The notes beneath the pieces were generated by a model. That model searched no databases. It was given only the letters and a program-made list of their open reading frames with translations, and was not told the DNA's origin. From Rhodoligotrophos defluvii (GTDB lineage: Bacteria; Pseudomonadota; Alphaproteobacteria; Rhizobiales; Im1), in NCBI RefSeq assembly GCF_005281615.1, contig NZ_SZZM01000006.1:186001-250000 (forward strand): a stretch of 64,000 bases of DNA. The letters run 5' to 3'. The position numbers and the translations under genes were made by a program. Positions 1-64,000 of the stretch are shown here, piece after piece (position 1 is the first letter of the stretch; each line of letters begins with the position of its first letter).

Positions 1-1648
1 TGAGGCCGATGACCTCGGCCGCCGGCTTCTTGGGCAGGCCCGGCATGGTCATGATCTCACCGCACACGGCGACGATGAACTCGGCCCCCGCCGCAAGCCT
101 CACCTCGCGCACCGGGACTACGTGGTGCGAGGGTGCGCCACGCAGGTTCGGGTCAGTGGAGAAAGAGTACTGCGTCTTGGCCATGCAGATGGGGAACCGG
201 CCATAGCCGGCCTTCTCGTAGTCGGCGAACTGCGCCCGCACCGCCTTGTCGGCAATAGCGTCCTCCGCACCGTAGATCTCGCGACAGATGGTGCGCACCT
301 TTTCCCACAGCGGCATATCGTCGGGATAAAGGGTGCGGAATTGGGCGTGCTCGCCCTCGGCCAATTCGGCCACCCTGCGCGCCAGCTCCTCGATGCCGGC
401 CGAGCCCTTGCCCCAATGCTCGCAAAGCACGGCTTCCACGCCGAACTCTTTGCAATATTTCTGGATCGCCTCGATCTCGGCCATGGTATCCGAGCCGAAA
501 CGATTGATGCCCACCACGGCCGGCACGCCGAACTTGGCCAGATTGCGCAGGTGGCGGCCGAGATTGGCGGCGCCTTTGATCACCGCCTCGACATTCTCCT
601 TGTTCAGGTCTTCCTTGGCAACGCCGCCATGGTGCTTCAGCGCGCGGACCGTTGCCACCACCACCGCGGCCGAGGGTTTTAGCCCGGCCTTGCGGCACTT
701 GACGTCGAAAAACTTCTCCGCGCCGAGGTCGGCGCCGAAGCCTGCCTCGGTCACCACGAAATCGGCGAGCTTCAGCGCGGTCTTGGTGGCGATCACCGAA
801 TTGCAGCCATGGGCGATGTTGGCGAAGGGCCCGCCGTGGATGAGGGCCGGGTTGTTCTCCAGGGTCTGCACCAGGTTGGGCTGCATGGCCTGACGTAGCA
901 GCACGGTCATGGCGCCGGCGGCCTTGATGTCGGCGGCAGTGACGGGGCTCTTGTCGCGCCGGTAGCCGATGACGATGTTGCCGAGCCGCCGTTCGAGATC
1001 GGCCAGGTCATCGGCGAGGCACAGGATCGCCATCACCTCCGAGGCCACGGTGATGTCGAAGCCCGCCTCACGCGGATAGCCGTTGGCCACCCCGCCCAGG
1101 GACGAGACGATGGAGCGCAGGGCGCGGTCGTTCATGTCGATCACGCGGCGATAGGCGATGCGCCGGATGTCGATGTTCTGCTCGTTCCCCCAGTAGATGT
1201 GGTTGTCGATCATCGCCGCCAGCAGGTTGTGGGCGGCGGTGATCGCGTGGAAATCGCCGGTGAAGTGGAGGTTGATGTCCTCCATGGGGATGACCTGGGC
1301 ATAGCCGCCGCCAGCCGCCCCACCCTTCATGCCGAAGCAGGGGCCGAGCGATGGCTCGCGGATGCAGATAATGGCCTTGCGTCCGATGCGGTTGAGGCCA
1401 TCGCCCAGGCCCACCGTGGTGGTCGTCTTCCCCTCGCCCGCCGGCGTCGGGCTGATGGCCGTGACCAGAATGAGGTGGCCGTTTGGCCGGTCCTTGAGCG
1501 AAGCGATGAATCGCTCGGAAATCTTGGCCTTGTCATGGCCGAAGGGCAGCAGGTCGCCTGGCGGGATGCCGAGCTTCTCGCCGATTTCCACGATCGGCTC
1601 GGCCTTGGCTGCTCGGGCAATCTCGATATCGCTTTTGACGTCCCCCAT
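1..1648 (-). CDS. ftfL: Formate-tetrahydrofolate ligase (partial, 3' end outside window)
   Basis: Makes 10-formyl-tetrahydrofolate from formate, ATP and tetrahydrofolate in the cytosol. In serine-cycle methylotrophs it is the entry of formate carbon into assimilation. The frame is open from an ATG at 1648 to the window edge (549 codons). The family is about 557-560 residues, so only the last ten or so codons are missing. The nucleotide-binding loop TPAGEGKTT is at residues 68-76, and the C-terminal conserved stretch [13 protein letters not shown] is present. A GAGGAG ribosome site lies about 9 nt upstream of the ATG. It follows fhcC on the same strand after a 120-bp gap, so the gene that releases formate and the one that re-captures it are adjacent. 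The gap is long enough for a separate promoter. Confidence 0.97.
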
Positions 1649-1667
1649 ACCCTGCGCTCCTCATTTC

Positions 1668-1681
1668 TCCGCCGTGGCGGA
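1668..1681. promoter_or_regulatory. Short perfect inverted repeat upstream of ftfL
   Basis: TCCGCC-GT-GGCGGA is a 6-bp perfect inverted repeat about 20 bp before the ftfL start, inside the 120-bp fhcC-ftfL gap. It could be an operator or a small 5'-leader hairpin. The rest of the gap is relatively AT-rich near the fhcC stop and could hold a promoter. GC-rich short repeats arise by chance, so confidence is low. Confidence 0.25.
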
Positions 1682-1768
1682 TCAGACCAGTTCCTGCACG
1701 AGGTGGAGCAACCGCCCCTATCACAAGGGCAGGTGCCTGGAAACAAGTTTCTTGCTAGAGATTATTTT

Positions 1769-2587
1769 TTACCCTGATTTAACGCACCAGATCAGCTCAC
1801 CTCGTCCGAGCACGGCCATGTCGCCGACAAAGCGGCCCCATTGGCGCGCCGCCGGCCACAGGTCGGGCTCGATCCCTTTCTGCGCCAGATCGCGCAGCAG
1901 CACCTTCAGGAATACGTCATCCGCCTGTCCGGAACCGACAAAGGATGGACTGAGCTGCTCTGGCGCCTGCCCCAGGATGATGCTGCCGCGGCGCATGAGA
2001 TAGCCGGGCAACGGACCGGCCTTGCCGCCGACGATGAGCGTTCCGGCAATCATGCGGCTGCCGGCATAAGCCCCCGCATGGTCGCCCACCACGATGACGC
2101 CGCGCCGCATCCTGTCGCCCGCCCGCTCGCCGGCATTTCCCGCGATACGGAGCAGGCCGCCGCGCATGCCCGCCATCTCGCCCGGTAAGGGGCCACCGGC
2201 AAAGTCGCCGGCATCGCCGTGGATATCGATGCGGCCGCCGCGCATGCCGGAACCGGCGAGGCGCCCGGCATTGCCTTCGATGATCAGGTGACCGCCGGAC
2301 ATGAGACGCCCGGCCTGCTGCCCCACGTCGCCCTCGATTATCAAGCTGCCGCCGGTCATGCCATGGCCTACATGGTCGAAGCGATTGCTGCCGCCCAGGA
2401 AGCGGATGACTTGAGCGTCGTCCCCGGTGACCTCGAACAGGTCGCCGACCTTGAGCGGGATCCGTGTCGTGCCGATGACGGTGTGCTCGATCTCACGGAC
2501 CGTCTTTCCGGCGAGCGCCTCCGGGGTGAGGCCGGACAAGTCCACCCGCTGCTCGGGCGCGGATTTCAGGCGGAAGCTGAGGGTCAT
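1769..2587 (-). CDS. fhcC: Formyltransferase/hydrolase complex subunit C
   Basis: 272-residue homologue of formylmethanofuran dehydrogenase subunit C. In aerobic methylotrophs this subunit is part of the Fhc complex, which moves the formyl group from H4MPT to methanofuran and hydrolyses it to formate, without the redox chemistry of the archaeal enzyme. The middle of the protein (about residues 70-210) is a run of G-x-x-A/G-G-x-x-M-x-x-G-x-I/L-x-I/V repeats, the right-handed beta-helix shared with the glutamate synthase alpha C-terminal domain. The start ATG overlaps the fhcD stop as ATGA (2584-2587), so translation is probably coupled. It is the last gene of the PCD-fhcB-fhcA-fhcD-fhcC operon. 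Confidence 0.96.
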   Translation of the reverse strand: MTLSFRLKSAPEQRVDLSGLTPEALAGKTVREIEHTVIGTTRIPLKVGDLFEVTGDDAQVIRFLGGSNRFDHVGHGMTGGSLIIEGDVGQQAGRLMSGGHLIIEGNAGRLAGSGMRGGRIDIHGDAGDFAGGPLPGEMAGMRGGLLRIAGNAGERAGDRMRRGVIVVGDHAGAYAGSRMIAGTLIVGGKAGPLPGYLMRRGSIILGQAPEQLSPSFVGSGQADDVFLKVLLRDLAQKGIEPDLWPAARQWGRFVGDMAVLGRGELIWCVKSG

Positions 2588-3480
2588 ACCAGCTCCCGCA
2601 GGTGGTAGTGGAACTTGCCGAGCTTACCGCCGTAATTGCCGGCGGTGATGCGCATGGGCCCCTTGTGCGGCCCGAGGGCTGCCGCCGCATGGAGGCCGGC
2701 CTTCATGGCCTCGCGAACCGCCTGGTCGCTCAAGCCATCAATGACGATCTCCATCACCGCGCCGACCTCATCATCGAGCGCGCTGTTGGTGACGGCGCGC
2801 AAGGTGGGGCAGTAAGCATCATTGGTGGAGGCGACCATGCCCCTGTAGCGCGAGCCGATCTTGGAACCGGAACGAACGATGCCGCCGGGAAAGGGCAGGA
2901 TCACGTCCGGCAGCTTGGAGATGGCCCGTGCTGCGGCTTCGGCCGCCCTGAGAGCGCGCGCGCGGTCGCGCGCCAGGAACAGCAGATTGCCGCCACCCAC
3001 CGCCGCCTTGGTGAGACCGGTGGTGGCCTCGCACACGAATTCGCCATCCATGACCGGCACGCGCCAATACCGCCGGCCACCAAGTCGCTTCGCGATCTGG
3101 AAACCGTCGCCGAAGAAGCGCAGGTTGGCCCCGAGCTTCAAGTGCTCGGCGCCGTCCAAACCCGCATAACAGGCCGAGCCCGGGCTGGTGAGCACGCATT
3201 GGCCGATGCGCGCTTCCAGCTGCTTCTGCAGCGCATCGGTCGAAATGGCGAAGAGCAGCACGCGCACGCCGGGGCGGCCGTCGGGCGTCTCATCCGCGCT
3301 GACCGGGCGGTCGATGCCGGCCTCGCAGCCACAGCCGATCACCGAGGTGGCAAAGCCGGTCATGGTCACCGCCGCCTGCCGCGCCCAGCGGAGGCTGTCG
3401 GCGGTGATGATCACGGCGGTCGCCCGCATGCCGAAGGCCTCGGCGAAGGTGTCGTCGATGGCGACCCCGTTTGTGGCCAT
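2584..3480 (-). CDS. fhcD: Formylmethanofuran-H4MPT N-formyltransferase, Fhc subunit D
   Basis: Transfers the formyl group between N5-formyl-H4MPT and methanofuran (Ftr/FhcD family, usual length about 300). Conserved stretches include VAIDDTFAEAFGMRAT at the N-terminus, TGFATSVIGCGCEAGI, GQCVLTSPGSACYAG and PFPGGIVRSGSKIGS. The frame stays open to an ATG at 3495 (303 residues). I prefer the ATG at 3480 (298 residues) for two reasons: it overlaps the fhcA stop as TGATG, the coupling used elsewhere in this operon, and family members begin close to the DDTFAEAF motif. The 3' end overlaps fhcC by 4 bp. Function is well supported; only the start is open. Confidence 0.96.
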   Translation of the reverse strand: MATNGVAIDDTFAEAFGMRATAVIITADSLRWARQAAVTMTGFATSVIGCGCEAGIDRPVSADETPDGRPGVRVLLFAISTDALQKQLEARIGQCVLTSPGSACYAGLDGAEHLKLGANLRFFGDGFQIAKRLGGRRYWRVPVMDGEFVCEATTGLTKAAVGGGNLLFLARDRARALRAAEAAARAISKLPDVILPFPGGIVRSGSKIGSRYRGMVASTNDAYCPTLRAVTNSALDDEVGAVMEIVIDGLSDQAVREAMKAGLHAAAALGPHKGPMRITAGNYGGKLGKFHYHLRELV

Positions 3481-5114
3481 CACGTGCTCAGGCATGGCAC
3501 GCTCTCGAAGGGCTCAGGTGTGCCGACCGCATGCTCGGGCACGGCGAACAGGCGAGCGGAGAGGCCGAAGGTGTCGTCATAGAAGCGCTCGACGCGCGCC
3601 GCAGTCTGTCGCGAGACAGGAGGCTCGACGGTGAGCGCACGCCCCGCGATCTGACTGATGACGTCGCCCCGGCGCACCACCAGCGCGCCGCTCTTGAACA
3701 CCAGCTCCGCCGCGCGAAACATGGCGGCACGATCGCTTTGCGGCCGATAGACCGCGATATCGGCCAGCGCCCCAGGGCCGAGATGGCCACGGTCGGGAAG
3801 GCCGAGCAGCTTGGCAGGCGCCGCGCGGGTCATGACGGCGATCTCGTTCAGCGAATATTCCCGGGTGATCGAGGGCAGCGTCGTGCTGGCCAGCGCTGCC
3901 TTGGGCAGCCGCGCCATCCATTCCTCGCGCAAGGTGCGGTCCATGAGCAGCGCGAATATTTCGGGGTAGGCGGTGAAGGGCGCGCCATTGGGATGGTCGG
4001 TGGTGAAGAACACCCGCCAAGGGTCGTCGATCAGCAGAAACAGCTCCAGGCCGATCGCCCATTGCAGGGCATTCACGGCGTTGGTCGCCTTATAGGTGTA
4101 GGGCACCACGCCGCCGCCATCGCCGATGCCGTCCCACAGGCTCCACTTCCGCGGCCGGGCACTGTTGCGCGAGCCGAATTGCAGGATGGTGTCGCAGGAG
4201 ACGGTGACGGTCTGGCCGAACATCACCTGGCCGACATCCACGGTGACGTTCTTGCGGACGTTCACCGCTTCCGCAATCTTCGCCGCAGCGGAGGTGAAGC
4301 GGCGCTTGCCCTCAGCCCCGTAGCTGTAGAACTGGATATGGGCGAAATGCATGGGCACATCGCCCGCCGCATCCATGGTGGCAATCGCCGTGTCCACGGC
4401 ACCGGGAAGGCCGAGATTGTTGCAGTGGACATGGAGCGGATGCGGCACGCCGAGCGCGCTCACCGCCTGCTGCAGGGCCAGCACGATCTCACGCGAGGTC
4501 AGGCCGTAACCGGGCACTTCGTCGTCAAGCGAGAAGGCGCGGACATTGTTCTTGAAGGCCGCGGCACCCCCGGCATTGATGCATTTGACGCCGAGCGCCT
4601 TGGTGGCCTGAAGCATATAGGCGACGTAGTCGGCCACCGCGTTGGGCCCTTGGCCGTCGCGCAGCAGCTGCAGCAGGTAGGCGTCATTGCCGAGCACCGC
4701 GAGCCCGGCCTTGTCGACAATGGGGATGTCGGCGAATTCCAGGTGCGCATGCAGGGCATGGCTCGGCACGATGGCCGGCTCGATCACGGTGGTGAAGCCC
4801 ATCTCGGCATAGCGGCAGCCAGTCTCGACCGTGGACCAGCCGGCTTGGCCCAAGGCAGTCTTCGCCGGCCGGCGCGCATGGGCCTTGTGCTGCTGGGGCA
4901 GCATTAGGCGTGCGGTATTCACGTTTCCGCCGGCCACGTGGGTGTGGATATCGATGGCGCCGGCCATCACGATGCAGCCGTCCAAGTCCACCGTTTCAGT
5001 GGCGCGGGCATCCGGCGGCGGCGCGATGATGCGGTCGTCGTCGATCCAGAGATCGCCGATCTCGTCGCGGCCATTGGCCGGGTCGATGATGCGGCCGCCC
5101 TTGAGCCTGATCAT
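3480..5114 (-). CDS. fhcA: Formyltransferase/hydrolase complex subunit A
   Basis: 544-residue amidohydrolase-fold subunit, homologous to formylmethanofuran dehydrogenase subunit A. It is the catalytic hydrolase of the Fhc complex and cleaves formylmethanofuran to formate plus methanofuran. The metal-binding motif IDIHTHVAGGNV has the HxH pair at residues 57 and 59. Further His-bearing conserved segments follow (PLHVHCNNLG, MHFAHIQFYSYG, FFTTDHPNGAPF). The start ATG overlaps the fhcB stop (ATGA, 5111-5114), and its stop abuts the fhcD start as TGATG. Length matches bacterial FhcA. Confidence 0.97.
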   Translation of the reverse strand: MIRLKGGRIIDPANGRDEIGDLWIDDDRIIAPPPDARATETVDLDGCIVMAGAIDIHTHVAGGNVNTARLMLPQQHKAHARRPAKTALGQAGWSTVETGCRYAEMGFTTVIEPAIVPSHALHAHLEFADIPIVDKAGLAVLGNDAYLLQLLRDGQGPNAVADYVAYMLQATKALGVKCINAGGAAAFKNNVRAFSLDDEVPGYGLTSREIVLALQQAVSALGVPHPLHVHCNNLGLPGAVDTAIATMDAAGDVPMHFAHIQFYSYGAEGKRRFTSAAAKIAEAVNVRKNVTVDVGQVMFGQTVTVSCDTILQFGSRNSARPRKWSLWDGIGDGGGVVPYTYKATNAVNALQWAIGLELFLLIDDPWRVFFTTDHPNGAPFTAYPEIFALLMDRTLREEWMARLPKAALASTTLPSITREYSLNEIAVMTRAAPAKLLGLPDRGHLGPGALADIAVYRPQSDRAAMFRAAELVFKSGALVVRRGDVISQIAGRALTVEPPVSRQTAARVERFYDDTFGLSARLFAVPEHAVGTPEPFESVPCLST

Positions 5115-6190
5115 GCGGCTGCCTCGATACGGTTCAGAATTGCCGAGACCACCGCCTCTACAGTGGGCAGGCCCGCGGCGGACGGTGCGGATGCGGAAAC
5201 AGAGGCAAGAGCGCCCGTCTCATTGGAATAGATCACCGCATCATGGTCGCGCCCGGGGATGGCGACCTCGATCAGCACCTGCGGGGCCCTGCGGAACATC
5301 GTGCCGGGAGCGGCCACGGCCACCAGTGGCACCTCTGTGTTCCAAGGCGGGGCCACCGGGCGGAAGGCGGAGATCCACAAGGCCGCGTCGGCCTCGCCGC
5401 TGTCTACCATGCGCACGGCGTCATAGGCCCAGGGGTCGTGCACCGGCGCGCCCGTGCCGAAGCCGGTGCACATGGGATAGCCGGTGAGCCAGCCGCAGGC
5501 CTGGGCAGCGCCGACGCTGTTGTCCGGCCCGCTCAGGGGCAAGCCGGTAAACCGGGTCGCCACATTGAGATCGCGAATGAGCCCGACCAGCATCTCTATG
5601 GCCAATTCGGGCAAGCTTTCCGCTGACCACACCATCACGCCATAGCGGGCATTGCGCAGCCGCACGCTCAGCTGATCGAGCGCGGCGGTCTGTTCCGGCG
5701 GTCCGGCCACCTTGCGGCCGGCGAGCCGCGCTCTGAGGCCGGCGAGCATGCCGGGCATATCGTCGGCATCGGCTTGCACCACTGCCCTTCCCTCGCCCGC
5801 GCAAGCTCTTGCAACATCGGGTGCACCGAGCGCAACGAGCGTTGCGCGCTGGGCTGCAGGGGCAATGTGCTGCAGCATCCCCGGCCAGGCGGTCAGCGTC
5901 CCATCGCCGACGAAACAGATGAGGTCCGCGTGCCGCCGCACCTCGCCCGGCGATACCACCATCAAGCCCGTATCCCGCATGACGGAAAGATTGCGGAGCA
6001 CGCTATCGGCCGCCATGTGGTCGATCGCGCCGCCTAGCCGCTCAGCAAGGCGGAGGCCGGCGCGAATGCCGGCGATGTCGGCGCCGAGGCCTGCCACCAC
6101 CGGCTGCCGCGCCCTGGCCAGCAACATGGCCGCCGCCGCAACGGCCGCGTCGATCCTGGCCGGCCGGCCCTCCACAAATGCTTCAGCCAT
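5111..6190 (-). CDS. fhcB: Formyltransferase/hydrolase complex subunit B
   Basis: Homologue of the formylmethanofuran dehydrogenase B subunit. In the bacterial Fhc complex this subunit is shortened and is not used as a molybdenum/tungsten redox enzyme. Family stretches visible are QPVVAGLGADIAGIRAGLRLAERLGG, VSPGEVRRHADLICFVGDG, NVATRFTGLPLSGPDNSVGAAQACGW cut into shorter blocks, and the C-terminal DALWISAF motif. The frame opens at a TTG (6247) that would overlap the preceding stop. The ATG at 6190 (359 residues) begins MAEAFVEGRPARID, which lines up with the usual start of this family, so I use it. No strong ribosome site is seen for either. Its stop overlaps the fhcA ATG. Confidence 0.94.
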   Translation of the reverse strand: MAEAFVEGRPARIDAAVAAAAMLLARARQPVVAGLGADIAGIRAGLRLAERLGGAIDHMAADSVLRNLSVMRDTGLMVVSPGEVRRHADLICFVGDGTLTAWPGMLQHIAPAAQRATLVALGAPDVARACAGEGRAVVQADADDMPGMLAGLRARLAGRKVAGPPEQTAALDQLSVRLRNARYGVMVWSAESLPELAIEMLVGLIRDLNVATRFTGLPLSGPDNSVGAAQACGWLTGYPMCTGFGTGAPVHDPWAYDAVRMVDSGEADAALWISAFRPVAPPWNTEVPLVAVAAPGTMFRRAPQVLIEVAIPGRDHDAVIYSNETGALASVSASAPSAAGLPTVEAVVSAILNRIEAAA

Positions 6191-6243
6191 TCGTCTACCG
6201 GATTGCGTGATCGGCACCGCACTGCCCGGAACCACGGCGGGCG

Positions 6244-6624
6244 TCAATCATATTTGATGTAGGCGAAGCGCAGGTCCTTCTGCGGGGTGCCTTCCAGCGG
6301 CCCGTCCTCCTCGCCGGGTTGCCACTGAATGACTTCCTCGATCTTCTTGGCCAGCGCGAAGTCCTTGTCGGTGATGCCGTTGGCGGCGTGATTCTTGAGC
6401 CGCACCTCGAACCAGCCGTAGGACATGGTGATGTCGGGGTGGTGCCAGGCGGCCTCGGCGAGATGGCCCACGGCGTTCACCGCCATCAGCGTGCCCTTCC
6501 AGCTGTTGGTGCGGTATTTGCGGCGTATCCAGCCGTTTTCCAGCCGCCAGTTCGGCAGCTCGGCGGCCAGTCGCCGCTCCACTGTCTCGTCGTCATAGGT
6601 GTGATCGCGGACTTTCTCGGTCAT
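6244..6624 (-). CDS. Pterin-4a-carbinolamine dehydratase family protein
   Basis: 126-residue PCD/DCoH-fold protein: the N-terminal half has RRLAAELPNWRLENGWIRRKY, and the core has the histidine-rich signature AEAAWHHPDITMSYGWFEVRLKNHA. The classical enzyme dehydrates 4a-hydroxytetrahydrobiopterin. No aromatic amino acid hydroxylase is in the window, so the substrate here may be an H4MPT-type pterin; that is inference from position. The frame extends upstream to 7140, but only the part from the ATG at 6624 is homologous, and a CAGGGA ribosome site precedes it. It is the first gene of the fhc operon; fhcB follows closely. Confidence 0.93.
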   Translation of the reverse strand: MTEKVRDHTYDDETVERRLAAELPNWRLENGWIRRKYRTNSWKGTLMAVNAVGHLAEAAWHHPDITMSYGWFEVRLKNHAANGITDKDFALAKKIEEVIQWQPGEEDGPLEGTPQKDLRFAYIKYD

Positions 6625-6658
6625 GGCACACCATCCCTGTTGTTGCATCCTGTCGCCT

Positions 6659-6675
6659 GCCCGGATTATTCGGGC
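6659..6675. promoter_or_regulatory. Operator-like palindrome in the fhc / RFAP-synthase divergent promoter
   Basis: GCCCGGATTATTCGGGC is a 17-bp palindrome with one mismatched pair and an AT centre. It lies in the intergenic space between the leftward PCD-fhc operon and the rightward RFAP-synthase-mtdB operon. Its TCGGGC half-site recurs at 14033-14057 upstream of the ArsR-type regulator, in the same AT-spaced arrangement. That makes it a candidate binding site for that regulator, able to control both arms. This is inferred from sequence only. Confidence 0.45.
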
Positions 6676-6810
6676 AAATGCCGGAGAAGGCCAGGGCGCA
6701 TTGCAGAACATGTATGACCGCAAGCGGCTTCCGATCTGCGGGCTTGACTTGCTTCCCATTGGCACCTCCACTGGCGCCAAAGAATGGACCAGGAATCGAA
6801 GCTTTTGACC

Positions 6811-7782
6811 ATGCCGACCAGCGTAAGCGTCACCGTGCCGGCCCGCCTTCACCTCGGGTTTCTCGACTTGGGCGGCGGCTTGGGTCGGCGGTTCGGCAGC
6901 CTGGGGCTCGCCGTCGAGGCCCCGGTGACACGATTGACCATTCGGGCGGGGGCGCAGGCACGGATGAACGGGCCGGACGGTGAGCGCGCCGCGCGCTATC
7001 TGTCGGAAATGGAGCGGCACCTGGGCTTGGCCGAGCACTCGCATATGGTCGAGATTCTGGATGCCATCCCGCCCCATGCTGGGCTGGGCTCCGGGACCCA
7101 GCTCGCCCTTGCCGTGGCGGCGGGCTTGCGCCGCCTGCACGACCTACCGCTTGATCCGCGGGGCGATGCGGCACGCCTCGGCCGGGGCGCGCGGTCCGGC
7201 ATAGGCATTGGGCTGTTCGAAAGCGGCGGCTTTGCGGTGGATGGCGGCCGGCATGAGGATGGCGGACCGCCGCCGATCATCGCCCAGCACCGTTTTCCAG
7301 ACCAGTGGGGCATCATTCTCGTCATGGATGAGCAAGTCGAGGGCGCCCATGGCCCCCGCGAGATCCAGGCGTTCCAAGCCCTGTCCCCGTTCCCGGCAAG
7401 CGAGGCCGGGGCAATCTGCCGGCTGGCGCTGATGCAGGTTCTGCCAGCGGTTGTGGAGCGGGATCTCGCCGCCTTCGGCTCGGCCATCAGCGAGATCCAG
7501 GCGCGGCTCGGCGACTATTTCGCGCCCGTTCAGGGCGGGCGGTTCACCAGTCCGCGCGTGGCTCAAGCCATGGCACGGCTCGCGGCGGCGGGCGCGACCG
7601 GCATCGGCCAAAGCTCGTGGGGGCCGACCGGCTTTGCCTTCGCGCGATCCTATGCCTCCGCCGCCGAGATGGCCGAGGCGCTGCGCCTGCAACCATTTGC
7701 CGCCGAGCTCGATATCCGCGTGGTCAAGGCCTCCAACCGCAAGGCCTCGATCATTATGCCGGCGGCATCCCTGACGCACTGA
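6811..7782 (+). CDS. mptG: Beta-ribofuranosylaminobenzene 5'-phosphate synthase (beta-RFAP synthase)
   Basis: Catalyses the committed step of methanopterin synthesis: condensation of phosphoribosyl diphosphate with p-aminobenzoate (p-hydroxybenzoate in some lineages), with loss of CO2 and diphosphate. It is a GHMP-kinase-superfamily protein of about 323 residues. Diagnostic segments are VTVPARLHLGFLDLGG at the N-terminus, PPHAGLGSGTQLALAVA (the GHMP glycine-rich loop), and GIGQSSWGPTGFAFA near the C-terminus. An upstream in-frame ATG at 6784 would add nine residues; family members begin close to the PARLHLGF motif, so 6811 is chosen. It is the first gene of the rightward C1 operon and is 16 bp from mtdB. 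Confidence 0.94.
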   Translation: MPTSVSVTVPARLHLGFLDLGGGLGRRFGSLGLAVEAPVTRLTIRAGAQARMNGPDGERAARYLSEMERHLGLAEHSHMVEILDAIPPHAGLGSGTQLALAVAAGLRRLHDLPLDPRGDAARLGRGARSGIGIGLFESGGFAVDGGRHEDGGPPPIIAQHRFPDQWGIILVMDEQVEGAHGPREIQAFQALSPFPASEAGAICRLALMQVLPAVVERDLAAFGSAISEIQARLGDYFAPVQGGRFTSPRVAQAMARLAAAGATGIGQSSWGPTGFAFARSYASAAEMAEALRLQPFAAELDIRVVKASNRKASIIMPAASLTH

Positions 7783-7798
7783 CCGGAGGAGCCCTTCC

Positions 7799-8695
7799 AT
7801 GAGCGACAAGACCATCCTCCACATGCTGACGCCGCTCAAGCATATGAGCCCGTTCGACGTGAATATGGCGGCGGATGCGGGGTTCGACGTGCTGAGCAGC
7901 TATACGAACGTGACGGCGAGCGAGGTGGCGGGATTGGTGCAGGATGCGATCTTCTCCCGCCCGCCCAAGCGCGGGGTGAAGACGGGCCTGTTCATCGGCG
8001 GAAAGGACGCGATTGTCGCACTGGACATGCTCAAGGCGGCCAAGAAGGCTTTCGTGCCGCCCTTTGCCATTTCCCTGTTCGCCGACCCCGCCGGCTCGTT
8101 CACCACGGCTGCGGCCATGGTTGCCCGGGTCGAGCGGCTGTTGCGGGTCCAGTATGACCGTGGCCTCAAGGGCGCCAAGGTTCTGGTATTTGGCGCAACC
8201 GGCGTGGTCGGGTTCTCGTCGGCGGTGATTGCCGCCCTCGAAGGGGCTGACGTCACCCTGGTTGGCTATGACGGCCCGGTGCGGGTCGAGCGGCTATCGG
8301 CGGAGATCGAGGCGCGCTTCGACGTCACCACCCGGTTTGCCGATGGGAGCGACGACGAGAAGAAGGAGAAGCTGCTGCTCGGGGCGGAGATCGTCTTGAG
8401 CGCCGGCAAGGCAGGCGTGCAGGTCCTGTCCGCCGACCTGGTGCGGAGTGCGGACAGCCTGCTGATCGCGGCCGATGTGAATGCGGTGCCGCCGGCCGGC
8501 ATCGAAGGGCTGGCGCCCACCGCCAACGGGGAAAAAATCGGCAATAGCAAAGCCCTTGGCTTGGGGGCGCTGACCATCGGCGGGGTCAAGTATCAGACCC
8601 AGTCCGGCCTGTTCAAACAAATGCTCAAGGCGGAGAAGCCGGTGGTCTATGACTTCCGCGACGCCTTCGTGCTGGCGCGCACGCTGGTGCAATGA
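7799..8695 (+). CDS. mtdB: NAD(P)-dependent methylene-H4MPT dehydrogenase
   Basis: Oxidises methylene-H4MPT to methenyl-H4MPT, the first oxidation after formaldehyde capture by Fae. 298 residues, as expected for MtdB. The N-terminus carries LHMLTPLKHMSPFDVNMAAD, the family hallmark; the dinucleotide-binding loop GATGVVG is at residues 132-138. A GGAGGA ribosome site precedes the ATG by about 7 nt. The stop overlaps the ATG of the next gene (ATGA at 8692). The related NADP-specific MtdA acts mainly on tetrahydrofolate; context with mch and fae favours MtdB. Confidence 0.95.
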   Translation: MSDKTILHMLTPLKHMSPFDVNMAADAGFDVLSSYTNVTASEVAGLVQDAIFSRPPKRGVKTGLFIGGKDAIVALDMLKAAKKAFVPPFAISLFADPAGSFTTAAAMVARVERLLRVQYDRGLKGAKVLVFGATGVVGFSSAVIAALEGADVTLVGYDGPVRVERLSAEIEARFDVTTRFADGSDDEKKEKLLLGAEIVLSAGKAGVQVLSADLVRSADSLLIAADVNAVPPAGIEGLAPTANGEKIGNSKALGLGALTIGGVKYQTQSGLFKQMLKAEKPVVYDFRDAFVLARTLVQ

Positions 8696-9813
8696 CGGCC
8701 GATCAGCGACCCGCCGTGCTGATCGCCGCCATTTCCGGCCGGGCGCTGGCGGCCGCGGCGCGGGCGGCAGGCTACAGACCGCTGGTGGCGGACTTGTTCG
8801 GCGATCTCGACACGCGGGCGTTGGCAGAGGCCTGGGCCGTGGTGCCGGGCGACCTCGAGCGCGGCTTCGAAGGTGCGGCGCTGATGGAGGCGCTGGACGC
8901 GCTCGCGGCAGACTATCGGCCGGTCGGTCTGGTCTATGGCGGCGGCTTCGACGGCCGGTCCGCGCTGCTCGGCGCGCTGGGCAGGCGCTGGCCGCTGCTG
9001 GGCAACGGCGCGCGGGTGGTGGCCGCGATCAAGGACCCGTTCCGCTTTGCCGAAGCATGCCGGGCGCTGGGTATTCCCCATCCCGCGGTGGCGCTCGACG
9101 GCACGGATGTGTCCGGTCCATGGCTGGTCAAGCGGGCGGGCGGATCGGGTGGGGCCCATGTCGCGCATTACCGCGGCGTCGCCCTCGGTCAGGGCGAATA
9201 TCTGCAGGCCTTGGTCGGCGAGCGCTCGATCTCTGCGCTGTTCTGCGCAGCACCCGGGCAGTGCGAGACCATCGGTTTCAGCGAGCAGTGGACCGATGCC
9301 GGCGCGACGCCCTTCGTCTATGGGGGAGCGGCCCGGCCGGCCGCGCTGGACCAGGATCTCGCCGCCCATATGGCGGCCGCCGTCGAGGGGATCGCCTCGG
9401 CTTTCGGCCTTCTCGGCCTCAACAGCGCCGATTTCCGGATCGACCGAAACAGATACTGGCTGGTGGAGGTCAACCCGCGGCCCGGGGCCAGCCTCGATGT
9501 GTTCCAGGATCCCGAGGGCCAGGTCTTCACCCGGCATATCGCCGCGTGCCAAGGCCGAGCGATGACCGGCCAGCTGCGGCTGAAGGGCGCGGCAGTCTCG
9601 GAAATCCTCTATGCGCGAAAGCGCATCGCACAGGTGCCCGAGATCGATTGGCCCCATTGGACCGCCGACCGGCAGCCGCCCGGCACGGTGGTTGAAGCCG
9701 GCGCGCCACTCTGCACGGTCATTGCCCGAGCGGAGAGTACAGACGAGGCACGCGCCCTCGCCCAAAGCCGGAAGGTCGAGATGCAGGCGAAACTGGAAGA
9801 GGCAATCCCATGA
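8692..9813 (+). CDS. ATP-grasp ligase of the H4MPT gene cluster
   Basis: 373-residue ATP-grasp protein of the carboligase-related group (COG1821 type) found in methylotroph H4MPT clusters. ATP-grasp marks visible are the nucleotide-binding segment WLVKRAGGSGGAHVAHY (about 143-160), the ENP-type metal/ATP segment LVEVNPRPGASLDV (about 258-271) and a Rossmann-like N-terminal part. The family joins a carboxylate to an amine or thiol using ATP. A role in building the methanopterin or methanofuran side chain is likely from context, but the substrate is not known. Both ends overlap neighbours by 4 bp (mtdB and mch), so it is co-translated with them. Confidence 0.87.
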   Translation: MTADQRPAVLIAAISGRALAAAARAAGYRPLVADLFGDLDTRALAEAWAVVPGDLERGFEGAALMEALDALAADYRPVGLVYGGGFDGRSALLGALGRRWPLLGNGARVVAAIKDPFRFAEACRALGIPHPAVALDGTDVSGPWLVKRAGGSGGAHVAHYRGVALGQGEYLQALVGERSISALFCAAPGQCETIGFSEQWTDAGATPFVYGGAARPAALDQDLAAHMAAAVEGIASAFGLLGLNSADFRIDRNRYWLVEVNPRPGASLDVFQDPEGQVFTRHIAACQGRAMTGQLRLKGAAVSEILYARKRIAQVPEIDWPHWTADRQPPGTVVEAGAPLCTVIARAESTDEARALAQSRKVEMQAKLEEAIP

Positions 9814-10772
9814 CCCAGCCGAGCGTCAATGCGCATGCCATGCCGCTCGTGGAGGCCATGGTCGCCGATGCGGACGCGCTGCGCATTGACGTCAGCAGGG
9901 GCGCGCTCGGGGAGCGGGTCATCGATGCAGGTGCGTCGGTGTTGGGCGGCATCGAGGCGGGCCTGCGGATGGCCCGGATCTGCATGGGCGGGCTCGGCAA
10001 GGTGAGCATCTCGCCCGATCGGTGCTTGGAGCGCTGGCCCTGGGGGGTGGTGGTCCGCTCGTCGCAGCCGGTGATCGCCTGTTTAGGCAGCCAGTATGCC
10101 GGCTGGAGCCTCTCCCACGGCGAGGGCCAGCACGCGTTCTTCGCGCTCGGCTCCGGGCCGGCCCGGGCGCTGGCGGCGCGTGAGGCCATTTTCGACGAGC
10201 TCGGCTATCGCGATCATGCGGAGGGCACGGTCCTGGTGCTGGAGACCGACAGGCCGCCGCCCGCCACCGTGGTGGAGAAGGTGTGCCGGGATTGCGGCGT
10301 CGCCCCCGAGCGGCTGACGGTGATCTACGCGCCCACCCGCTCGCTTGCCGGCAGCGTACAGGTGGTGTCGCGGGTGCTCGAGGTGGGGCTGCACAAAGCG
10401 CACAGCCTGCATTTTCCGGTTGACCTGATCGTCGACGGCATGGGCACCGCGCCGATCGCTCCGCCGCATCCGGATTTCGTGACCGCGCTGGGCCGCACCA
10501 ACGACGCCATCATCTATGGCGGGCACGTGCACCTGTTCGTGCGGGGGCCGGCAAGGGCCGCGCACCAGCTGGCGAACCAGCTGCCGAGCAGCACGTCGCG
10601 CGACTGTGGCGAGCCTTTCTCCGAGATCTTCAAGCGCTTCAAGGGCGATTTCTACGCGATAGATCCGCTGCTGTTCAGCCCGGCCGTCGCGACCGTAACG
10701 GCCATAGAGCATGGGGTGAGCTTCCATGCGGGCGCCATCAGCCCTAAGCTGCTGGATCAGTCCTTCGCCTGA
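9810..10772 (+). CDS. mch: Methenyl-H4MPT cyclohydrolase
   Basis: Hydrolyses methenyl-H4MPT to N5-formyl-H4MPT, the substrate of FhcD. 320 residues, the usual Mch length. Family stretches: ERVIDAGASVLGGIEAGLRM, CLGSQYAGWSLSHG, FFALGSGPARALA, and the C-terminal GRTNDAIIYGGHVHLFV. The start ATG overlaps the preceding ATP-grasp stop. It sits between mtdB and fae in the same operon, so the three consecutive steps on H4MPT are co-expressed. Confidence 0.97.
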   Translation: MTQPSVNAHAMPLVEAMVADADALRIDVSRGALGERVIDAGASVLGGIEAGLRMARICMGGLGKVSISPDRCLERWPWGVVVRSSQPVIACLGSQYAGWSLSHGEGQHAFFALGSGPARALAAREAIFDELGYRDHAEGTVLVLETDRPPPATVVEKVCRDCGVAPERLTVIYAPTRSLAGSVQVVSRVLEVGLHKAHSLHFPVDLIVDGMGTAPIAPPHPDFVTALGRTNDAIIYGGHVHLFVRGPARAAHQLANQLPSSTSRDCGEPFSEIFKRFKGDFYAIDPLLFSPAVATVTAIEHGVSFHAGAISPKLLDQSFA

Positions 10773-10789
10773 GGGCCGCGTGTTGCCGA

Positions 10790-11716
10790 ATGCCGCATAA
10801 TTCCCGTTCCCGCTCGCCCCTCGTGGCTCTGTTCGCCGACGGCAAGGACGGTCATGCCACGGCGCTGGAGAAGCGCCTGGAAGCGACAGGCGCCTTGGTT
10901 CGCCGGGCAAGTCTCGCCGACTGCGCCTTCGACAGCACCTACCCCGGCGGCATCGCCATTCCCGGCTTCGACGGCCTGCCGGATGCGGCCCTGGTGCGGA
11001 CTATTCCCGCCGGCAGCTTCGAGGCGGTGACCCGGCGACTCGGGATCTTGCACGGGCTGCGGGAGGCGGGCACCGTGGTGTGGAACGATGCGCGCGCCAT
11101 CGAGCGCTGCGTGGACAAGTCGACCACCACCTTCCTGCTGGGGCTGGCGGGCCTCGCGGTGCCGCCCACCTGGACGGTCGAGGATCGCGAGGCCGCTACT
11201 GCGATCGTGCGCCGGCAAGCACGATCGGTGCCGCTGGTGCTGAAGCCGCTGTTCGGCGCCCAAGGCCGGGGATTGAGGCTGATCCGCGATCCCGACGAGC
11301 TGCCCGCGCCGGAAGAGATTGCCGGCGTCTATTATCTCCAGCGGTTCATGGGGGTCGATCGCGGCGGCTATCGCGATTACCGGGTGTTCGTGGTGGCAGG
11401 CCGGGCGGTTGCGGCCATGTCGCGCCGGAGCGACAATTGGATCACCAATGTCAAGCAGGGTGGCCAGCCGGAGCCCACGCTGCTGGATGAAGAGCTGAGT
11501 CGGGTGGCGGTGCGAGCCGCAGCCGCGGTGGGCGCCGATTTCGCCGGGGTGGACATCCTTCGCCATGCACCCGGAGACGCCCTGGTGCTGGAGGTCAATT
11601 CCATGCCGGCCTGGAACGGGCTGCGGCAAGTCTGTGACATCGATATTCCCGGCGCGATCGTGGCCGCGCTGCTGCAGACGCTGGCCGCGCGCACGCCCTG
11701 GAGCGCTGTCGGATGA
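10790..11716 (+). CDS. RimK-type ATP-grasp ligase of the H4MPT cluster
   Basis: 308-residue ATP-grasp protein of the RimK/MptN type (COG0189). Visible: KPLFGAQGRGLRLIRD (about residues 146-161, the ATP-binding flap) and LVLEVNSMPAWNGLRQV near the C-terminus (metal and ATP ligands). Archaeal MptN and CofF in this family add glutamate residues to methanopterin and F420; an analogous amino-acid or acid ligation on H4MPT is the best guess here. It follows mch by 17 bp and its stop overlaps the next ATG (11713-11716). Family is well supported; substrate is inferred. Confidence 0.88.
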   Translation: MPHNSRSRSPLVALFADGKDGHATALEKRLEATGALVRRASLADCAFDSTYPGGIAIPGFDGLPDAALVRTIPAGSFEAVTRRLGILHGLREAGTVVWNDARAIERCVDKSTTTFLLGLAGLAVPPTWTVEDREAATAIVRRQARSVPLVLKPLFGAQGRGLRLIRDPDELPAPEEIAGVYYLQRFMGVDRGGYRDYRVFVVAGRAVAAMSRRSDNWITNVKQGGQPEPTLLDEELSRVAVRAAAAVGADFAGVDILRHAPGDALVLEVNSMPAWNGLRQVCDIDIPGAIVAALLQTLAARTPWSAVG

Positions 11717-12573
11717 GGCCCACCCCGAGCGCGATCGCCTCCGCCTTCGTCGCCGCCTGCCGGGAGGAGCTCGCGGCGCCGAAGCCTGGCAATGTGCACG
11801 TTTTCGCAGCGGGGCACGGCATGACCGTGGACCAGTTCCTCACCAGCGCCGACGCAGCGGCCACCGCGCTGGCCACTTCCGGTGCGAGCGTTGGCGCGCG
11901 CATTCTGGACGCGATCTCGGCCACCAAGGTGGCCGTGGGCTGCAATACCAATCTCGGCATCATCCTGCTGTGCGCTCCGCTGGCGGCGGCCGCCGAGCGG
12001 GGGGCTGGGCTGCGCAGCGCCCTTGCGGAGGTGCTGGAGGAGCTCACCGTCGAGGACGCCGAGCTCGCCTTCGAGGCGATCGTGTTGGCAGATCCGGCCG
12101 GGCTGGGTGAGGCGGACGCGCATGACGTGCGGGCGCCCGCCGACTGCACGCTGCTTGAAGCGATGGCCAGCGCTGCAGCGCGCGACCGGATCGCCCAGGC
12201 CTATGCGGACGAATTCGAGGAAGTGTTCGGCCCGGGGCTTGCGACATTGGAGGAGGCCCGCGCTCGCGCTCTTTGCCGGTGGTGGCCGGCAACCGCCGTC
12301 TATCTCGCTCATATGGCTGCGGCACCTGATAGCCACATCCTGCGCAAGCATGGGCCGGACGTGGCGGGCCAGGTTCGCAGCCAGGCGCGCGCCGTGCTGA
12401 GCGAAATGCTCGACCTCGCCGAGCCCGAAGCCGCTTTGGACCGCCTGCTCGCGCTGGACCGGTCGCTCAAGGACCGCGGCCTCAACCCGGGGACCTGCGC
12501 CGATCTCACCGTGGCCACCCTGTTTGCCGACAGGCTCGCAGCCCTCTTGAAGAATGCGCCCGGGAGTGGTTGA
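11713..12573 (+). CDS. CitG-like triphosphoribosyl-dephospho-CoA synthase family protein
   Basis: 286-residue protein of the CitG/MdcB fold (COG1767). Marks: APKPGNVHVFAAGHGM near residue 20 and VGCNTNLGIILLCAPLA near residue 76, the conserved ligand-binding segments. CitG itself transfers a phosphoribosyl unit from ATP to dephospho-CoA for citrate lyase. No citrate or malonate lyase genes are in the window, and members of this group recur in H4MPT clusters of methylotrophs. I infer a role in H4MPT synthesis, possibly forming its alpha-linked ribose-phosphate; this is not shown. It overlaps the RimK-like gene by 4 bp and is followed by the fae leader. Confidence 0.85.
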   Translation: MRPTPSAIASAFVAACREELAAPKPGNVHVFAAGHGMTVDQFLTSADAAATALATSGASVGARILDAISATKVAVGCNTNLGIILLCAPLAAAAERGAGLRSALAEVLEELTVEDAELAFEAIVLADPAGLGEADAHDVRAPADCTLLEAMASAAARDRIAQAYADEFEEVFGPGLATLEEARARALCRWWPATAVYLAHMAAAPDSHILRKHGPDVAGQVRSQARAVLSEMLDLAEPEAALDRLLALDRSLKDRGLNPGTCADLTVATLFADRLAALLKNAPGSG

Positions 12574-12583
12574 CTGCGCGGCA

Positions 12584-12601
12584 AGCGGAGTGAACTCCGC
12601 T
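12584..12601. promoter_or_regulatory. Inverted repeat in the fae upstream region
   Basis: AGCGGAGT-GA-ACTCCGCT is a perfect 8-bp inverted repeat 11 bp after the CitG-like stop and about 110 bp before fae. There is no T-run, so it is not a classical intrinsic terminator. It may be an operator, an RNA processing or stabilising hairpin, or a weak attenuator separating fae from the upstream genes. The 139-bp gap probably carries a fae-specific promoter, since fae products are usually very abundant. Confidence 0.4.
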
Positions 12602-12712
12602 CTATCCGGCCAACCGGTCCGGCGCCTTGCTGGACGCTGACAACAAGGATAGCTGCTCAGTGAACCCGCGGCTTGGCACAGCCGGTCGCATGCAAGGGAG
12701 GGTATTTGGCCA

Positions 12713-13219
12713 ATGGCGAAGATCAACAAGGTGCTGGTCGGCGAGTCTCTCGTCGGTGACGGCAACGAGGTCGCCCATATCGATCTGATCATGGGCCCGC
12801 GCGGCAGCGCGGCAGAATCGGCGTTCTGCAATGCGCTGGTCAACAACAAGGACGGCTTCACGAGCCTCTTGGCCGTGATCGCGCCAAACCTGCCCTGCAA
12901 GCCGAATACGGTGATGTTCAACAAGGTCACCATCAAGGGCGCGAAGCAGGCGGTGCAGATGTTCGGCCCGGCCCAGCACGGGGTGGCAATGGCCGTGCAG
13001 GATTCGGTTGCCGAGGGTGTCATCCCGGCGGATGAAGCGGACGACGTATTCATCTGCGTAGGTGTGTTCATCCACTGGGAAGCCGCGGACGACAAGAAGA
13101 TCCAGGACTTCAACTATCGCGCCACCAAAGAGGCCATCGCCCGCGCCGTCGCCGGCCAGCCGAGCGCGGCTGAGGTCACCGCGCAGCGCAGCAGCGTGAA
13201 ACATCCCTTCGCGGCCTGA
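12713..13219 (+). CDS. fae: Formaldehyde-activating enzyme
   Basis: Condenses formaldehyde with H4MPT to give methylene-H4MPT, the main formaldehyde-detoxifying and oxidation entry step in methylotrophs. 168 residues, normal length. Strongly conserved blocks: [17 protein letters not shown] (with the conserved active-site histidine), [41 protein letters not shown] and [13 protein letters not shown]. An AAGGGAGGG ribosome site lies about 11 nt upstream of the ATG, rather far. A strong terminator directly follows. Confidence 0.98.
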
Positions 13220-13242
13220 CGCGCCAACGGTATACGCCTGAG

Positions 13243-13274
13243 CGACGGGAGGCGATTCACCTCCCGTCGTTTTT
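13243..13274 (+). terminator. Intrinsic terminator after fae
   Basis: CGACGGGAGG, a 7-nt loop CGATTCA, then CCTCCCGTCG and five T. The stem is a perfect 10 bp. The T-run is on the plus strand, so it ends fae transcription before the convergent arsR gene, whose stop codon lies 3 bp beyond. Confidence 0.9.
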
Positions 13275-13276
13275 GC

Positions 13277-13987
13277 TCAACCTTGTTGCCAGCCGGGGCG
13301 AAGGTGGAAGCGGATGTGGATTTCGCGTTCGCCGGTCCCCGTCAGCTTCAGGGCGCGGCTGTCCGCCACGGGCTGAACCCAGGCGAGATCGAGAAAGCGT
13401 GCGAGCAGCGCTGCGCCGAGCCGCCCGGCGAGATGAGGGCGGCGCTCGCTCCAATCGAGACAGGCGCGGCAGATCGGCCGCTGGCTCCCGCTTGGGGAGG
13501 ACAAGTCCAAGCCGAATTCATGGAAGAAATGCCTACCGGCATCGGTGATCATGGCCGCATCGTCGTCCATGACCACATAACTACGGGCCGCGAGCGCATC
13601 TGCCAACGCGACGCCCAGCTTGCCCGCCATGTGGTCATAGCAGGTGCGGGCCAGGCGCAAGGCCTGGTCCTTCGGCCCGACCACCCGACGCCCGACCGGC
13701 TCGGCTGCGGCGAGGACCGTCAGGGTTTCCAGGAGCTGGGCGACCCCGGCGGAGGCGAGCCGATAATAGCGATGCCGTCCTTGCTTTTCCATGCAGATCA
13801 GCTTGGCTGCGAGTAGCTTGCCCAAATGGCCGCTGGCGGTTTGGGCGCTTACACCGGCGTGCCAGGCCAGCTCGCCAGCGGTGAGGGCGCGCCCTGCCAT
13901 AAGCGCGGAAAGGATGCTGGCCCGCGCCGGATCGCCGATGAGAGCAGCGATCTCCGCAATACTGTTCACTGACGCCTGGATGGTCAT
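13277..13987 (-). CDS. ArsR-family transcriptional regulator
   Basis: 236-residue regulator. The N-terminal half (about residues 8-90) is an ArsR-type winged helix-turn-helix: IAALIGDPARASILSALMAGRALTAG, AWHAGVSAQTASGHLGKLLAAKLI (recognition helix) and KQGRHRYYRLAS (wing). The C-terminal half has RTCYDHMAGKLGVALADAL and CRACLDWSERRPHLAGRLG, a family-specific domain with paired cysteines. The frame extends to 14080, but the ATG at 13987 fits the domain start. It lies inside the C1 cluster, convergent with fae. Overlapping palindromes 45-70 bp upstream suggest autoregulation. It may control the C1 genes; the inducer is unknown. Confidence 0.88.
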   Translation of the reverse strand: MTIQASVNSIAEIAALIGDPARASILSALMAGRALTAGELAWHAGVSAQTASGHLGKLLAAKLICMEKQGRHRYYRLASAGVAQLLETLTVLAAAEPVGRRVVGPKDQALRLARTCYDHMAGKLGVALADALAARSYVVMDDDAAMITDAGRHFFHEFGLDLSSPSGSQRPICRACLDWSERRPHLAGRLGAALLARFLDLAWVQPVADSRALKLTGTGEREIHIRFHLRPGWQQG

Positions 13988-14032
13988 AGGGCAAGGGTAG
14001 CGAGCGATGCCGCCGCTGTCAGCGGAGAACGG

Positions 14033-14057
14033 TTCGGGCACGGCCGAAATATCGGGC
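14033..14057. promoter_or_regulatory. Overlapping palindromes upstream of arsR and the DUF1127 gene
   Basis: Three alternating half-sites: TTCGGGC (14033-14039), GGCCGAA (14042-14048) and TATCGGGC (14050-14057). They form two overlapping imperfect palindromes, TTCGGGCACGGCCGAA and GGCCGAAATATCGGGC. They sit in the divergent space between the ArsR-type gene (start 13987) and the DUF1127 gene (start 14104). The TCGGGC half-site with an AT centre resembles the palindrome at 6659-6675. Confidence 0.45.
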
Positions 14058-14103
14058 TCTGTCCCCGCGCTATGCTGCACCTCGCCGGACCTGAGGCGGT
14101 AGC

Positions 14104-14325
14104 ATGGACCAGCACGGAAACGCGAAAATCACCTCTTGGACGTGGCGGCTTTCGGCTGGTCTGTGGCGTGGCCTGGCGCGTCTCGTATGGCTTATCATAC
14201 GGGACTGGCCGGACCGGTGGTGCCAGCGTCGCGATCTCCGCGAGCTCGACGATCACCGGCTTCGCGACATCGGCATCAGCCGCATGGAGGCGCAGCGAGA
14301 GGCGCGGAAGCCTTTCTGGCGCTGA
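14104..14325 (+). CDS. DUF1127 domain small basic protein
   Basis: 73 residues ending in the DUF1127 signature DLRELDDHRLRDIGISRMEAQREARKPFW (about residues 44-72). The N-terminal part is tryptophan-rich (WTWRLSAGLWRGLARLVWLIIRDW). Small DUF1127 proteins are common in alphaproteobacteria; some have been linked to RNA turnover and to phosphate or carbon metabolism, but the molecular role of this one is unknown. It is divergent from arsR across the palindromic region, so it may share its control. Confidence 0.85.
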   Translation: MDQHGNAKITSWTWRLSAGLWRGLARLVWLIIRDWPDRWCQRRDLRELDDHRLRDIGISRMEAQREARKPFWR

Positions 14326-14336
14326 ATGGAGGGCGA

Positions 14337-14912
14337 TTAGGCCGAGCCGGCAAAGTGCTGCCGCACCCGCTCCATCAGCCAGTCCCAGGCCAGCTGCTCG
14401 TCGGCGCCGGCGGTCTTGTTGACGGCGATCTCGAGATAGGCGATCTCGGCCTCAATCTTGTCCCGCGGCAGCATATGAAGGCGGCTCACCAAAATGGCCA
14501 GTTCCATCACCGCGGCCTTGGCGCGGTTGAGGCCCATAAACGGCGCGTGGTTTGCCATCTCCAGTATCCGGCAATGGAAACGGGGCCGCAGCTCGTGCTC
14601 TTCCACATGCTCGACCGCCAGGGTTGCGTGAGCGAGGCAGGACTCCAGCCGCGGCACCGGAAAGCCGGCGAGCTCGCGCAGCGGCCAGTCGCGGCGGCCA
14701 GTGAGGCATCCGGCGATGATGCGCACATCGTCTACGAAGTTGGCGACCGCGAAGGGCAGCTTGCGCAGGTTGTCGAGGGTAGCCGACGGCCTGAACGGCG
14801 CGATGATCCAGTAAGACCCATCCTCGATGACGCCGAGCGGCGCGATGTGGACCTGCGCGCCCTCGCCGGGGCCGTAGGCCGTGGTTACCACGCATTCGCG
14901 GATCATGGGCAT
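14337..14912 (-). CDS. DUF447 family protein, H4MPT-cluster gene
   Basis: 191 residues, DUF447 (COG2457) family, recurrent in archaeal and methylotroph H4MPT gene neighbourhoods. Visible: IRECVVTTAYGPGEGAQVHIAPLGV (split flavin-reductase-like beta-barrel start), FVDDVRIIAGCLTGRRDWPL and NRAKAAVMELAILVSRLHML. The fold resembles FMN-binding split barrels, but no activity is established. The start ATG overlaps the stop of the dihydropteroate-synthase-like gene (TGATG at 14912), making it the last gene of the cofactor operon. Confidence 0.84.
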   Translation of the reverse strand: MPMIRECVVTTAYGPGEGAQVHIAPLGVIEDGSYWIIAPFRPSATLDNLRKLPFAVANFVDDVRIIAGCLTGRRDWPLRELAGFPVPRLESCLAHATLAVEHVEEHELRPRFHCRILEMANHAPFMGLNRAKAAVMELAILVSRLHMLPRDKIEAEIAYLEIAVNKTAGADEQLAWDWLMERVRQHFAGSA

Positions 14913-16312
14913 CAGTCGCCACTCCCCTGCTTGGCGCGGAGCGTGTGGCCGGCCGCCGCCAAGCGCGTCTTGTCCTCGCCGAGCACGTCCACGGCCGCGC
15001 CCCAGTTGAGCGGCTCGTCCTGGGCGAAGCGCTTGCCCAAGCGGTAGGCGATTTCGGCCTTCATCAGCTCGGTGCCGAGATAGAAGGCGTGCGCCCCGTC
15101 GGCCGCGATGCCCAGCTTGGGGAACAGCGACATGGCATCCTGCGCGACGTGGTGACCGCCGGCGTTGTAGATGTGGATGCCGTCGGACGAGACCTCGATG
15201 CGGTAATTCGCATCGCGCACCTGGGCGGCGAGCTCGGCGATCTCCGCGGGCGAGGAGGCAAAGGGCTTGCGGTCGTGCAGCTGCAGCAGCATGCGGCTAT
15301 AATCGCGCGGCAGGCTCTCATCCTCGCGCGCCGCCAGCATGATGCGGCGGGCTGCGTCGTGCTCCTCGATGGTGCGGCGGGTGTGGTCGCTCACATGCAC
15401 CACCAACACATTGTCTATGGCGAGCTCCGAGCAGATGCCCATGAGCACCGCGGTCACGCCACCGCTGTCGGCATCGGTGAGCTCGGTGAGATTGCCGGTG
15501 CCCATGAGCATGGGCGCCTGGGGATGCTGGCGCCGCACCGCCGCATAGCGCTCGAGGGACGCGGTGAAGCCGAAATGGATGGGGTCGAGAACGGGATCGG
15601 CGATCCAGGTGAGGCCGTGTTTCTCGGCCTGCTCCATGGCTTCATAAAGGGAGGGAAGGTCGCCGTGTTTGGCGGGCACCAGCACGGCGCCGGCGCCAGT
15701 CTCCCGGGCAATGGCGAGCGTCCCGCGATTGAGGCTCAGGAGCCAGTCCGCCCCGGCTTGCGCGCCGCGCCGCAGCTCGTCCGGGTCGGCGGAATCGACG
15801 CTTACGGCAAGCCCGGCGGCTTTCAAGGTGCGCACCACGTCTTCCAGGTGGGGAAACGGTGTGTCCGGCAGGCAGCCGATATCGATGATGTCAGCACCCT
15901 GCTCCCGCATGTCTTGGGCCTGGATGAGCAGGTCGTCCACCGTGCGGCCCGGCGCATCCACGATCTCGGCAAAGATCCGCACCCGGTAGCGGGTAAGATC
16001 GGGTGCGGTGCGGGCACGGCCGAGATGGTGCGGCAGATCCGCGAGTTCGTCGGGGCCGCGCTCGAAGGGGATGCCGAACGCCTCGCTCAACCGCGCCAAG
16101 TCAACCCGCGCGCGGCCCGGCAGCACCACCCGGTCCGCAGCGAGGGGGCGCGGCAGCCGGCGCATGAGGATCGCCTCGGTCATCAGGGCCGCCACCTTCA
16201 CGCCGATATCGTGGATGGTCCATTCGAACTCGGTTGGCCCAAGGCCGTTAAGGATCTTCTCCAGCCGTGGCCGGGCGAGACGACCGGTGACGAAGAGCAG
16301 GCGCTCAGCCAT
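14912..16312 (-). CDS. Dihydropteroate synthase-like protein (DUF6513 + pterin-binding domain)
   Basis: 466 residues. The N-terminal part (about 1-130) is the family-specific domain starting LLFVTGRLARPRLEKIL. The central TIM barrel resembles dihydropteroate synthase: GADIIDIGCLPDTPFPHLED, AVSVDSADPDELRRGAQAGADWLLSLN and PMLMGTGNLTELTDADSGG. Canonical DHPS joins hydroxymethyl-dihydropterin diphosphate to p-aminobenzoate. In the H4MPT pathway the acceptor would be an RFAP derivative; that reaction is inferred for this protein. It overlaps the flavoprotein gene by 8 bp upstream and DUF447 downstream. Confidence 0.88.
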   Translation of the reverse strand: MAERLLFVTGRLARPRLEKILNGLGPTEFEWTIHDIGVKVAALMTEAILMRRLPRPLAADRVVLPGRARVDLARLSEAFGIPFERGPDELADLPHHLGRARTAPDLTRYRVRIFAEIVDAPGRTVDDLLIQAQDMREQGADIIDIGCLPDTPFPHLEDVVRTLKAAGLAVSVDSADPDELRRGAQAGADWLLSLNRGTLAIARETGAGAVLVPAKHGDLPSLYEAMEQAEKHGLTWIADPVLDPIHFGFTASLERYAAVRRQHPQAPMLMGTGNLTELTDADSGGVTAVLMGICSELAIDNVLVVHVSDHTRRTIEEHDAARRIMLAAREDESLPRDYSRMLLQLHDRKPFASSPAEIAELAAQVRDANYRIEVSSDGIHIYNAGGHHVAQDAMSLFPKLGIAADGAHAFYLGTELMKAEIAYRLGKRFAQDEPLNWGAAVDVLGEDKTRLAAAGHTLRAKQGSGD

Positions 16313-16874
16313 GACGCAGCGCCGGCTGACCGCCGGCCAGTTCCGCCTTGCGCGCCGCGATCGCCGCTTCCAGCTGCCCGAGGGTTTCCACCACGGTGGT
16401 GGCCTCGAATTCCTTCAGCCGGGCAGTGTTCTCCAGATCGATGCGCCGGGGATAGACCTTGACCATGCCCTTGGGCGCCATGGTGTCGTGTTCGGGCGCG
16501 GTGTCGCAGGCGAAGACGATGGTCGGCACCCGGCATTTGCCGGCCTGCGCGAAGACGTTGGTCACCAACGTATCGGAGATGCCGAACACGCATTTGGCCA
16601 CGGTGTTCGAGGTGGCGGGCGCCACGATCAGGGTGTGGTAGACGCCGTAGTAGAAATTGCCGACCGGTGGCGCGCTGGCGGCCTTGTCCTTGTAGATGCG
16701 CATCGAGCGGCCAAGCGACAGCTCCTTGCGGTACATGCGCACCACCTCCTCGGCCGCCTTGCTGACGAACAGATCCAGATGGTCGAGCCCGGCCATCAGC
16801 GCAATCGATTCCGCAACGAAATGGCCGGACCCGGTGATGGCCCAACCCCAGCGAGGTGTCGCGACCTTGCTCAT
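16305..16874 (-). CDS. dmrB: Flavoprotein, dihydromethanopterin reductase DmrB-like
   Basis: 189 residues, flavoprotein family (PF02441) close to archaeal-type flavoproteins of H4MPT clusters. Motifs: WAITGSGHFVAESIALMAG (FMN-binding start), VAPATSNTVAKCVFGISDTLVTNVFAQA split as the family SNT(V/I)AK motif, and PTIVFACDTAPEHDTMAP. A homologue in Burkholderia reduces dihydromethanopterin to H4MPT, the final step of cofactor synthesis; that role is assigned by similarity. The frame runs up to 17141, but the ATG at 16874 overlaps the kinase stop (ATGA), so translation starts there. Confidence 0.87.
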   Translation of the reverse strand: MSKVATPRWGWAITGSGHFVAESIALMAGLDHLDLFVSKAAEEVVRMYRKELSLGRSMRIYKDKAASAPPVGNFYYGVYHTLIVAPATSNTVAKCVFGISDTLVTNVFAQAGKCRVPTIVFACDTAPEHDTMAPKGMVKVYPRRIDLENTARLKEFEATTVVETLGQLEAAIAARKAELAGGQPALRHG

Positions 16875-17458
16875 GCGGCTGCCCCTGCTTGCCACCATTC
16901 GGGCCCCATGATGCGGATGGCCACCGGGTAGTGCCGCAGCATGTCCGGCAAAGCTGCATCCACCAGGCCTGACGCGGCAAGCGCAGCGGCATCCTGGCCG
17001 GGGGGTGCGGCTTTCTGCTTCAGCAGGACGACCTCGCCGGCGGGTAGCTGCGCTGCCAGCCACACGGCCAAACTGTCGGAGGTGACGCGCCAGGACATCT
17101 CGATCGCCGGGTCGGCCAGGGCCATCTCGGTGGGCAGCCATACCGGGATCTGCCCGGCTGCCAGCGCCCCATGGAAGTCGTGGCGATTACGCGCGGGAAC
17201 GACCCGGTTGTCCAGATTGCACAGAGCCAGCCCGAATTGCTCCATGGCCAGCAGGGCCATGTGATGGGCCGCTCCATCGGAGAAGCCCATTGCGGATTGC
17301 GCCTGGCGCACCGCATCGGCAAACGGCCCGCCGCCTGGGACGAGAACCATGGGCCTCGCCCAGCCGGCAAGCGCTGCAAGGCATGGCCGCAGGTCGCCGA
17401 TCCTGGCATAGGAACCGCCCAGCTTCACCACAACCAGCTGGTCACTGCCTCTATTCAT
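16871..17458 (-). CDS. Amino acid kinase family protein, MfnE-like
   Basis: 195 residues with the amino-acid-kinase fold: VVKLGGSYA at residues 10-18 (phosphate loop), MVLVPGGGPFADAVR at about 37-51 and SWRVTSDSLAVWLAAQL at about 121-137. Archaeal MfnE phosphorylates aminomethylfuran-methyl phosphate on the way to methanofuran; this protein is the probable counterpart. It sits directly downstream of the MfnB-FolB fusion (8-bp overlap) and overlaps the flavoprotein gene by 4 bp. The family is typically a little longer in archaea. Confidence 0.85.
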   Translation of the reverse strand: MNRGSDQLVVVKLGGSYARIGDLRPCLAALAGWARPMVLVPGGGPFADAVRQAQSAMGFSDGAAHHMALLAMEQFGLALCNLDNRVVPARNRHDFHGALAAGQIPVWLPTEMALADPAIEMSWRVTSDSLAVWLAAQLPAGEVVLLKQKAAPPGQDAAALAASGLVDAALPDMLRHYPVAIRIMGPEWWQAGAAA

Positions 17459-18545
17459 CGGCCGGCGTCCTCACCCGGGTGATCTCGACGCCAATGGCGC
17501 CGGGCCCAAGATCGAGCTTGCTCACCCGGATGGTTGCCTTGCGTGCTCGGGGTTCGGACAGGATGCGCTGCGCCAAGGTCTCGGCCAGGGTCTCCACCAG
17601 CAGCACATGCCCGGTTTCGGCGAGCTCTGCCACCGCATCGGTGATCACGTCATAGGAATACACATCCTCCATATGATCGCCGGCCGTACGGCGGGGCGCA
17701 AGCTCCACCGTCACGTCGAAGCGCACGCGCTGCTTGTGGGCACGCTCGCGCGCGTAGGCACCCACGGGCACGGAGACGACGAGATTCTCGACCACGACCT
17801 TGTCTGGCCCAGCGGGCGCTAAGCTCACCGGTTTCGGCGGGCTCGCCGTGGCACGCACCAGCGCCACGATCGAGCGGACGGCGTTGCGGTCGATGCCGGC
17901 CCTGCGGTCGCCGCCAGGGCAGAGCGCGCTGCGGAAGCCGAGCACATCGGGCCTGAGCGGCAGGAGGCGCGGAATATCGGGCACCTCGAGGGAGCCGGCA
18001 AGCCCCGAGAGCAGGCCGACGGCGCGGGCTCGCTCGACGAAATCGCGCAGGGCGGCAATGCTCATGTGGTCGAGCAGCCGGCCGAAGCCCTTTTCGGCAG
18101 TGTCGAGCATGACGCCGGTGAAGCGGTTGGCGGCAAGCCGGCTGGCCAGCTCGGGGGCTACACCGTGCTCGGCGAAGACCACCGCAACAAGCTTGGCCTG
18201 ATCGGCCACGGGCGCCAGGGCGGCCAGGCACGCATCCAGGGCCGGACCATTGGCCGGGTTGCCCGGACTTGTGCCAAACAGCCCGATTTTCACGAAATCG
18301 ACGCCGGTTTCCGCCATGGCGGCGGCGGCGCTGCGCAGGGACTCGGGCTTCAGGGGCAAATCACCGATAACCGCGCTGGTGGGAACGCGGCCGGCCAGCG
18401 CGCGCAGCATGGCGCTGATGGTGGTATGGGGCACGGCACCGAGAGCGCCGGTCGTGGGGTCTTTGAAATCGATGATGTCGGCGCCCCCGGCTAGCGCGAT
18501 CTCGGCCTCCTGAGTATTTGCAACGCTGGCCAGCATCAATGTCAT
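17451..18545 (-). CDS. Fusion: (5-formylfuran-3-yl)methyl phosphate synthase (MfnB) + dihydroneopterin aldolase (FolB)
   Basis: 364 residues, two domains. Residues about 1-232 are DUF556/MfnB, which makes the furan ring precursor of methanofuran from two glyceraldehyde 3-phosphates. Lysines typical of its Schiff-base active site are at 28 (DFKDP), 86 (VKIGLFG) and 152 (AEKGFG). A proline-rich linker (about 233-246) leads to a FolB domain, residues 247-364: VVVENLVVSVPVGAYARER, then SYDVITDAV and VSKLDLGPGAIGVEI with the conserved lysine. FolB converts dihydroneopterin to hydroxymethyl-dihydropterin. The ATG at 18545 has a GGGAGGTGAT ribosome site; the frame upstream to 18587 is not used. One polypeptide thus serves both cofactors. 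Confidence 0.92.
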   Translation of the reverse strand: MTLMLASVANTQEAEIALAGGADIIDFKDPTTGALGAVPHTTISAMLRALAGRVPTSAVIGDLPLKPESLRSAAAAMAETGVDFVKIGLFGTSPGNPANGPALDACLAALAPVADQAKLVAVVFAEHGVAPELASRLAANRFTGVMLDTAEKGFGRLLDHMSIAALRDFVERARAVGLLSGLAGSLEVPDIPRLLPLRPDVLGFRSALCPGGDRRAGIDRNAVRSIVALVRATASPPKPVSLAPAGPDKVVVENLVVSVPVGAYARERAHKQRVRFDVTVELAPRRTAGDHMEDVYSYDVITDAVAELAETGHVLLVETLAETLAQRILSEPRARKATIRVSKLDLGPGAIGVEITRVRTPADE

Positions 18546-18549
18546 GGCA

Positions 18550-19608
18550 TCACCTCCCAGCCTTGTCTCCAGGACGTGATAACGCATAATCCAGCAGCAA
18601 GGCGACAGCCGCGGCCGGCGCGCAGGAACAAGCCGCGGCGGCCGCCTGCGGCGTGGTGGGGAAGAGGGTGTTGAAATCCACGTATGGACGGCCGAGACGC
18701 TCGGCGAGGCGCCGGACCACCGGCCGCCCGATGCCGGCGCCGATGACAGGAGAAAACGTGCTTGCCGCCCCCCGAGAGCAGACTAAGGCCACCGCTTCCC
18801 ACAGCTGGCGCAGCTGCATCTCCGCGAACCACCGGCTCAGGGCCTTGCATTCTTCCAGTGTCGCGTCGCCCGTATCGCGGCCGATCATGCGCATGAGGCG
18901 CTGACAGGAGGCGGTGATCGTCTTTTCGCGATTATCGGCAGTCTGGTGCTGGTCGACCGCCTCGTCGAGCTCGCCCAATATCCGAAAGACGTCCGCCATG
19001 GTGGCGAAATACTCGTTCATGAGCGTGGTCCAACGGCCCCGGAACGGCGCGCGGTCGCAGATCGCCATGAGAAACGACCGGGTATAGCCTGTATAGACAA
19101 GCTCACCTTCCTGAAGCCGTTCCGCATCGGTATAGCCAAGTCCCACCCAGGCGCCGTCGCGCAGCGGGATGATGTCGGTGGTGGTCGAGCCCATATCCAT
19201 GAACAGGCCGCTTCCTTGCGCGCGGGCGGCGATCATGGCGCTGGCATGCCAGTTGGCTGAGGCAATGTCCGCCTCATGGTCGGCGGCGCGCTCCGGGGCG
19301 AGGAAGCCGGCTCGGCCGCCATAGATGTTGACCTCCGCGGGGGCGAGCGCCGCGTCCATGATCCGGCTGAGCTGGCACACGCCTTCAGCCCGATTGACGA
19401 AGACATCGGCGAGCTCGCCGGTCATGGTCACGCCGTGATAGCTGGTGGTGCCAACCGCCTGCTGCGCCTCCGCCAGGGCCCGGTCGAGTTCGCCCAAGCC
19501 TTTCCACAAGGGGCACAGCACCTGTATGGCTGCCACCACGCGCCCGTCCTCGACCCGTGCCGCCTTGACATGGGCACCGCCGATATCCCATCCGATGGTT
19601 GCGGCCAA
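18550..19608 (-). CDS. H4MPT-linked C1-pathway ASKHA-fold protein, MfnF-like
   Basis: 352-residue hydantoinase/oxoprolinase-related protein (COG1548). ATPase-fold motifs: ATIGWDIGGAHVKAARVED at the N-terminus (phosphate 1) and GLFMDMGSTTTDIIPL at about 132-147 (phosphate 2). Archaeal MfnF joins the aminomethylfuran diphosphate to tyramine in methanofuran synthesis; this is the likely role here. Start choice: an AGGAGGGG site lies 3-4 nt before a TTG at 19608, whose next codons encode AATIGWDIGG. The longer frame begins with another TTG at 19632 and would place the ribosome site inside the gene. Downstream, 4 bp separate it from the fusion gene. Confidence 0.86.
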   Translation of the reverse strand: MAATIGWDIGGAHVKAARVEDGRVVAAIQVLCPLWKGLGELDRALAEAQQAVGTTSYHGVTMTGELADVFVNRAEGVCQLSRIMDAALAPAEVNIYGGRAGFLAPERAADHEADIASANWHASAMIAARAQGSGLFMDMGSTTTDIIPLRDGAWVGLGYTDAERLQEGELVYTGYTRSFLMAICDRAPFRGRWTTLMNEYFATMADVFRILGELDEAVDQHQTADNREKTITASCQRLMRMIGRDTGDATLEECKALSRWFAEMQLRQLWEAVALVCSRGAASTFSPVIGAGIGRPVVRRLAERLGRPYVDFNTLFPTTPQAAAAACSCAPAAAVALLLDYALSRPGDKAGR

Positions 19609-19631
19609 GACCCCTCCTGTGCAGGTGACCA

Positions 19632-20348
19632 ATGCCTCACGCGCCCATGGATATCATTCCCGTGCTCGATGTGAAGGACGGATTGGTGGTTCATGCCAGG
19701 CGGGGGGAACGCAGCGCCTATCGGCCTATCGAGACGCCGTTGAGCGCGAGCGCTGCGCCGGGCGAGGTATTGGCGGGGCTGCTCGGGCTGCATCCCTTCC
19801 GGCAGGTCTATATCGCCGATCTCGATGCTATCCAGGGCACGGGCGACAATCGCGAGGCCACCGCCGCGCTGGCGAAGCACCATCCTGAAATCGAGTTCTG
19901 GATCGATCGCGGCACGGACGATCTCGGTGCGGCGCAGCGCTGGCTGGCTGAGGAACACGGCGTCCTGGTGCTTGGCAGCGAGTCGCAACGAGGTGTGGAC
20001 ATGGTGGCGGCAATGCGTGCCGAGCCGCGGGTCGCCCTCTCGCTGGATTTCCGCGGCGACGATTTCATCGGGCCCTCGGCCTTGCTGTCGGATCCGGGGC
20101 TCTGGCCGTCGCGGCTGATCGTGATGACGCTCGCACGGGTCGGCAGCGGCTTAGGGCCCGACCTCGCCCGGCTGCGGCAGATCAAGGCCCTGGCGGGCGA
20201 CCGTATGATCATTGCGGCCGGCGGCATACGGGATGCGGCTGATCTCACCGCAGCGCACGAGGCGGGTGCCGCGGCGGTGCTGGTTGCCACCGCTCTGCAT
20301 GACGGGCGGTTGCAATCGGCCGATCTCGCCGCCGCGTCAGCATCTTAG
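19632..20348 (+). CDS. HisA/HisF-related TIM-barrel protein of the H4MPT cluster
   Basis: 238 residues resembling phosphoribosylformimino-AICAR isomerase: PVLDVKDGLVVHARRGER at the start, YIADLDAIQG at about 56, ALSLDFRGDDFIGP at about 135, and AGDRMIIAAGGIRDAADL at about 192. This hisA/hisF-like group is encoded beside methanopterin/methanofuran genes in methanogens and methylotrophs rather than in a his operon; none of the other his genes is here. The reaction is unknown. An AGGTGA site lies 4 nt before the ATG. It is divergent from the MfnF-like gene with almost no spacer, and convergent with mclA (6 bp apart). Confidence 0.82.
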   Translation: MPHAPMDIIPVLDVKDGLVVHARRGERSAYRPIETPLSASAAPGEVLAGLLGLHPFRQVYIADLDAIQGTGDNREATAALAKHHPEIEFWIDRGTDDLGAAQRWLAEEHGVLVLGSESQRGVDMVAAMRAEPRVALSLDFRGDDFIGPSALLSDPGLWPSRLIVMTLARVGSGLGPDLARLRQIKALAGDRMIIAAGGIRDAADLTAAHEAGAAAVLVATALHDGRLQSADLAAASAS

Positions 20349-20354
20349 CGCCAT

Positions 20355-21332
20355 CTACTGAGCGGCGATCTGCTCCGCCTTCTTCACCAGCACCTGGGCC
20401 TGGCGGATCGAGGCGTAATCGATGAGCTTGCCGTCCAACGAGACCGCCCCGCGCCCGGCCTTGGCGGCTTCATCCATGGCTTGAAGAATGCGGCGCGCCT
20501 GGGTGATCTCGGCCTCGCTCGGGCTCATCACCTCGTTGGCCAGCGCGATCTGCGAGGGGTGGATCGCCCATTTGCCTTCGCACCCCAGGGCGGCCGCACG
20601 CTTGGCGGCCGCGCGGTAGCCGTCCGGGTCGGAGAAATCACCGAATGGGCCATCGATCGGCCGCAAGCCATTGGCGCGGGCTGCCACCACCATGCGGGCG
20701 ATCGCATAGTGCCACATATCGCCCCAATAGATATCGCGCGGCGCCTCGCCCTGCTTGTCGGCAAGCACGGCGTAATCCGGATTGGCGCCGCCGATATTGG
20801 TGGTCTTGGCCTTGGTGGAGGCGGCATAGTCGGCCACGCCGAAGTGGAGCGACTGGTTTCGCTTGCTCGCCCCGGCGATGGCATTGATGTTCTGCATGCC
20901 CAGGGCCGTCTCGATGATCAGCTCGAAGCCGATGCGTTTCCTGCGCCCCTTGGCCGCTTCGATCTGGGTTGCGAGCATGTCGACCGCGTAGACGTCGCTC
21001 GCCGTGCCCACCTTGGGAATCATAATGAGATCGAGACGTTCGCCCGCCTGTTCCAGCACGTCGACCACGTCCCGGTACATGTAGTGTGTGTCCAGGCCAT
21101 TGATGCGCACCGACAGGGTCTTGTTGCCCCAGTCGATGTCGTTGATCGCCTGGATGACATTCTTCCGGGCCTGCTCCTTGTCGTCGGGGGCAACCGCATC
21201 TTCCAGATCGAGGAAGATGACGTCCGCTGCCGATTTCGCCGCTTTCTCGAACAGCTTGGTCTGGCTGCCCGGGACGGCAAGCTCGCTGCGGTTGAGGCGG
21301 GGCTCCGCCTGCTCGACGACATGGAAGCTCAT
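20355..21332 (-). CDS. mclA: L-malyl-CoA lyase (HpcH/HpaI aldolase family)
   Basis: 325 residues. Cleaves malyl-CoA to acetyl-CoA and glyoxylate, the last step of the serine cycle; the same family also handles beta-methylmalyl-CoA. Conserved blocks: RLNRSELAVPGSQTKLFEKA, DVIFLDLEDAVAPDDKEQAR, HYMYRDVVDV, IPKVGTASDVYAVD, IETALGMQNI, RPIDGPFGDFSDPDGY and GKWAIHPSQIALANEV. The ATG at 21332 (MSFHVV) is preferred over the longer frame to 21425 because it matches the family N-terminus; GGAGAGAG lies 7-10 nt upstream. A CTCGGC-N11-GCCGAG repeat (21361-21383) lies in the leader. Confidence 0.95.
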   Translation of the reverse strand: MSFHVVEQAEPRLNRSELAVPGSQTKLFEKAAKSAADVIFLDLEDAVAPDDKEQARKNVIQAINDIDWGNKTLSVRINGLDTHYMYRDVVDVLEQAGERLDLIMIPKVGTASDVYAVDMLATQIEAAKGRRKRIGFELIIETALGMQNINAIAGASKRNQSLHFGVADYAASTKAKTTNIGGANPDYAVLADKQGEAPRDIYWGDMWHYAIARMVVAARANGLRPIDGPFGDFSDPDGYRAAAKRAAALGCEGKWAIHPSQIALANEVMSPSEAEITQARRILQAMDEAAKAGRGAVSLDGKLIDYASIRQAQVLVKKAEQIAAQ

Positions 21333-21421
21333 CTGGTGCGCTCTCTCTCCAACAACTGCCCTCGGCGGTGCAGAGCAGCCGAGACGGTCGGCCAAGTCAA
21401 GAGCGAAGCTGACAGCAGCCG

Positions 21422-22219
21422 TCACGTCTGCTCGCGGGCACTCCCGGAACCGGCCACATTGCCGGCGGTGCTGGGCGTGAGTATGCCGCGCATGATGTCG
21501 ATGGGCACGGGAAAGACGATGGTCGAATTCTTCTCGTCGGCGATGTCGTAGAGGGTTGAGAGGTAGCGCAGCTGCATCGCCTCGGGAGTCGCTGCGAGGG
21601 TGCGCGCAGCCTCGACCAGGCGTTCCGCGGCCTGGTGCTCGCCTTCCGCATTGATGATGCGCGCGCGTCTGTTGCGCTCGGCCTCGGCCTGGCGGGCGAT
21701 GGCGCGCACCATGCTCTCGTCGATGTCGACATGCTTGATCTCGACATTGGCGACTTTGATGCCCCAGGCGTCGGTCTGGCTATCCAGGATCTCCTGAAGG
21801 TCCTGGTTCAGCTTGTCGCGTTCGGCGAGCATCTCATCGAGGTCGTGCTTGCCGAGCACCGACCGCAGAGTTGTCTGGGCGAGCTGGCTGGTGGCCATCA
21901 TATAGTCCTCGACCTGAATGACGGCCTTGTCCGGGTCTACCACGCGGAAATAGATCACCGCGTTCACTTTCACCGACACGTTATCGTGGGAGATGACGTC
22001 CTGGCTCGGCACGTCGAGCACGATCGTGCGCAGGTCCACCCGCACCAGTTGCTGCACGAACGGCACCAGGATGATGAGACCCGGCCCCTTTACCCCGGAG
22101 AAACGGCCGAGCGTAAAGACCACGCCCCGTTCGTATTCCCGCAGGATCCGGATCACCGACACCACGATGCCGATTACGAAGGCGGCGATGACGAGATAGG
22201 CGAAGAGGTCGATCGGCAT
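21422..22219 (-). CDS. Slipin/stomatin-like SPFH (band 7) membrane protein
   Basis: 265 residues. One N-terminal membrane helix (about residues 7-25), then the SPFH domain: [53 protein letters not shown], ending in a coiled-coil stretch ([24 protein letters not shown]). Slipins oligomerise in membrane microdomains and usually pair with an NfeD protein. Here nfeD ends 3 bp before this start, the classical pair. No specific process can be assigned. Confidence 0.93.
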
Positions 22220-22222
22220 GGG

Positions 22223-23635
22223 TCAGAGTCCTCCTCCTTCAGGGGTTGGGCCTTCCGGCTCGACGATCAGGGTGAGGCCATCGCGGCCAGTCACGCGGAT
22301 CTTCTGGCCGGGGCTCAGCGGCTTGCTCGCGCGGGCCTGCCACTGCTCGCCCGCGATGTGGACCAGGCCGCTCGCGTGCGACCAGGCGCGCACCTCTCCC
22401 TTGGCACCGATGATGGCCGCGCTGCCGCTCACCACTTGACGTCGATGGGCGCGCACCGCCGCGGCCAGCACGATCACGAGCAGGATTGCGCTCAGGAGGC
22501 TCGCGGTGACCACAACGGCAGGTGAGAGCTGAAAGCCTGGCACCTCGTCGAACAAGAAGAACGAGCCGATGGCGAAGGCGGTGACCCCGCCGATGCCGAG
22601 CACCCCGAAGGAGGGTGCGAACACCTCGGCCACCATGAGGGCAACACCCAGCAGAATAAGGGCCACACCGGCATAGTTGATCGGCAGGAGATTGAGGGCG
22701 AACAGGCCGAGAATCAGCGATATCCCGCCGATCACGCCGGGGAAGATGGCGCCGCCGCTGACGAATTCGAAGATGATGCCGTACATCCCGACGAGCAGCA
22801 GGATATAGGCAATGTTCGGGTTGGTGATGATGCCGAGAAGGCGCGTGCGCCAGCCAGGCTCCATGGCGGCGATGGAAAGGTCCGCGGTGCGCAGGGTGAC
22901 ATCATTGCCCGAGACGCGGACGGTACGACCGTCGGCCTTGGCCAGCAGGTCGTCGAGATCGGTGGCTATGATCTCGATGACCCCTTGGTCGAGCGCGGCG
23001 CTTGCCGGAAGGCTTGCGGCCTCGCGTACGGCCTGCTCGGCCCAGTCAGCGTTCCGGTCGTTGAGCTCCGCAAGGCCGCGGATGAAGGCAACCGCGTCAT
23101 TGACCGCCTTCGCCGTCGATGGATCACCGGTCCCTTTCTCGCCCTCGCCGTCTTCCTCACCCCGGCCGAAGGGCTGGCCGCCGCCCAGCTGGACCGGGGT
23201 CGCCGCGCCGAGATTGGTGCCGGGCGCCATGGCCGCCAGATGGCTGGCGTAGAGAATGTACGTTCCGGCACTGGCGGCCCGCGCACCGCCCGGCGCCACA
23301 TAGACCACGACCGGTACGGGGGAAGCCAGAATATCGCGGATGATGTCGCGCATGGCGCTTGCCAGGCCGCCGGGCGTGTCCATGCGCAGGATAACGACCG
23401 CCGCATTTCTATCGGCAGCCGTCGCGAGCCCCTGGGCGATGTAATCGGTGGTTGCCGGTCCGATCGCGCCTTTCACATCGAGCAAAATGGCGGTGCGGCC
23501 AGCGGCACTGTCCTGCGGGCGAGCCGGATCCACCACCGCCAGCGTGGCGAAGAGCAAGGCCGCGGCAAGGAGCAGGAGCGACCAGGGGCTGGCCGGCATC
23601 GAGTGTCTCGCGGCGTTGGCAGGTCGTCGCCTCAT
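22223..23635 (-). CDS. NfeD-family membrane-bound serine protease
   Basis: 470 residues. Signal/anchor helix near residues 15-40, then a ClpP-class protease domain (about 45-240) with YVAPGGARAASAGTYILYASHLAAMAPGTNLGAA in pieces: the serine in AASAG is the predicted nucleophile. Four or more membrane helices follow (about 265-400), then a C-terminal OB-fold domain (GEVRAWSHASGLVHIAGEQW). The family cleaves stomatin-type partners, and the slipin gene follows by 3 bp. An acidic-glycine insertion (GRGEEDGEGEKG) lies in the protease domain. ATG at 23635 with AAGGTGCAGG upstream. Confidence 0.92.
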   Translation of the reverse strand: MRRRPANAARHSMPASPWSLLLLAAALLFATLAVVDPARPQDSAAGRTAILLDVKGAIGPATTDYIAQGLATAADRNAAVVILRMDTPGGLASAMRDIIRDILASPVPVVVYVAPGGARAASAGTYILYASHLAAMAPGTNLGAATPVQLGGGQPFGRGEEDGEGEKGTGDPSTAKAVNDAVAFIRGLAELNDRNADWAEQAVREAASLPASAALDQGVIEIIATDLDDLLAKADGRTVRVSGNDVTLRTADLSIAAMEPGWRTRLLGIITNPNIAYILLLVGMYGIIFEFVSGGAIFPGVIGGISLILGLFALNLLPINYAGVALILLGVALMVAEVFAPSFGVLGIGGVTAFAIGSFFLFDEVPGFQLSPAVVVTASLLSAILLVIVLAAAVRAHRRQVVSGSAAIIGAKGEVRAWSHASGLVHIAGEQWQARASKPLSPGQKIRVTGRDGLTLIVEPEGPTPEGGGL

Positions 23636-23677
23636 CCTGCACCTTGCTTGGGGCGCGGCAGCCTCGCGCGCGAGGGC

Positions 23678-25180
23678 TCAGCCCGTGATGTGGGTGCCCA
23701 ACGGCTTGGTGGCTGGCCCGTGGATCACTTCGCCATTGAGCTCGAAACGGGAGCCGTGGCAGGGGCAGTCCCAAGTGCGGTCGGCCTCGTTCCAGCCGAC
23801 GATACAGCCCATGTGGCTGCAGACCGCGGAGACCGCGTGCACCTGGCCGCGCTCGTCCTTGAAGGCGGCGACGTGCTCGCCATTGATCTTCAGAATCGCC
23901 GCCTCGCCCGGCGCCAGCTCGGCAAAGGATTTCGGCTTGCGGGAGAGGTAGCCGGTGACGAGGTGGCTGGCGACGTGGACGTTCTCCTTCACGAACTCCG
24001 CACCGCCTGCAATGGGTTTGACGCGGGTCGCATCGAACAGGTCGAGCCAGCGGTTTTCCTTCCCCGCCGCCAAGTCGGCCAGGATCATGGCTGCCACCGT
24101 GCCATTGCTGATGCCCCAGGCGTTGAAGCCGGTGCCGACCAGATAGCCGTCAGTTCCGGAGGATGACCAGCCGATAAACGGGGCGCCGTCCATGGCGGTG
24201 TAGTCCTCATTCACCCAGCGGTATTCGACCGGACCGGTGTCGAAATTGTCGGCCAGCCAACTCTCGATATCGGCAAAGTACTGCCGCTCCTCGTCGGTGT
24301 GGCCGGGCTTGAAGCCGGTGCCGGCGACGATCGCATAAACATCGCCCTTGGCTCGGGCATGGGTGCGGATCGAGTGGCTCGGCTGCTCGGCATTGATATA
24401 CATGCCGGCGAGCGGCTGGACGATCCTTGCGGCGATCACCGGCTCCGCATAGGGGTAAGCCTGGGCGTAATAGCCGCCCACCTGGCCCAAGGGCAGGTGG
24501 GTCGCCATGACCACATGCCGCGCGCGGATGGTGCCGTGGTCGGTCGCCACCCGGGTCGGTTCCCAATCCACCACACGGCTGTGTTCGAACACGTGGCAGC
24601 CGCCGCCGGGAATGGTGGCCGCCAGGCCCACCACATATTTCGTAGGGTGGAACTGCGCCTGGTCATCGAAGCGCAGCGCCGCGTGCACCTGAAATGGCAG
24701 TCCGATCTCACGGGTGAGGCACGCGGGCAGGCCGAGGCGGCGCGCCACCTCGGCCTCCTTCTCGATCTGGCCGACATAGTTCTCGTCGAGCGTGTAGAGA
24801 TAGGCGGGCTTGCTCTCGATGTCGCAGGCGATGCCATGCTCGGCCGCCAGGCTGCGGATCTTGCGGATGCCGGTTTCCTGCGCTTCCGCGTAGAGCTTGG
24901 CGCGCGCCTCGCCGAACTTCTGCTCCAGGGTCTGGTAGATGATACTGTGTTGCGAGGTCATCTTGGCGGTCGACTTGCCGGTCACCTGGCGCCCAACCTT
25001 CCGCGCCTCCACCACCGCCGTGGTCAGGCCTCTATCCTTGAGCAGGCGGGCCGTGGTGATGCCGACAATGCCTCCGCCGATGACGGCGATGTCGACATCA
25101 ATTTCGCCTGAGAGCTGCGGGAACTCCGGAGCGGCGGCGGTGGTGTTCCAATAGGTTCGGTCTTGCGGCAGATCGGGCAT
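23678..25180 (-). CDS. FAD-dependent oxidoreductase with C-terminal Rieske domain
   Basis: 500 residues. The N-terminal FAD-binding Rossmann motif VAVIGGGIVGITTARLL-type is at about residues 31-47 (DIAVIGGGIVGITTA), followed by a DAO-type oxidase body to about 400. The C-terminal 100 residues are a Rieske [2Fe-2S] domain: CSHMGC and CPCHGSRF provide the Cys-x-His and Cys-x-x-His ligands. Such fusions occur widely, but substrates are poorly known. GGAGG lies just before the ATG at 25180. It is upstream of nfeD on the same strand with 42 bp between; co-transcription is possible. Confidence 0.9.
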   Translation of the reverse strand: MPDLPQDRTYWNTTAAAPEFPQLSGEIDVDIAVIGGGIVGITTARLLKDRGLTTAVVEARKVGRQVTGKSTAKMTSQHSIIYQTLEQKFGEARAKLYAEAQETGIRKIRSLAAEHGIACDIESKPAYLYTLDENYVGQIEKEAEVARRLGLPACLTREIGLPFQVHAALRFDDQAQFHPTKYVVGLAATIPGGGCHVFEHSRVVDWEPTRVATDHGTIRARHVVMATHLPLGQVGGYYAQAYPYAEPVIAARIVQPLAGMYINAEQPSHSIRTHARAKGDVYAIVAGTGFKPGHTDEERQYFADIESWLADNFDTGPVEYRWVNEDYTAMDGAPFIGWSSSGTDGYLVGTGFNAWGISNGTVAAMILADLAAGKENRWLDLFDATRVKPIAGGAEFVKENVHVASHLVTGYLSRKPKSFAELAPGEAAILKINGEHVAAFKDERGQVHAVSAVCSHMGCIVGWNEADRTWDCPCHGSRFELNGEVIHGPATKPLGTHITG

Positions 25181-25265
25181 GGCGGGCCTCCAGCGCTCGG
25201 CTTAACAATGGCCGGCGCAGGGTGCCCGTTCCCGACATGCCCCGATCTCTGATGGATTCCGCCGT

Positions 25266-25973
25266 TCAGACCGGCTCGCGCAGCCTATGGAGCACCTCCT
25301 CAAGCGAAACGTGGCCAGCAAAACCGCCCGTGCCGCGGGCCGGCTTCTCCTCTTCGATCGCGTGGGCGAACCGCACCGCCGGGTCGTTCTGAAGCTTCTG
25401 GTAGAGGCGGTTCACAGCGGGGAAGTCGTGGCGGTCGAGCGCGCGGTGGAAGTCGTTCCAGCGGGCGATGCCGACGAAATAGGCGTCAGCCACTGTCGGG
25501 TGATCGCCAACGAGCCAGTCGCGGCCACCGAGCATCCGTTCCAGATCGCCATGAGCCTTGGTCACTTCGGCCTTGCCATAGGCCCTTAGCACGTCCTTCT
25601 CCAGCCCTTCTCGGCCATGGTCGAGGGCATACCAGAGCGGGCTGAAGGCACCGAAAAAGCTGGTATTGAGGAAGGCCAGCATAGCATTGAGCCTGTCAAA
25701 TTCCGGCGTGCCCTGGGCAAAGCCGAGGCCTTTGTCGATGCCTTGCGCAGCGATGTGGTTGAGAATGGCCATGCTCTCGCTGAGGAGCCCACCCTTTTCG
25801 GTGAGCATGGTGGGCGTTTCTCCAACCGGGTTGATGCGCCGGTAGTCCTCGCCCGAGACCACTTCGGGCATCTCGATGCGGCACAGCTGATACGGCTTGC
25901 CGAGCCATTCCAGAGCCACGATCGATCCGAAGGAGCAGCCTTCCGGCACGCCGTAAAACAGAACAGGTAGCAT
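25266..25973 (-). CDS. Glutathione S-transferase family protein
   Basis: 235 residues. N-terminal thioredoxin-like domain (about 1-78): LPVLFYGVPEGCSFGSIVALEWLGKPY, then NPVGETPTMLTEKGGLLSESMAIL, the cis-Pro and Glu/Ser glutathione-binding segment. The C-terminal helical domain includes GRDWLVGDHPTVADAYFVG, the conserved N-capping/hydrophobic staple region. GGAGGTGAT lies 5 nt before the ATG at 25973, which rules out the in-frame upstream start at 25985. It is divergent from a LysR regulator, its probable controller. Substrate unknown. Confidence 0.92.
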   Translation of the reverse strand: MLPVLFYGVPEGCSFGSIVALEWLGKPYQLCRIEMPEVVSGEDYRRINPVGETPTMLTEKGGLLSESMAILNHIAAQGIDKGLGFAQGTPEFDRLNAMLAFLNTSFFGAFSPLWYALDHGREGLEKDVLRAYGKAEVTKAHGDLERMLGGRDWLVGDHPTVADAYFVGIARWNDFHRALDRHDFPAVNRLYQKLQNDPAVRFAHAIEEEKPARGTGGFAGHVSLEEVLHRLREPV

Positions 25974-26074
25974 GATCACCTCCATAGCGCGAACCCCATC
26001 TGGCCCGCGGTAAGTTTTCCCTGATCAATCTGCATTCGTGGCCGTTGACTGTGTAGCGGCCAAGTTGGAGACTT

Positions 26075-26096
26075 ATCGTCCATATTTGTGGACGAT
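26075..26096. promoter_or_regulatory. Inverted repeat at the LysR start, candidate operator
   Basis: ATCGTCCA - TATTTG - TGGACGAT: perfect 8-bp arms around a 6-bp AT-rich centre. It lies between the divergent GST gene and the LysR gene and ends on the first base of the regulator's ATG at 26095 (or just before the ATG at 26101). Placement suits an autoregulatory site for a LysR protein that also controls the GST gene. Confidence 0.55.
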
Positions 26097-27027
26097 GGCC
26101 ATGCTCAACCTGAACGACCTCTACTTCTTCGCGCAAGCCGTGGAGAGCGGCAGCTTTGCGGGTGCAGCGCGGGTTCTGAACACCCCGAAGTCGACGGTCA
26201 GCAAGCGGGTGGCCGAATTGGAAGGGCGCCTTGGCGTGCGGCTCATTCATCGCACATCGCGCAGCTTCGCCCTTACCGACATCGGCCGGGAGGTGTTCGA
26301 GCACGCGCGGGCGGTGCTGATCGAGGCGGAGAGCGCCGAGGCGGTGGTACGCCGGCGCCTGGCCGAGCCGAGCGGCACCATCAAGCTCACCACATCGGTG
26401 CCGGTTGCGCAGTTCTATCTCGCCGACCAGCTGCCGGTCCTGGCGCGAACCTATCCCAAGCTCATGCTGCAGGTGCATGTGAGCGACCGGTTCGTGGACG
26501 TGGTGCAGGAGGGGTTCGACATCGCCATCCGCAGCCATTTCGGGCCGCTGCCAGACTCCAGCCTCGTGCAGCGCCGGGCCAAGACCGAGCCCATCTTCGT
26601 CGTCGCCGCGCCCGCCTATCTGGAAAAGCGTGGTGCGCCGGTCGGTCCAGAGGCCCTCGCCGAACATGATGGACTGCTGATCGGGCCGTCAGCAACGGCA
26701 TGGCGGCTGCGGGATGCGGACGGACAAGAGTGCCAGGTGAAGCCGCACCCGCGTCTGCTGGCCGATGAATCGAGCCTTCTGCTCGGGGCGGCCGAGGCTG
26801 GGCTGGGCCTCACCTGCCTGCCCGAGGAAATCTGCCGGCCTGCGATGACGCGGGGCAGGCTGGTGCGAGTGCTGCCGGGCTGGACCGCCGGGATGGTGAC
26901 GACCACCTTCCTCATGCCGCCGCGGCGCAGCCAATTGCCGGCGGTGCGGGCTACCGTGGACTTCCTGGCCAGCCGCTGGATCAAGGCCGATGCATCGGCG
27001 GGCCATGGATCTGGCGCTCCCGTATAG
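26095..27027 (+). CDS. LysR-family transcriptional regulator
   Basis: 310 residues. N-terminal winged HTH: LNLNDLYFFAQAVESGSFAGAARVLNTPKSTVSKRVAELEGRLGV in segments, with the recognition helix around KSTVSKRVAELE. The C-terminal substrate-binding domain (about 92-295) has KLTTSVPVAQFYLADQLPVLARTYPKL and FDIAIRSHFGPL. It resembles the CrgA/AaeR-like subgroup. The frame is open to a GTG at 26038, but the domain begins at MAMLNLND (ATG 26095, or 26101). Divergent GST and the inverted repeat suggest local control. Confidence 0.93.
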   Translation: MAMLNLNDLYFFAQAVESGSFAGAARVLNTPKSTVSKRVAELEGRLGVRLIHRTSRSFALTDIGREVFEHARAVLIEAESAEAVVRRRLAEPSGTIKLTTSVPVAQFYLADQLPVLARTYPKLMLQVHVSDRFVDVVQEGFDIAIRSHFGPLPDSSLVQRRAKTEPIFVVAAPAYLEKRGAPVGPEALAEHDGLLIGPSATAWRLRDADGQECQVKPHPRLLADESSLLLGAAEAGLGLTCLPEEICRPAMTRGRLVRVLPGWTAGMVTTTFLMPPRRSQLPAVRATVDFLASRWIKADASAGHGSGAPV

Positions 27028-27117
27028 CGCCCCATTGGGCCGATGGTCCTTGGGCTTTTCGGCTTCTCTGTGCCATGGTGTCCTATAGGGTCCATATATC
27101 GGCAGGGCTTAGGCATC

Positions 27118-28320
27118 ATGGCGGGATCGGATCTTGTGCTGACGGTCAATCCGGGCTCGTCGACCATCAAATTCGCAGGCTTTTCGGCCAGGCCATCGGG
27201 CGCGCCGGCCTTGTTCCGCGCCAAGATCGATTTCGCCAGGCAGCCGCTTCAGCTGGACGTGAACAGCGCGAAGGAACATGAGGCCCATACGGTGCAGCGC
27301 GGATCGCCGGATGACCTCGCCGGCATCATGGCCGAAGTACTGGATATCTGCGCACAGTTGGCCGGCGAGAGCCGGATCACCGCCGTGGGGCACCGGGTGG
27401 TGCATGGGGGCAACCGGTTTGCCGGACCGGTGCGGGTGACCAGCGATACGCTAGCGCAGATCGAGGCACTGGTGCCGCTCGCACCGCTGCACCAGCCGCA
27501 GAGCGTGGCACTGATCAAGGCGACAGCCAGCACCCGACCGGACCTGCCGCAGGTCGCCTGCTTCGATACCGCTTTCCACCATACTCAGCGGCCGGAGGTG
27601 CGGCGCCTGGCCATCCCGCGCCAGCTTTACGAGGAGGGCGTTCAGCGCTACGGCTTCCACGGACTCTCCTACGCCTATATTGCGCACCGGCTGCGGGAAG
27701 TTGCCCCGGAAATCGCCAAAGGCCGCGTGGTTGTCGCCCATCTCGGCAGCGGTGCCAGCCTGTGCGGCATGAAAGATGGTGTCAGCATCGACACCACCAT
27801 GGGCTTCTCGACGCTCGACGGCATTCCCATGAGCACCCGTTGCGGCGCGCTGGACCCGGGCGTGATCCTCTACCTGTTGCAGCAGCGTGGCTGCTCCCCT
27901 GCGCAGGCCGAGGAGATGCTATACCATCACTGTGGTTTGCTCGGCGTGTCCGGCATCAGCGGCGACACCCGTCTGCTGATCGAGAAGGCGCGCGAGCACG
28001 GTGGCGAGGCCGAACGGGCGCGGGAAGCGCTTGACCTGTTCTGCTTCCATATTGCCCGGCAGACGGCCGCGCTAGCCAACAGTCTAGGCGGGCTGGACGC
28101 CCTGGTGTTCACCGCCGGCATTGGCGAGAATCAGCCGGAGATCCGCGCCCTTGCCTGTCGTCACCTCGGCTGGCTCGGTGTAAAGATCGACGAGGCCGCC
28201 AACCGGCAGAACGCGATGCGGATTGACACGACGCGGAAAGGTGTCGCGATTCTCGTGCTGCCGACTGATGAGGAATGGATGATTGCAGAGGAGATACGCG
28301 GGCCACTGGGCTGGCATTGA
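27118..28320 (+). CDS. ackA: Acetate kinase
   Basis: 400 residues, typical length. Interconverts acetate plus ATP with acetyl phosphate. Signatures: VLTVNPGSSTIKFAGF at the start, GHRVVHGG at about 89-96, HLGSGASLCGMKDGVSIDTTMGFSTLDGIPMSTRCG in segments (family signature around residue 207-235) and FTAGIGENQPEIRA near the C-terminus. The ATG at 27118 is used rather than the open frame from 27043. No phosphotransacetylase or phosphoketolase gene is adjacent, so the source of acetyl phosphate is elsewhere. Confidence 0.96.
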   Translation: MAGSDLVLTVNPGSSTIKFAGFSARPSGAPALFRAKIDFARQPLQLDVNSAKEHEAHTVQRGSPDDLAGIMAEVLDICAQLAGESRITAVGHRVVHGGNRFAGPVRVTSDTLAQIEALVPLAPLHQPQSVALIKATASTRPDLPQVACFDTAFHHTQRPEVRRLAIPRQLYEEGVQRYGFHGLSYAYIAHRLREVAPEIAKGRVVVAHLGSGASLCGMKDGVSIDTTMGFSTLDGIPMSTRCGALDPGVILYLLQQRGCSPAQAEEMLYHHCGLLGVSGISGDTRLLIEKAREHGGEAERAREALDLFCFHIARQTAALANSLGGLDALVFTAGIGENQPEIRALACRHLGWLGVKIDEAANRQNAMRIDTTRKGVAILVLPTDEEWMIAEEIRGPLGWH

Positions 28321-28334
28321 AACCTTTGGATAAG

Positions 28335-28363
28335 TTGACACGGCTTAGTGAAGCGTATTCAAT
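28335..28363 (+). promoter_or_regulatory. Possible promoter for the liv operon
   Basis: The 260-bp gap between ackA and livG (28321-28580) contains TTGACA at 28335-28340 and TTCAAT at 28358-28363, 17 bp apart: a good -35 and a weak -10. The rest of the gap has no convincing ORF and no terminator. The distance to livG would give a leader of about 210 nt. Confidence 0.35.
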
Positions 28364-28580
28364 AACGATTGGGCTGCCGGCATCAGAACAATAAGCGCGG
28401 CATGGAGGAATAATGGGTGGGGCATGCGACAGCTGTCATGGCGGGCCAGCGTCCTGACGCGGAAATCCTGCATTACCAGTAGCTATAGTCGCGGGGCGAG
28501 CACATTGTGCCGGGCAGGCCTTGCTGCCGGTTTCGGCGGCGGCGCGCTGCTGAGTCGACTTTACCAAAGCGTCTACCGGC

Positions 28581-29396
28581 ATGGCTGGTGAGCTCAGCAA
28601 TGGCGAGCGCGTGCTCGACTGCCGCGGCATCGAGCGCAGCTTCGGCGGTCTCAGGGCGCTGAAGGGCGTCGACATTCACGTCGATCGTGGCGAGATCTTT
28701 GGCCTGGTCGGCCCCAACGGCTCCGGCAAGACCACCATGGTGAACGTGATCACCGGCTTCTATCCCCCCAATGCCGGCACGGTCATGCTGTTCGGCGAGA
28801 ACGTGACCCGCCTAAAACCCCACGTGATTGCCGCGAAGGGCGTGGCGCGGACCTTCCAGAACCTGGCCCTGTTCCGGGGCATGAGCGTGCTCGACAACAT
28901 TCTGCTCGGCCGGCACGTCCATATGCGGCCAGGCGCCCTGCCCACTCTGTTCTATTGGTGGTGGGCGCAGCGGGAGGAGCTGGCGCATCGGCGGGTGGTG
29001 GAGGAGATCATCGATTTCATGCAGCTGCAGGACATCCGCGACGAGCCGGTCGAGGTGATCCCGATGGGACTGCAGAAGCGGGTGGAGCTTGCCCGCGCCT
29101 TGGTGGCGCAGCCCAAGCTCTTGATCCTGGATGAGCCCATGGCCGGCATGAACCAGGAGGAGAAGGAGTATATTGCCCGCTTCATCCTGGATGCCCGCGA
29201 CGAGCGCAAAGTCTCGATCCTCCTCATCGAGCACCACATGGACGTGGTGACGGCCATTTGCGACCGGATCACCGTGCTGAGCTACGGGGAGATCATCGCC
29301 GAGGGCGAGCCGCGGACAGCTATTGCAGACCCCAAGGTGGTTCAGGCCTATCTCGGCGACAGGGCAGCAGCGCGGCATGCGGGGGTGGCGGCATGA
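28581..29396 (+). CDS. livG: Branched-chain-amino-acid-type ABC transporter ATP-binding protein (LivG)
   Basis: 271 residues. Walker A GPNGSGKTT at about residues 43-51, RTFQNLALFRGMSVLDNI (Q-loop region), and Walker B KLLILDEPMAGMNQEEKEYIA followed by the H-loop LLIEHHMDVV. The segment before Walker B, VEVIPMGLQKRVELARAL, departs from the classical LSGGQ signature (MGLQKRVE), as occurs in some LivG proteins. It energises the LivH/LivM importer. The stop overlaps the acyl-CoA synthetase ATG (ATGA at 29393-29396). Confidence 0.94.
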   Translation: MAGELSNGERVLDCRGIERSFGGLRALKGVDIHVDRGEIFGLVGPNGSGKTTMVNVITGFYPPNAGTVMLFGENVTRLKPHVIAAKGVARTFQNLALFRGMSVLDNILLGRHVHMRPGALPTLFYWWWAQREELAHRRVVEEIIDFMQLQDIRDEPVEVIPMGLQKRVELARALVAQPKLLILDEPMAGMNQEEKEYIARFILDARDERKVSILLIEHHMDVVTAICDRITVLSYGEIIAEGEPRTAIADPKVVQAYLGDRAAARHAGVAA

Positions 29397-31339
29397 GTGG
29401 AGCGCCGCCGCTGGCGATCACCTCCTGGCCGCGGCGCGAGGACGGCCTACCGGCGACATTGATCGCGGCACTAGCTCGCAACGCGCTGAAGGACGGCGAC
29501 CGAATCGGTTTCCGCGAGCGGGACTATGGCGTGTGGCAAGAGGCCTCCTGGCGCGACGTGCTCATGGAGGTCGTGAGCTTTGCCGCAGGCATGGAGACAT
29601 TGGGCCTTGCACCCGGACAGGCGCTGACGGTGGTCGGCGACAACCGGGCGCGGCTCTATTACGCCATGCTGGCGGCCAACGCCTTGCGCGCGTTTCCCGC
29701 ACCGGTTTTTCCCGACGTGCCGGTGGACGAACTGGTGGATTACACCCGCAACGGCGAGCCCAGCATTGCGGTGGCGGAAGACCAGGAGCAGGTGGATAAG
29801 CTCCTTGAGCTGCGCGAGCGCACCGGGCGCCCCAAGACCATCATCTATGACGATGTGCGCGGGATCGGCGCCTACAATGTCGAGGGCGTGATCTCAGCGG
29901 ACGCGGTGATCGAAACTGGGCGCGAGCGCCTCGCGCAAGAGCCCGGGCTCGCGCAAGATCTCGTCAATCGTGCGCAAGCCGACGATATCGCCGTGCTGCT
30001 GCATTCCTCCGGCACAACGGGCGTGCCCAAGGGCATTCCGCTGCGCCATCGCAACGTGATCACCGGCATCAACAATGCAGCGCAGGGCGGCTATTTCAAG
30101 CCGCACGAGGAGCTGTTCGCCTATTTGCCGACGGCCTGGGTTGGCGATTTCATCTTCAGCCTGGGCGCGGGGGTGGTGCTTACCTCGACCATCAGCATTC
30201 CCGAGCGGCAGGAGACGGCGCTGCACGATCTTCGCGAGGTGGCGCCCACCTTCTACCTTGCCGCGCCGCGGGCCTGGGACAACATGCTGACCCGCGTGCA
30301 GGTGGGCATGGCGGATTCCACGCCGCTCAAGCGCAGCCTGTTCAACTATTTCATCCCGCGGGCGATCGAGCTCGAACGCAAGCGGCTCGCGGGCGGCACC
30401 CCCAGTGCCTGGGAGCGCGTGGTGGATGCCGCCGGGGATGTGCTGATCTATGGCCCGATCCGTGATCACCTCGGCCTGTCCCGCGCCGAGCGAGCCTTCA
30501 CCGGCGGCGAGGCCATCGGCGAGGACACGTTCCTGTTCTTCCGGGCGATCGGCATCAAGCTCAAGCAGTTCTATGGACAGACCGAGACCTCCGCCCTGTC
30601 GGCCGCCCAGACCGAGGACCATGTGAAGCTGCACACCGTTGGGCAGATCATGCCGGGCGTGGAGGTCAGGATCGACGACAGCGGAGAGATCCTGGTCAGG
30701 TCCGGCTCGGTGATCGACGGCTATTTCAATGCGCCGGAGGAAACGGCGAAAGCCTTTCAGGACGGCTGGCTCAAGACGGGGGATGCCGGCTATATCGAGC
30801 CGGATGGCGATCTGGTGGTGCTGGGGCGGGTGAGCGAGGTGGTGCGCACCGCATCGGGCGAGCGGTTCATTCCCAATTTCATCGAAAACCGACTGAAGTT
30901 CAGCTCTTTCGTGCGCAATGCGGCGGTGCTCGGTGCCGGCCGCCCGGTGCTGAACGCCATCATCTGCATCGATTTCGAGGCGGTGGGCCACTGGGCGGAG
31001 CAGCGCGCCATCTCCTATACCTCTTACGCCGACCTTTCGCAGAAGCCGGAGGTGCGCAAGCTGGTGGCCGGCATCATCCAGCACGTGAACAAGACCCAGC
31101 CGGAAACCCTGCGCATCCGCCGCTTCGTCAACCTGCACAAGGATTTCGACCCGGATGACGGCGAGATCACCCGCACCCGCAAGCTGCGCCGCAAGGTCAT
31201 TGAGGAGCGATATGCGGCGTTGATCGATGCCCTCTACTCCGGCGCGGCCGAGGTCACCTTCGACGCGCAGATCACCTATGAAAGCGGCGAAAAGGGCGTG
31301 ATCCGCCGCACGCTCGCCATCGAGGAGGTTCCGGTCTGA
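29393..31339 (+). CDS. AMP-dependent long-chain acyl-CoA synthetase
   Basis: 648 residues, adenylate-forming enzyme of the long-chain fatty acyl-CoA ligase group (COG1022). AMP-binding loop LLHSSGTTGVPKGIPLRH at about residues 201-218; A5-type motif KQFYGQTETS at about 391; GWLKTGDAGYIEPDGDLVVLGR at about 460-481. It activates a carboxylic acid to its CoA thioester. Placement inside the liv operon, overlapping both livG (ATGA) and livH (TGATG), suggests that the imported solute is an organic acid activated on entry. The frame upstream to 29258 overlaps livG and is not used. Confidence 0.94.
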   Translation: MSGAPPLAITSWPRREDGLPATLIAALARNALKDGDRIGFRERDYGVWQEASWRDVLMEVVSFAAGMETLGLAPGQALTVVGDNRARLYYAMLAANALRAFPAPVFPDVPVDELVDYTRNGEPSIAVAEDQEQVDKLLELRERTGRPKTIIYDDVRGIGAYNVEGVISADAVIETGRERLAQEPGLAQDLVNRAQADDIAVLLHSSGTTGVPKGIPLRHRNVITGINNAAQGGYFKPHEELFAYLPTAWVGDFIFSLGAGVVLTSTISIPERQETALHDLREVAPTFYLAAPRAWDNMLTRVQVGMADSTPLKRSLFNYFIPRAIELERKRLAGGTPSAWERVVDAAGDVLIYGPIRDHLGLSRAERAFTGGEAIGEDTFLFFRAIGIKLKQFYGQTETSALSAAQTEDHVKLHTVGQIMPGVEVRIDDSGEILVRSGSVIDGYFNAPEETAKAFQDGWLKTGDAGYIEPDGDLVVLGRVSEVVRTASGERFIPNFIENRLKFSSFVRNAAVLGAGRPVLNAIICIDFEAVGHWAEQRAISYTSYADLSQKPEVRKLVAGIIQHVNKTQPETLRIRRFVNLHKDFDPDDGEITRTRKLRRKVIEERYAALIDALYSGAAEVTFDAQITYESGEKGVIRRTLAIEEVPV

Positions 31340-32226
31340 TGGACTATATCCTGCTTACGGAACTTGCCATCAACGGCGTGTTCGTCGGCCTGATGTATGC
31401 CCTGGTGGCGGTCGGCATCGTGCTGATCTACAAGACTTCCGGGCTTGCCAACCTCGCCCAGGGAGCGCTGGCCATGATGGGCGGCTATGCCACCTGGGCG
31501 GTCGCTTCGTATTTCGGCCTGCCGGTTTGGGGCGCCATTCCCATCGCCATCGTGCTCATGTTCCTTGTCGGCGCGCTGATCGAGCGCCTTGCCCTGCGCC
31601 GCATGATCGGCCAGCCGGTGATCATGGTGATCATGCTCACCCTTGGCCTCGAGATCCTGCTACGGGGTCTGCTTCCGGGGGTTTTCGGCTCGGCGGTGAA
31701 GCGCCTCGACCTCGGCATCCCCAACGCACCCATCTTCCTGGGCGATTTCCTGATCAACCGCTCCATCCTGATCGGCGGCATCATCTCGCTGGTGATGATC
31801 TGCCTGGCGCTGGTGTTCTTCAATTCGCGGCTCGGGGTGATGATGCGGGCAGTCTCCGACGATCAGACTGCCTCATGGTCGGTGGGAATCCGGGTGGAGC
31901 GGGCGATCGCGGTTGCCTGGGGGCTGTCGTCGGTTATGGCCACGGTGGCCGGCGTGCTGTGGGGAGCAACGCAGGGCATCGACTGGTCGCTTTCACTGCT
32001 GCTGATCAAGGCGCTGGCCATCGCCATTCTCGGCGGGCTCGATTCCATACCCGGCGTGCTCATCGCCGGGGTGATTGTCGGCGTGGCGGAGAGCCTGGCC
32101 TCCGGCATACTGGATCCGCTGGTGGGCGGCGGCACGCGCGACGTGGTCGCCTCGGTCATCATCCTGCTGACGCTGCTGGTCAAGCCGCACGGCCTGTTCG
32201 GCCGCGAGCACATCGAGAGGGTGTGA
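31339..32226 (+). CDS. livH: ABC transporter permease (LivH-type)
   Basis: 295 residues, about eight membrane helices. Family segments: NGVFVGLMYALVAVGIVLIYKTSGLANLAQGALAM in pieces, and RAVSDDQTASWSVGIRVERAIAVAWGLSS (the cytoplasmic coupling region). ILGGLDSIPGVLIAGVIVGV is the conserved C-terminal helix pair. It forms the inner-membrane channel with LivM. Start and stop both overlap neighbours as TGATG, at 31339 and 32226. Confidence 0.95.
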   Translation: MDYILLTELAINGVFVGLMYALVAVGIVLIYKTSGLANLAQGALAMMGGYATWAVASYFGLPVWGAIPIAIVLMFLVGALIERLALRRMIGQPVIMVIMLTLGLEILLRGLLPGVFGSAVKRLDLGIPNAPIFLGDFLINRSILIGGIISLVMICLALVFFNSRLGVMMRAVSDDQTASWSVGIRVERAIAVAWGLSSVMATVAGVLWGATQGIDWSLSLLLIKALAIAILGGLDSIPGVLIAGVIVGVAESLASGILDPLVGGGTRDVVASVIILLTLLVKPHGLFGREHIERV

Positions 32227-33299
32227 TGTTCTACCGCCGCGCCGGCATCAGGCACACGCGCTACCAGGACGAACGGCAGCTCTGGCCGCTGCCCTTCGAC
32301 AAGGGCTTGGTGGCGGTCATTGCGGCGCTGCTGGTAGTCGCGCCCTTCGTTGTCGAGCCACTCTATCTCTCGAGCTATCTGCTGCCTTGGATCATCTGGT
32401 CCACCGCAGCGCTCGGGCTGAACTTCCTCATGGGCACGGCGGGGCAGATCCATCTCGGTTATGGGGCGGTGATGGCGATCGGCGCCTATACGGCCGTGCA
32501 TCTCGTGCTCGCCGGCATTCCCTTCGAGATCGCGATGCTGGCGGGCGGGGTGATGAGCGCGGCGATCGGCATCGTGTTCGGGGCGGCGGCCCTCAGGGTG
32601 AAGGGCCTCTATCTCGCCATGGCGACGCTCGCCATGCAGTATATCGTCGACTTCGTGATCATGCATTTCCCCGCGATCTCCGGCGGCTCACTGGCCTCAA
32701 TCGCGGTGCCGCCGGTGACCTTCCTCGGCGTGCCGGTGATCGGCGATGTCAGGACCTATTTCGTCGCGCTGATCATCTGCGCGATGGTGACCCTGTTCAT
32801 GCTGAACGTGCAGCGCACGAGCTTCGGTCGCGCCCTCGCCGCGGTGCGCGAGAAAGACTACGCGGCCGAAGTGATCGGGGTGAGCACCTTCAAGTTCAAG
32901 CTGCTGGCCTTCTGGACCAGCTCGTTCATCGGCGGCGTGGTCGGAGCGGTCCTCGCAGTGTGCTATCTGCGTTCGGTGTCGCCCGACCAGTTCCACCTCG
33001 AGCTGTCGATCCAGCTGGTCGCGATGGTGATCGTGGGCGGGCTCGGCAGCGTGCTCGGCTCGTTCTTCGGGGCGGCGCTCATTCTGTTCACGCCCATCCT
33101 GCTCAACAACCTCATCGGCAGCCTCGCCTCCGACTTCGGCCTCGCCATCTCCACCGATTTGCGCTCCCATGTTCCGCTAATGCTTTATGGCGCGCTGATC
33201 ATCGGATTCCTCTTGTGGGAGCCGCTGGGGCTGGCAAAAATCTACAACAACTTCAGAAATTACCTGCTCGTCTGGCCATTCCGGCATGCACAACGGTAG
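32226..33299 (+). CDS. livM: ABC transporter permease (LivM-type)
   Basis: 357 residues, about nine to ten membrane helices. Family segments: LGLNFLMGTAGQIHLGYGAVMAIGAY, ALRVKGLYLAMATLAMQYI, RTSFGRALAAVREKDYAAEVIGVSTFKFKLLAF (EAA-like loop) and MVIVGGLGSVLGSFFGAALI. The ATG at 32226 overlaps the livH stop; the long frame from 31527 is livH sequence read in another frame. Together with LivH it forms the translocation pore. Confidence 0.95.
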   Translation: MFYRRAGIRHTRYQDERQLWPLPFDKGLVAVIAALLVVAPFVVEPLYLSSYLLPWIIWSTAALGLNFLMGTAGQIHLGYGAVMAIGAYTAVHLVLAGIPFEIAMLAGGVMSAAIGIVFGAAALRVKGLYLAMATLAMQYIVDFVIMHFPAISGGSLASIAVPPVTFLGVPVIGDVRTYFVALIICAMVTLFMLNVQRTSFGRALAAVREKDYAAEVIGVSTFKFKLLAFWTSSFIGGVVGAVLAVCYLRSVSPDQFHLELSIQLVAMVIVGGLGSVLGSFFGAALILFTPILLNNLIGSLASDFGLAISTDLRSHVPLMLYGALIIGFLLWEPLGLAKIYNNFRNYLLVWPFRHAQR

Positions 33300-33320
33300 A
33301 GCAGCATGGGAGGAAGCAAC

Positions 33321-34583
33321 ATGGAAATCAGTCGTCGCAATCTGTTGGTGGGGGCCGCCGTCGCGGCCATCGCGTCCAATGTCAAGATCAGCGTGGCATC
33401 GGCGCAGGAGAAGGTCATCCGCTTCTCGATGCCGCAGGATTTCACTCGTATCTATACTTTCGTCACGGCAGAATACAGCCAGGGCCAGCGCGACTACATC
33501 ACCCTGATCAACAGCCGCGGCGGCGTCAACGGGTACACCATTCTGGCCGACGTGTCGGATCACGGCAACGACCTGCCCCGCGCCATCGAGGCCTATGAGC
33601 GGGCCAAGGCGCAAGGGGCCGTGCTGATCGATCCGCTGTCCACACCAGTTGCGCGCGCGCTGGTCCCCCGCGTGCTGCAGGACAAGATCAACATGATCAC
33701 CGCCTTCTCCGGGCGCAGCGACGCGGCGGACGGCACGGTGTTTCCCTATGTGTTCCCGCTGTCGCCGAATTACTGGACCCAAGCCGCCCTGCTCATCGAC
33801 TTCTTCCGGCAGAAGGACGGCGATCTCAAGGGCAAGAAGATCTGCTTCGTGCATATCGACACGCCGTTCGGCAAGGAGCCGTTGCCAATCCTGCAGACCC
33901 TCAGCCAGAAGCTCGGGTTCGAGCTGCAGACCTTCCCGTACACGCCTCCCGGCAACGACCAGTCGGCGATCTGGCCACAGGTGCGGCGGGCGCGGCCGGA
34001 CTGGGTGATGTTCTGGGGCGCAGGCGTCGGCCAGACAGTGGCGCTGACGGAAGCGATCCGCAATGGGCTGCCCATGGATCGGGTGTCGTCCAGCGTCTGG
34101 CTGTCGCAGTCGGACATGCAAGTGGTGGGCCCCGACCAGGCGGTCGGCGTCATGAAATTCGACCCATGCGTGACCGGCCGCGAGCCGAAGGTGATCCAGG
34201 ACATCCTCAAGGAGGTGGTGCAAGCCGGCAAGGGCGCGGGCCCGGAGGACAAGATCGGCACGAACTACTACAATTACGGGGTCATGCTCGCGGGCATCAT
34301 GGTCGAGGGCGTGCGGATGGCGTTCGAAAAGAACCCCGACGGCCCGATCGACGGCCCCTGGCTCAATCAGGGGCTCGTGTCGATCAAGGACTTCACGCTC
34401 GACGGCTACATGCCGCCGGTGACGGTGACACCGGAGGACCATCAAGGCGGCGGCATGGGCCGCGTGTCGCGCTGGGACGGCAAGAATTTCGTGCCGCAGA
34501 CCGACTGGTTCACCGCCTACCAGGACGTGGTCTGGGACGAGATCAAGAAGTATTCCCAGGAATTCGCCAAGACCGGCAAGTAA
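33321..34583 (+). CDS. Periplasmic substrate-binding protein of the liv operon
   Basis: 420 residues, type I periplasmic-binding fold (peripla_BP_6). The N-terminus MEISRRNLLVGAAVAAIASN carries a twin-arginine-like SRRNLLVG motif and probable cleavage after ASA (VASAQEK). Body segments: TLINSRGGVNGYTI, LIDPLSTPVARALVPRV, GKKICFVHIDTPFGKEP. GGAGGA before the ATG at 33321 decides the start; an ATG at 33306 lies upstream of the ribosome site. It gives the transporter its specificity. The solute is unknown, and the neighbouring acyl-CoA synthetase hints at an organic or aromatic acid. Confidence 0.93.
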   Translation: MEISRRNLLVGAAVAAIASNVKISVASAQEKVIRFSMPQDFTRIYTFVTAEYSQGQRDYITLINSRGGVNGYTILADVSDHGNDLPRAIEAYERAKAQGAVLIDPLSTPVARALVPRVLQDKINMITAFSGRSDAADGTVFPYVFPLSPNYWTQAALLIDFFRQKDGDLKGKKICFVHIDTPFGKEPLPILQTLSQKLGFELQTFPYTPPGNDQSAIWPQVRRARPDWVMFWGAGVGQTVALTEAIRNGLPMDRVSSSVWLSQSDMQVVGPDQAVGVMKFDPCVTGREPKVIQDILKEVVQAGKGAGPEDKIGTNYYNYGVMLAGIMVEGVRMAFEKNPDGPIDGPWLNQGLVSIKDFTLDGYMPPVTVTPEDHQGGGMGRVSRWDGKNFVPQTDWFTAYQDVVWDEIKKYSQEFAKTGK

Positions 34584-34649
34584 GCAGCCCGTTTGCATCC
34601 GGCGGGATCTGACCCTGCCGGATGCAGCCATGACCCGCAGGAGGTGCCG

Positions 34650-35441
34650 TTGGCGCTGCTGAGCCTGAACAATATCGAGGTGGTCTACGACCGGGTGTTC
34701 CTGGCAGTCAAAGGCGTCTCGATCGAGGTGCCGGACGGCGGGCTCGTCGGCCTTCTCGGAGCGAATGGCGCCGGCAAGAGCACGGTGCTCAAGGCGATCA
34801 GCGGGTTGCTCAAGCCCGAGCGCGGGCTCGTCACCCGCGGCGACATCGCATTCCGGGGCGCCAGCATAACCGATCTCGATCCGCCGCAGCGGGTGCGGCT
34901 CGGCATCGTGCATGTGCTCGAGGGGCGGCGGGTATTCGGCCATCTGACGCCAGCGGAAAACATGCTGGCGGCCACGTCCATGCATCGGGACCGGGCCAAG
35001 ACGCGGGCGCTGATGGACAAGATGTTCGCGCTGTTTCCGCGATTGGCGGAGCGCGCGAAGGCGAAAGCAGGCTATCTTTCCGGCGGTGAGCAGCAGATGC
35101 TGGCGATTGCCCGCGCACTGATGACCGAGCCGAAGCTCATCCTGCTGGATGAGCCGAGCCTGGGGCTTGCGCCGTTCCTGGTGGACGAAATCTTCGCCAC
35201 CATCAAGCGCATAAACCAGGAGACCGGCGTCGGCATCCTGCTGGTGGAGCAGAATGCGGCTGCGGCGCTCGACATTGCCCATTCCGCCTATCTCATCGAG
35301 AACGGGCGGGTGGTGATGAGCGGATCGGCCGAGGTCATGCGCGCCAATCCGGACGTGCAAGATGCCTATCTCGGCGGGGCCCACAAGGTCGACTACCACG
35401 CGGTGAAGCACTACCGGCGGCGCAAGCGCTGGCTGGCTTAA
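34650..35441 (+). CDS. livF: ABC transporter ATP-binding protein (LivF-type)
   Basis: 263 residues. Walker A LGANGAGKST at about 39-48; VLEGRRVFGHLTPAENML (Q-loop); signature YLSGGEQQMLAIARAL; Walker B LILLDEPSLGLAP; H-loop LLVEQNAAAALDIA. The start is a TTG at 34650 with AGGAGGTG 3 nt upstream, giving LALLSLNNIEVVYD. The frame upstream to 34593 precedes the ribosome site. The C-terminus is extended (HKVDYHAVKHYRRRKRW), basic. Last gene of the operon. Confidence 0.94.
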   Translation: MALLSLNNIEVVYDRVFLAVKGVSIEVPDGGLVGLLGANGAGKSTVLKAISGLLKPERGLVTRGDIAFRGASITDLDPPQRVRLGIVHVLEGRRVFGHLTPAENMLAATSMHRDRAKTRALMDKMFALFPRLAERAKAKAGYLSGGEQQMLAIARALMTEPKLILLDEPSLGLAPFLVDEIFATIKRINQETGVGILLVEQNAAAALDIAHSAYLIENGRVVMSGSAEVMRANPDVQDAYLGGAHKVDYHAVKHYRRRKRWLA

Positions 35442-35674
35442 GCAGGCCATAGGCTCGTGCAGGCCAATGCTGGCTGGAAAGTGGCCCTGCGCGGTGCCGA
35501 CACAGTATTGCCGCAATACCCCGGTCTCTTGCGTCGTTGCGGGACGAGCGGGGATCTCTGCTCCCTTGGGATAGCGGGCCGGCACGCTCCAGATTTTTAC
35601 GATTTGGAAAGCGGCCTTGGGCCTTGATGCGATTGGGCTCGTGTCCGATCGGAGAGCGGAAGAGGCAGACGGGG

Positions 35675-36406
35675 ATGATAGAACGGATCTTGTCGGGCGC
35701 GGCCGTGATCGCACTCGTTTCACTGCTCGGCGCCTGTGGTCCGTTGTCGTCGTCGGCCCCGGTGATCACCGCCAGCGCGCGGCCGCACGTCACGCCCGCT
35801 TCCGCCACGCCGGCGCAGGAACGGGAATGCCTGATCCGGGCCATGTATTTCGAATCGCACCGCTCCAGCGAGGATGGCCTGCTAGCGGTCGGCACCGTGG
35901 TTATGAACCGGGTGCAGTCGCCGCAATATCCCGATACGATCTGCGGGGTGGTGGGTCAGAAGCGCCAATTCGCCTCCGGCGTGCTGACCCGCAGGATGAA
36001 TCCTCGCGACTTGCCGAAGGTCGAGCAAGTGGCCGATACGGTGCTCGCGGGCAAGCGGCATGCGAAAGTCGGTCCGGCGATGTTCTTCCACCAGGCGGGC
36101 CTGCGCTTTCCCTACAAGAACATGCATTACGTGGCGGTGGCCGGCGGCAATGCCTTCTACATCAGGAAGTCGCGCGGCGATGCGGGGCGCACGGAACTTG
36201 CGGCCCTGCGGCGGCAGAACCCGGCGCCGAGCGTCCCAGCCCAGTCGGTTCTGCCTGCTTCGCAACCGATGCCGCCTGCGCCGCACCCAGCAGGGCCGAT
36301 GTCGATCACGCCCGCAGCACCCGAACCAGCCGCGCCGCAAACCATCGAGGATCTGATCACCCCAGCTTCTGCCCCGGTTCGGCTTCAGAACAGCCCTGCT
36401 TCATAG
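35675..36406 (+). CDS. SleB-type cell wall hydrolase, lipoprotein
   Basis: 243 residues. Lipoprotein signal: hydrophobic stretch ILSGAAVIALVSLLGAC, with lipobox LGAC at residues 18-21. The hydrolase_2 (SleB) domain is at about 50-170: ECLIRAMYFESHRSSEDGLLAVGTVVMNRV, CGVVGQKRQFASGV and GPAMFFHQAG. The last 70 residues are proline/alanine-rich (QPMPPAPHPAGP), probably wall-spanning. It is a predicted outer-membrane or periplasmic peptidoglycan hydrolase. The start at 35675 is chosen because the signal begins there. Its 3' end overlaps the convergent GDYXXLXY gene by 22 bp. Confidence 0.9.
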   Translation: MIERILSGAAVIALVSLLGACGPLSSSAPVITASARPHVTPASATPAQERECLIRAMYFESHRSSEDGLLAVGTVVMNRVQSPQYPDTICGVVGQKRQFASGVLTRRMNPRDLPKVEQVADTVLAGKRHAKVGPAMFFHQAGLRFPYKNMHYVAVAGGNAFYIRKSRGDAGRTELAALRRQNPAPSVPAQSVLPASQPMPPAPHPAGPMSITPAAPEPAAPQTIEDLITPASAPVRLQNSPAS

Positions 36407-36957
36407 CGGACTTGCCCGTCGACGCGCAGACGCTTGATGACCGAAGCGCCGTCCTTGCCGACGGCCACATCGGCGGTCAGCCGCTGGTCGTTGCGCAGCT
36501 CCTCCAAGGCGCGACCGGCGCCTTCGGGCACGAAGAATTTCTCCAAACCGTAATCCACGCCGTATTCCCAACAGGAGGGACCCGTGCAGTTGGGGGTTTG
36601 CGAGGCGCTGGTGATGCGCCCTCGTAGCACGGGACCGGCGACGTCCTTCGGATAGGTGTGATAGATCGCAGTTGCGTGCCAGGTCTGGCCGTCGGGTGCC
36701 AGAGCCACGTAGATCGGATCGCCGACCGTGAAATCCCTGTCGCCGCCGAGCTGCGCCGTCTTCAACCTGGAAATGTCGTAGGAGAGGATCACATAATCGC
36801 CACGAAGGAAATCACGCGGGTCTACGGGCACGACGGCGAGGCGGACCTCGGTGCCGTTGGCCATGAGCATGGCGCGTCCGGCGATCATGCCGAAGAGCAG
36901 GCAGCCCTGCAGCAGGAAAGCGAGACCGAAACCGAGCAGCATGAAGCGCTTGCTCAT
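36385..36957 (-). CDS. GDYXXLXY domain membrane-anchored protein
   Basis: 190 residues. N-terminal membrane anchor FMLLGFGLAFLLQGCLLFGMIAG, then VDPRDFLRGDYVILSYDIS, which contains the family motif G-D-Y-x-x-L-x-Y. The rest is predicted periplasmic, with a conserved YGLEKFFVPEGAGRALEEL stretch. Function unknown. It is regularly encoded after a DUF2157 membrane protein, as here, where its ATG overlaps the DUF2157 stop (36954-36957). Confidence 0.9.
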   Translation of the reverse strand: MSKRFMLLGFGLAFLLQGCLLFGMIAGRAMLMANGTEVRLAVVPVDPRDFLRGDYVILSYDISRLKTAQLGGDRDFTVGDPIYVALAPDGQTWHATAIYHTYPKDVAGPVLRGRITSASQTPNCTGPSCWEYGVDYGLEKFFVPEGAGRALEELRNDQRLTADVAVGKDGASVIKRLRVDGQVRYEAGLF

Positions 36958-38291
36958 GGAGAGGCACTCCGCCGCTGGCTGCGCAGCCAGCGGTCCAGCC
37001 GCACCAGCCCGATCGAGAGAGCAATCAGCAGGATGCCACCGACCAGGAAGGCCAGCGCGGTGTCGATGAGAGTGCCTAGTGTCTCGATATAGAGATAGAG
37101 GATCTCGATACCGAACGCGGCGAGGCCCAGCGTATGCACGTGATAGCCAGCGTCGGTCTGCGCGAGTGCTACAAGCCAGAGGCTCGCCACGAGGATGACA
37201 GCTGCGATTGCCAGCCTTGGCCACAGAGCGGCGGCATGCTCTCCATCTCCGCTCACCGTCTGCCAGTAGGCGAAGACGATAGCGCAGAACACGATCAGCA
37301 TGCCAAGGACGGCATGAACCATCGGCACGGCGCCGCGCCAGGCCGCACCCATGGCGATGGTGGCGGCGAGCAGGGCTATGATGACCGCAGGTAGGAACCA
37401 GCCGAGCGCATCGGCCCGGGTCTCCTCGAACAGGCCCTGCATCACGAATAGCGCTATGAGCAGTCCGACCAGGGCAGGCCAGGTGAGCTCCCGCCCAAAG
37501 GGCACCAGCCGGTCCGCGAACCCGCCCTCCCTGGTGCCTGAGGCAAGGAACGCGCCGACCGACCAGAAGAACAGGGCCACGGCGGCACAGAGAGACAGGC
37601 CGCCAATATAGGGCCAGCCCAGAGCTTCCGTCATCTGGATGAGCGTAAAAGCTATCCAGAACGTCGAGGCGGCAACAAAGGCCCGGCGCGCAAAGCTGCC
37701 ATCGAGCCAGAGCGCATGGGCGCCAATGGCCAGAAGCAGGACCAGGCTGGCCCAATGGACGACACGTCCCAGCTCGGTGATGGCAAGGAAGGCCCAGACC
37801 GAGACCCCGACCAGGCTCAGCACGGTTGCCGAAAGCGACCGGGTGAGAAGCGCCGCGCCAAAACAGCCCAGCGTCCATAGCAGGATGGCATCACGGAACT
37901 CGCCGGTGAGATTGTAGGCCTGGCCGACCAAGGCTATGGCGGCGGCGAAGACCAGACCCGCCACGAGGACCATGGCATCGCTGAGGGCCGGGTGGTTGCG
38001 CTGCTTCAGCACCGCCGCAGCGGCATAAGCCGCAGCGAGCGTTGCCAGCAACAGGAGGAAACGGGCGAAGGGCGCCATGCCCTCCCAATTGGCCGCGACG
38101 AAGGCAATGGCGGCGGCGCCGAGCAGCAGGCCGCCCAGGGTCGCCACGATGGTCGAAAGCGTGAGGTGACGCCCTGGCTCCGGGAGCGTCGCGAGTATGG
38201 CGGACGCCCCGTCCGGGGTCACCCAGCCCCGCTCACGCCAAACCGGCAGATCGGCGGCAAGCCGGTTGCGATAGTATCTTTCGAACACCAC
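36954..38291 (-). CDS. DUF2157 multi-pass membrane protein
   Basis: About 445 residues. The N-terminal soluble DUF2157 part is VVFERYYRNRLAADLPVWRERGWVTPDGASAIL; twelve or more hydrophobic helices follow, including a typical AAIAFVAANWEGMAPFARFLLLL. Function unknown; it forms a conserved pair with the GDYXXLXY gene. The frame is open to a TTG at 38315. Homologue N-termini begin near FERYYRNRL, so one of two adjacent GTG codons (38291 or 38288) is the likelier start; no clear ribosome site decides. Confidence 0.85.
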   Translation of the reverse strand: MVFERYYRNRLAADLPVWRERGWVTPDGASAILATLPEPGRHLTLSTIVATLGGLLLGAAAIAFVAANWEGMAPFARFLLLLATLAAAYAAAAVLKQRNHPALSDAMVLVAGLVFAAAIALVGQAYNLTGEFRDAILLWTLGCFGAALLTRSLSATVLSLVGVSVWAFLAITELGRVVHWASLVLLLAIGAHALWLDGSFARRAFVAASTFWIAFTLIQMTEALGWPYIGGLSLCAAVALFFWSVGAFLASGTREGGFADRLVPFGRELTWPALVGLLIALFVMQGLFEETRADALGWFLPAVIIALLAATIAMGAAWRGAVPMVHAVLGMLIVFCAIVFAYWQTVSGDGEHAAALWPRLAIAAVILVASLWLVALAQTDAGYHVHTLGLAAFGIEILYLYIETLGTLIDTALAFLVGGILLIALSIGLVRLDRWLRSQRRSASP

Positions 38292-38381
38292 GCGCGCCCC
38301 AACAGCCTGTAACAACTCTGATGCCGGAACGTTGACTTGTCTGCGGCCCCGAACCGACGAATCTTTTGGCGATCCCCGATC

Positions 38382-39164
38382 ATGCTTATCTCAGCGCGGC
38401 CGATGTTGTCCTTCGTAAAATATGTCTCGCTTGCCTTTTTCCTGCTGTTCGTTGCGCCCATTGCGGTGCACGGGGCGCTGCATTGGCAGAATGGGTGGCC
38501 CCAGAGCTGGCGCCAAGCCGACTGGAGCAGTACCGGCATTCTGCCGGCGGCGAGCACGCACGATGATGCTCTGGTGCGCGTCTATGCGGCCCGGACCGGA
38601 CGCTGGAAGGGCATCTTCGCTGTGCATAGCTGGATCGTGGTGAAGGAACGGGGCGCACCCGCCTACGAGCGCTTCGAGGTGGTGGGCTGGGGCACGCCGC
38701 TGCGGATCAACGGCTATGCCCCGGACGGACGCTGGTTCGGCGACGAACCGGAGACGGTGTTCGCCGCGGATGGGGCTGAAGCGGAGCGGCTCATTCCCGG
38801 CATCCGAAAAGCGGTCGAGAGCTACCGCTACCGGCAGCAGGGCGACTATCTGATATGGCCGGGCCCGAACTCGAATACATTCGTGGCGGCAGTCATCGCT
38901 GGCGTCCCCGGATGGAACGCCGTGCTGCCACCGACGGCGATCGGCAAGGACTACCCGTATGACGGCCGCTGGCTCAGCCTCACGCCGTCGGGCCTCGGGT
39001 TCCGCGCGACGCTGGCTGGATATGCAGGACTGACCGTGGGGTGGTACGAGGGGGTCGAACTGAACCTTCTCGGCGGGGTCATCGGCGTGGATATCCGCCG
39101 GCCGGCCATCAAGCTGCCCGGCTTCGGCCGCATCGGCTTGCCCGCGCAGGACAATCTAGCCTAA
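38382..39164 (+). CDS. DUF3750 domain protein
   Basis: 260 residues. An N-terminal membrane helix (MLSFVKYVSLAFFLLFVAPIAVHG) precedes a predicted periplasmic DUF3750 domain: QNGWPQSWRQADWSSTGILP, IFAVHSWIVVKERGAPAYERFEVVGWG, GPNSNTFVAAV and PPTAIGKDYPYDG. Function unknown. The HSW..., NSNTF residues resemble a cysteine/serine-free hydrolase-like pocket, but no catalytic claim is made. Starts at 38382 or 38403 are possible. Divergent from DUF2157; its stop overlaps the convergent usp gene by 4 bp. Confidence 0.83.
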   Translation: MLISARPMLSFVKYVSLAFFLLFVAPIAVHGALHWQNGWPQSWRQADWSSTGILPAASTHDDALVRVYAARTGRWKGIFAVHSWIVVKERGAPAYERFEVVGWGTPLRINGYAPDGRWFGDEPETVFAADGAEAERLIPGIRKAVESYRYRQQGDYLIWPGPNSNTFVAAVIAGVPGWNAVLPPTAIGKDYPYDGRWLSLTPSGLGFRATLAGYAGLTVGWYEGVELNLLGGVIGVDIRRPAIKLPGFGRIGLPAQDNLA

Positions 39165-39586
39165 CTCCGGACGACCAGCACGCTGGCCTGGGCATGGCGG
39201 ACGACGGCGCCGGCGGTCGTGCCCAAGAGCTTGGAATAAGCGGTCGGCTGGTGGGCGCCGATAATGATGAGGTCGGCGCCCAAGGCGTCGGCCTCGCTGA
39301 GGATTTCCACATGGGCGGCGCCGCGCCGAACGGCGGTGCTCACCGTGTCTGCGGGCAAACCCGATTGGACAGCCAATTGCGCGAGCTGCCGGTTGATGGT
39401 CTTGAGCTCCTGGGCATCGAAGTCGCGGGGCAGATGCTGCAGGTAGATCATCGGCACCGGCGGCAGCACATGCAGCACGCGGACCATGGCGCCGGCGCCC
39501 GGAATCAATCCGGAGGCCTGCCGCAGCGCTCGCCTGCCGTGCTCGATATCGTCAAGGTCGACCGCGACCAGTATACGGCCGAACAT
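39161..39586 (-). CDS. Universal stress protein family (UspA)
   Basis: 141 residues, single Usp domain: ILVAVDLDDIEHGRRALRQASGL at the start and ADALGADLIIIGAHQPTAYSKLLGTTAGAVVRHAQASVLVVR at the end, covering the ATP-binding G-2x-G-9x-G(S/T) region in variant form (GAHQPTAYSKLLGTTA). AGGAGG precedes the ATG by 7 nt. It probably binds ATP or AMP and acts in stress tolerance; no specific partner is visible. Confidence 0.92.
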   Translation of the reverse strand: MFGRILVAVDLDDIEHGRRALRQASGLIPGAGAMVRVLHVLPPVPMIYLQHLPRDFDAQELKTINRQLAQLAVQSGLPADTVSTAVRRGAAHVEILSEADALGADLIIIGAHQPTAYSKLLGTTAGAVVRHAQASVLVVRS

Positions 39587-39606
39587 CGCAAGCCTCCTGA
39601 ACGCGA

Positions 39607-40473
39607 CTAAACGAGGTTGGGCTTCTCCTCCTCACGGGCGTGCGGAGAGCCGGCCACGCCAAGGCCGAGGCTGATCAGCTTGCGCCAGGCCTCTTCGGCC
39701 GAGTTTGCGAATTCGAACAACCTCACGTCTTCCGGATTGATCATGCCTTGGTCGACCAAAACCCGGAAGTTGATAACCGAGGTCCAATAGGACTGGTCGA
39801 AGAGAATGGTGGGAACGCCGGGCGCCTTGCCGGTTTGGGCGAGGGTGAGGATCTCGAACAGTTCGTCGAGCGTGCCGAATCCACCAGGAAATACGACCAG
39901 TGCCTTGGCTCTCATCGCCAAGTGCATCTTGCGCATGGCGAAGTAGTGGAACCGGAAGGTCAGGTCGGGCGTGGAATAGGCGTTGGGCTCCTGTTCGAAA
40001 GGCAACGTGATGTTGAAGCCGATGGAGGGGGCGCCGGCTTCCATCGCCCCACGGTTGGCGGCCTCCATGATACCCGGCCCGCCGCCGGTGGCGATCACGT
40101 TGTGGCGCACGCCTTCGTCGTCGCACAGAGCGCCGCCGTGCATGGATGCGATATAGCCGAACCGCCGCGCCTGGTCATACCAGAAGGCTTGGCGGCCGGG
40201 GCCATTCTCACGCACCCGCGCGCTCCCGAACACGACGATGGTGGAGCGTACGCTCCAATTGCGCAGCGCCTCCTCGGCTTTCGCATATTCGAGCAGGAAC
40301 CGAACGCCTCGCATGGAATCGCCCAGCAGGAAATCGGTATCCAGCGCTGCCAAGCGATAGGAGGCAGCATTCTTTTGCGCCTCGTTCCCATGGTCCGCCG
40401 CCTCCTGCTCGCTCAAGGGCGGTGCCGGCACGGATGTGGTCGCGCGATGCTCGTCGTCCATGGATCGTGCCAT
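39607..40473 (-). CDS. TIGR00730/LOG family nucleotide phosphoribohydrolase-like protein
   Basis: 288 residues. The Rossmann-like core has VFGSARVRENGP, ATGGGPGIMEAANRGAMEAGAPSIGFNI and VVFPGGFGTLDELFEILTLAQTGK, containing the diagnostic PGGxGTxxE. Small members of this family (LOG, YgdH-type) release ribose 5-phosphate from nucleotides or cytokinin nucleotides. The N-terminus is about 50 residues longer and polar. The start may be the ATG at 40473 or at 40461. Confidence 0.9.
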   Translation of the reverse strand: MARSMDDEHRATTSVPAPPLSEQEAADHGNEAQKNAASYRLAALDTDFLLGDSMRGVRFLLEYAKAEEALRNWSVRSTIVVFGSARVRENGPGRQAFWYDQARRFGYIASMHGGALCDDEGVRHNVIATGGGPGIMEAANRGAMEAGAPSIGFNITLPFEQEPNAYSTPDLTFRFHYFAMRKMHLAMRAKALVVFPGGFGTLDELFEILTLAQTGKAPGVPTILFDQSYWTSVINFRVLVDQGMINPEDVRLFEFANSAEEAWRKLISLGLGVAGSPHAREEEKPNLV

Positions 40474-40739
40474 CTCTCGCTACAGCATGCCCGTTCCAAT
40501 CATACCGTAGCTTCCTCGGGTTTATAGCCGACGGCGAGCGACGGCGACACGGCGCCTGCCCTGACTTTTCGGCCGAAGATCACTCCGATACAAAGCTGAA
40601 CGCCTATGGCTCCGAAAGCGACGCACCAAGTGAGACGCGACCCGGGCCGGCCGGCCAATCATAGCTTGCCCGGCGCCCGGGCCGACCCGGTCCGCCGGCC
40701 ACCGCTAATGTGGCTGCCACAGATCATCCCGCATCGGAA

Positions 40740-41858
40740 TCAGCCAGCGTTCGCCTCAAGCTCCGTGGTGTCGCTGCGCTCGTCAGATTCGGCGGAAGCC
40801 TCTGCGCCTGCCCTGCTGCGGGTTGACGTCCGCCGCCGCCGGGTTGGCTTGGGCTCAGACGCTGTCGGCGCATCCGACGCTACAGCGGGCTGCTCAACAG
40901 GGGCAGTGGCCTCCACACCGTTGATTGCCGCTGCCGCTTTCCGGCTCCGCGGCTGCCGCCGAGGCTTGCTGGGAAGGCTGGTTTCGGACGTTGCCTCCGG
41001 GCTGCTCGCATCCGCAGGAACAGGAGAATTTCCCTGTTGCGCAACGGCCTGAGTCTCGCGGCCGGGTGCTTCCGGCAGCAGGCTGATCTGCTCCACCGGC
41101 TCTGGCTGGTGCGCGCCCGCCGACTCGGCCGGCTGTCTAAACTCGCGAACCTGTCCGTTCATCGGCTGATCGGAGCTCACCACCACCGGCTGCGGCGTAT
41201 CGCGATAATCACGGCGCGGGCGGTCCCGATCGCGCCGCCATTCGCGCTGGCGGCCGTCGTGGCGCTGCCCTTCCTGACGGTCGTCGCGGTGGTCACGGTT
41301 CTCGCGGTTGTCGCGCCACTCGCCCCGCTGCTCACGCTCGCCGCGGTTATCGCGCCATTCGCCGCGCTGGCCGCGCTGATCGCCACGCGCCTCGCGGGCG
41401 CCCTCCCGCATGCCATCGCCGCGGTGATCATTACGATGATCGCGCCATTCGCCGCGCTGATGCTCGCGCGGCCGATCGTCCATGCGCTGCTCTACCGGGC
41501 GCTGGCCGAAGCCCGCTTCACCACGGTCGGGCAGCTCGTCGCCGTAACCGTCCTCGTCCTCGTCGCCATAAGTGCGGCTGGCCATGTCCGGATTCTGCTG
41601 CTGCAGGTATGCCTGCGCCGCGGCGACGATGCGCTGGTAATGCTCAGCGTGCTGGAAGTAATTCTCAGCCTGAACGATGTCTCCCGAGGCCAATGCATCA
41701 CGGCCGAGCGACGTATACTTCTCAGCGATATGTGACGCTGTCCCGCGCACCCGCACATCCGGCCCGTTCGATTCAAAAACGCGGCTGGCGGGATTTGGTT
41801 GTCTGCGCCCTCTGTTACGCGAACGCTTGTTATTGTTGTTGTGCTGGCCTTGTCTCAT
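40740..41858 (-). CDS. DUF4167 domain, arginine-rich disordered protein
   Basis: 372 residues. The conserved N-terminal DUF4167 domain (about 1-85) starts MRQGQHNNNNKRSRNRGRRQ, continuing RGTASHIAEKYTSLGRDALASGDIVQAENYFQHAEHYQRIV. After it comes a long low-complexity part rich in Arg, Asp, Gly and Glu with three RGEWRD copies, then an acidic/basic tail (RRRRTSTRSRAGAEASAE). The composition suggests RNA binding or phase-separating behaviour; function is not established. It lies downstream of prfA-prmC as in most Hyphomicrobiales. The ATG at 41858 is chosen over a GTG at 41870. Confidence 0.9.
   Translation of the reverse strand: MRQGQHNNNNKRSRNRGRRQPNPASRVFESNGPDVRVRGTASHIAEKYTSLGRDALASGDIVQAENYFQHAEHYQRIVAAAQAYLQQQNPDMASRTYGDEDEDGYGDELPDRGEAGFGQRPVEQRMDDRPREHQRGEWRDHRNDHRGDGMREGAREARGDQRGQRGEWRDNRGEREQRGEWRDNRENRDHRDDRQEGQRHDGRQREWRRDRDRPRRDYRDTPQPVVVSSDQPMNGQVREFRQPAESAGAHQPEPVEQISLLPEAPGRETQAVAQQGNSPVPADASSPEATSETSLPSKPRRQPRSRKAAAAINGVEATAPVEQPAVASDAPTASEPKPTRRRRTSTRSRAGAEASAESDERSDTTELEANAG
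41311..41459. repeat. Three 20-bp repeats encoding RGEWRD within the DUF4167 gene
   Basis: TCGCGCCATTCGCCGCGCTG occurs identically at 41350-41369 and 41440-41459, and with two changes at 41311-41330. On the coding strand each encodes QRGEWRD. Spacing is irregular (39 and 90 bp, both multiples of three), so these are in-frame protein repeats, not a CRISPR array. Confidence 0.85.
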
Positions 41859-42425
41859 TGGCGTGAACACTCTTCTTCATCAAAGTTCAATTGGCTACCA
41901 AGTCCGTCCAGGAGCGTGTCGTCGTGCTATTGGCGGTCGCTTCCAGGGCGCCTTCAGACATGGGCGGCCGCAGCCGATCCCACCGAAAAACAATCGGTGC
42001 AATGCTTCTTTTGCGTGCCCATCAATCGCCCCCTTCGATGCCCACCACGGCCGCGCGCGAGCGCCTCAACGCGAGCGTCTCAAGCAGCGCGACCACCGCC
42101 TTGAACGAACCCCGGCCCTGTGCATTCGTTGGCGGTTGCGTTCTGTATTCGCCTTGGCTGTCTGTCCCAAGCCTTCATGATGGGAGCGCAGAACGCCCAG
42201 CGTTCTGTCTGCCGAAGCTCGTCACCAGAGATTAGGGGCACATCACGCCAATCTGCTCAGGCAATATCGACGTGCCCAATTATCCCGAGGCGATCGTCCG
42301 ATGCCTCTCTGGCTCTCAGGCCTCAAAACCATTCGGGTATTTCGCGGTCGCTCTCAACTGACCGGCACGTTAACCGCTTGCACACGCCATTCCAACCCCT
42401 TTTTTCCCGCATATTTGCTTGTCAG
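41859..42425. other. 567-bp intergenic region between prmC and the DUF4167 gene
   Basis: No convincing ORF on either strand. It holds a perfect hairpin, CAGAACGC-CCA-GCGTTCTG, at 42189-42207, without a following T-run. Base composition looks less GC-biased than flanking genes in 42230-42425. It probably carries the DUF4167 promoter and leader (leftward); a small RNA cannot be excluded. Confidence 0.4.
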
Positions 42426-43340
42426 TTAAGTGGTCCAACCGAGTTGCATGCATACCACACGGGCATGACCGGCGAGATCTGTCACGGTCTCCGAAACTGC
42501 TGCATGGGGCCCGAACCCCGCGGTGCGACAAAGCCCAATCACAGCGGCTGCTTGGCCTGCACCAACCTCCAGGATCAACCATCCGCCCGGAACGAGAAGC
42601 TGGCTGGCTGAAGGGATGATCCGCCGATAAGCCGCCAGGCCGTCTTGGCCACCGTCAAGGGCGAGAACCGGGTCGAAACACCTGACTTCCGGCTTCAATT
42701 CGCCGATGTCGCTCGTCTCTATATAGGGTGGATTGGATAAGATTACATCAAAGCGCCCGGAAAAAGCATCGGTCCAGTTGCCGCATGCCAGAGCGAGCCT
42801 GTCGCCAACTCCTAGCCGCGCGGCGTTGCCGCGCGCCGTCGCCAATGCTTCGTAGGCGATATCGACCGCACATCCCCACGCGCCCGGCAGTGCATGCAGC
42901 AGGCTGATGACGATGGCGCCGGTGCCGGTTCCGAGGTCCAGCAAACGCAGCGGCCGACCACCTACGCTGTGGCGCCACCCCATAAGATCAACCACGCGAA
43001 GGCATTGATCGACCACCAGTTCCGTCTCCGGCCGTGGATCGAGAGTTGCCGCCGAAAGTGCGAGCCAATGCCCGTGAAACTCCCGGTAGCCAAGAATGCG
43101 CGAGACCGGCTCGCCCGCGCAGCGCCGCTTCAGCAACTCGGCGAATCGTGCAGCCTCCTCCGGCGCCATGGCGCGGTCCGGCGCGGCGATCAGCACCGTA
43201 TGGTCAATCCCCGATGCTTCGAGCAGCAGGAGCCGCGCATCGAGATCCGGCGTGTCGACCCCATGCTCGCGCAGCCGGTCCCGTCCCCATCTGAAAAGCG
43301 TGCCCAGGGTTCGGGCCGCGTCAGCGGGGGGCTTATTCAT
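42426..43340 (-). CDS. prmC: Release factor glutamine N5-methyltransferase
   Basis: 304 residues. Methylates the glutamine of the GGQ motif in release factors RF1 and RF2. The N-terminal helical domain has [24 protein letters not shown]. The SAM-binding site is [16 protein letters not shown] and the catalytic [16 protein letters not shown] is present. Its ATG overlaps the prfA 3' end by 8 bp, so enzyme and substrate are co-translated. Confidence 0.96.
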
Positions 43341-44412
43341 TGGCCTCGACTTCGGCCAGCAAACTGGCCTGATGCTCTGTAATCAGCGCCTGAATCAATT
43401 CGCCCAGCGCCTCGCCACGGATCACCTGGTCGAGCTTGTACAGGGTGAGGTTGATGCGGTGATCGGTCACCCGGCCTTGCGGAAAATTATAGGTGCGGAT
43501 GCGCTCCGAACGGTCGCCGCTGCCGACTTGCCCCTTGCGCGCCGCCGAGCGTTCCGCTTCCTTCCGCTCGCGCTCCATCTCATAAAGGCGGGCACGCAGC
43601 ACCTTCAAGGCCTTGGCCTTGTTCTTGTGCTGCGATTTCTCGTCCTGCTGGGTCACCACCAGTCCGGTGGGCAGGTGGGTGATGCGCACGGCACTGTCAG
43701 TGGTGTTCACCGACTGTCCGCCCGGGCCGCTCGACCGGTAGACGTCGATCCGGAGGTCCTTCTCGTCGATATCGACGTCCACGTCTTCCGCCTCGGGCAG
43801 CACAGCCACAGTGGCGGCAGAGGTATGGATCCTGCCCTGGCTTTCCGTCTCGGGAATGCGCTGCACCCGGTGCACGCCGGATTCGAACTTCAGCTCGGCG
43901 AAGACACCCCGGCCGGAAATGGCAGCGATGATCTCCTTGTAGCCGCCGAGTTCCGCTTCACTGGCCGAGATGATCTCGACGGTCCAGCCCTTCAGGGCAG
44001 CGTAGCGCTGATACATGCGGAACAGATCGCCGGCGAACAAGGCCGCCTCATCACCGCCGGTGCCGGCGCGCACCTCGATGATCACGTTCTTCTCGTCGGC
44101 GGCATCCTTGGGCAGTAGCAACAGCTTCATCTGATTGTGCAGCTCATCGAGCCGGCCGTTCAGCTCTTCGAGCTCGGTCTCCGCCAAGGCCCTGAGCTCG
44201 CGGTCGGTGTCCGCAGCCTCGATGAGCCGGGTGAGATCCGCCGCTTCCCGCTCGGCAGCCTGCAAGACCTGGGCGGCCTTTGCCACCGGCTCGAGCTCGG
44301 CATATTCCTTCGATAGCTTCACATACTGGCTCGGCTCGGGGCCCGCCGACAGCTCGGCCTCAATGGTCCGAAACCGGTCGAGCACCCTGTCGAGCTTGTC
44401 GCTGATCCACAT
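43333..44412 (-). CDS. prfA: Peptide chain release factor 1
   Basis: 359 residues, standard length. Terminates translation at UAA and UAG. The anticodon-like region holds the PxT motif area ([20 protein letters not shown]), and the peptidyl-tRNA hydrolysis motif GGQ is in [19 protein letters not shown] at about residues 224-242. The C-terminal basic segment ([20 protein letters not shown]) is typical. ATG at 44412; overlaps prmC. Confidence 0.98.
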
Positions 44413-44456
44413 GTCCCAAAAACCGCCGCGGCCCTTGTCGTTCAGCCGCCATGAAG

Positions 44457-44488
44457 CAAAAGCCCCGTCGCCTGTCGCGACGAGGCTT
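44457..44488 (-). terminator. Intrinsic terminator after rodZ (leftward)
   Basis: On the minus strand: AAGCCTCGTCGC, loop GACAG, GCGACGGGGCTT followed by TTGCTT, giving four T in a row at the stem end. The stem is 12 bp with one U-G wobble. It lies 35-66 bp past the rodZ stop, so it separates rodZ from prfA transcription. On the plus strand the stem has a C-A mismatch and no good T-run. Confidence 0.75.
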
Positions 44489-44522
44489 TATATAGGTCTT
44501 TCCGGAAGACGGAAGAGGCGTG

Positions 44523-45569
44523 TCAGCTGTTCGCGCTCTTTTCAAGCGTGGCCAGGTCGAGCGAGCGCCCCACCAGGATCTCGCCGGGGGCACCGAGCGT
44601 GCCGAGCTTCTTGCCATCGACGATATAGCTGAGCGCGCCGCCGTCGCGGGCGATGACCACGAGGTCGCTGCGGTTGGGAACCCGATAGGAATCGCCCGCC
44701 ATCATGGTCTTGGTGAGAATGACGTTACCCTGGCGATCTTCGATTCGCACCCAAACGGGGGCATTGGCCTGCAGGACCAGGCGGGACTCGGCATTTTCGA
44801 TGCCATAGGTGCGGCTTTGCTTGTCGCTGCTGACCTTCGGCTTGGCCGGCGGCTCCGTGGGCACGGTGTTCGTGACGTTCTGCTGGATGAATTCGGTCAA
44901 GCCATCGAGGCCGTCGGCGCCTCCGGAAAGGGGCGCGTTGGCCACACCAGTGTCTTCTTCGGTCAGCTCGTCGCCGGTCGTCGCCTGCCGGCGAACGGCC
45001 GGGCTGGCGGCGGGAATGCTCGCGGTGGTTATCGGGTCGGCCGCCGTAGCGCCGTCATCGACGCGGACCACGGGTATCGTCGAGTCGCCTCCATCTCCCG
45101 ATATCATCCAGCCCATCCCACCGAAAATGCCGCCGGCCACGACCAGCGCCGCGGCAAGCCCGACCGTGCGAGGGCCGAGTGGGATCCGGGGGAAAGGAAT
45201 GATCTTGGCAGTCGGCGCTCCCCTCAACGCGCGCTCGGCGGGACTGCCGACCCGGTGGCGGTTGATGACGGTTGCGTAGTGCTGCGCGAGCGGCGCCGGC
45301 TCAAAGCCCAGGAACGCCGCGTAGGTCGTGACATAACGCAGCCCGTCCTCGGGATCAGGCAGGGAGTCGAGATCGCCGTCCTCGATCGCGGCCAGGTAAC
45401 GGCGATTTATGCGGGTGGCCAGGGCAGCATCCTCCAGCGAGCAGTTGTAACGCTCGCGCTCGCGACGGAGGAACCAGCCGACCTCCGCGGCCGGGTTGCT
45501 CCTGTCCGGCTTCGGCGCATGAGATCTCGGCCGACCGATTGTCGGGTGGGATGTATTGATCGAGTCCAT
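44523..45569 (-). CDS. rodZ: RodZ-like helix-turn-helix membrane protein
   Basis: 348 residues. Cytoplasmic HTH_25 domain (about 30-105): EVGWFLRRERERYNCSLEDAALATRINRRYLAAIEDGDLDSLPDP. One membrane helix is at about 132-155 (GLAAALVVAGGIFGGMGWMI). After an acidic, low-complexity periplasmic linker, a C-terminal DUF4115 domain has LVLQANAPVWVRIEDRQGNVILTKTMMAGDSYRVP. RodZ links MreB to the elongation machinery and sets rod shape. An AT-rich region with a TAAACG palindrome is upstream, and a terminator follows. Confidence 0.92.
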   Translation of the reverse strand: MDSINTSHPTIGRPRSHAPKPDRSNPAAEVGWFLRRERERYNCSLEDAALATRINRRYLAAIEDGDLDSLPDPEDGLRYVTTYAAFLGFEPAPLAQHYATVINRHRVGSPAERALRGAPTAKIIPFPRIPLGPRTVGLAAALVVAGGIFGGMGWMISGDGGDSTIPVVRVDDGATAADPITTASIPAASPAVRRQATTGDELTEEDTGVANAPLSGGADGLDGLTEFIQQNVTNTVPTEPPAKPKVSSDKQSRTYGIENAESRLVLQANAPVWVRIEDRQGNVILTKTMMAGDSYRVPNRSDLVVIARDGGALSYIVDGKKLGTLGAPGEILVGRSLDLATLEKSANS

Positions 45570-45683
45570 GGACTACGGTCTCGCTTGTACAGCTACTGAA
45601 CCACCGGGACGCAAGGGCTCACCGAGCCTGGTCGAGCGCCCAGACCATGGAAAGAAATATGACCCAGAAAGGTAAGTAATTAA

Positions 45684-45696
45684 TAAACGGCGTTTA
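45684..45696. promoter_or_regulatory. AT-rich island with small palindrome between ptsP and rodZ
   Basis: TAAACG-G-CGTTTA is a perfect 6-bp palindrome within an AT-rich stretch (45675-45705) that stands out from the GC-rich flanks. It sits just past the ptsP stop and about 115 bp before rodZ, so it could be a rodZ promoter/operator. Confidence 0.35.
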
Positions 45697-45718
45697 AATT
45701 TGAGACTATCCAGCCGGC

Positions 45719-47980
45719 TTAGATCGGGATGCCACTGTCTCTCGCAAAGGCCATGAGATGCGGCCTCAGGCTGTGCTCGGGAAGCTCGAGCAGAGGTGCC
45801 ATATACTCCGTGAGCTGGCCGGCATGGAGCTTCAAGATCATAGCCTTGATCGGGCCAATGGCCGCCGGCGCCATGGAGATCGAACGCAGGCCCAATCCGA
45901 GCAGCGCCATGGCCTCCAATGGCCGCCCCGCCATTTCGCCGCACAGGTTGACGGGAACGCCGTGGGTTGCCCCGGCATGCACGATCTCGCGGATGACGGA
46001 GAGCAGGGCCGGGCTCAGCGGGTCATAGCGGCCGGCCAGCCGCGGATGGCCGCGATCGCAGGCGAACAGGAACTGCACGAGATCGTTGGAGCCGATCGAC
46101 ACGAAATCGGCCAGCTCCATGAGCCGGTTGAGCTGCCAGACGAGTGCCGGCACCTCGATCATGGACCCGACCCTGATGCGCACGGGCAACTGGTGGCCCC
46201 GGGCGAGAAGATATTCGCGCTGCTCTTCCAGGATCTCGCGGGCCCGCCTGAATTCGTCCACCTCGGCGACCATCGGGAACATAACCGACAGCTCGCGGCC
46301 GCCTGCCGCCTTGAGCAGGGCGCGCAGCTGCAGCTTCATCAGCGCAGGCCGGTCCAGCGCCATGCGGATGGCGCGCCAGCCGAGCGCTGGGTTCTCTTCC
46401 TTTGCCTGTGACAGGTAAGGGAGGACCTTGTCGGCGCCGATATCGAGTGAGCGGAACACCACCGGCTTTTCCTGCGCGGCCTCGAGGATCGAGCGGTAAT
46501 GAGCCACCTGCTGGTCCATCCGCGGAAAGGCGGACGAGATCATGAACTGCAACTCGGTGCGGAAAAGGCCGATGCCATCTGCGCCGGACTCGGTGAGATG
46601 CGGCAGATCGACGAGCAGACCGGCATTGATATGCAGCGCGATGCGCTCGCCATCCAAAGTTGCTGCCGGCATATCGCGCAGGGCGCGGTACTGCTCCTGC
46701 CGCCTCGCATAGAAGCGGACCTTCTCGGCGTAGGCGTGCTCGATATCGGGGGAAGGACGAATGTGCACCTCGCCGCCGCTGCCATCGACGATGATGGCAT
46801 CGCCGGTGTCCACGATGTCGAGCACCCCCTGCGCCTGGCCAACCAGGGGAACGCCCAAGGCCCTTGCCACGACAGCCACGTGACTGGTGCTGCCGCCCTC
46901 CTCCAGCACGACCCCGCGCAACTTTTGGCGGTCGTAATCGAGCAACTCGGCCGGGCCCATATTGCGGGCCACCAATATGGCGTCCTTGGGCAGTTCGCTG
47001 GATGCGGCGGTGTTGGCCTGTCCGGTCAGGATGCGCAGCAGCCGATTGGCGAGATCATCAAGGTCGTTGAGCCGCTCGCGCAGGAACGGGTCCTTCTGGC
47101 GCAACATGCGTGCCCGGTTGTCGCTGTGTACGCGCTCGACGGCCGCCTCGGCGGTGAGGCCGGTGCGCACCGCATCGCGCATGCGCTGCAGCCAGCCTCG
47201 GTCATGGGCGAACATCTGGTAGGTTTCCAGCACCTCGCGATGCTCGCCGCGCGGGACGTCGAGGCCCTGCACCATGGTCTCGATCCATTCCTGCAGGGCG
47301 GCGATCGCCCGGTCCAGGCGGGCCATCTCGGCGTGCATGTCCTCGGCGATCAAATTCGTCACGACGACCCGCGGCTCATGCAACACGACATGGCCCAGGG
47401 CGATGCCGTCGGCGAGGGAGTCGCCAACGATCCGGTGCGAGCGGACATGGGTTACGTCGGCATCGACCGCGGCGACGATCTCATCGAACTCGCCAGAAGC
47501 GATGACTTCGGCAAGGACCATCGCCGTGATCTGCAGTGCCTCTTCCTCATCCTCCGTGTAGAGGCGCGAGGCCCGGTTCTGCACCACCAGAACCCCGAGC
47601 GTCAGGCCGGAGCGCAGCAGCGGCACGCCAAGGAACGACTTATAGATCTCCTCGCCGGTTTCCGGCAGGTATTTGAAGGCTGGGTGAGCGTAAGCGTCCT
47701 GCACGTTGAGCGGCCGCGCTTCCGCGGCGATGGTGCCGACCAGGCCTTCGCCGATGCGCAGCTTGCTCTTGTGGACAGCCGAAGGATTGAGCCCTTCCGT
47801 CGCGTAAAGTTCCAGCACACCGCCGGGGCGCATCACGTAAATCGAACAGACCTCGGCGATCATGTTCGATGCGATCAGGGAAGCGATCTTATTGAGCCGG
47901 TTCTGCGCATTCTCCGGCTCCGCCATCACCTCGCGCAGCCGCTTGAGCAGAATGCGCGGGCCGGCTGCGGCAACTGGCAT
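45719..47980 (-). CDS. ptsP: Phosphoenolpyruvate-protein phosphotransferase of the nitrogen PTS (EI-Ntr)
   Basis: 753 residues. First enzyme of the regulatory PTS-Ntr chain; it takes phosphate from PEP and passes it to NPr. An N-terminal GAF domain (about 17-165: ASLIASNMIAEVCSIYV, YKSFLGVPLLRSGLTLGVLVVQN) senses small ligands. The phosphohistidine domain has EEGGSTSHVAVVARALGVPLV, with the active His at about 367. The C-terminal PEP-binding barrel has GIGLFRTELQFM, IGSNDLVQFLFACDR and NLCGEMAG (catalytic Cys). The frame begins at a TTG (47989) very close to GGAGG; an ATG at 47980 is used. Downstream of lysC, 85-94 bp. Confidence 0.96.
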   Translation of the reverse strand: MPVAAAGPRILLKRLREVMAEPENAQNRLNKIASLIASNMIAEVCSIYVMRPGGVLELYATEGLNPSAVHKSKLRIGEGLVGTIAAEARPLNVQDAYAHPAFKYLPETGEEIYKSFLGVPLLRSGLTLGVLVVQNRASRLYTEDEEEALQITAMVLAEVIASGEFDEIVAAVDADVTHVRSHRIVGDSLADGIALGHVVLHEPRVVVTNLIAEDMHAEMARLDRAIAALQEWIETMVQGLDVPRGEHREVLETYQMFAHDRGWLQRMRDAVRTGLTAEAAVERVHSDNRARMLRQKDPFLRERLNDLDDLANRLLRILTGQANTAASSELPKDAILVARNMGPAELLDYDRQKLRGVVLEEGGSTSHVAVVARALGVPLVGQAQGVLDIVDTGDAIIVDGSGGEVHIRPSPDIEHAYAEKVRFYARRQEQYRALRDMPAATLDGERIALHINAGLLVDLPHLTESGADGIGLFRTELQFMISSAFPRMDQQVAHYRSILEAAQEKPVVFRSLDIGADKVLPYLSQAKEENPALGWRAIRMALDRPALMKLQLRALLKAAGGRELSVMFPMVAEVDEFRRAREILEEQREYLLARGHQLPVRIRVGSMIEVPALVWQLNRLMELADFVSIGSNDLVQFLFACDRGHPRLAGRYDPLSPALLSVIREIVHAGATHGVPVNLCGEMAGRPLEAMALLGLGLRSISMAPAAIGPIKAMILKLHAGQLTEYMAPLLELPEHSLRPHLMAFARDSGIPI

Positions 47981-48074
47981 AAGGGTCAATGTCCTCCGCT
48001 GCGCCGACCGGCACGCTCGGTGCGCGCCGGACTGCGCTCGATGAAGTCGGTCATGCTACCTCCGCATCGCACAT

Positions 48075-49325
48075 TCAATGCCCATCAAGATTGTAGGTGG
48101 TGTGAAGCGTGCGCACGGCGAGTTCCGTATAGGCAGCATCGATCAGAACGCTGATCTTGATCTCCGAGGTGGTGATCGCTTGGATGTTGATGCTCTTCTC
48201 GGCGAGCGCCTTGAACATGTCTGCCGCCACGCCGGCATGGCTGCGCATGCCGACCCCGATCACCGAAACCTTGGCCACGTCACGCGCGGCCTTCAGGCTA
48301 TCGTAGCCGATCTGGTTCTTGTGATCACCGATGACTTTGAGGGCACGGTCGAGGTCCTTTTGGGGAACGGTGAAGGTGATATCGGTATGCCCGTCAGCCG
48401 AGACATTCTGCACGATCATGTCGACGCTGATACCGGTTTCGGCAAGCGGCCCGAAGAGGCTGGCCGATATGCCCGGGCGGTCCGGCACGCGCACAACAGT
48501 GACCTTTCCCTCGTCCTTCGAATAGGCAATGCCGGTGACGACCTGCTGTTCCACTATGTCTTCCTCATCACACACGATCGTGCCAGGCCCGCTTCCATCG
48601 ACCGTGTTCTGGTTGGGCCCATCCGGTACCTCGAAGCTCGAACGCACCTGAAGCGGCACCCGATGGACCATGGCCAGCTCCACCGACCGGGTCTGCAGCA
48701 CCTTGGCGCCGAGGGAGGCCATTTCGAGCATCTCCTCGTAAGAGATCCTAGCGATCTTGCGGGCCTTGGCAACGATCCGCGGGTCGGTCGTGTAGACCCC
48801 GTCGACATCCGTATAAATATCGCAGCGGGCGTTGAGCGCTGCCGCGAGAGCGACCGCGCTGGTATCGGATCCGCCGCGGCCCAGCGTGGTGACGCGGCCA
48901 TCGCGGCTAATGCCCTGGAAGCCCGCGACAACCGCCACCTGGCCCTGGGCAAAGCGCTCGATGATGCCCTTGGGGTCGATGCCCATGATCCGGGCGGCGC
49001 CATGCATCGAGTCGGTCTCGATCGGCACCTGCCAGCCCAGCCAGGAGCGCGCGGGTATCCCCATCTCCTGCAGCACGATGGCGGCGAGGCCGGCGGTCAC
49101 CTGCTCGCCGGATGCAACCACCACGTCATATTCGCGCGAATCATGCAGCGACGCGGCCTCCCTTGTCCACCCGACCAGGCGGTCGGTGGTACCCGCCATG
49201 GCCGAGACCACAACGGCCACTTCATGGCCGGCCTTGACTTCGCGCTCCACATGGCGTGCCACGTTGCGGATACGCGCGATATCCGCGACAGACGTGCCGC
49301 CGAATTTCATGACCAGACGGCCCAT
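48075..49325 (-). CDS. lysC: Aspartate kinase
   Basis: 416 residues. Phosphorylates aspartate, first step of lysine, threonine and methionine synthesis. Kinase domain starts MGRLVMKFGGTSVADIARI, then VVVSAMAGTTDRLV and TTLGRGGSDTSAVALAAAL. Two C-terminal ACT domains (about 265-410; VVRVPDRPGISASLFGPLAETGISVDMIVQN and VSVIGVGMRSHAGVAADMFKALAEKSINI) indicate feedback control by lysine/threonine. Upstream of ptsP and divergent from ubiG, the usual alphaproteobacterial order. Confidence 0.97.
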   Translation of the reverse strand: MGRLVMKFGGTSVADIARIRNVARHVEREVKAGHEVAVVVSAMAGTTDRLVGWTREAASLHDSREYDVVVASGEQVTAGLAAIVLQEMGIPARSWLGWQVPIETDSMHGAARIMGIDPKGIIERFAQGQVAVVAGFQGISRDGRVTTLGRGGSDTSAVALAAALNARCDIYTDVDGVYTTDPRIVAKARKIARISYEEMLEMASLGAKVLQTRSVELAMVHRVPLQVRSSFEVPDGPNQNTVDGSGPGTIVCDEEDIVEQQVVTGIAYSKDEGKVTVVRVPDRPGISASLFGPLAETGISVDMIVQNVSADGHTDITFTVPQKDLDRALKVIGDHKNQIGYDSLKAARDVAKVSVIGVGMRSHAGVAADMFKALAEKSINIQAITTSEIKISVLIDAAYTELAVRTLHTTYNLDGH

Positions 49326-49485
49326 GCTCCGCCTTCACCACGACGTTTCCGTCTAGGGTTCCCGATTGAGGTATGGTTGACATCGACCGTCGGGGCAAGC
49401 AGCGTTCCGGACGGCGGCGGTAGTCATACTCACCGCACTTTTGATATGCAATTAATACGTGACGGCGAAATTTACGGGCACAGCC

Positions 49486-50256
49486 ATGGCAGAGGTCGAA
49501 AACGCTGCGCAGTCCACCGTGGATGCGGGCGAGCTTGCAAAGTTTTCGGCCCTTGCCGAGCAATGGTGGGACCCGAAAGGCAAGTTCGCGGTTCTGCATA
49601 AATTCAACCCGGTGCGGCTTGCCTACATCAAGTCGCAGGTCTGCGCTCGGTTCGGCCGCGATCCCTTGTCCTTGCGTCCGTTTTCCGGACTGCGGCTGCT
49701 CGACATCGGTTGCGGGGGCGGCCTCCTGACTGAGCCGATGGCACGGCTTGGGGCGGATGTGGTGGGGGTTGATCCCGCAGAACGGAATATCCGCACCGCC
49801 GGGGTGCATGCCGCCGCGCAGGGGCTCGCGATCGACTATCGGGTGGCCACGGCGGAGGACCTTGCGGCGAAGGGCGAAAAGTTCGACGTGATCCTGAACA
49901 TGGAAGTCATCGAACATGTGGCGGAACCGGCACATTATATCGCCCGATGCGCCGAAATGCTGAAGCCTGGCGGCATCATGGTGCTCGCCACCCTGAACCG
50001 AACCTTCAGATCCTTCGCGCTGGCCATCATCGGTGCGGAATATGTGCTGGGCTGGCTACCGCGCGGCACCCATCATTGGGAGAAATTCATCACACCGGAC
50101 GAGCTGGAGGCTTTGTGCCGCGCGGCCGGTCTCGCCAGTTGCGATTTGACCGGTATCGTATTCAATCCACTGGACGGCACCTGGCGCCGCTCGGAAGACA
50201 GCTCGGTCAACTACATGATGCTGGTGGAGAAGCCAGCTGTGGCCGCCGCTGCTTAG
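49486..50256 (+). CDS. ubiG: Ubiquinone biosynthesis O-methyltransferase
   Basis: 256 residues. Performs both O-methylations in ubiquinone synthesis. Signature [27 protein letters not shown] near the N-terminus, SAM motif [29 protein letters not shown], then [13 protein letters not shown] and [35 protein letters not shown]. An upstream GTG at 49459 is also in frame; the ATG at 49486 fits family starts. Divergent from lysC. Confidence 0.95.
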
Positions 50257-50424
50257 GCAGGGCAGGACGGGTTTCCGGCTAGATTCCCGTTTGCGTCATT
50301 TCCGCGCTTGAGGCGGCACCCCAGAGTCTAGGGCCAAGAGGCAAGCCGGTACCGTATTCCCCTGGATGCCCGGCTCGGCGCAAGGCGCGGCCGGGCGTGA
50401 CGGGATTCGCAGAAAACGGCAGTA

Positions 50425-50862
50425 TCAGTTCGCCTCTTCCGGCAGCACCGGCAGGGCATGGATCTCGATACCTTCCTCGAGGAGGGCACGCGCATCCTCG
50501 GCCGACGCCTCGCCATAGATGCTGCGGCGCTCGGCCTCGTCGTAGTGGATCTTGCGCGCCTCTTCGGCGAAGCGCTCACCCACATTCTCGGCATTCTCCA
50601 GCACGTGCCGCTTTATGCGCCGAAGCAGTGTGATCAGCTCGGCCATTTCCGGGGGCGCAGTCGGCGGCTCGGCCTGTTTGCCCTTCTCGGCCTCGCCAGC
50701 GCGATTTATGCGCGGGGCCATGATGGCTTTACTCACCGCCGTGTCGCCGCAATGGGGGCAATCGATCAGCTTCGCCGCGGCCTGCTTCTCGAAGGTCTCG
50801 CTGTTGGCGAACCAGCCGTCGAACTCATGGCCCTCGCCGCAAACCAGGTCGTAGCGGATCAT
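50425..50862 (-). CDS. DUF1178 family protein
   Basis: 145 residues, DUF1178: MIRYDLVCGEGHEFDGWFANSETFEKQ and LIDCPHCGDTAVSKAIMAPRI. The paired cysteines (DLVC..., CPHCG) look like a zinc ribbon. The C-terminal half has ENVGERFAEEARKIHYDEAERRSIYGEASAEDA. Function unknown; regularly encoded after a nitrilase-type gene, as here (ATGA overlap at 50859-50862). The 168 bp between it and ubiG (convergent) show no clear terminator. Confidence 0.92.
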   Translation of the reverse strand: MIRYDLVCGEGHEFDGWFANSETFEKQAAAKLIDCPHCGDTAVSKAIMAPRINRAGEAEKGKQAEPPTAPPEMAELITLLRRIKRHVLENAENVGERFAEEARKIHYDEAERRSIYGEASAEDARALLEEGIEIHALPVLPEEAN

Positions 50863-51722
50863 GACGCAGCCTTCAGGGTGGGGGCTGGGCGCGGGCAGCT
50901 GAACGCACGGCCGTTCTTCAACGAGGGAATGCGCTCGCGCGCCTGCGCAACGAGGATCAGGTCGATCTCGGCCAGGATAATGCCAGGCTCGGTGCCGGCT
51001 TCCGCCAGGATTTCACCCCAGGGTGAGACGATCAGGCTATGGCCATAGGTTTCACGCTTGTTTTCGTGGCGGCCGCCCTGGGCCGGCGCAATGACGAAAG
51101 CGCCGTTCTCGATGGCCCGGGCGCGCTGCAGCACATGCCAATGGGCCTCGCCGGTCTGCTTCGTGAAAGCGGCGGGAACCGAGAAGACGCTCGCGCCGCT
51201 CTCGGCAAGCACGCGGTAGAGCTGAGGAAAGCGTACATCGTAGCAGATGGTCATGCCGAGTTGGCACCACGGCAGATCAGCCATGACTGACTCCTCCCCC
51301 GCAACGAAGCTCGCGGACTCGCGGTAGCTCTCTCCATTGGCTAGATCGACGTCGAACATGTGAATCTTGTCGTAGCGGGCGGCGATCGCGCCCTGCGGAT
51401 CGATCAGAAATGAGCGGTTAACCGCCTTTTCGCCCTGGCGAATGGGCAGCGAGCCGATGAGCAGCCAGACCGAGAGCTCACGCGCCAAGGCCGACAGGCG
51501 ATGCAGCGCCGGATCTTCGTCCTGGGGCTTCAGGGAAGCGAGCAGCCTCGGCCGATCGTTCTCCATGATCGAGGTCATTTCTGGCGTGGCGATGAAACTG
51601 GCGCCGGCCATGGCAGCGTCGGTGACGAGTTCCACAGCCGCTTCGATATTGGCCTCGACATTACGGCCGGAGCACATCTGAACGCAGGCCGCGGTGAACT
51701 TGGCAGACGGCGATCCGCTCAT
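50859..51722 (-). CDS. Carbon-nitrogen hydrolase (nitrilase superfamily)
   Basis: 287 residues, Nit-type amidase. Catalytic triad visible: Glu in FIATPEMTS (about 46), Lys in ARYDKIHMFDVDL (about 115) and Cys in LGMTICYDVRFPQLYR (about 156). Closest in style to Nit1/Nit2 omega-amidases or deaminated-glutathione amidases; substrate not assigned. The frame goes up to 51779 but would overlap grxC, and the ATG at 51722 begins the domain. Ten bp separate it from grxC. Confidence 0.93.
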   Translation of the reverse strand: MSGSPSAKFTAACVQMCSGRNVEANIEAAVELVTDAAMAGASFIATPEMTSIMENDRPRLLASLKPQDEDPALHRLSALARELSVWLLIGSLPIRQGEKAVNRSFLIDPQGAIAARYDKIHMFDVDLANGESYRESASFVAGEESVMADLPWCQLGMTICYDVRFPQLYRVLAESGASVFSVPAAFTKQTGEAHWHVLQRARAIENGAFVIAPAQGGRHENKRETYGHSLIVSPWGEILAEAGTEPGIILAEIDLILVAQARERIPSLKNGRAFSCPRPAPTLKAAS

Positions 51723-51732
51723 ATGATCCTCA

Positions 51733-51990
51733 CTACGCCTGGAGCAGGGCATCCAGCTTGCCGGCCCTGTCCAACGCATTCACGTCATCGAAGCCGCCCA
51801 CATGGCGATCGCCGATAAAGATCTGCGGGACTGTGCGCCGGCCATTGGCGCGCTGCGTCATTGCCGCCCGCCGGTCCGGGTCGCCCGCGACGTCTATTTC
51901 CTCGAAGGTAACACCCTTGCGGTTAAGAAGGCTCTTTGCTGCAAGGCAATAAGGGCAGGTGCTCGTCGTGTAGATCGTGACCTTGGCCAT
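51733..51990 (-). CDS. grxC: Glutaredoxin 3
   Basis: 85 residues, whole protein is a glutaredoxin: TIYTTSTCPYCLAAKSLL with the CPYC dithiol at residues 12-15, RRTVPQIFIGDRHVGGFDDVNAL with the cis-Pro (TVP) and GG-binding motif. It reduces protein and glutathione mixed disulfides. It lies in the conserved comF-grxC-nitrilase-DUF1178 run. Confidence 0.97.
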   Translation of the reverse strand: MAKVTIYTTSTCPYCLAAKSLLNRKGVTFEEIDVAGDPDRRAAMTQRANGRRTVPQIFIGDRHVGGFDDVNALDRAGKLDALLQA

Positions 51991-52071
51991 ATCCGTGCTG
52001 CGATTTCCCTTATGAGGCGACCGGAAACTGCCTAGCCGCCCTAGGGCTGCGGCCAGACCGCCACATCCCTG

Positions 52072-52839
52072 TCATATATGGATGTGCGCGGGGTCCAAGA
52101 CAAGCGCGAACACAAGCACGTCAACCGCGCTTGCGCCTGTGGCGAGCAGGGTTTTCGTGCAGGCGCTGCTGGTGGCGCCTGTGGTGAGCACATCATCTAT
52201 TAGCAGAACGCGCTTTCCCGCGACAAGACCCCGATGAACCGGGGGCACCGCAAAGGCCTTGCGGACATTGCGACGGCGGGCGCGCTCGTCCAGCATGACC
52301 TGGGAGGAGGTGGCGCGCACCCGTTTCAGCGCGCGTGGTGCCCAGGAGCGCCCGCTGGCCTTCGCGATCTTGCGGGCCAGTATGGCCGACTGGTTGTATC
52401 GCCGCGACCATAGGCGCTTCCAGTGTAAAGGCACCGGCACGATGAGATCCGCATCCGCGATGAGGTGGCGGCCGGCCCGCATCATCATGCGAGCCATGCA
52501 GTTGAGCGCGTCATGCCGATCGCGATACTTGCCGGCATGCACCAGCTCGCGCGAGATCTCGTCATAGGCGACGGCACCGCGCGCCCGGGCGAAAAGCGGC
52601 GGCCGCGCGAGGGCCAACGCACTGAGCACCCCTTCGCCCTGATCATAGGGGAAGGGAATGCCGAGCCGATCGCACAAGGGGGGCTCGAGGAAGGTCAGCC
52701 CTTGCCAGCATTTGGCGCAGAGGCTGCGCGGGGTCGCTGTCCGCGCCTTGCAGCACAGGCATTGGGGCGGCAGGACGAGGTCGAGCGCCAGCCTTGCGGC
52801 CGTCCCGAACTCAGCGCTCCATCGTGCCGCGTGGTCCAT
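52072..52839 (-). CDS. ComF family phosphoribosyltransferase-like protein
   Basis: 255 residues. The N-terminal double zinc ribbon has CLCCKA and SLCAKCWQGL. The type I phosphoribosyltransferase domain includes LIVPVPLHWKRLWSRRYNQSAILARKIA and the PRPP loop VLLIDDVLTTGATSSACTKTLL. In competent bacteria ComF takes part in DNA uptake; here the role is uncharacterised. Divergent from the methyltransferase gene. Confidence 0.94.
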   Translation of the reverse strand: MDHAARWSAEFGTAARLALDLVLPPQCLCCKARTATPRSLCAKCWQGLTFLEPPLCDRLGIPFPYDQGEGVLSALALARPPLFARARGAVAYDEISRELVHAGKYRDRHDALNCMARMMMRAGRHLIADADLIVPVPLHWKRLWSRRYNQSAILARKIAKASGRSWAPRALKRVRATSSQVMLDERARRRNVRKAFAVPPVHRGLVAGKRVLLIDDVLTTGATSSACTKTLLATGASAVDVLVFALVLDPAHIHI

Positions 52840-52974
52840 GTGCCCTTCTCGCGCTGGCTATTTGGCCGCCGCCCCTGAGCAAAGAGCAAGAGGTTCCCGC
52901 CGCCGGCCCACGAAATCCACAACCATTCTTACGCAAAGCTGGCGCATTCGATCGTCATCGCCATATTTGTAGCC

Positions 52975-54072
52975 ATGGCAGCCGATCGCAGCTCCCCCGC
53001 AAGCCTGACACCTGTGGTGTTCGACCGCGCGCTGGTCCGCGCCCGTCGCACCGCGGCGCTCGCCCGCAGCGGCGGCGCGGCGGATTTTCTCAGCGCCGCC
53101 GTCATCCCGGAGCTTGCAGACAGGCTGAGCCTGATCACCCGCCGGTTCTCTGCAAGCGTCGTGCTCGCCGCTGGCGCGCGGCAGTTCGCCACCGCGCTGG
53201 GCATGCCGGAGCGGATCGGTCTGCCTCTGGCAGCTGACGTGACGGATCATCCCGGCGCCGATCTGGTCTGCGACGAGGAGGCCCTGCCCTTCGCGCAAGG
53301 AAGTCTCGACTGCATCATCAGCGGCTTGACCCTGCATTGGGTGAATGATCTGCCCGGCGCCCTCATTCAAATGCGGCGGGCCTTGCGTCCGGACGGCTTG
53401 CTTCTGGCTGCCATGTTCGGCGGGGATACGCTGAGCGAGTTGCGTACATCGCTGCTGCTGGCGGAGGCACAGAGTTCGTCCGGGGCATCGCCGCGCGTAT
53501 CGCCCTTCCTCGATATCCGCGACGCCGGCGCCCTGCTGCAGCGGGCCGGCTTCGCCCTGCCGGTGGTTGATGCAGACCGGCTGACGGTTCGCTATGCGGA
53601 CCCGCTCACCCTCATGCGGGACCTCAAGGCGATGGGAGCCGGCAATGCGCTCGTCTCCCGCAGCAGGCGACCGCTGCGACGTTCGGTGCTGATGGATGCC
53701 TGCGAAGCTTATGTCCAGCAGTTCTCCGATCCGGATGGGCGTGTCCGGGCGACATTCCAGATCATCTATCTGATCGGCTGGGCGCCCCATGAGAACCAGC
53801 AGAAACCGTTGCGACCTGGCAGTGCCAAGGCGAGGCTGGCGGATGCGCTGAACACGGTGGAGCACAAGCTTCCGCGGTGGTCAGAGCGCATCGCGCAAGT
53901 GCGGGATCAGCGGCAAGTCGGCGGGCGGCATCGGATAATTCCGCAGATTGAGGGGCTTGACCCAAGCAAATTCCTGGCCTTCGCGCGCAGTCACGGCGCC
54001 GGACCAGCGGCGGCAGACATAAAGCGGCATCAGCAGGTGGAAATGCTCGTAAGTGTGGCTGGCGAAGGTTAG
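52975..54072 (+). CDS. SAM-dependent methyltransferase, BioC/NDUFAF5-like, with unusual C-terminal tail
   Basis: 365 residues. Methyltransferase core: VVLAAGARQFATAL..., DEEALPFAQGSLDCIISGLTLHWVNDLPGALIQMRRALRPDGLLLAAMFGGDTL and RRSVLMDACEAYVQQF. In alphaproteobacteria this family (arginine hydroxylase/complex I assembly-like) is about 290-300 residues and ends soon after LRPGSAKARLADAL. Here the frame continues about 75 residues further and overlaps the convergent mutT gene by 192 bp (53881-54072). Neither other frame gives an early stop that would restore the usual end, so a simple frameshift does not explain it. Confidence 0.88.
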   Translation: MAADRSSPASLTPVVFDRALVRARRTAALARSGGAADFLSAAVIPELADRLSLITRRFSASVVLAAGARQFATALGMPERIGLPLAADVTDHPGADLVCDEEALPFAQGSLDCIISGLTLHWVNDLPGALIQMRRALRPDGLLLAAMFGGDTLSELRTSLLLAEAQSSSGASPRVSPFLDIRDAGALLQRAGFALPVVDADRLTVRYADPLTLMRDLKAMGAGNALVSRSRRPLRRSVLMDACEAYVQQFSDPDGRVRATFQIIYLIGWAPHENQQKPLRPGSAKARLADALNTVEHKLPRWSERIAQVRDQRQVGGRHRIIPQIEGLDPSKFLAFARSHGAGPAAADIKRHQQVEMLVSVAGEG

Positions 54073-54279
54073 CGGCGCCAGACAGGCGGCCGTCACGTCG
54101 ATGCTGAGCTCCTCCTTCAGCTCGCGGATCAGTGCTCGCTCCGGCGTCTCGCCGGCTTCGACCTTGCCGCCGGGAAACTCCCAAAGGCCGGCCATGACCT
54201 TGCCTTCCGGGCGCTTGGCGATGAGCACGCGGCCATCGGCATCGACCAAGGCGCAGGCGGCGACGAGCACCATCTTCAT
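53881..54279 (-). CDS. mutT: MutT-type 8-oxo-dGTP diphosphatase (Nudix)
   Basis: 132 residues. Nudix box GKVEAGETPERALIRELKEEL at about 37-57 has G-x5-E-x7-REL-x-EE with the expected acidic residues. VAACALVDADGRVLIAKRPEGKVMAGLWEFPGG at the start is typical for MutT. It removes 8-oxo-dGTP from the nucleotide pool. Twenty-seven bp downstream of argJ on the same strand, and convergent with and overlapped by the methyltransferase gene. Confidence 0.95.
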   Translation of the reverse strand: MKMVLVAACALVDADGRVLIAKRPEGKVMAGLWEFPGGKVEAGETPERALIRELKEELSIDVTAACLAPLTFASHTYEHFHLLMPLYVCRRWSGAVTAREGQEFAWVKPLNLRNYPMPPADLPLIPHLRDAL

Positions 54280-54306
54280 TTGCTCACGATCTCGCGGTTT
54301 TGGAAT

Positions 54307-55548
54307 TCAGCTGCGGTAATCGGCGTTGATGTCGATATAGCCGTGGGTGAGATCGCAGGTCCACACAGTGGCGCGCCCCCGCCCCACCCCGACATCCACC
54401 GCGATATCGATTTCGCGGCCCTTCATATGCGGCACGATCTGCTCTTCCCGGTAGGCGGGATCCCGCTGGCCATGGGCGGCGACGAGTACGCCACCGATCT
54501 CGATCCGCAGATTATCGCGCGAGACGGCCTCACCCGATTTGCCCACCGCCATCACGATGCGGCCCCAGTTGGCGTCCTCACCGGCAATGGCCGTCTTGAC
54601 CAGGGGCGAATTGCCGATCGCCAGGCCGATGCGGCGGGCGGCCAAATCGGAATCGGCGCCGGTCACCGTGATGGTCACCAGCTTCTGTGCGCCCTCGCCG
54701 TCGCGCACCACCAGCAGCGCCAGCTCGCGGGTTACCTCATCGAGCGCCCGGCGGAAATCGGCGAGCAACTGCTCGTCCGCGCGGGCGGGTAAGGCATTGC
54801 CGGCTTGGCCGGTGGCAAACAGCAGCACGGTGTCGCTGGTCGAGGTATCGCTATCGACGGTGATGCAGTTGAAGCTCCTGTCCGCGCTTGCCGAGAGCAG
54901 CTCCTGCAGCACCGGTTGCGGGATGGCCGCGTCGGTGAAGATGAAGCCCAGCATGGTGGCCATGTCCGGGGCGATCATGCCGGAGCCCTTGACGATGCCG
55001 TTGATGGTCACCGTGGCGCCGCCGACATTGGCGGTAGCGGTCGCCGCCTTTGGAAAGGTATCGGTGGTCATGATGGCCCGGGCCGCCTCTTCCCAGGCAT
55101 CCGCCGAGACCCTCAAGGCAAGGCCGGCGTCGAGGGCCCGGACGATCGGCTCGGTGGGCAGCGGCTCGCCAATGACACCAGTGGAGGCGAGGTAAACGGT
55201 GTCTACAGGGCACCGGACAGCCCTGGCCAGAGCCTCGGCGCTCACCCTCACGGCTTCGTCGCCGAGCCGGCCGGTAAAGGCGTTGGCGTTGCCCGAATTG
55301 ACCAAGAGCGCACGGGCGCGACCATGGTCTAGCTGCCGCCGGCACCAGTCCACCGGCGCCGAGGCCGTTTTCGACCGGGTGAGCGCGCCCGCTGCCACCG
55401 TGCCTTCGTCCATCACCGCCAGCATCAAATCGGTGCGGCCGCTATAGCGGATGCCGGCCGCGGCGGCGGCGAAGCGGACCCCCTGGACCGGAGGCAAAGC
55501 GGGAAAGCCGGCTGGCGCGAGAGGCGAGACGGGGTGCTTGGCAGCCAT
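54307..55548 (-). CDS. argJ: Bifunctional ornithine acetyltransferase / N-acetylglutamate synthase
   Basis: 413 residues. Recycles the acetyl group in arginine synthesis. The autocleavage site is in MIAPDMATMLGFIFTDAAI, before the Thr of ATML (about residue 196), giving alpha and beta chains. Other blocks: TRSKTASAPVDWCRRQL, LLVNSGNANAFTG, STGVIGEPLPT and DSDTSTSDTVLLFATG. The C-terminus YIDINADYRS is typical. Confidence 0.97.
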   Translation of the reverse strand: MAAKHPVSPLAPAGFPALPPVQGVRFAAAAAGIRYSGRTDLMLAVMDEGTVAAGALTRSKTASAPVDWCRRQLDHGRARALLVNSGNANAFTGRLGDEAVRVSAEALARAVRCPVDTVYLASTGVIGEPLPTEPIVRALDAGLALRVSADAWEEAARAIMTTDTFPKAATATANVGGATVTINGIVKGSGMIAPDMATMLGFIFTDAAIPQPVLQELLSASADRSFNCITVDSDTSTSDTVLLFATGQAGNALPARADEQLLADFRRALDEVTRELALLVVRDGEGAQKLVTITVTGADSDLAARRIGLAIGNSPLVKTAIAGEDANWGRIVMAVGKSGEAVSRDNLRIEIGGVLVAAHGQRDPAYREEQIVPHMKGREIDIAVDVGVGRGRATVWTCDLTHGYIDINADYRS

Positions 55549-55647
55549 CAGTCAGATCCAAGGCTTGATGTGTCGTCAGCAACAGAAGCGGGCGGCCAGC
55601 CCGAGGGCCGCGCCGCCGCGTCATAATAGCCGCGCCCGGGGCCTCGT

Positions 55648-56577
55648 CTACTGTCCTTGCGCGGCCGGCTTGGTGCCGCCCTCACCCGAGACGGTAGGCA
55701 TCTGGCCGTTGCGCATCTGCTCCATCTGCGATTGCAGGCGTTGCAGGTCTGGGTCGACCATCTCGACATCGGCGCTCTTGCGGAGCTCAGCCACCTTCTC
55801 CTGCACCTTCTGGCGGAGCACGATCATGCGCAGGCCGTTCTTCACCTTGTCAAAAGGCTCGGCGCCGCCCACCTTGCGCTCCTCGACCTTGATGATGTGC
55901 CAGCCATAGTTGGTCTGCACGGGCTGAGACACCTGGCCAGGCTGAAGGGCGAAGGCGGCCTTTGAGAATTCGGGCACCATCTCGTCGGCGCTGAAGAAGC
56001 CGAGATCGCCACCGTACTGAGCCGAGCCGTCCTTGCTGATCTGCTTGGCGAGGTCGGCGAAATTGGCGCCAGCCTCGATCTTGGCGAGGGCGTCCCTGGC
56101 CTGCTCTTCGGTGTCGACCAGGATGTGGCGCGCATGCACACGCTCGACACTGTTCACCTTGGCGGCTTCCTGGTCGTAGAGCTTGCGGACATCCTCCTCG
56201 TTGACGGTGGGCTGGATCTTCTCGTGGAAATAGGCGTCGCGCAGCGCCTTGGCCTGGTAGAAGGCAAGCCGCTTCTTATACTCGTTGGTCTCGGCGATCG
56301 CTTCCTTGACGGCCTCCTGTGCCATCAGATGCCGCTCGACAAGATACTCGACCACGAAGGCATAGCGAAGCTGCGGGGGCACCTCAGCCAACTGCGGCAG
56401 GTCATCCGCCGCGAGTTTCACCTCCGAAGCCTTGATCTCATAGCCGTTGACCTTCGCCACCACCGGGTCATCCGGCGCCGCCTGCTGTGCCTGCGCCACG
56501 GGCGCTTGCGCCAACGGCGCGATCGCCGCGGCGATCGCAACGGCTGCGGCTGTGCACAGCCCGTATCTCAACGTCAT
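55648..56577 (-). CDS. Parvulin-type peptidyl-prolyl cis-trans isomerase, exported
   Basis: 309 residues. Signal peptide MTLRYGLCTAAAVAIAAAIAPLAQAPVAQAQ in outline (cleavage near AQA-QQ). The N-terminal SurA-like helical part covers about 35-140; the parvulin domain, about 150-245, has RVHARHILVDTEEQARDALAKIEAGANFADLAKQISKDGS and GGDLGFFSADEMVPEFSKAAFALQPGQVS, QTNYGWHIIKVEE. It folds outer-membrane or periplasmic proteins. The frame extends upstream to 56760, but GGGAG before the ATG at 56577 and the signal peptide decide. Divergent from secA. Confidence 0.94.
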   Translation of the reverse strand: MTLRYGLCTAAAVAIAAAIAPLAQAPVAQAQQAAPDDPVVAKVNGYEIKASEVKLAADDLPQLAEVPPQLRYAFVVEYLVERHLMAQEAVKEAIAETNEYKKRLAFYQAKALRDAYFHEKIQPTVNEEDVRKLYDQEAAKVNSVERVHARHILVDTEEQARDALAKIEAGANFADLAKQISKDGSAQYGGDLGFFSADEMVPEFSKAAFALQPGQVSQPVQTNYGWHIIKVEERKVGGAEPFDKVKNGLRMIVLRQKVQEKVAELRKSADVEMVDPDLQRLQSQMEQMRNGQMPTVSGEGGTKPAAQGQ

Positions 56578-56999
56578 AGTATCTCCCAACCTCTTACCGC
56601 CACGCCTCCGCGCGGGTTCTTCAGCTTCGTCTCTTGGTCCAATATTTCGGCGAGATTGTGCCGACGGGCGCCTGGGTTGTTCTTTCCTGTTGAGCCCCAT
56701 CGGCGCCACAATGGCGGGAAAGCCGCCTCCTGGCAAGCGGCCAAGATGGGGCAAACCCAAGCGGCCCGCGATTGAAAGCGGCTATTGGGGCGACTATTTG
56801 AGGGAGCGATGCGGCGTTCTGCCGTCATTATGCCCGATCACGTTTTTACGAGGCGGGTGCGAGCGTGGCTGGAACCCCCGGCCGAGCGCGACACATCGCA
56901 AATTGCGCTCACCCCTTCCCTCGATTAGAAGACGCGGGAAATAATGTTGCCAAGGCGTGGCAATGCCGCCGATGCGATTGCCCCTTAAGGACTTTGCTC
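56578..56999. other. 422-bp divergent intergenic region (ppiC-type gene / secA)
   Basis: No supported gene. It must hold both promoters. A weak candidate for secA is TTGCGC, 17 bp, TAGAAG at about 56902-56930, some 70 bp before the start. Short antisense frames here have no recognisable content. Confidence 0.3.
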
Positions 57000-59750
57000 A
57001 TGGTCTCGTTCTCAGCGCTCACCGCAAAGATCTTCGGTCAGTCGAATACGCGGCGGCTGAAGCGCTATTCCGAAAAGGTCGCGGCGATCAATGCGCTCGA
57101 GCCGGAGATGGAGAAGCTCAGCGACGACGAGCTGAAAGCGCAAACCGATAAGTTCAAGGCGCAACTCGCGGCTGGCAAGACCCTGGATGACCTGCTGATT
57201 CCCGCTTTCGCCACAGTGCGCGAGGCGGCCAAGCGCACGCTCGGCCAGCGCCATTTCGACGTGCAGCTGATCGGCGGGATGGTCCAGCACGAGGGCAAGA
57301 TTTCCGAGATGCGCACCGGCGAGGGCAAGACGCTGGTGTCGACTGCCCCGGGCTACCTCAACGCCCTGACCGGCAAGGGCGTGCATGTGGTGACGGTGAA
57401 CGATTACCTTGCCCAGCGCGACGCGGAGTGGATGGGCCGCATCTACAAGTTCCTGGGGCTGACGGTCGGCTGCATCGTCCACGGGCTCGATGACCAGCAG
57501 CGCCGCGAGGCCTATGCCTGCGACATCACCTATGGCACCAACAACGAGCTCGGGTTCGACTATCTCCGCGACAACATGAAGTTCGACCTGCAGGACATGG
57601 TGCAACGCGGGCATGAGTTCGCCATCGTGGACGAGGTGGACTCGATCCTCATCGACGAGGCGCGGACGCCACTCATCATCTCAGGTCCGCTCGAAGATAA
57701 GTCCGAACTCTACCTCACCATCGACGAGTTCATCCCGCGCCTCGCGCCGGAGCACTACGAGGTGGATGAGAAGCAGCGGACAGTCACCCTGACGGAAGAA
57801 GGCAACCAGCTGCTCGAGACGATGCTGCAGGAAGCGGGGCTGCTGGAGGGCGAATCGCTTTACGACGTAGAGAACGTTTCCGTCGTGCACCACGTCAACC
57901 AGGCGCTAAAGGCGCACAAACTGTTCCAGCGCGATCGGGACTATATCGTGAAGGACGGCCAGGTGATCATCATCGACGAGTTCACCGGCCGCATGATGCC
58001 CGGGCGCCGCTATTCCGACGGGCTGCACCAGGCGCTCGAAGCGAAGGAGCGGGTGGCGATCCAGCCCGAGAACCAGACGCTCGCCTCGATCACATTCCAG
58101 AACTACTTCCGGCTCTACAAGAAGCTGGCCGGCATGACTGGCACGGCCATGACCGAGGCCAACGAGTTCCTGGATATCTACAAGCTGGAAGTGGTGGAGA
58201 TACCTACCAACAAACCGGTCCAGCGGCTCGACGAAGACGACGAGGTCTACCGTACCGCTCGCGAGAAGTATCAGGCGATCATCGAGCTGGTGAAGGATTG
58301 CCGCAAGCGCGGCCAACCGCTGCTGGTGGGCACGGCGTCCATAGAGAAATCCGAGATCCTGTCCGCTATGCTGCGGGAGCACAAGATCCCGCACAGCGTG
58401 CTCAATGCGCGCTATCACGAACAGGAGGCGCAGATCATCGCTCAGGCCGGCGTGCCGGGCGCGGTCACCATCGCCACCAATATGGCGGGCCGCGGCACCG
58501 ACATTCAGCTTGGCGGCAATGCCGAGATGCGCATCAAAACGGAGCTTGCGGACGTCACCGACGAGGAGGAGTACAAGCGGCGCGCCGATGCGATTCTCGC
58601 CGAGGTGGAGGAGCGCAAGGCCCAGGCGATCGCAGCGGGCGGCCTCTTCGTGGTTGGTACGGAGCGCCATGAGAGCCGGCGCATCGACAACCAGCTGCGC
58701 GGCCGCTCCGGCCGGCAGGGCGACCCCGGCCGCTCCCGGTTCTTCCTGTCGCTCGAAGACGACCTGATGCGCATCTTCGGGTCGGAGCGCATGGATACCA
58801 TGCTGCAACGGCTCGGGATCCAGGAGGGCGAGGCGATCGTGCATCCCTGGATCAACAAAGCGCTGGAGAAGGCGCAGCAGAAGGTCGAGGCGCGGAACTT
58901 CGATGCTCGCAAGAACGTGCTCAAGTTCGACGATGTCATGAACGACCAGCGCAAGGTGATTTTCGAGCAGCGCATCGAGATCATGCGCGGCGAGGAGGTC
59001 TCGGAGACCATCGATGACATGCGCCACCAGGTGGTGCATGACCTAGTCGCGGAGCACATCCCCGAGCGGGCCTATGCGGAGCAATGGGACGCGGCCGGCC
59101 TGCACCAGAGGGTGCAGGAGGTTCTGAATTTCGACCTGCCGATCGAGGATTGGGCGCGGGAGGAGGGTATAGCGGACGAGGAGATCCGCGAGCGCATCCT
59201 CAAGGCGGTCGATGAGGCCTATGAAGCCAAGCGGCAACGCTTCACGCCGGAAATCATGCGGCAGATCGAGAAGGCGGTGCTGCTGCAGACGCTAGACCAC
59301 CTGTGGCGCGAGCACCTGGTGATGCTCGAGCACCTGCGCCAGGCAGTGGGCTTGCGCGGCTATGCGCAGCGCGATCCGCTGAACGAGTACAAGACCGAGT
59401 CATTCACCCTGTTCGAGGGCATGCTGGCCAAGCTGCGCGAAGCGGTCACCGCCCAGATGATGCGGGTCGAGATCATGCAGGAGGCGCCGCCGCCGGAGTT
59501 GCTGCGGCACGATGCCCTGCCGCCGATGCAGGCGCATCATGCGGATCCATTCACGGGGGAAGACGAGTTGGCCCTGGCCATGGCGGAAGCGGAAGGCAGA
59601 TTCGGGCGGCAGGCGGCGCGCTTTGGCGCAGCGTCTGCGGCAGCGGTCGACCCGAACAACCCCGCAACATGGGGGAAGGTGCAACGGAATGCGCCTTGCC
59701 CTTGCGGCTCAGGACGCAAGTACAAGCACTGCCACGGGGCGGTGCGGTAG
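57000..59750 (+). CDS. secA: Preprotein translocase ATPase SecA
   Basis: 916 residues, full length. Motor of the Sec export channel. Walker [21 protein letters not shown] (about 101-120), [16 protein letters not shown], Walker [22 protein letters not shown], and second nucleotide-binding domain with [15 protein letters not shown] and [17 protein letters not shown]. The C-terminus has a SEC-C zinc motif [14 protein letters not shown], which binds SecB. The ATG at 57000 ([13 protein letters not shown]) is used; TTAAGGA lies 9 nt upstream. Confidence 0.98.
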
Positions 59751-59779
59751 CTGCGCAAAAGGCATCAGGAGCAGGCCCG

Positions 59780-60559
59780 TCACCACCCCTGGATCAGGCG
59801 GGGGGCATCAGGGCTTGCGCTGGCGGCACTAACGCGGAACACGTCGGGTACCGCGCTGTTGCTGTCGAAGAACACGTATTTCTTATCTTGCACGCCTACG
59901 ATTGGCGGGCGCCGGTTCTTCTCGAAAAAGTCGTAGCCTTCCTTCAGGTTCTGCCAGAAGGCATACCATTCGTGGTCCTTGCGGAAGGCCATGTTCTCGT
60001 CGGTCATGCGGAAGGGAAAGGCGGCGATCGGGAAGTCTCGCTGCCCGGCGATGAAAGCCTCGCGCGCCAGCGCAAAGATTTCCTCGACCGCCTCGTCGGT
60101 CATGGCATAGCAACCAGCAGAGCGGCAGCCCCCATGAACCATGAGGGCCGAGCCGGTGCGGCCGTTCGCCTTATCGAAGGCGTTGGGGTAGCCGATGTTG
60201 AAGGAGAGGTGATAGGCGCTGCGCGGGTTCATCTGGGCCGGGGTCACCACATAGAAGCCCTCCGGCGCCTGCTTGTCGCCTTCCTTCAGCTTCGGCCCGA
60301 GGTCGCCAGACCAGTTGCAGACATTGTAGGTCTTGACATGGGTGTAGGTGCCGGACGCGTTGGCCATCCAGACCTCGAATTCCGATTCCTGCTTGAAGAT
60401 GCGCACATAGAGAGGCGCTCCGGGCGCCACTCCCTTCGCGGCAAGCAGGGCCTTGGTCTCCTTCGACAGCGGCTTGAGCGCCTTGTCGGGCTCAGTGCTG
60501 AATTTGCAGGCCGCGAGAACAAGGCTCAGACAAGCGACAAGAAACAACCTCAAAACCAT
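59780..60559 (-). CDS. Murein L,D-transpeptidase family lipoprotein (YafK/DpaA-like)
   Basis: About 259 residues. Lipoprotein signal LFLVACLSLVLAAC with lipobox LAAC near residue 15-18. YkuD-type domain: APLYVRIFKQESEFEVWM, and the catalytic segment GSALMVHGGCRSAGCYAMTDEAVEEIF, where His and the Cys of AGC form the active site. E. coli DpaA of this subgroup detaches Braun lipoprotein from peptidoglycan. A GTG at 60571 with AGAGGG upstream is an alternative start. Convergent with secA, 29 bp apart. Confidence 0.92.
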   Translation of the reverse strand: MVLRLFLVACLSLVLAACKFSTEPDKALKPLSKETKALLAAKGVAPGAPLYVRIFKQESEFEVWMANASGTYTHVKTYNVCNWSGDLGPKLKEGDKQAPEGFYVVTPAQMNPRSAYHLSFNIGYPNAFDKANGRTGSALMVHGGCRSAGCYAMTDEAVEEIFALAREAFIAGQRDFPIAAFPFRMTDENMAFRKDHEWYAFWQNLKEGYDFFEKNRRPPIVGVQDKKYVFFDSNSAVPDVFRVSAASASPDAPRLIQGW

Positions 60560-60717
60560 CGGGAACGTCACGGCTGATGAACCCTCTTCCCCCGGGAACG
60601 CAAGCCTGCACAAAACGCGTTGTCAAAGCCTTAACTATGTCGAAGACACTTGGCAATGTGATCGATGTTCACCTTGTCGCCAGGTCACAGGCTGCCCTCC
60701 TTGCCGTGAATTCGTCG

Positions 60718-61674
60718 CTACAGATTGCGGCCAATGGCCAGGAACTTTTCGCGGCGGGCATGGCGCAGTTCTTCGGGCGCCAGGTTTTGTAAACGGTCCA
60801 GGTGACTGGAAATCGCCTCGCCGACCGCGGTCATGATCTGTTCCGGTGCGCGATGGGCGCCACCCACCGGCTCGTGGATGATTTCGTCGATGACGCCGAG
60901 CCGCTTCAAGTCATCGGCGGTAATCTTCATGGCCGTTGCCGCATCTTTGGCGCGAGTGGAATCGCGCCAAAGGATGGAGGACGCGCCTTCGGGCGAAATC
61001 ACGGAATAGATGGAATGCTCAAGCATGAGCACCACATTGGCCGTGGCCAGCGCCACGGCGCCACCAGAGCCGCCTTCGCCGATGATGATCGAGACCAGGG
61101 GCACACCGACGCGCAGGCAACATTCCGTCGACCGGGCGATGGCTTCGGCCTGGCCACGTTCCTCTGCGCCGATGCCAGGATAGGCGCCGGCGGTGTCGAC
61201 AAAGGTGATGACGGGCAACTCGAACCGGTCGGCCAGCTCCATGAGCCGGACCGCCTTCCGGTACCCTTCTGGCCGGGCCATGCCGAAATTGTGCTTCAGG
61301 CGAGAGGCGGTATCGGCGCCTTTCTCCTGGCCGATGATCATCACCGGCATGCCCTTGAACCGGGCCGGTCCGCCGAGGATCGCCCTGTCCTCGGCGAATT
61401 TGCGGTCGCCAGCCAGGGGGGTGAAGTCGGTGAACAGAAAGCGGGTGTAGTCGAGGAAATGTGGCCGCTCGGGATGCCGCGCCACCTGCATCTTCTGCCA
61501 GGGCTGCAGAGACTCGTAGAGCTGGGCCAGACTGCGGGCGGTCTTCTGCTCGAGCTGCCGCACCTCCTCCTCGATCTGCATCGAGGAGCCGTTGGCGGCA
61601 GCGATCGCCTTGAGTTCGGCAATTTTGCCTTCGAGCTCGGCGATCGAGCTTTCGAAGTCGAGAAAAGTACGCAT
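60718..61674 (-). CDS. accA: Acetyl-CoA carboxylase carboxyltransferase subunit alpha
   Basis: 318 residues. With AccD it transfers CO2 from carboxybiotin to acetyl-CoA for fatty acid synthesis. Segments: [19 protein letters not shown] at the N-terminus, [55 protein letters not shown] and [40 protein letters not shown] in pieces. The ATG at 61674 fits the family start; the open frame extends to 61716. Confidence 0.97.
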
Positions 61675-61764
61675 TCCCTGTCTTGCATCCCCTGGCGTGA
61701 ATGGGCCCAAGCACATATAGGGCGCACTGGCCGGGGCGGACAGTGGCGAGGCGCGCGGAGGATG

Positions 61765-62700
61765 TCAACCGGCCAGCGGATGCTGAGCGAGCACTTGCTT
61801 CAGCCGCTCAGCCAGCACATGCGTGTAGATTTGGGTTGTCGAGATATCGGCGTGCCCCAGCATCTGCTGGACAGCACGGAGGTCGGCACCGCCCGCGAGC
61901 AGATGGCTGGCGAAGGCATGGCGCAGCACGTGAGGCGAGACCAAGTTCGGGTCGAGGCCGGCACGCGCCGCGAGCCCCTTCAGCTCCTGGGCGAAGTATT
62001 GGCGGGTGATGTGACCGCTCTCGCCATGCGAAGGGAATAGCCAGGGAGAGCTTTCCGTGCTTTCCGCACCCTCGGCCGCTACGACCCTATAGAGGTCGAC
62101 CGCCTTACGAGCTGCCGTGCTCAGCGGCACCAGCCGCTCGCGGCCGCCCTTGCCGCGAATGGTGAGGAACCGTTCATCGGCCTTGGCTGTGAGAACGGTG
62201 AGCGAGACCAGTTCCGAGACCCGCAGACCGGTTGCGTACAGGAGCTCCAGGAGGCAATGCAAGCGGGCTGCGCGCAGGCGGTCACCCGGCAAGCGAGCAT
62301 AGTCCACCTCCTGGCGCGCCAAGGCGAGCAGCTGGTCTACCTGCTGGACCGAGAGCACCTTTGGCAGAGCCCGCCTCGGACGTGGGCTTTCGAGCACCGC
62401 CGTGGGATCATCCGCCCGAATTCCTTCGGCATAGAGAAAGCGGTGGAATTGGCGGAGGGCGGAGAGCCGGCGAGCGGCCGTGGTCGCGGAGAGGCCGGCC
62501 GCTTCGAGCGCGCCGAGATAGGCGCGCAGATCATCGCTCCCGGCATCGGCAATGGTGCGCCGCCGCTCCACGAGGAACCCTCGGTAGTCGCCGAGGTCAC
62601 GCGCATAGGCGTCCAGCGTGTTCTCCGCTGCACCCCGCTCGGCACTCAGCATCTCGAGAAAGCTCTCGATCAGCCGTCCGTCAGCGGAAAAGCCTGTCAC
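61765..62700 (-). CDS. xerD: Tyrosine recombinase XerD
   Basis: 311 residues, starting with GTG at 62700. Resolves chromosome dimers at dif with XerC, controlled by FtsK. N-terminal SAM-like core-binding domain ESFLEMLSAERGAAENTLDAYARDL. Catalytic residues: Arg in YATGLRVSELVSL, Lys in IRGKGGRERLVPL, His-x-x-Arg in HVLRHAFASHLLAGG, His in LGHADISTTQIYTHV with the nucleophilic Tyr. AGCAGGTG precedes the start. It overlaps the small membrane peptide gene by 20 bp. Confidence 0.97.
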   Translation of the reverse strand: MTGFSADGRLIESFLEMLSAERGAAENTLDAYARDLGDYRGFLVERRRTIADAGSDDLRAYLGALEAAGLSATTAARRLSALRQFHRFLYAEGIRADDPTAVLESPRPRRALPKVLSVQQVDQLLALARQEVDYARLPGDRLRAARLHCLLELLYATGLRVSELVSLTVLTAKADERFLTIRGKGGRERLVPLSTAARKAVDLYRVVAAEGAESTESSPWLFPSHGESGHITRQYFAQELKGLAARAGLDPNLVSPHVLRHAFASHLLAGGADLRAVQQMLGHADISTTQIYTHVLAERLKQVLAQHPLAG

Positions 62701-62821
62701 TGGGCACCTGCTTCACCACGGTGCTCTGCTCGGGCCTCATGGTCGACAGCGCATAGACAGCACCATAGACGAGGCCACCCAGGCACCCGAGAATCAGCAG
62801 GAATCTTAGACTACCGGGCAT
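62681..62821 (-). CDS. Small single-pass membrane protein upstream of xerD
   Basis: 46 codons plus stop: ATG at 62821, TGA ending at 62681. The sequence opens MPGSLRFLLILGCLGGLVYG, a hydrophobic segment (about residues 6-26), and ends EQSTVVKQVPSDRLFR. The layout (short helix, then a polar tail ending VPxDR-L/F-basic) resembles small proteins encoded between aroK and xerD in other Hyphomicrobiales. Function unknown. Its 3' end overlaps the GTG start of xerD, suggesting coupled translation. Confidence 0.7.
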   Translation of the reverse strand: MPGSLRFLLILGCLGGLVYGAVYALSTMRPEQSTVVKQVPSDRLFR

Positions 62822-63005
62822 TTTTGCCGCAAACTCCAAATAGCCCGAGACCTACGATCCGTTCACCTCTCATGGATAACGCCTCCGCCGTGGGCGGGCA
62901 AGTAACGGACTGATTATCAGCCTTGCCATTCGTGTTGCTCTTTGCGATCGGTGCGGCAAGGGTCTAAAACCGAACCGCACGGACCTGCAGGAGTGTCCAG
63001 ACGTC

Positions 63006-63599
63006 ATGACCGCCAGCTCTCTCGTCAAGATATCCGACCTGGAGCGGACCGTTGCCGACAGTCTCGGTGGCCGCTGCATCGTCCTCATCGGCCTGATGGG
63101 CGCGGGCAAAACCACTGTCGGACGGAGGCTGGCGCAGCGGCTCGGCCTGCGCTTTGTAGATGCGGACCACGAAATCGAGGCCGCTGCCGGCAAGACCATA
63201 CCGGAGATTTTCGCCGATCATGGGGAGCCCTATTTTCGGGAAGGCGAGCGGCGCGTGATCCAGCGCCTGCTTTTGGAAGGGCCGCAGGTATTGGCGACGG
63301 GTGGCGGCGCCTATATGGACGAATCAACCCGCGGGGCGATTCGCGCTCACGGCATCTCCGTTTGGTTGCGGGCCGAGCTCAGCGTGCTGATGAAACGGGT
63401 GCGGCGCCGATCGAACCGGCCCCTGCTCTATAGCGATGACCCGGAGGGCGTGATGCAGCGGCTGATGGACCAGCGGCATCCGATATACGCTCAGGCGGAC
63501 ATCACGATCGAGAGCCGCGATGTCCCGCATGATCAGGTGGTGAACGACATACTGCGCGCCTTGGCCGACAAGGCCTCGCCAGCAGACGAGAGGCCATGA
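63006..63599 (+). CDS. aroK: Shikimate kinase
   Basis: 197 residues. Phosphorylates shikimate in aromatic amino acid synthesis. P-loop IVLIGLMGAGKTTVGRRLA at about residues 25-43; FVDADHEIEAAAGKTIPEIF holds the DxD-type shikimate-binding Asp; LATGGGAYMDE and RRRSNRPLL (lid region) follow. Divergent from xerD and the small protein; its stop overlaps the aroB ATG (TGATG). Confidence 0.97.
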   Translation: MTASSLVKISDLERTVADSLGGRCIVLIGLMGAGKTTVGRRLAQRLGLRFVDADHEIEAAAGKTIPEIFADHGEPYFREGERRVIQRLLLEGPQVLATGGGAYMDESTRGAIRAHGISVWLRAELSVLMKRVRRRSNRPLLYSDDPEGVMQRLMDQRHPIYAQADITIESRDVPHDQVVNDILRALADKASPADERP

Positions 63600-64000
63600 T
63601 GGAACATTCAGCGGCCGAGACCAGTGCGCCGACGGCGCGGACCGGGGCGGCTGAAACGGTCATGGTGGAGTTGGGCGATCGCCGCTATCCCGTCCACGTG
63701 GGCCCGGCTCTGCTGGCGCGGGCGGGTGAGCTGGTCCGGCCGTTGCTGGCTCGGCCGCATACTGCCGTGGTCACTGACGAGACCGTGGCAGCGCTGCATC
63801 TCGAAAGGCTGCAAGCCTCGCTAGCTGCCACGGGCATCTCGGCTGAGGTCATCATTGTGCCGCCGGGCGAGCAGAGCAAAAGCTTCGCCGCTTTGGAGAG
63901 GGTCTGCGACAGCCTGCTCGGCGCGGCGATCGAGCGGCGCGACCATGTCATCGCCCTGGGCGGCGGGGTGATCGGCGATCTGGTCGGCTTCGCCGCCGCC
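63599..64000 (+). CDS. aroB: 3-dehydroquinate synthase (partial, 3' end outside window)
   Basis: The first 134 codons. Converts DAHP to 3-dehydroquinate. Visible: VELGDRRYPVHVGPALLARAGELV, HTAVVTDETVAALH, IIVPPGEQSKSFAALERVCDSLL and RRDHVIALGGGVIGDLVGFAAA (NAD-binding GGG). About two thirds of the protein, including the metal ligands, lies beyond the edge. The ATG overlaps the aroK stop. The first 20 residues (Ala/Thr-rich) are longer than in many homologues. Confidence 0.96.
   Translation, partial: MEHSAAETSAPTARTGAAETVMVELGDRRYPVHVGPALLARAGELVRPLLARPHTAVVTDETVAALHLERLQASLAATGISAEVIIVPPGEQSKSFAALERVCDSLLGAAIERRDHVIALGGGVIGDLVGFAAA

Follow-up and report, generated by a model that had tools for sequence, protein, structure and literature searches.

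Methanogens and many methylotrophs use tetrahydromethanopterin (H4MPT) as their one-carbon carrier. In methanopterin, the 5-OH of the ribitol carries an alpha-ribofuranosyl 5-phosphate; we know of no gene for the enzyme that adds the ribose phosphate of H4MPT, and in older pathway drafts PRPP was assumed to be the ribose donor. CitG places an alpha-ribosyl 5-triphosphate on a hydroxyl group, with ATP as the donor and adenine as the leaving group, and ribosyl transfer from ATP is, to our knowledge, the only known chemistry of the CitG family. A single inversion at beta-configured ATP leads to an alpha riboside and at alpha-PRPP to a beta product, as made by MptG, so that the alpha bond in methanopterin fits ATP as the donor. 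The triphosphoribosyl-dephospho-CoA synthases CitG and MdcB work together with a carrier protein and transferase partners.

For the H4MPT islands of methylotrophs, the gene order mch-orf5-orf7-fae was given in Methylosinus (PMC3615186), and orf5, orfY and orf17 were described as methylofuran genes (PMC8141765). Genes of the H4MPT cluster are essential for methanol growth of M. extorquens, and its dH4MPT was described as H4MPT without only the phosphate and the hydroxyglutarate (PMC8141765), which implies that the ribose is present. No enzyme data or orf7-mutant metabolite data were found in the literature searched, to which the first reports on M. extorquens mutants (J Bacteriol 2003-2005) did not belong, nor was any link of CitG or triphosphoribosyl with methanopterin found there; in PMC7391723 and PMC4683180 the name 'orf7' refers to another gene.

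A 64,000-nucleotide stretch of the Rhodoligotrophos defluvii genome (the window) was analysed. A preliminary description had placed a CitG-like protein at 11713-12573 within an H4MPT operon, and both claims were borne out. An ATG-initiated frame of 286 aa was open at exactly these coordinates, and the match to the Pfam CitG family (PF01874) reached 229.5 bits against a cut-off of 27 and covered positions 1-283 of the 284-position profile; since nearly the whole model was matched, membership of the family is far beyond chance. It was the only PF01874 gene in the R. defluvii genome. The gene follows mptG, mtdB, an ATP-grasp gene, mch and orf5/myfB and precedes fae, all on the plus strand (Table 1), with fhcCDAB upstream, so that MptG and the H4MPT C1 genes mtdB, mch, fae and fhc all lie in the window. 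Its start overlaps the stop of orf5/myfB by 4 bp (ATGA), and overlaps of 4 bp were also observed at the mtdB/ATP-grasp and ATP-grasp/mch junctions; such successive overlaps indicate that the CitG-like gene is part of a tight operon. Its position in the mch-orf5-orf7-fae order (PMC3615186) makes it most likely the orf7 of methylotroph H4MPT islands, a correspondence of gene order.

Table 1. Genes of the H4MPT and methylofuran region in the window.
Feature	Coordinates	Strand	Evidence
mptG-like, beta-RFAP synthase family, first committed H4MPT gene	6784..7782	+	TIGR00144 166 bits, cut-off 113.5
mtdB, methylene-H4MPT dehydrogenase	7799..8695	+	PF09176 E=1.5e-34
ATP-grasp protein, probably myfA/orfY (methylofuran glutamate ligase)	8692..9813	+	PF02655; name from position and PMC8141765
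mch, methenyl-H4MPT cyclohydrolase	9810..10772	+	PF02289 E=2e-122; TIGR03120 above cut-off
orf5/myfB, RimK-like glutamate ligase (methylofuran)	10790..11716	+	PF08443; MptN-like 183 bits; function from PMC8141765
Orf7-type CitG-family protein, proposed alpha-ribosyltransferase of H4MPT biosynthesis	11713..12573	+	PF01874 E=8e-68; ATGA overlap; tree position
fae, formaldehyde-activating enzyme	12713..13219	+	PF08714; TIGR03126 above cut-off
dihydropteroate synthase-like protein (MptH-like)	14912..16312	-	TIGR00284; PF20123, PF00809
flavoprotein, afpA/dmrB-like, dihydromethanopterin reductase candidate	16305..17141	-	PF02441
mfnB (methylofuran) fused to folB (dihydroneopterin aldolase)	17451..18587	-	PF04476 and PF02152

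The minus-strand island also holds an mfnE-like gene of the amino-acid-kinase family, a Hydantoinase_A-family gene and then an orf17-like gene. In the MfnB-FolB fusion of this island, the furan and pterin pathways are joined in one polypeptide. An antisense frame of 578 aa (11377-13113, minus strand) spans the CitG-like gene and its neighbours; it most likely represents a shadow ORF in a GC-rich genome, as judged by eye and from the clear homology of the CitG-like protein at the locus.

The AlphaFold model of the protein (pLDDT 95.1) was used for a fold search, in which the sole convincing match was 3h9p, with a Z of 23.3 across 217 residues; no other structure of the CitG family has been solved. 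The 3h9p protein, from Archaeoglobus fulgidus and deposited as a putative triphosphoribosyl-dephospho-CoA synthase, shares about 24% identity with the CitG-like protein and, judged by its Archaeoglobus relatives (L016-L018), falls in the same branch of the tree. Weak fold matches to the ADP-ribosylglycohydrolases DraG and ARH3 (the latter with Mg and ADP-ribose) and to FakA had Z values of 3.0-3.6, under the helical chance level, and were not used; they would be a lead to the ribosyl site. The globin matches of a PDB sequence search were put down to chance.

The tree was built from 79 sequences (LG+C20, SH-aLRT supports). A branch with 100% support split the Orf7-type copies, 45 bacterial and 28 archaeal, from CitG/MdcB, with E. 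coli CitG on the side opposite to the R. defluvii protein. The 45 bacterial copies formed one clade (96%) nested among the archaeal ones; earlier work argued that bacteria and archaea have a common history in their H4MPT genes (PMC5020050). The deepest member of the Orf7 branch (L098, genome G282) has SPGA as its end motif and comes from an archaeon with MfnB in which MptG was undetected. In the alignment, ten residues (E19, K24, G61, N78, G82, D206, P259, G260, A263 and D264) were invariant in both branches, which suggests a donor chemistry in common with CitG/MdcB, whereas the branch-specific positions N27, L81, N258 and T261 suggest a different acceptor. The Orf7-type motifs KPGNV, N.NLG, D.hI.RK.G and NPGT.AD were all found in the CitG-like protein, and KPGNV / N.NLG / NPGT.AD recurred with variations in archaea; CitG/MdcB, E. 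coli CitG included, read PKPGLV..G[SA]H.DM / NTH[RK]G / SPGG.AD, so that PGLV, H[RK]G and SPGG stand where the R. defluvii protein has KPGNV, NLG and NPGT.

The occurrence of the Orf7 type follows that of H4MPT genes. In an even sample of 192 Alphaproteobacteria, MCH was found in four genomes, in each of which an Orf7-type gene lies about 1 kb from it; the two remaining CitG genomes of this sample carried the CitG/MdcB type. MptG (TIGR00144) was searched for in 61 Alphaproteobacteria and the R. defluvii genome, and it was present in nine of ten genomes with the Orf7 type, none of four with the CitG/MdcB type and none of 48 without CitG (0/52 without the Orf7 type; Fisher p=5e-10, only a guide because related genomes are not independent); the copy of G036 was classed as Orf7 type because an mptG lies 5 kb from it. 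Of the 14 control genomes, five had a PF01874 match: M. jannaschii, M. acetivorans, Haloferax, Sulfolobus acidocaldarius and E. coli. The first four of these, and no other control, had MptG, and only E. coli had the citrate-lyase acyl carrier protein and CitX. The Thermoproteota sample comprised 19 genomes. As exceptions, G088 has an Orf7-type gene and mch with no MptG match, G282 and G296 have an Orf7-type gene with no detectable MptG, and a full-length MptG match was missing in 5 of the 50 genomes reached through Orf7-type loci.

When the GTDB species genomes were scanned with an alignment led by archaeal sequences, 80 loci were obtained. The archaeal ones came from Archaeoglobus, methanogens and Hades-, Asgard-, Alti- and haloarchaea, and the bacterial ones from Proteobacteria, Planctomycetota, Gemmatimonadota, Acidobacteriota, Chloroflexota, Bacillota and Caldisericota. 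By eye, mch or orf5 was counted within about 3 kb upstream in 36 of the 46 bacterial loci, across several phyla. In planctomycetes the CitG gene adjoins a PTPS gene or lies close to Pterin_4a and DHPS genes, in Hadesarchaea the order is CitG-DUF447-flavoprotein-MptH-like DHPS-DUF1464-mptG, in Archaeoglobus it is CitG-DUF447, and a Thermoproteota contig holds CitG, mptG and DUF447 together with fae nearby. The preliminary description had regarded the CitG homologue as a candidate for the alpha-ribosyl-phosphate linkage of H4MPT, and this view is supported by the separate clade, the co-occurrence with mptG rather than with methylofuran genes, the archaeal H4MPT operons and the lack of citrate-lyase or malonate-decarboxylase partners. 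We consider that the protein very probably works in H4MPT biosynthesis.

DUF447 adjoins CitG or mptG in three archaeal groups (L016:10699-11277, L021:6126-6803, L022:11764-12462), and one copy has a weak flavin-reductase match; it is a candidate for another step of H4MPT biosynthesis. The DUF1464 protein of Hadesarchaea (L021:9119-10288) lies between the MptH-like DHPS and mptG. Five haloarchaea (L043, L045, L062, L072 and L089) all carry an Orf7-type CitG, four of the five an MptG-family gene (6 kb from the CitG gene in L089), and none of them a clear MfnB. In PMC8305020, haloarchaea are described as users of tetrahydrofolate, and their MptG homologue is assumed to catalyse a different reaction. 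The presence of both genes conflicts with this tetrahydrofolate-only view, and the pairing of the genes with reported folate use is at the same time a puzzle for a ribose-adding role.

Two readings would take the protein out of H4MPT biosynthesis. Public annotation puts the name triphosphoribosyl-dephospho-CoA synthase on its relatives, and a true synthase could supply one of the carrier proteins of C1 metabolism with its prosthetic group. However, the NCBIfam CitG/MdcB/PRK01237 equivalog models (TIGR03125, TIGR03132 and NF002315) scored only 33, 40 and 32 bits against cut-offs of 272, 282 and 280, and family searches over the whole R. defluvii genome found no PF06857 acyl carrier protein, no CitX (PF03802) and no MdcG (PF10620). 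With the clade apart from CitG/MdcB and NLG and NPGT in place of the CitG motifs HRGA and SPGG, this reading is extremely unlikely. A helper role for citrate lyase or malonate decarboxylase was rejected on the scores, the absent partners and the separate clade, and the protein is CitG-like yet no orthologue of CitG/MdcB, with which it shares the PF01874 family and the invariant residues. The earlier remark that no citrate lyase genes lie nearby thus held for the neighbourhood and, for these partners, for the genome as well. The sole CitE-superfamily gene in the stretch examined encodes an HpcH/HpaI-type aldolase (20355-21425, minus strand), which was ruled out as evidence of citrate lyase since neither the carrier protein nor CitX is there. 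The methylofuran neighbours orf5, orfY and orf17 made it necessary to test a role in methylofuran biosynthesis, in which orf5/myfB, myfA and orf17 act. Methylofuran, however, has no ribose in its established structure, and in the 50 genomes reached through Orf7-type loci MptG was found in 45 and MfnB in 34, with 11 genomes holding MptG only and none MfnB only; some of the missing genes are due to incomplete assemblies, and the direction is one-sided. Haloferax and Sulfolobus have an Orf7-type gene and MptG with no clear MfnB, the sampled haloarchaea have no clear MfnB, and at one locus (L044, mptG-mtdB-mch-citG-fae) citG stands next to mch without an intervening orf5. Although the gene overlaps the methylofuran gene orf5/myfB (PMC8141765), the occurrence of the Orf7 type follows MptG and is independent of MfnB, and a methylofuran role is disfavoured as very improbable.

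Within H4MPT biosynthesis, gene context and co-occurrence fit any step, and co-occurrence cannot tell ribose addition from other H4MPT steps lacking an enzyme. A different step, such as phosphate handling of RFAP or opening of the ribofuranose, nevertheless has little probability, as ribosyl transfer from ATP is the family's only known chemistry and only 3h9p was convincing in the fold search. The same role with PRPP instead of ATP as the donor, by which the 5-monophosphate would be formed directly, is somewhat less improbable, though still unlikely. A single displacement at alpha-PRPP would give a beta bond, whereas that of methanopterin is alpha, and the core residues are common to the ATP-using CitG/MdcB. 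On the other hand, the donor cannot be read from the sequence, and the first committed step, catalysed by MptG, uses PRPP as its donor (PMC6787355).

As a separate branch that travels with H4MPT, the CitG-like protein is the best candidate for attachment of the alpha-linked ribose phosphate, and it probably adds the ribose of H4MPT from ATP. In the proposed route, the ribitol side chain of an H4MPT precursor would use its 5-OH to displace adenine from C1' of ATP, and inversion at the beta-N-glycoside would yield an alpha-O-ribosyl 5-triphosphate. In archaea, a later enzyme could link the ribose-5-phosphate to 2-hydroxyglutarate, releasing pyrophosphate, much as CitX acts on the CitG product; in R. 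defluvii, removal of the phosphates would leave dephospho-H4MPT. We infer the exact reaction, with its donor and acceptor, from the chemistry of the family and the alpha linkage of methanopterin, and the triphosphate intermediate and the later steps are likewise proposals.

The proposal gives one concrete gene for the ribose-phosphate step, from Archaeoglobus and methanogens to rhizobia and planctomycetes, and its mechanism would account for the alpha configuration of the methanopterin ribose. It is conceivable, though we hold this only tentatively, that the alpha-ribosyl phosphate of methanopterin arises through an ATP-derived 5-triphosphoribosyl intermediate made by the archaeal CitG-like enzyme, whose pyrophosphate end drives formation of the 2-hydroxyglutarate phosphodiester. 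Since the bacterial H4MPT copies are nested in a mainly archaeal branch, ATP-ribosyl chemistry may be older in the synthesis of C1 coenzymes than in the maturation of citrate lyase. If true, the proposed role would also correct the widespread triphosphoribosyl-dephospho-CoA synthase label in archaea and methylotrophs without citrate lyase or malonate decarboxylase.
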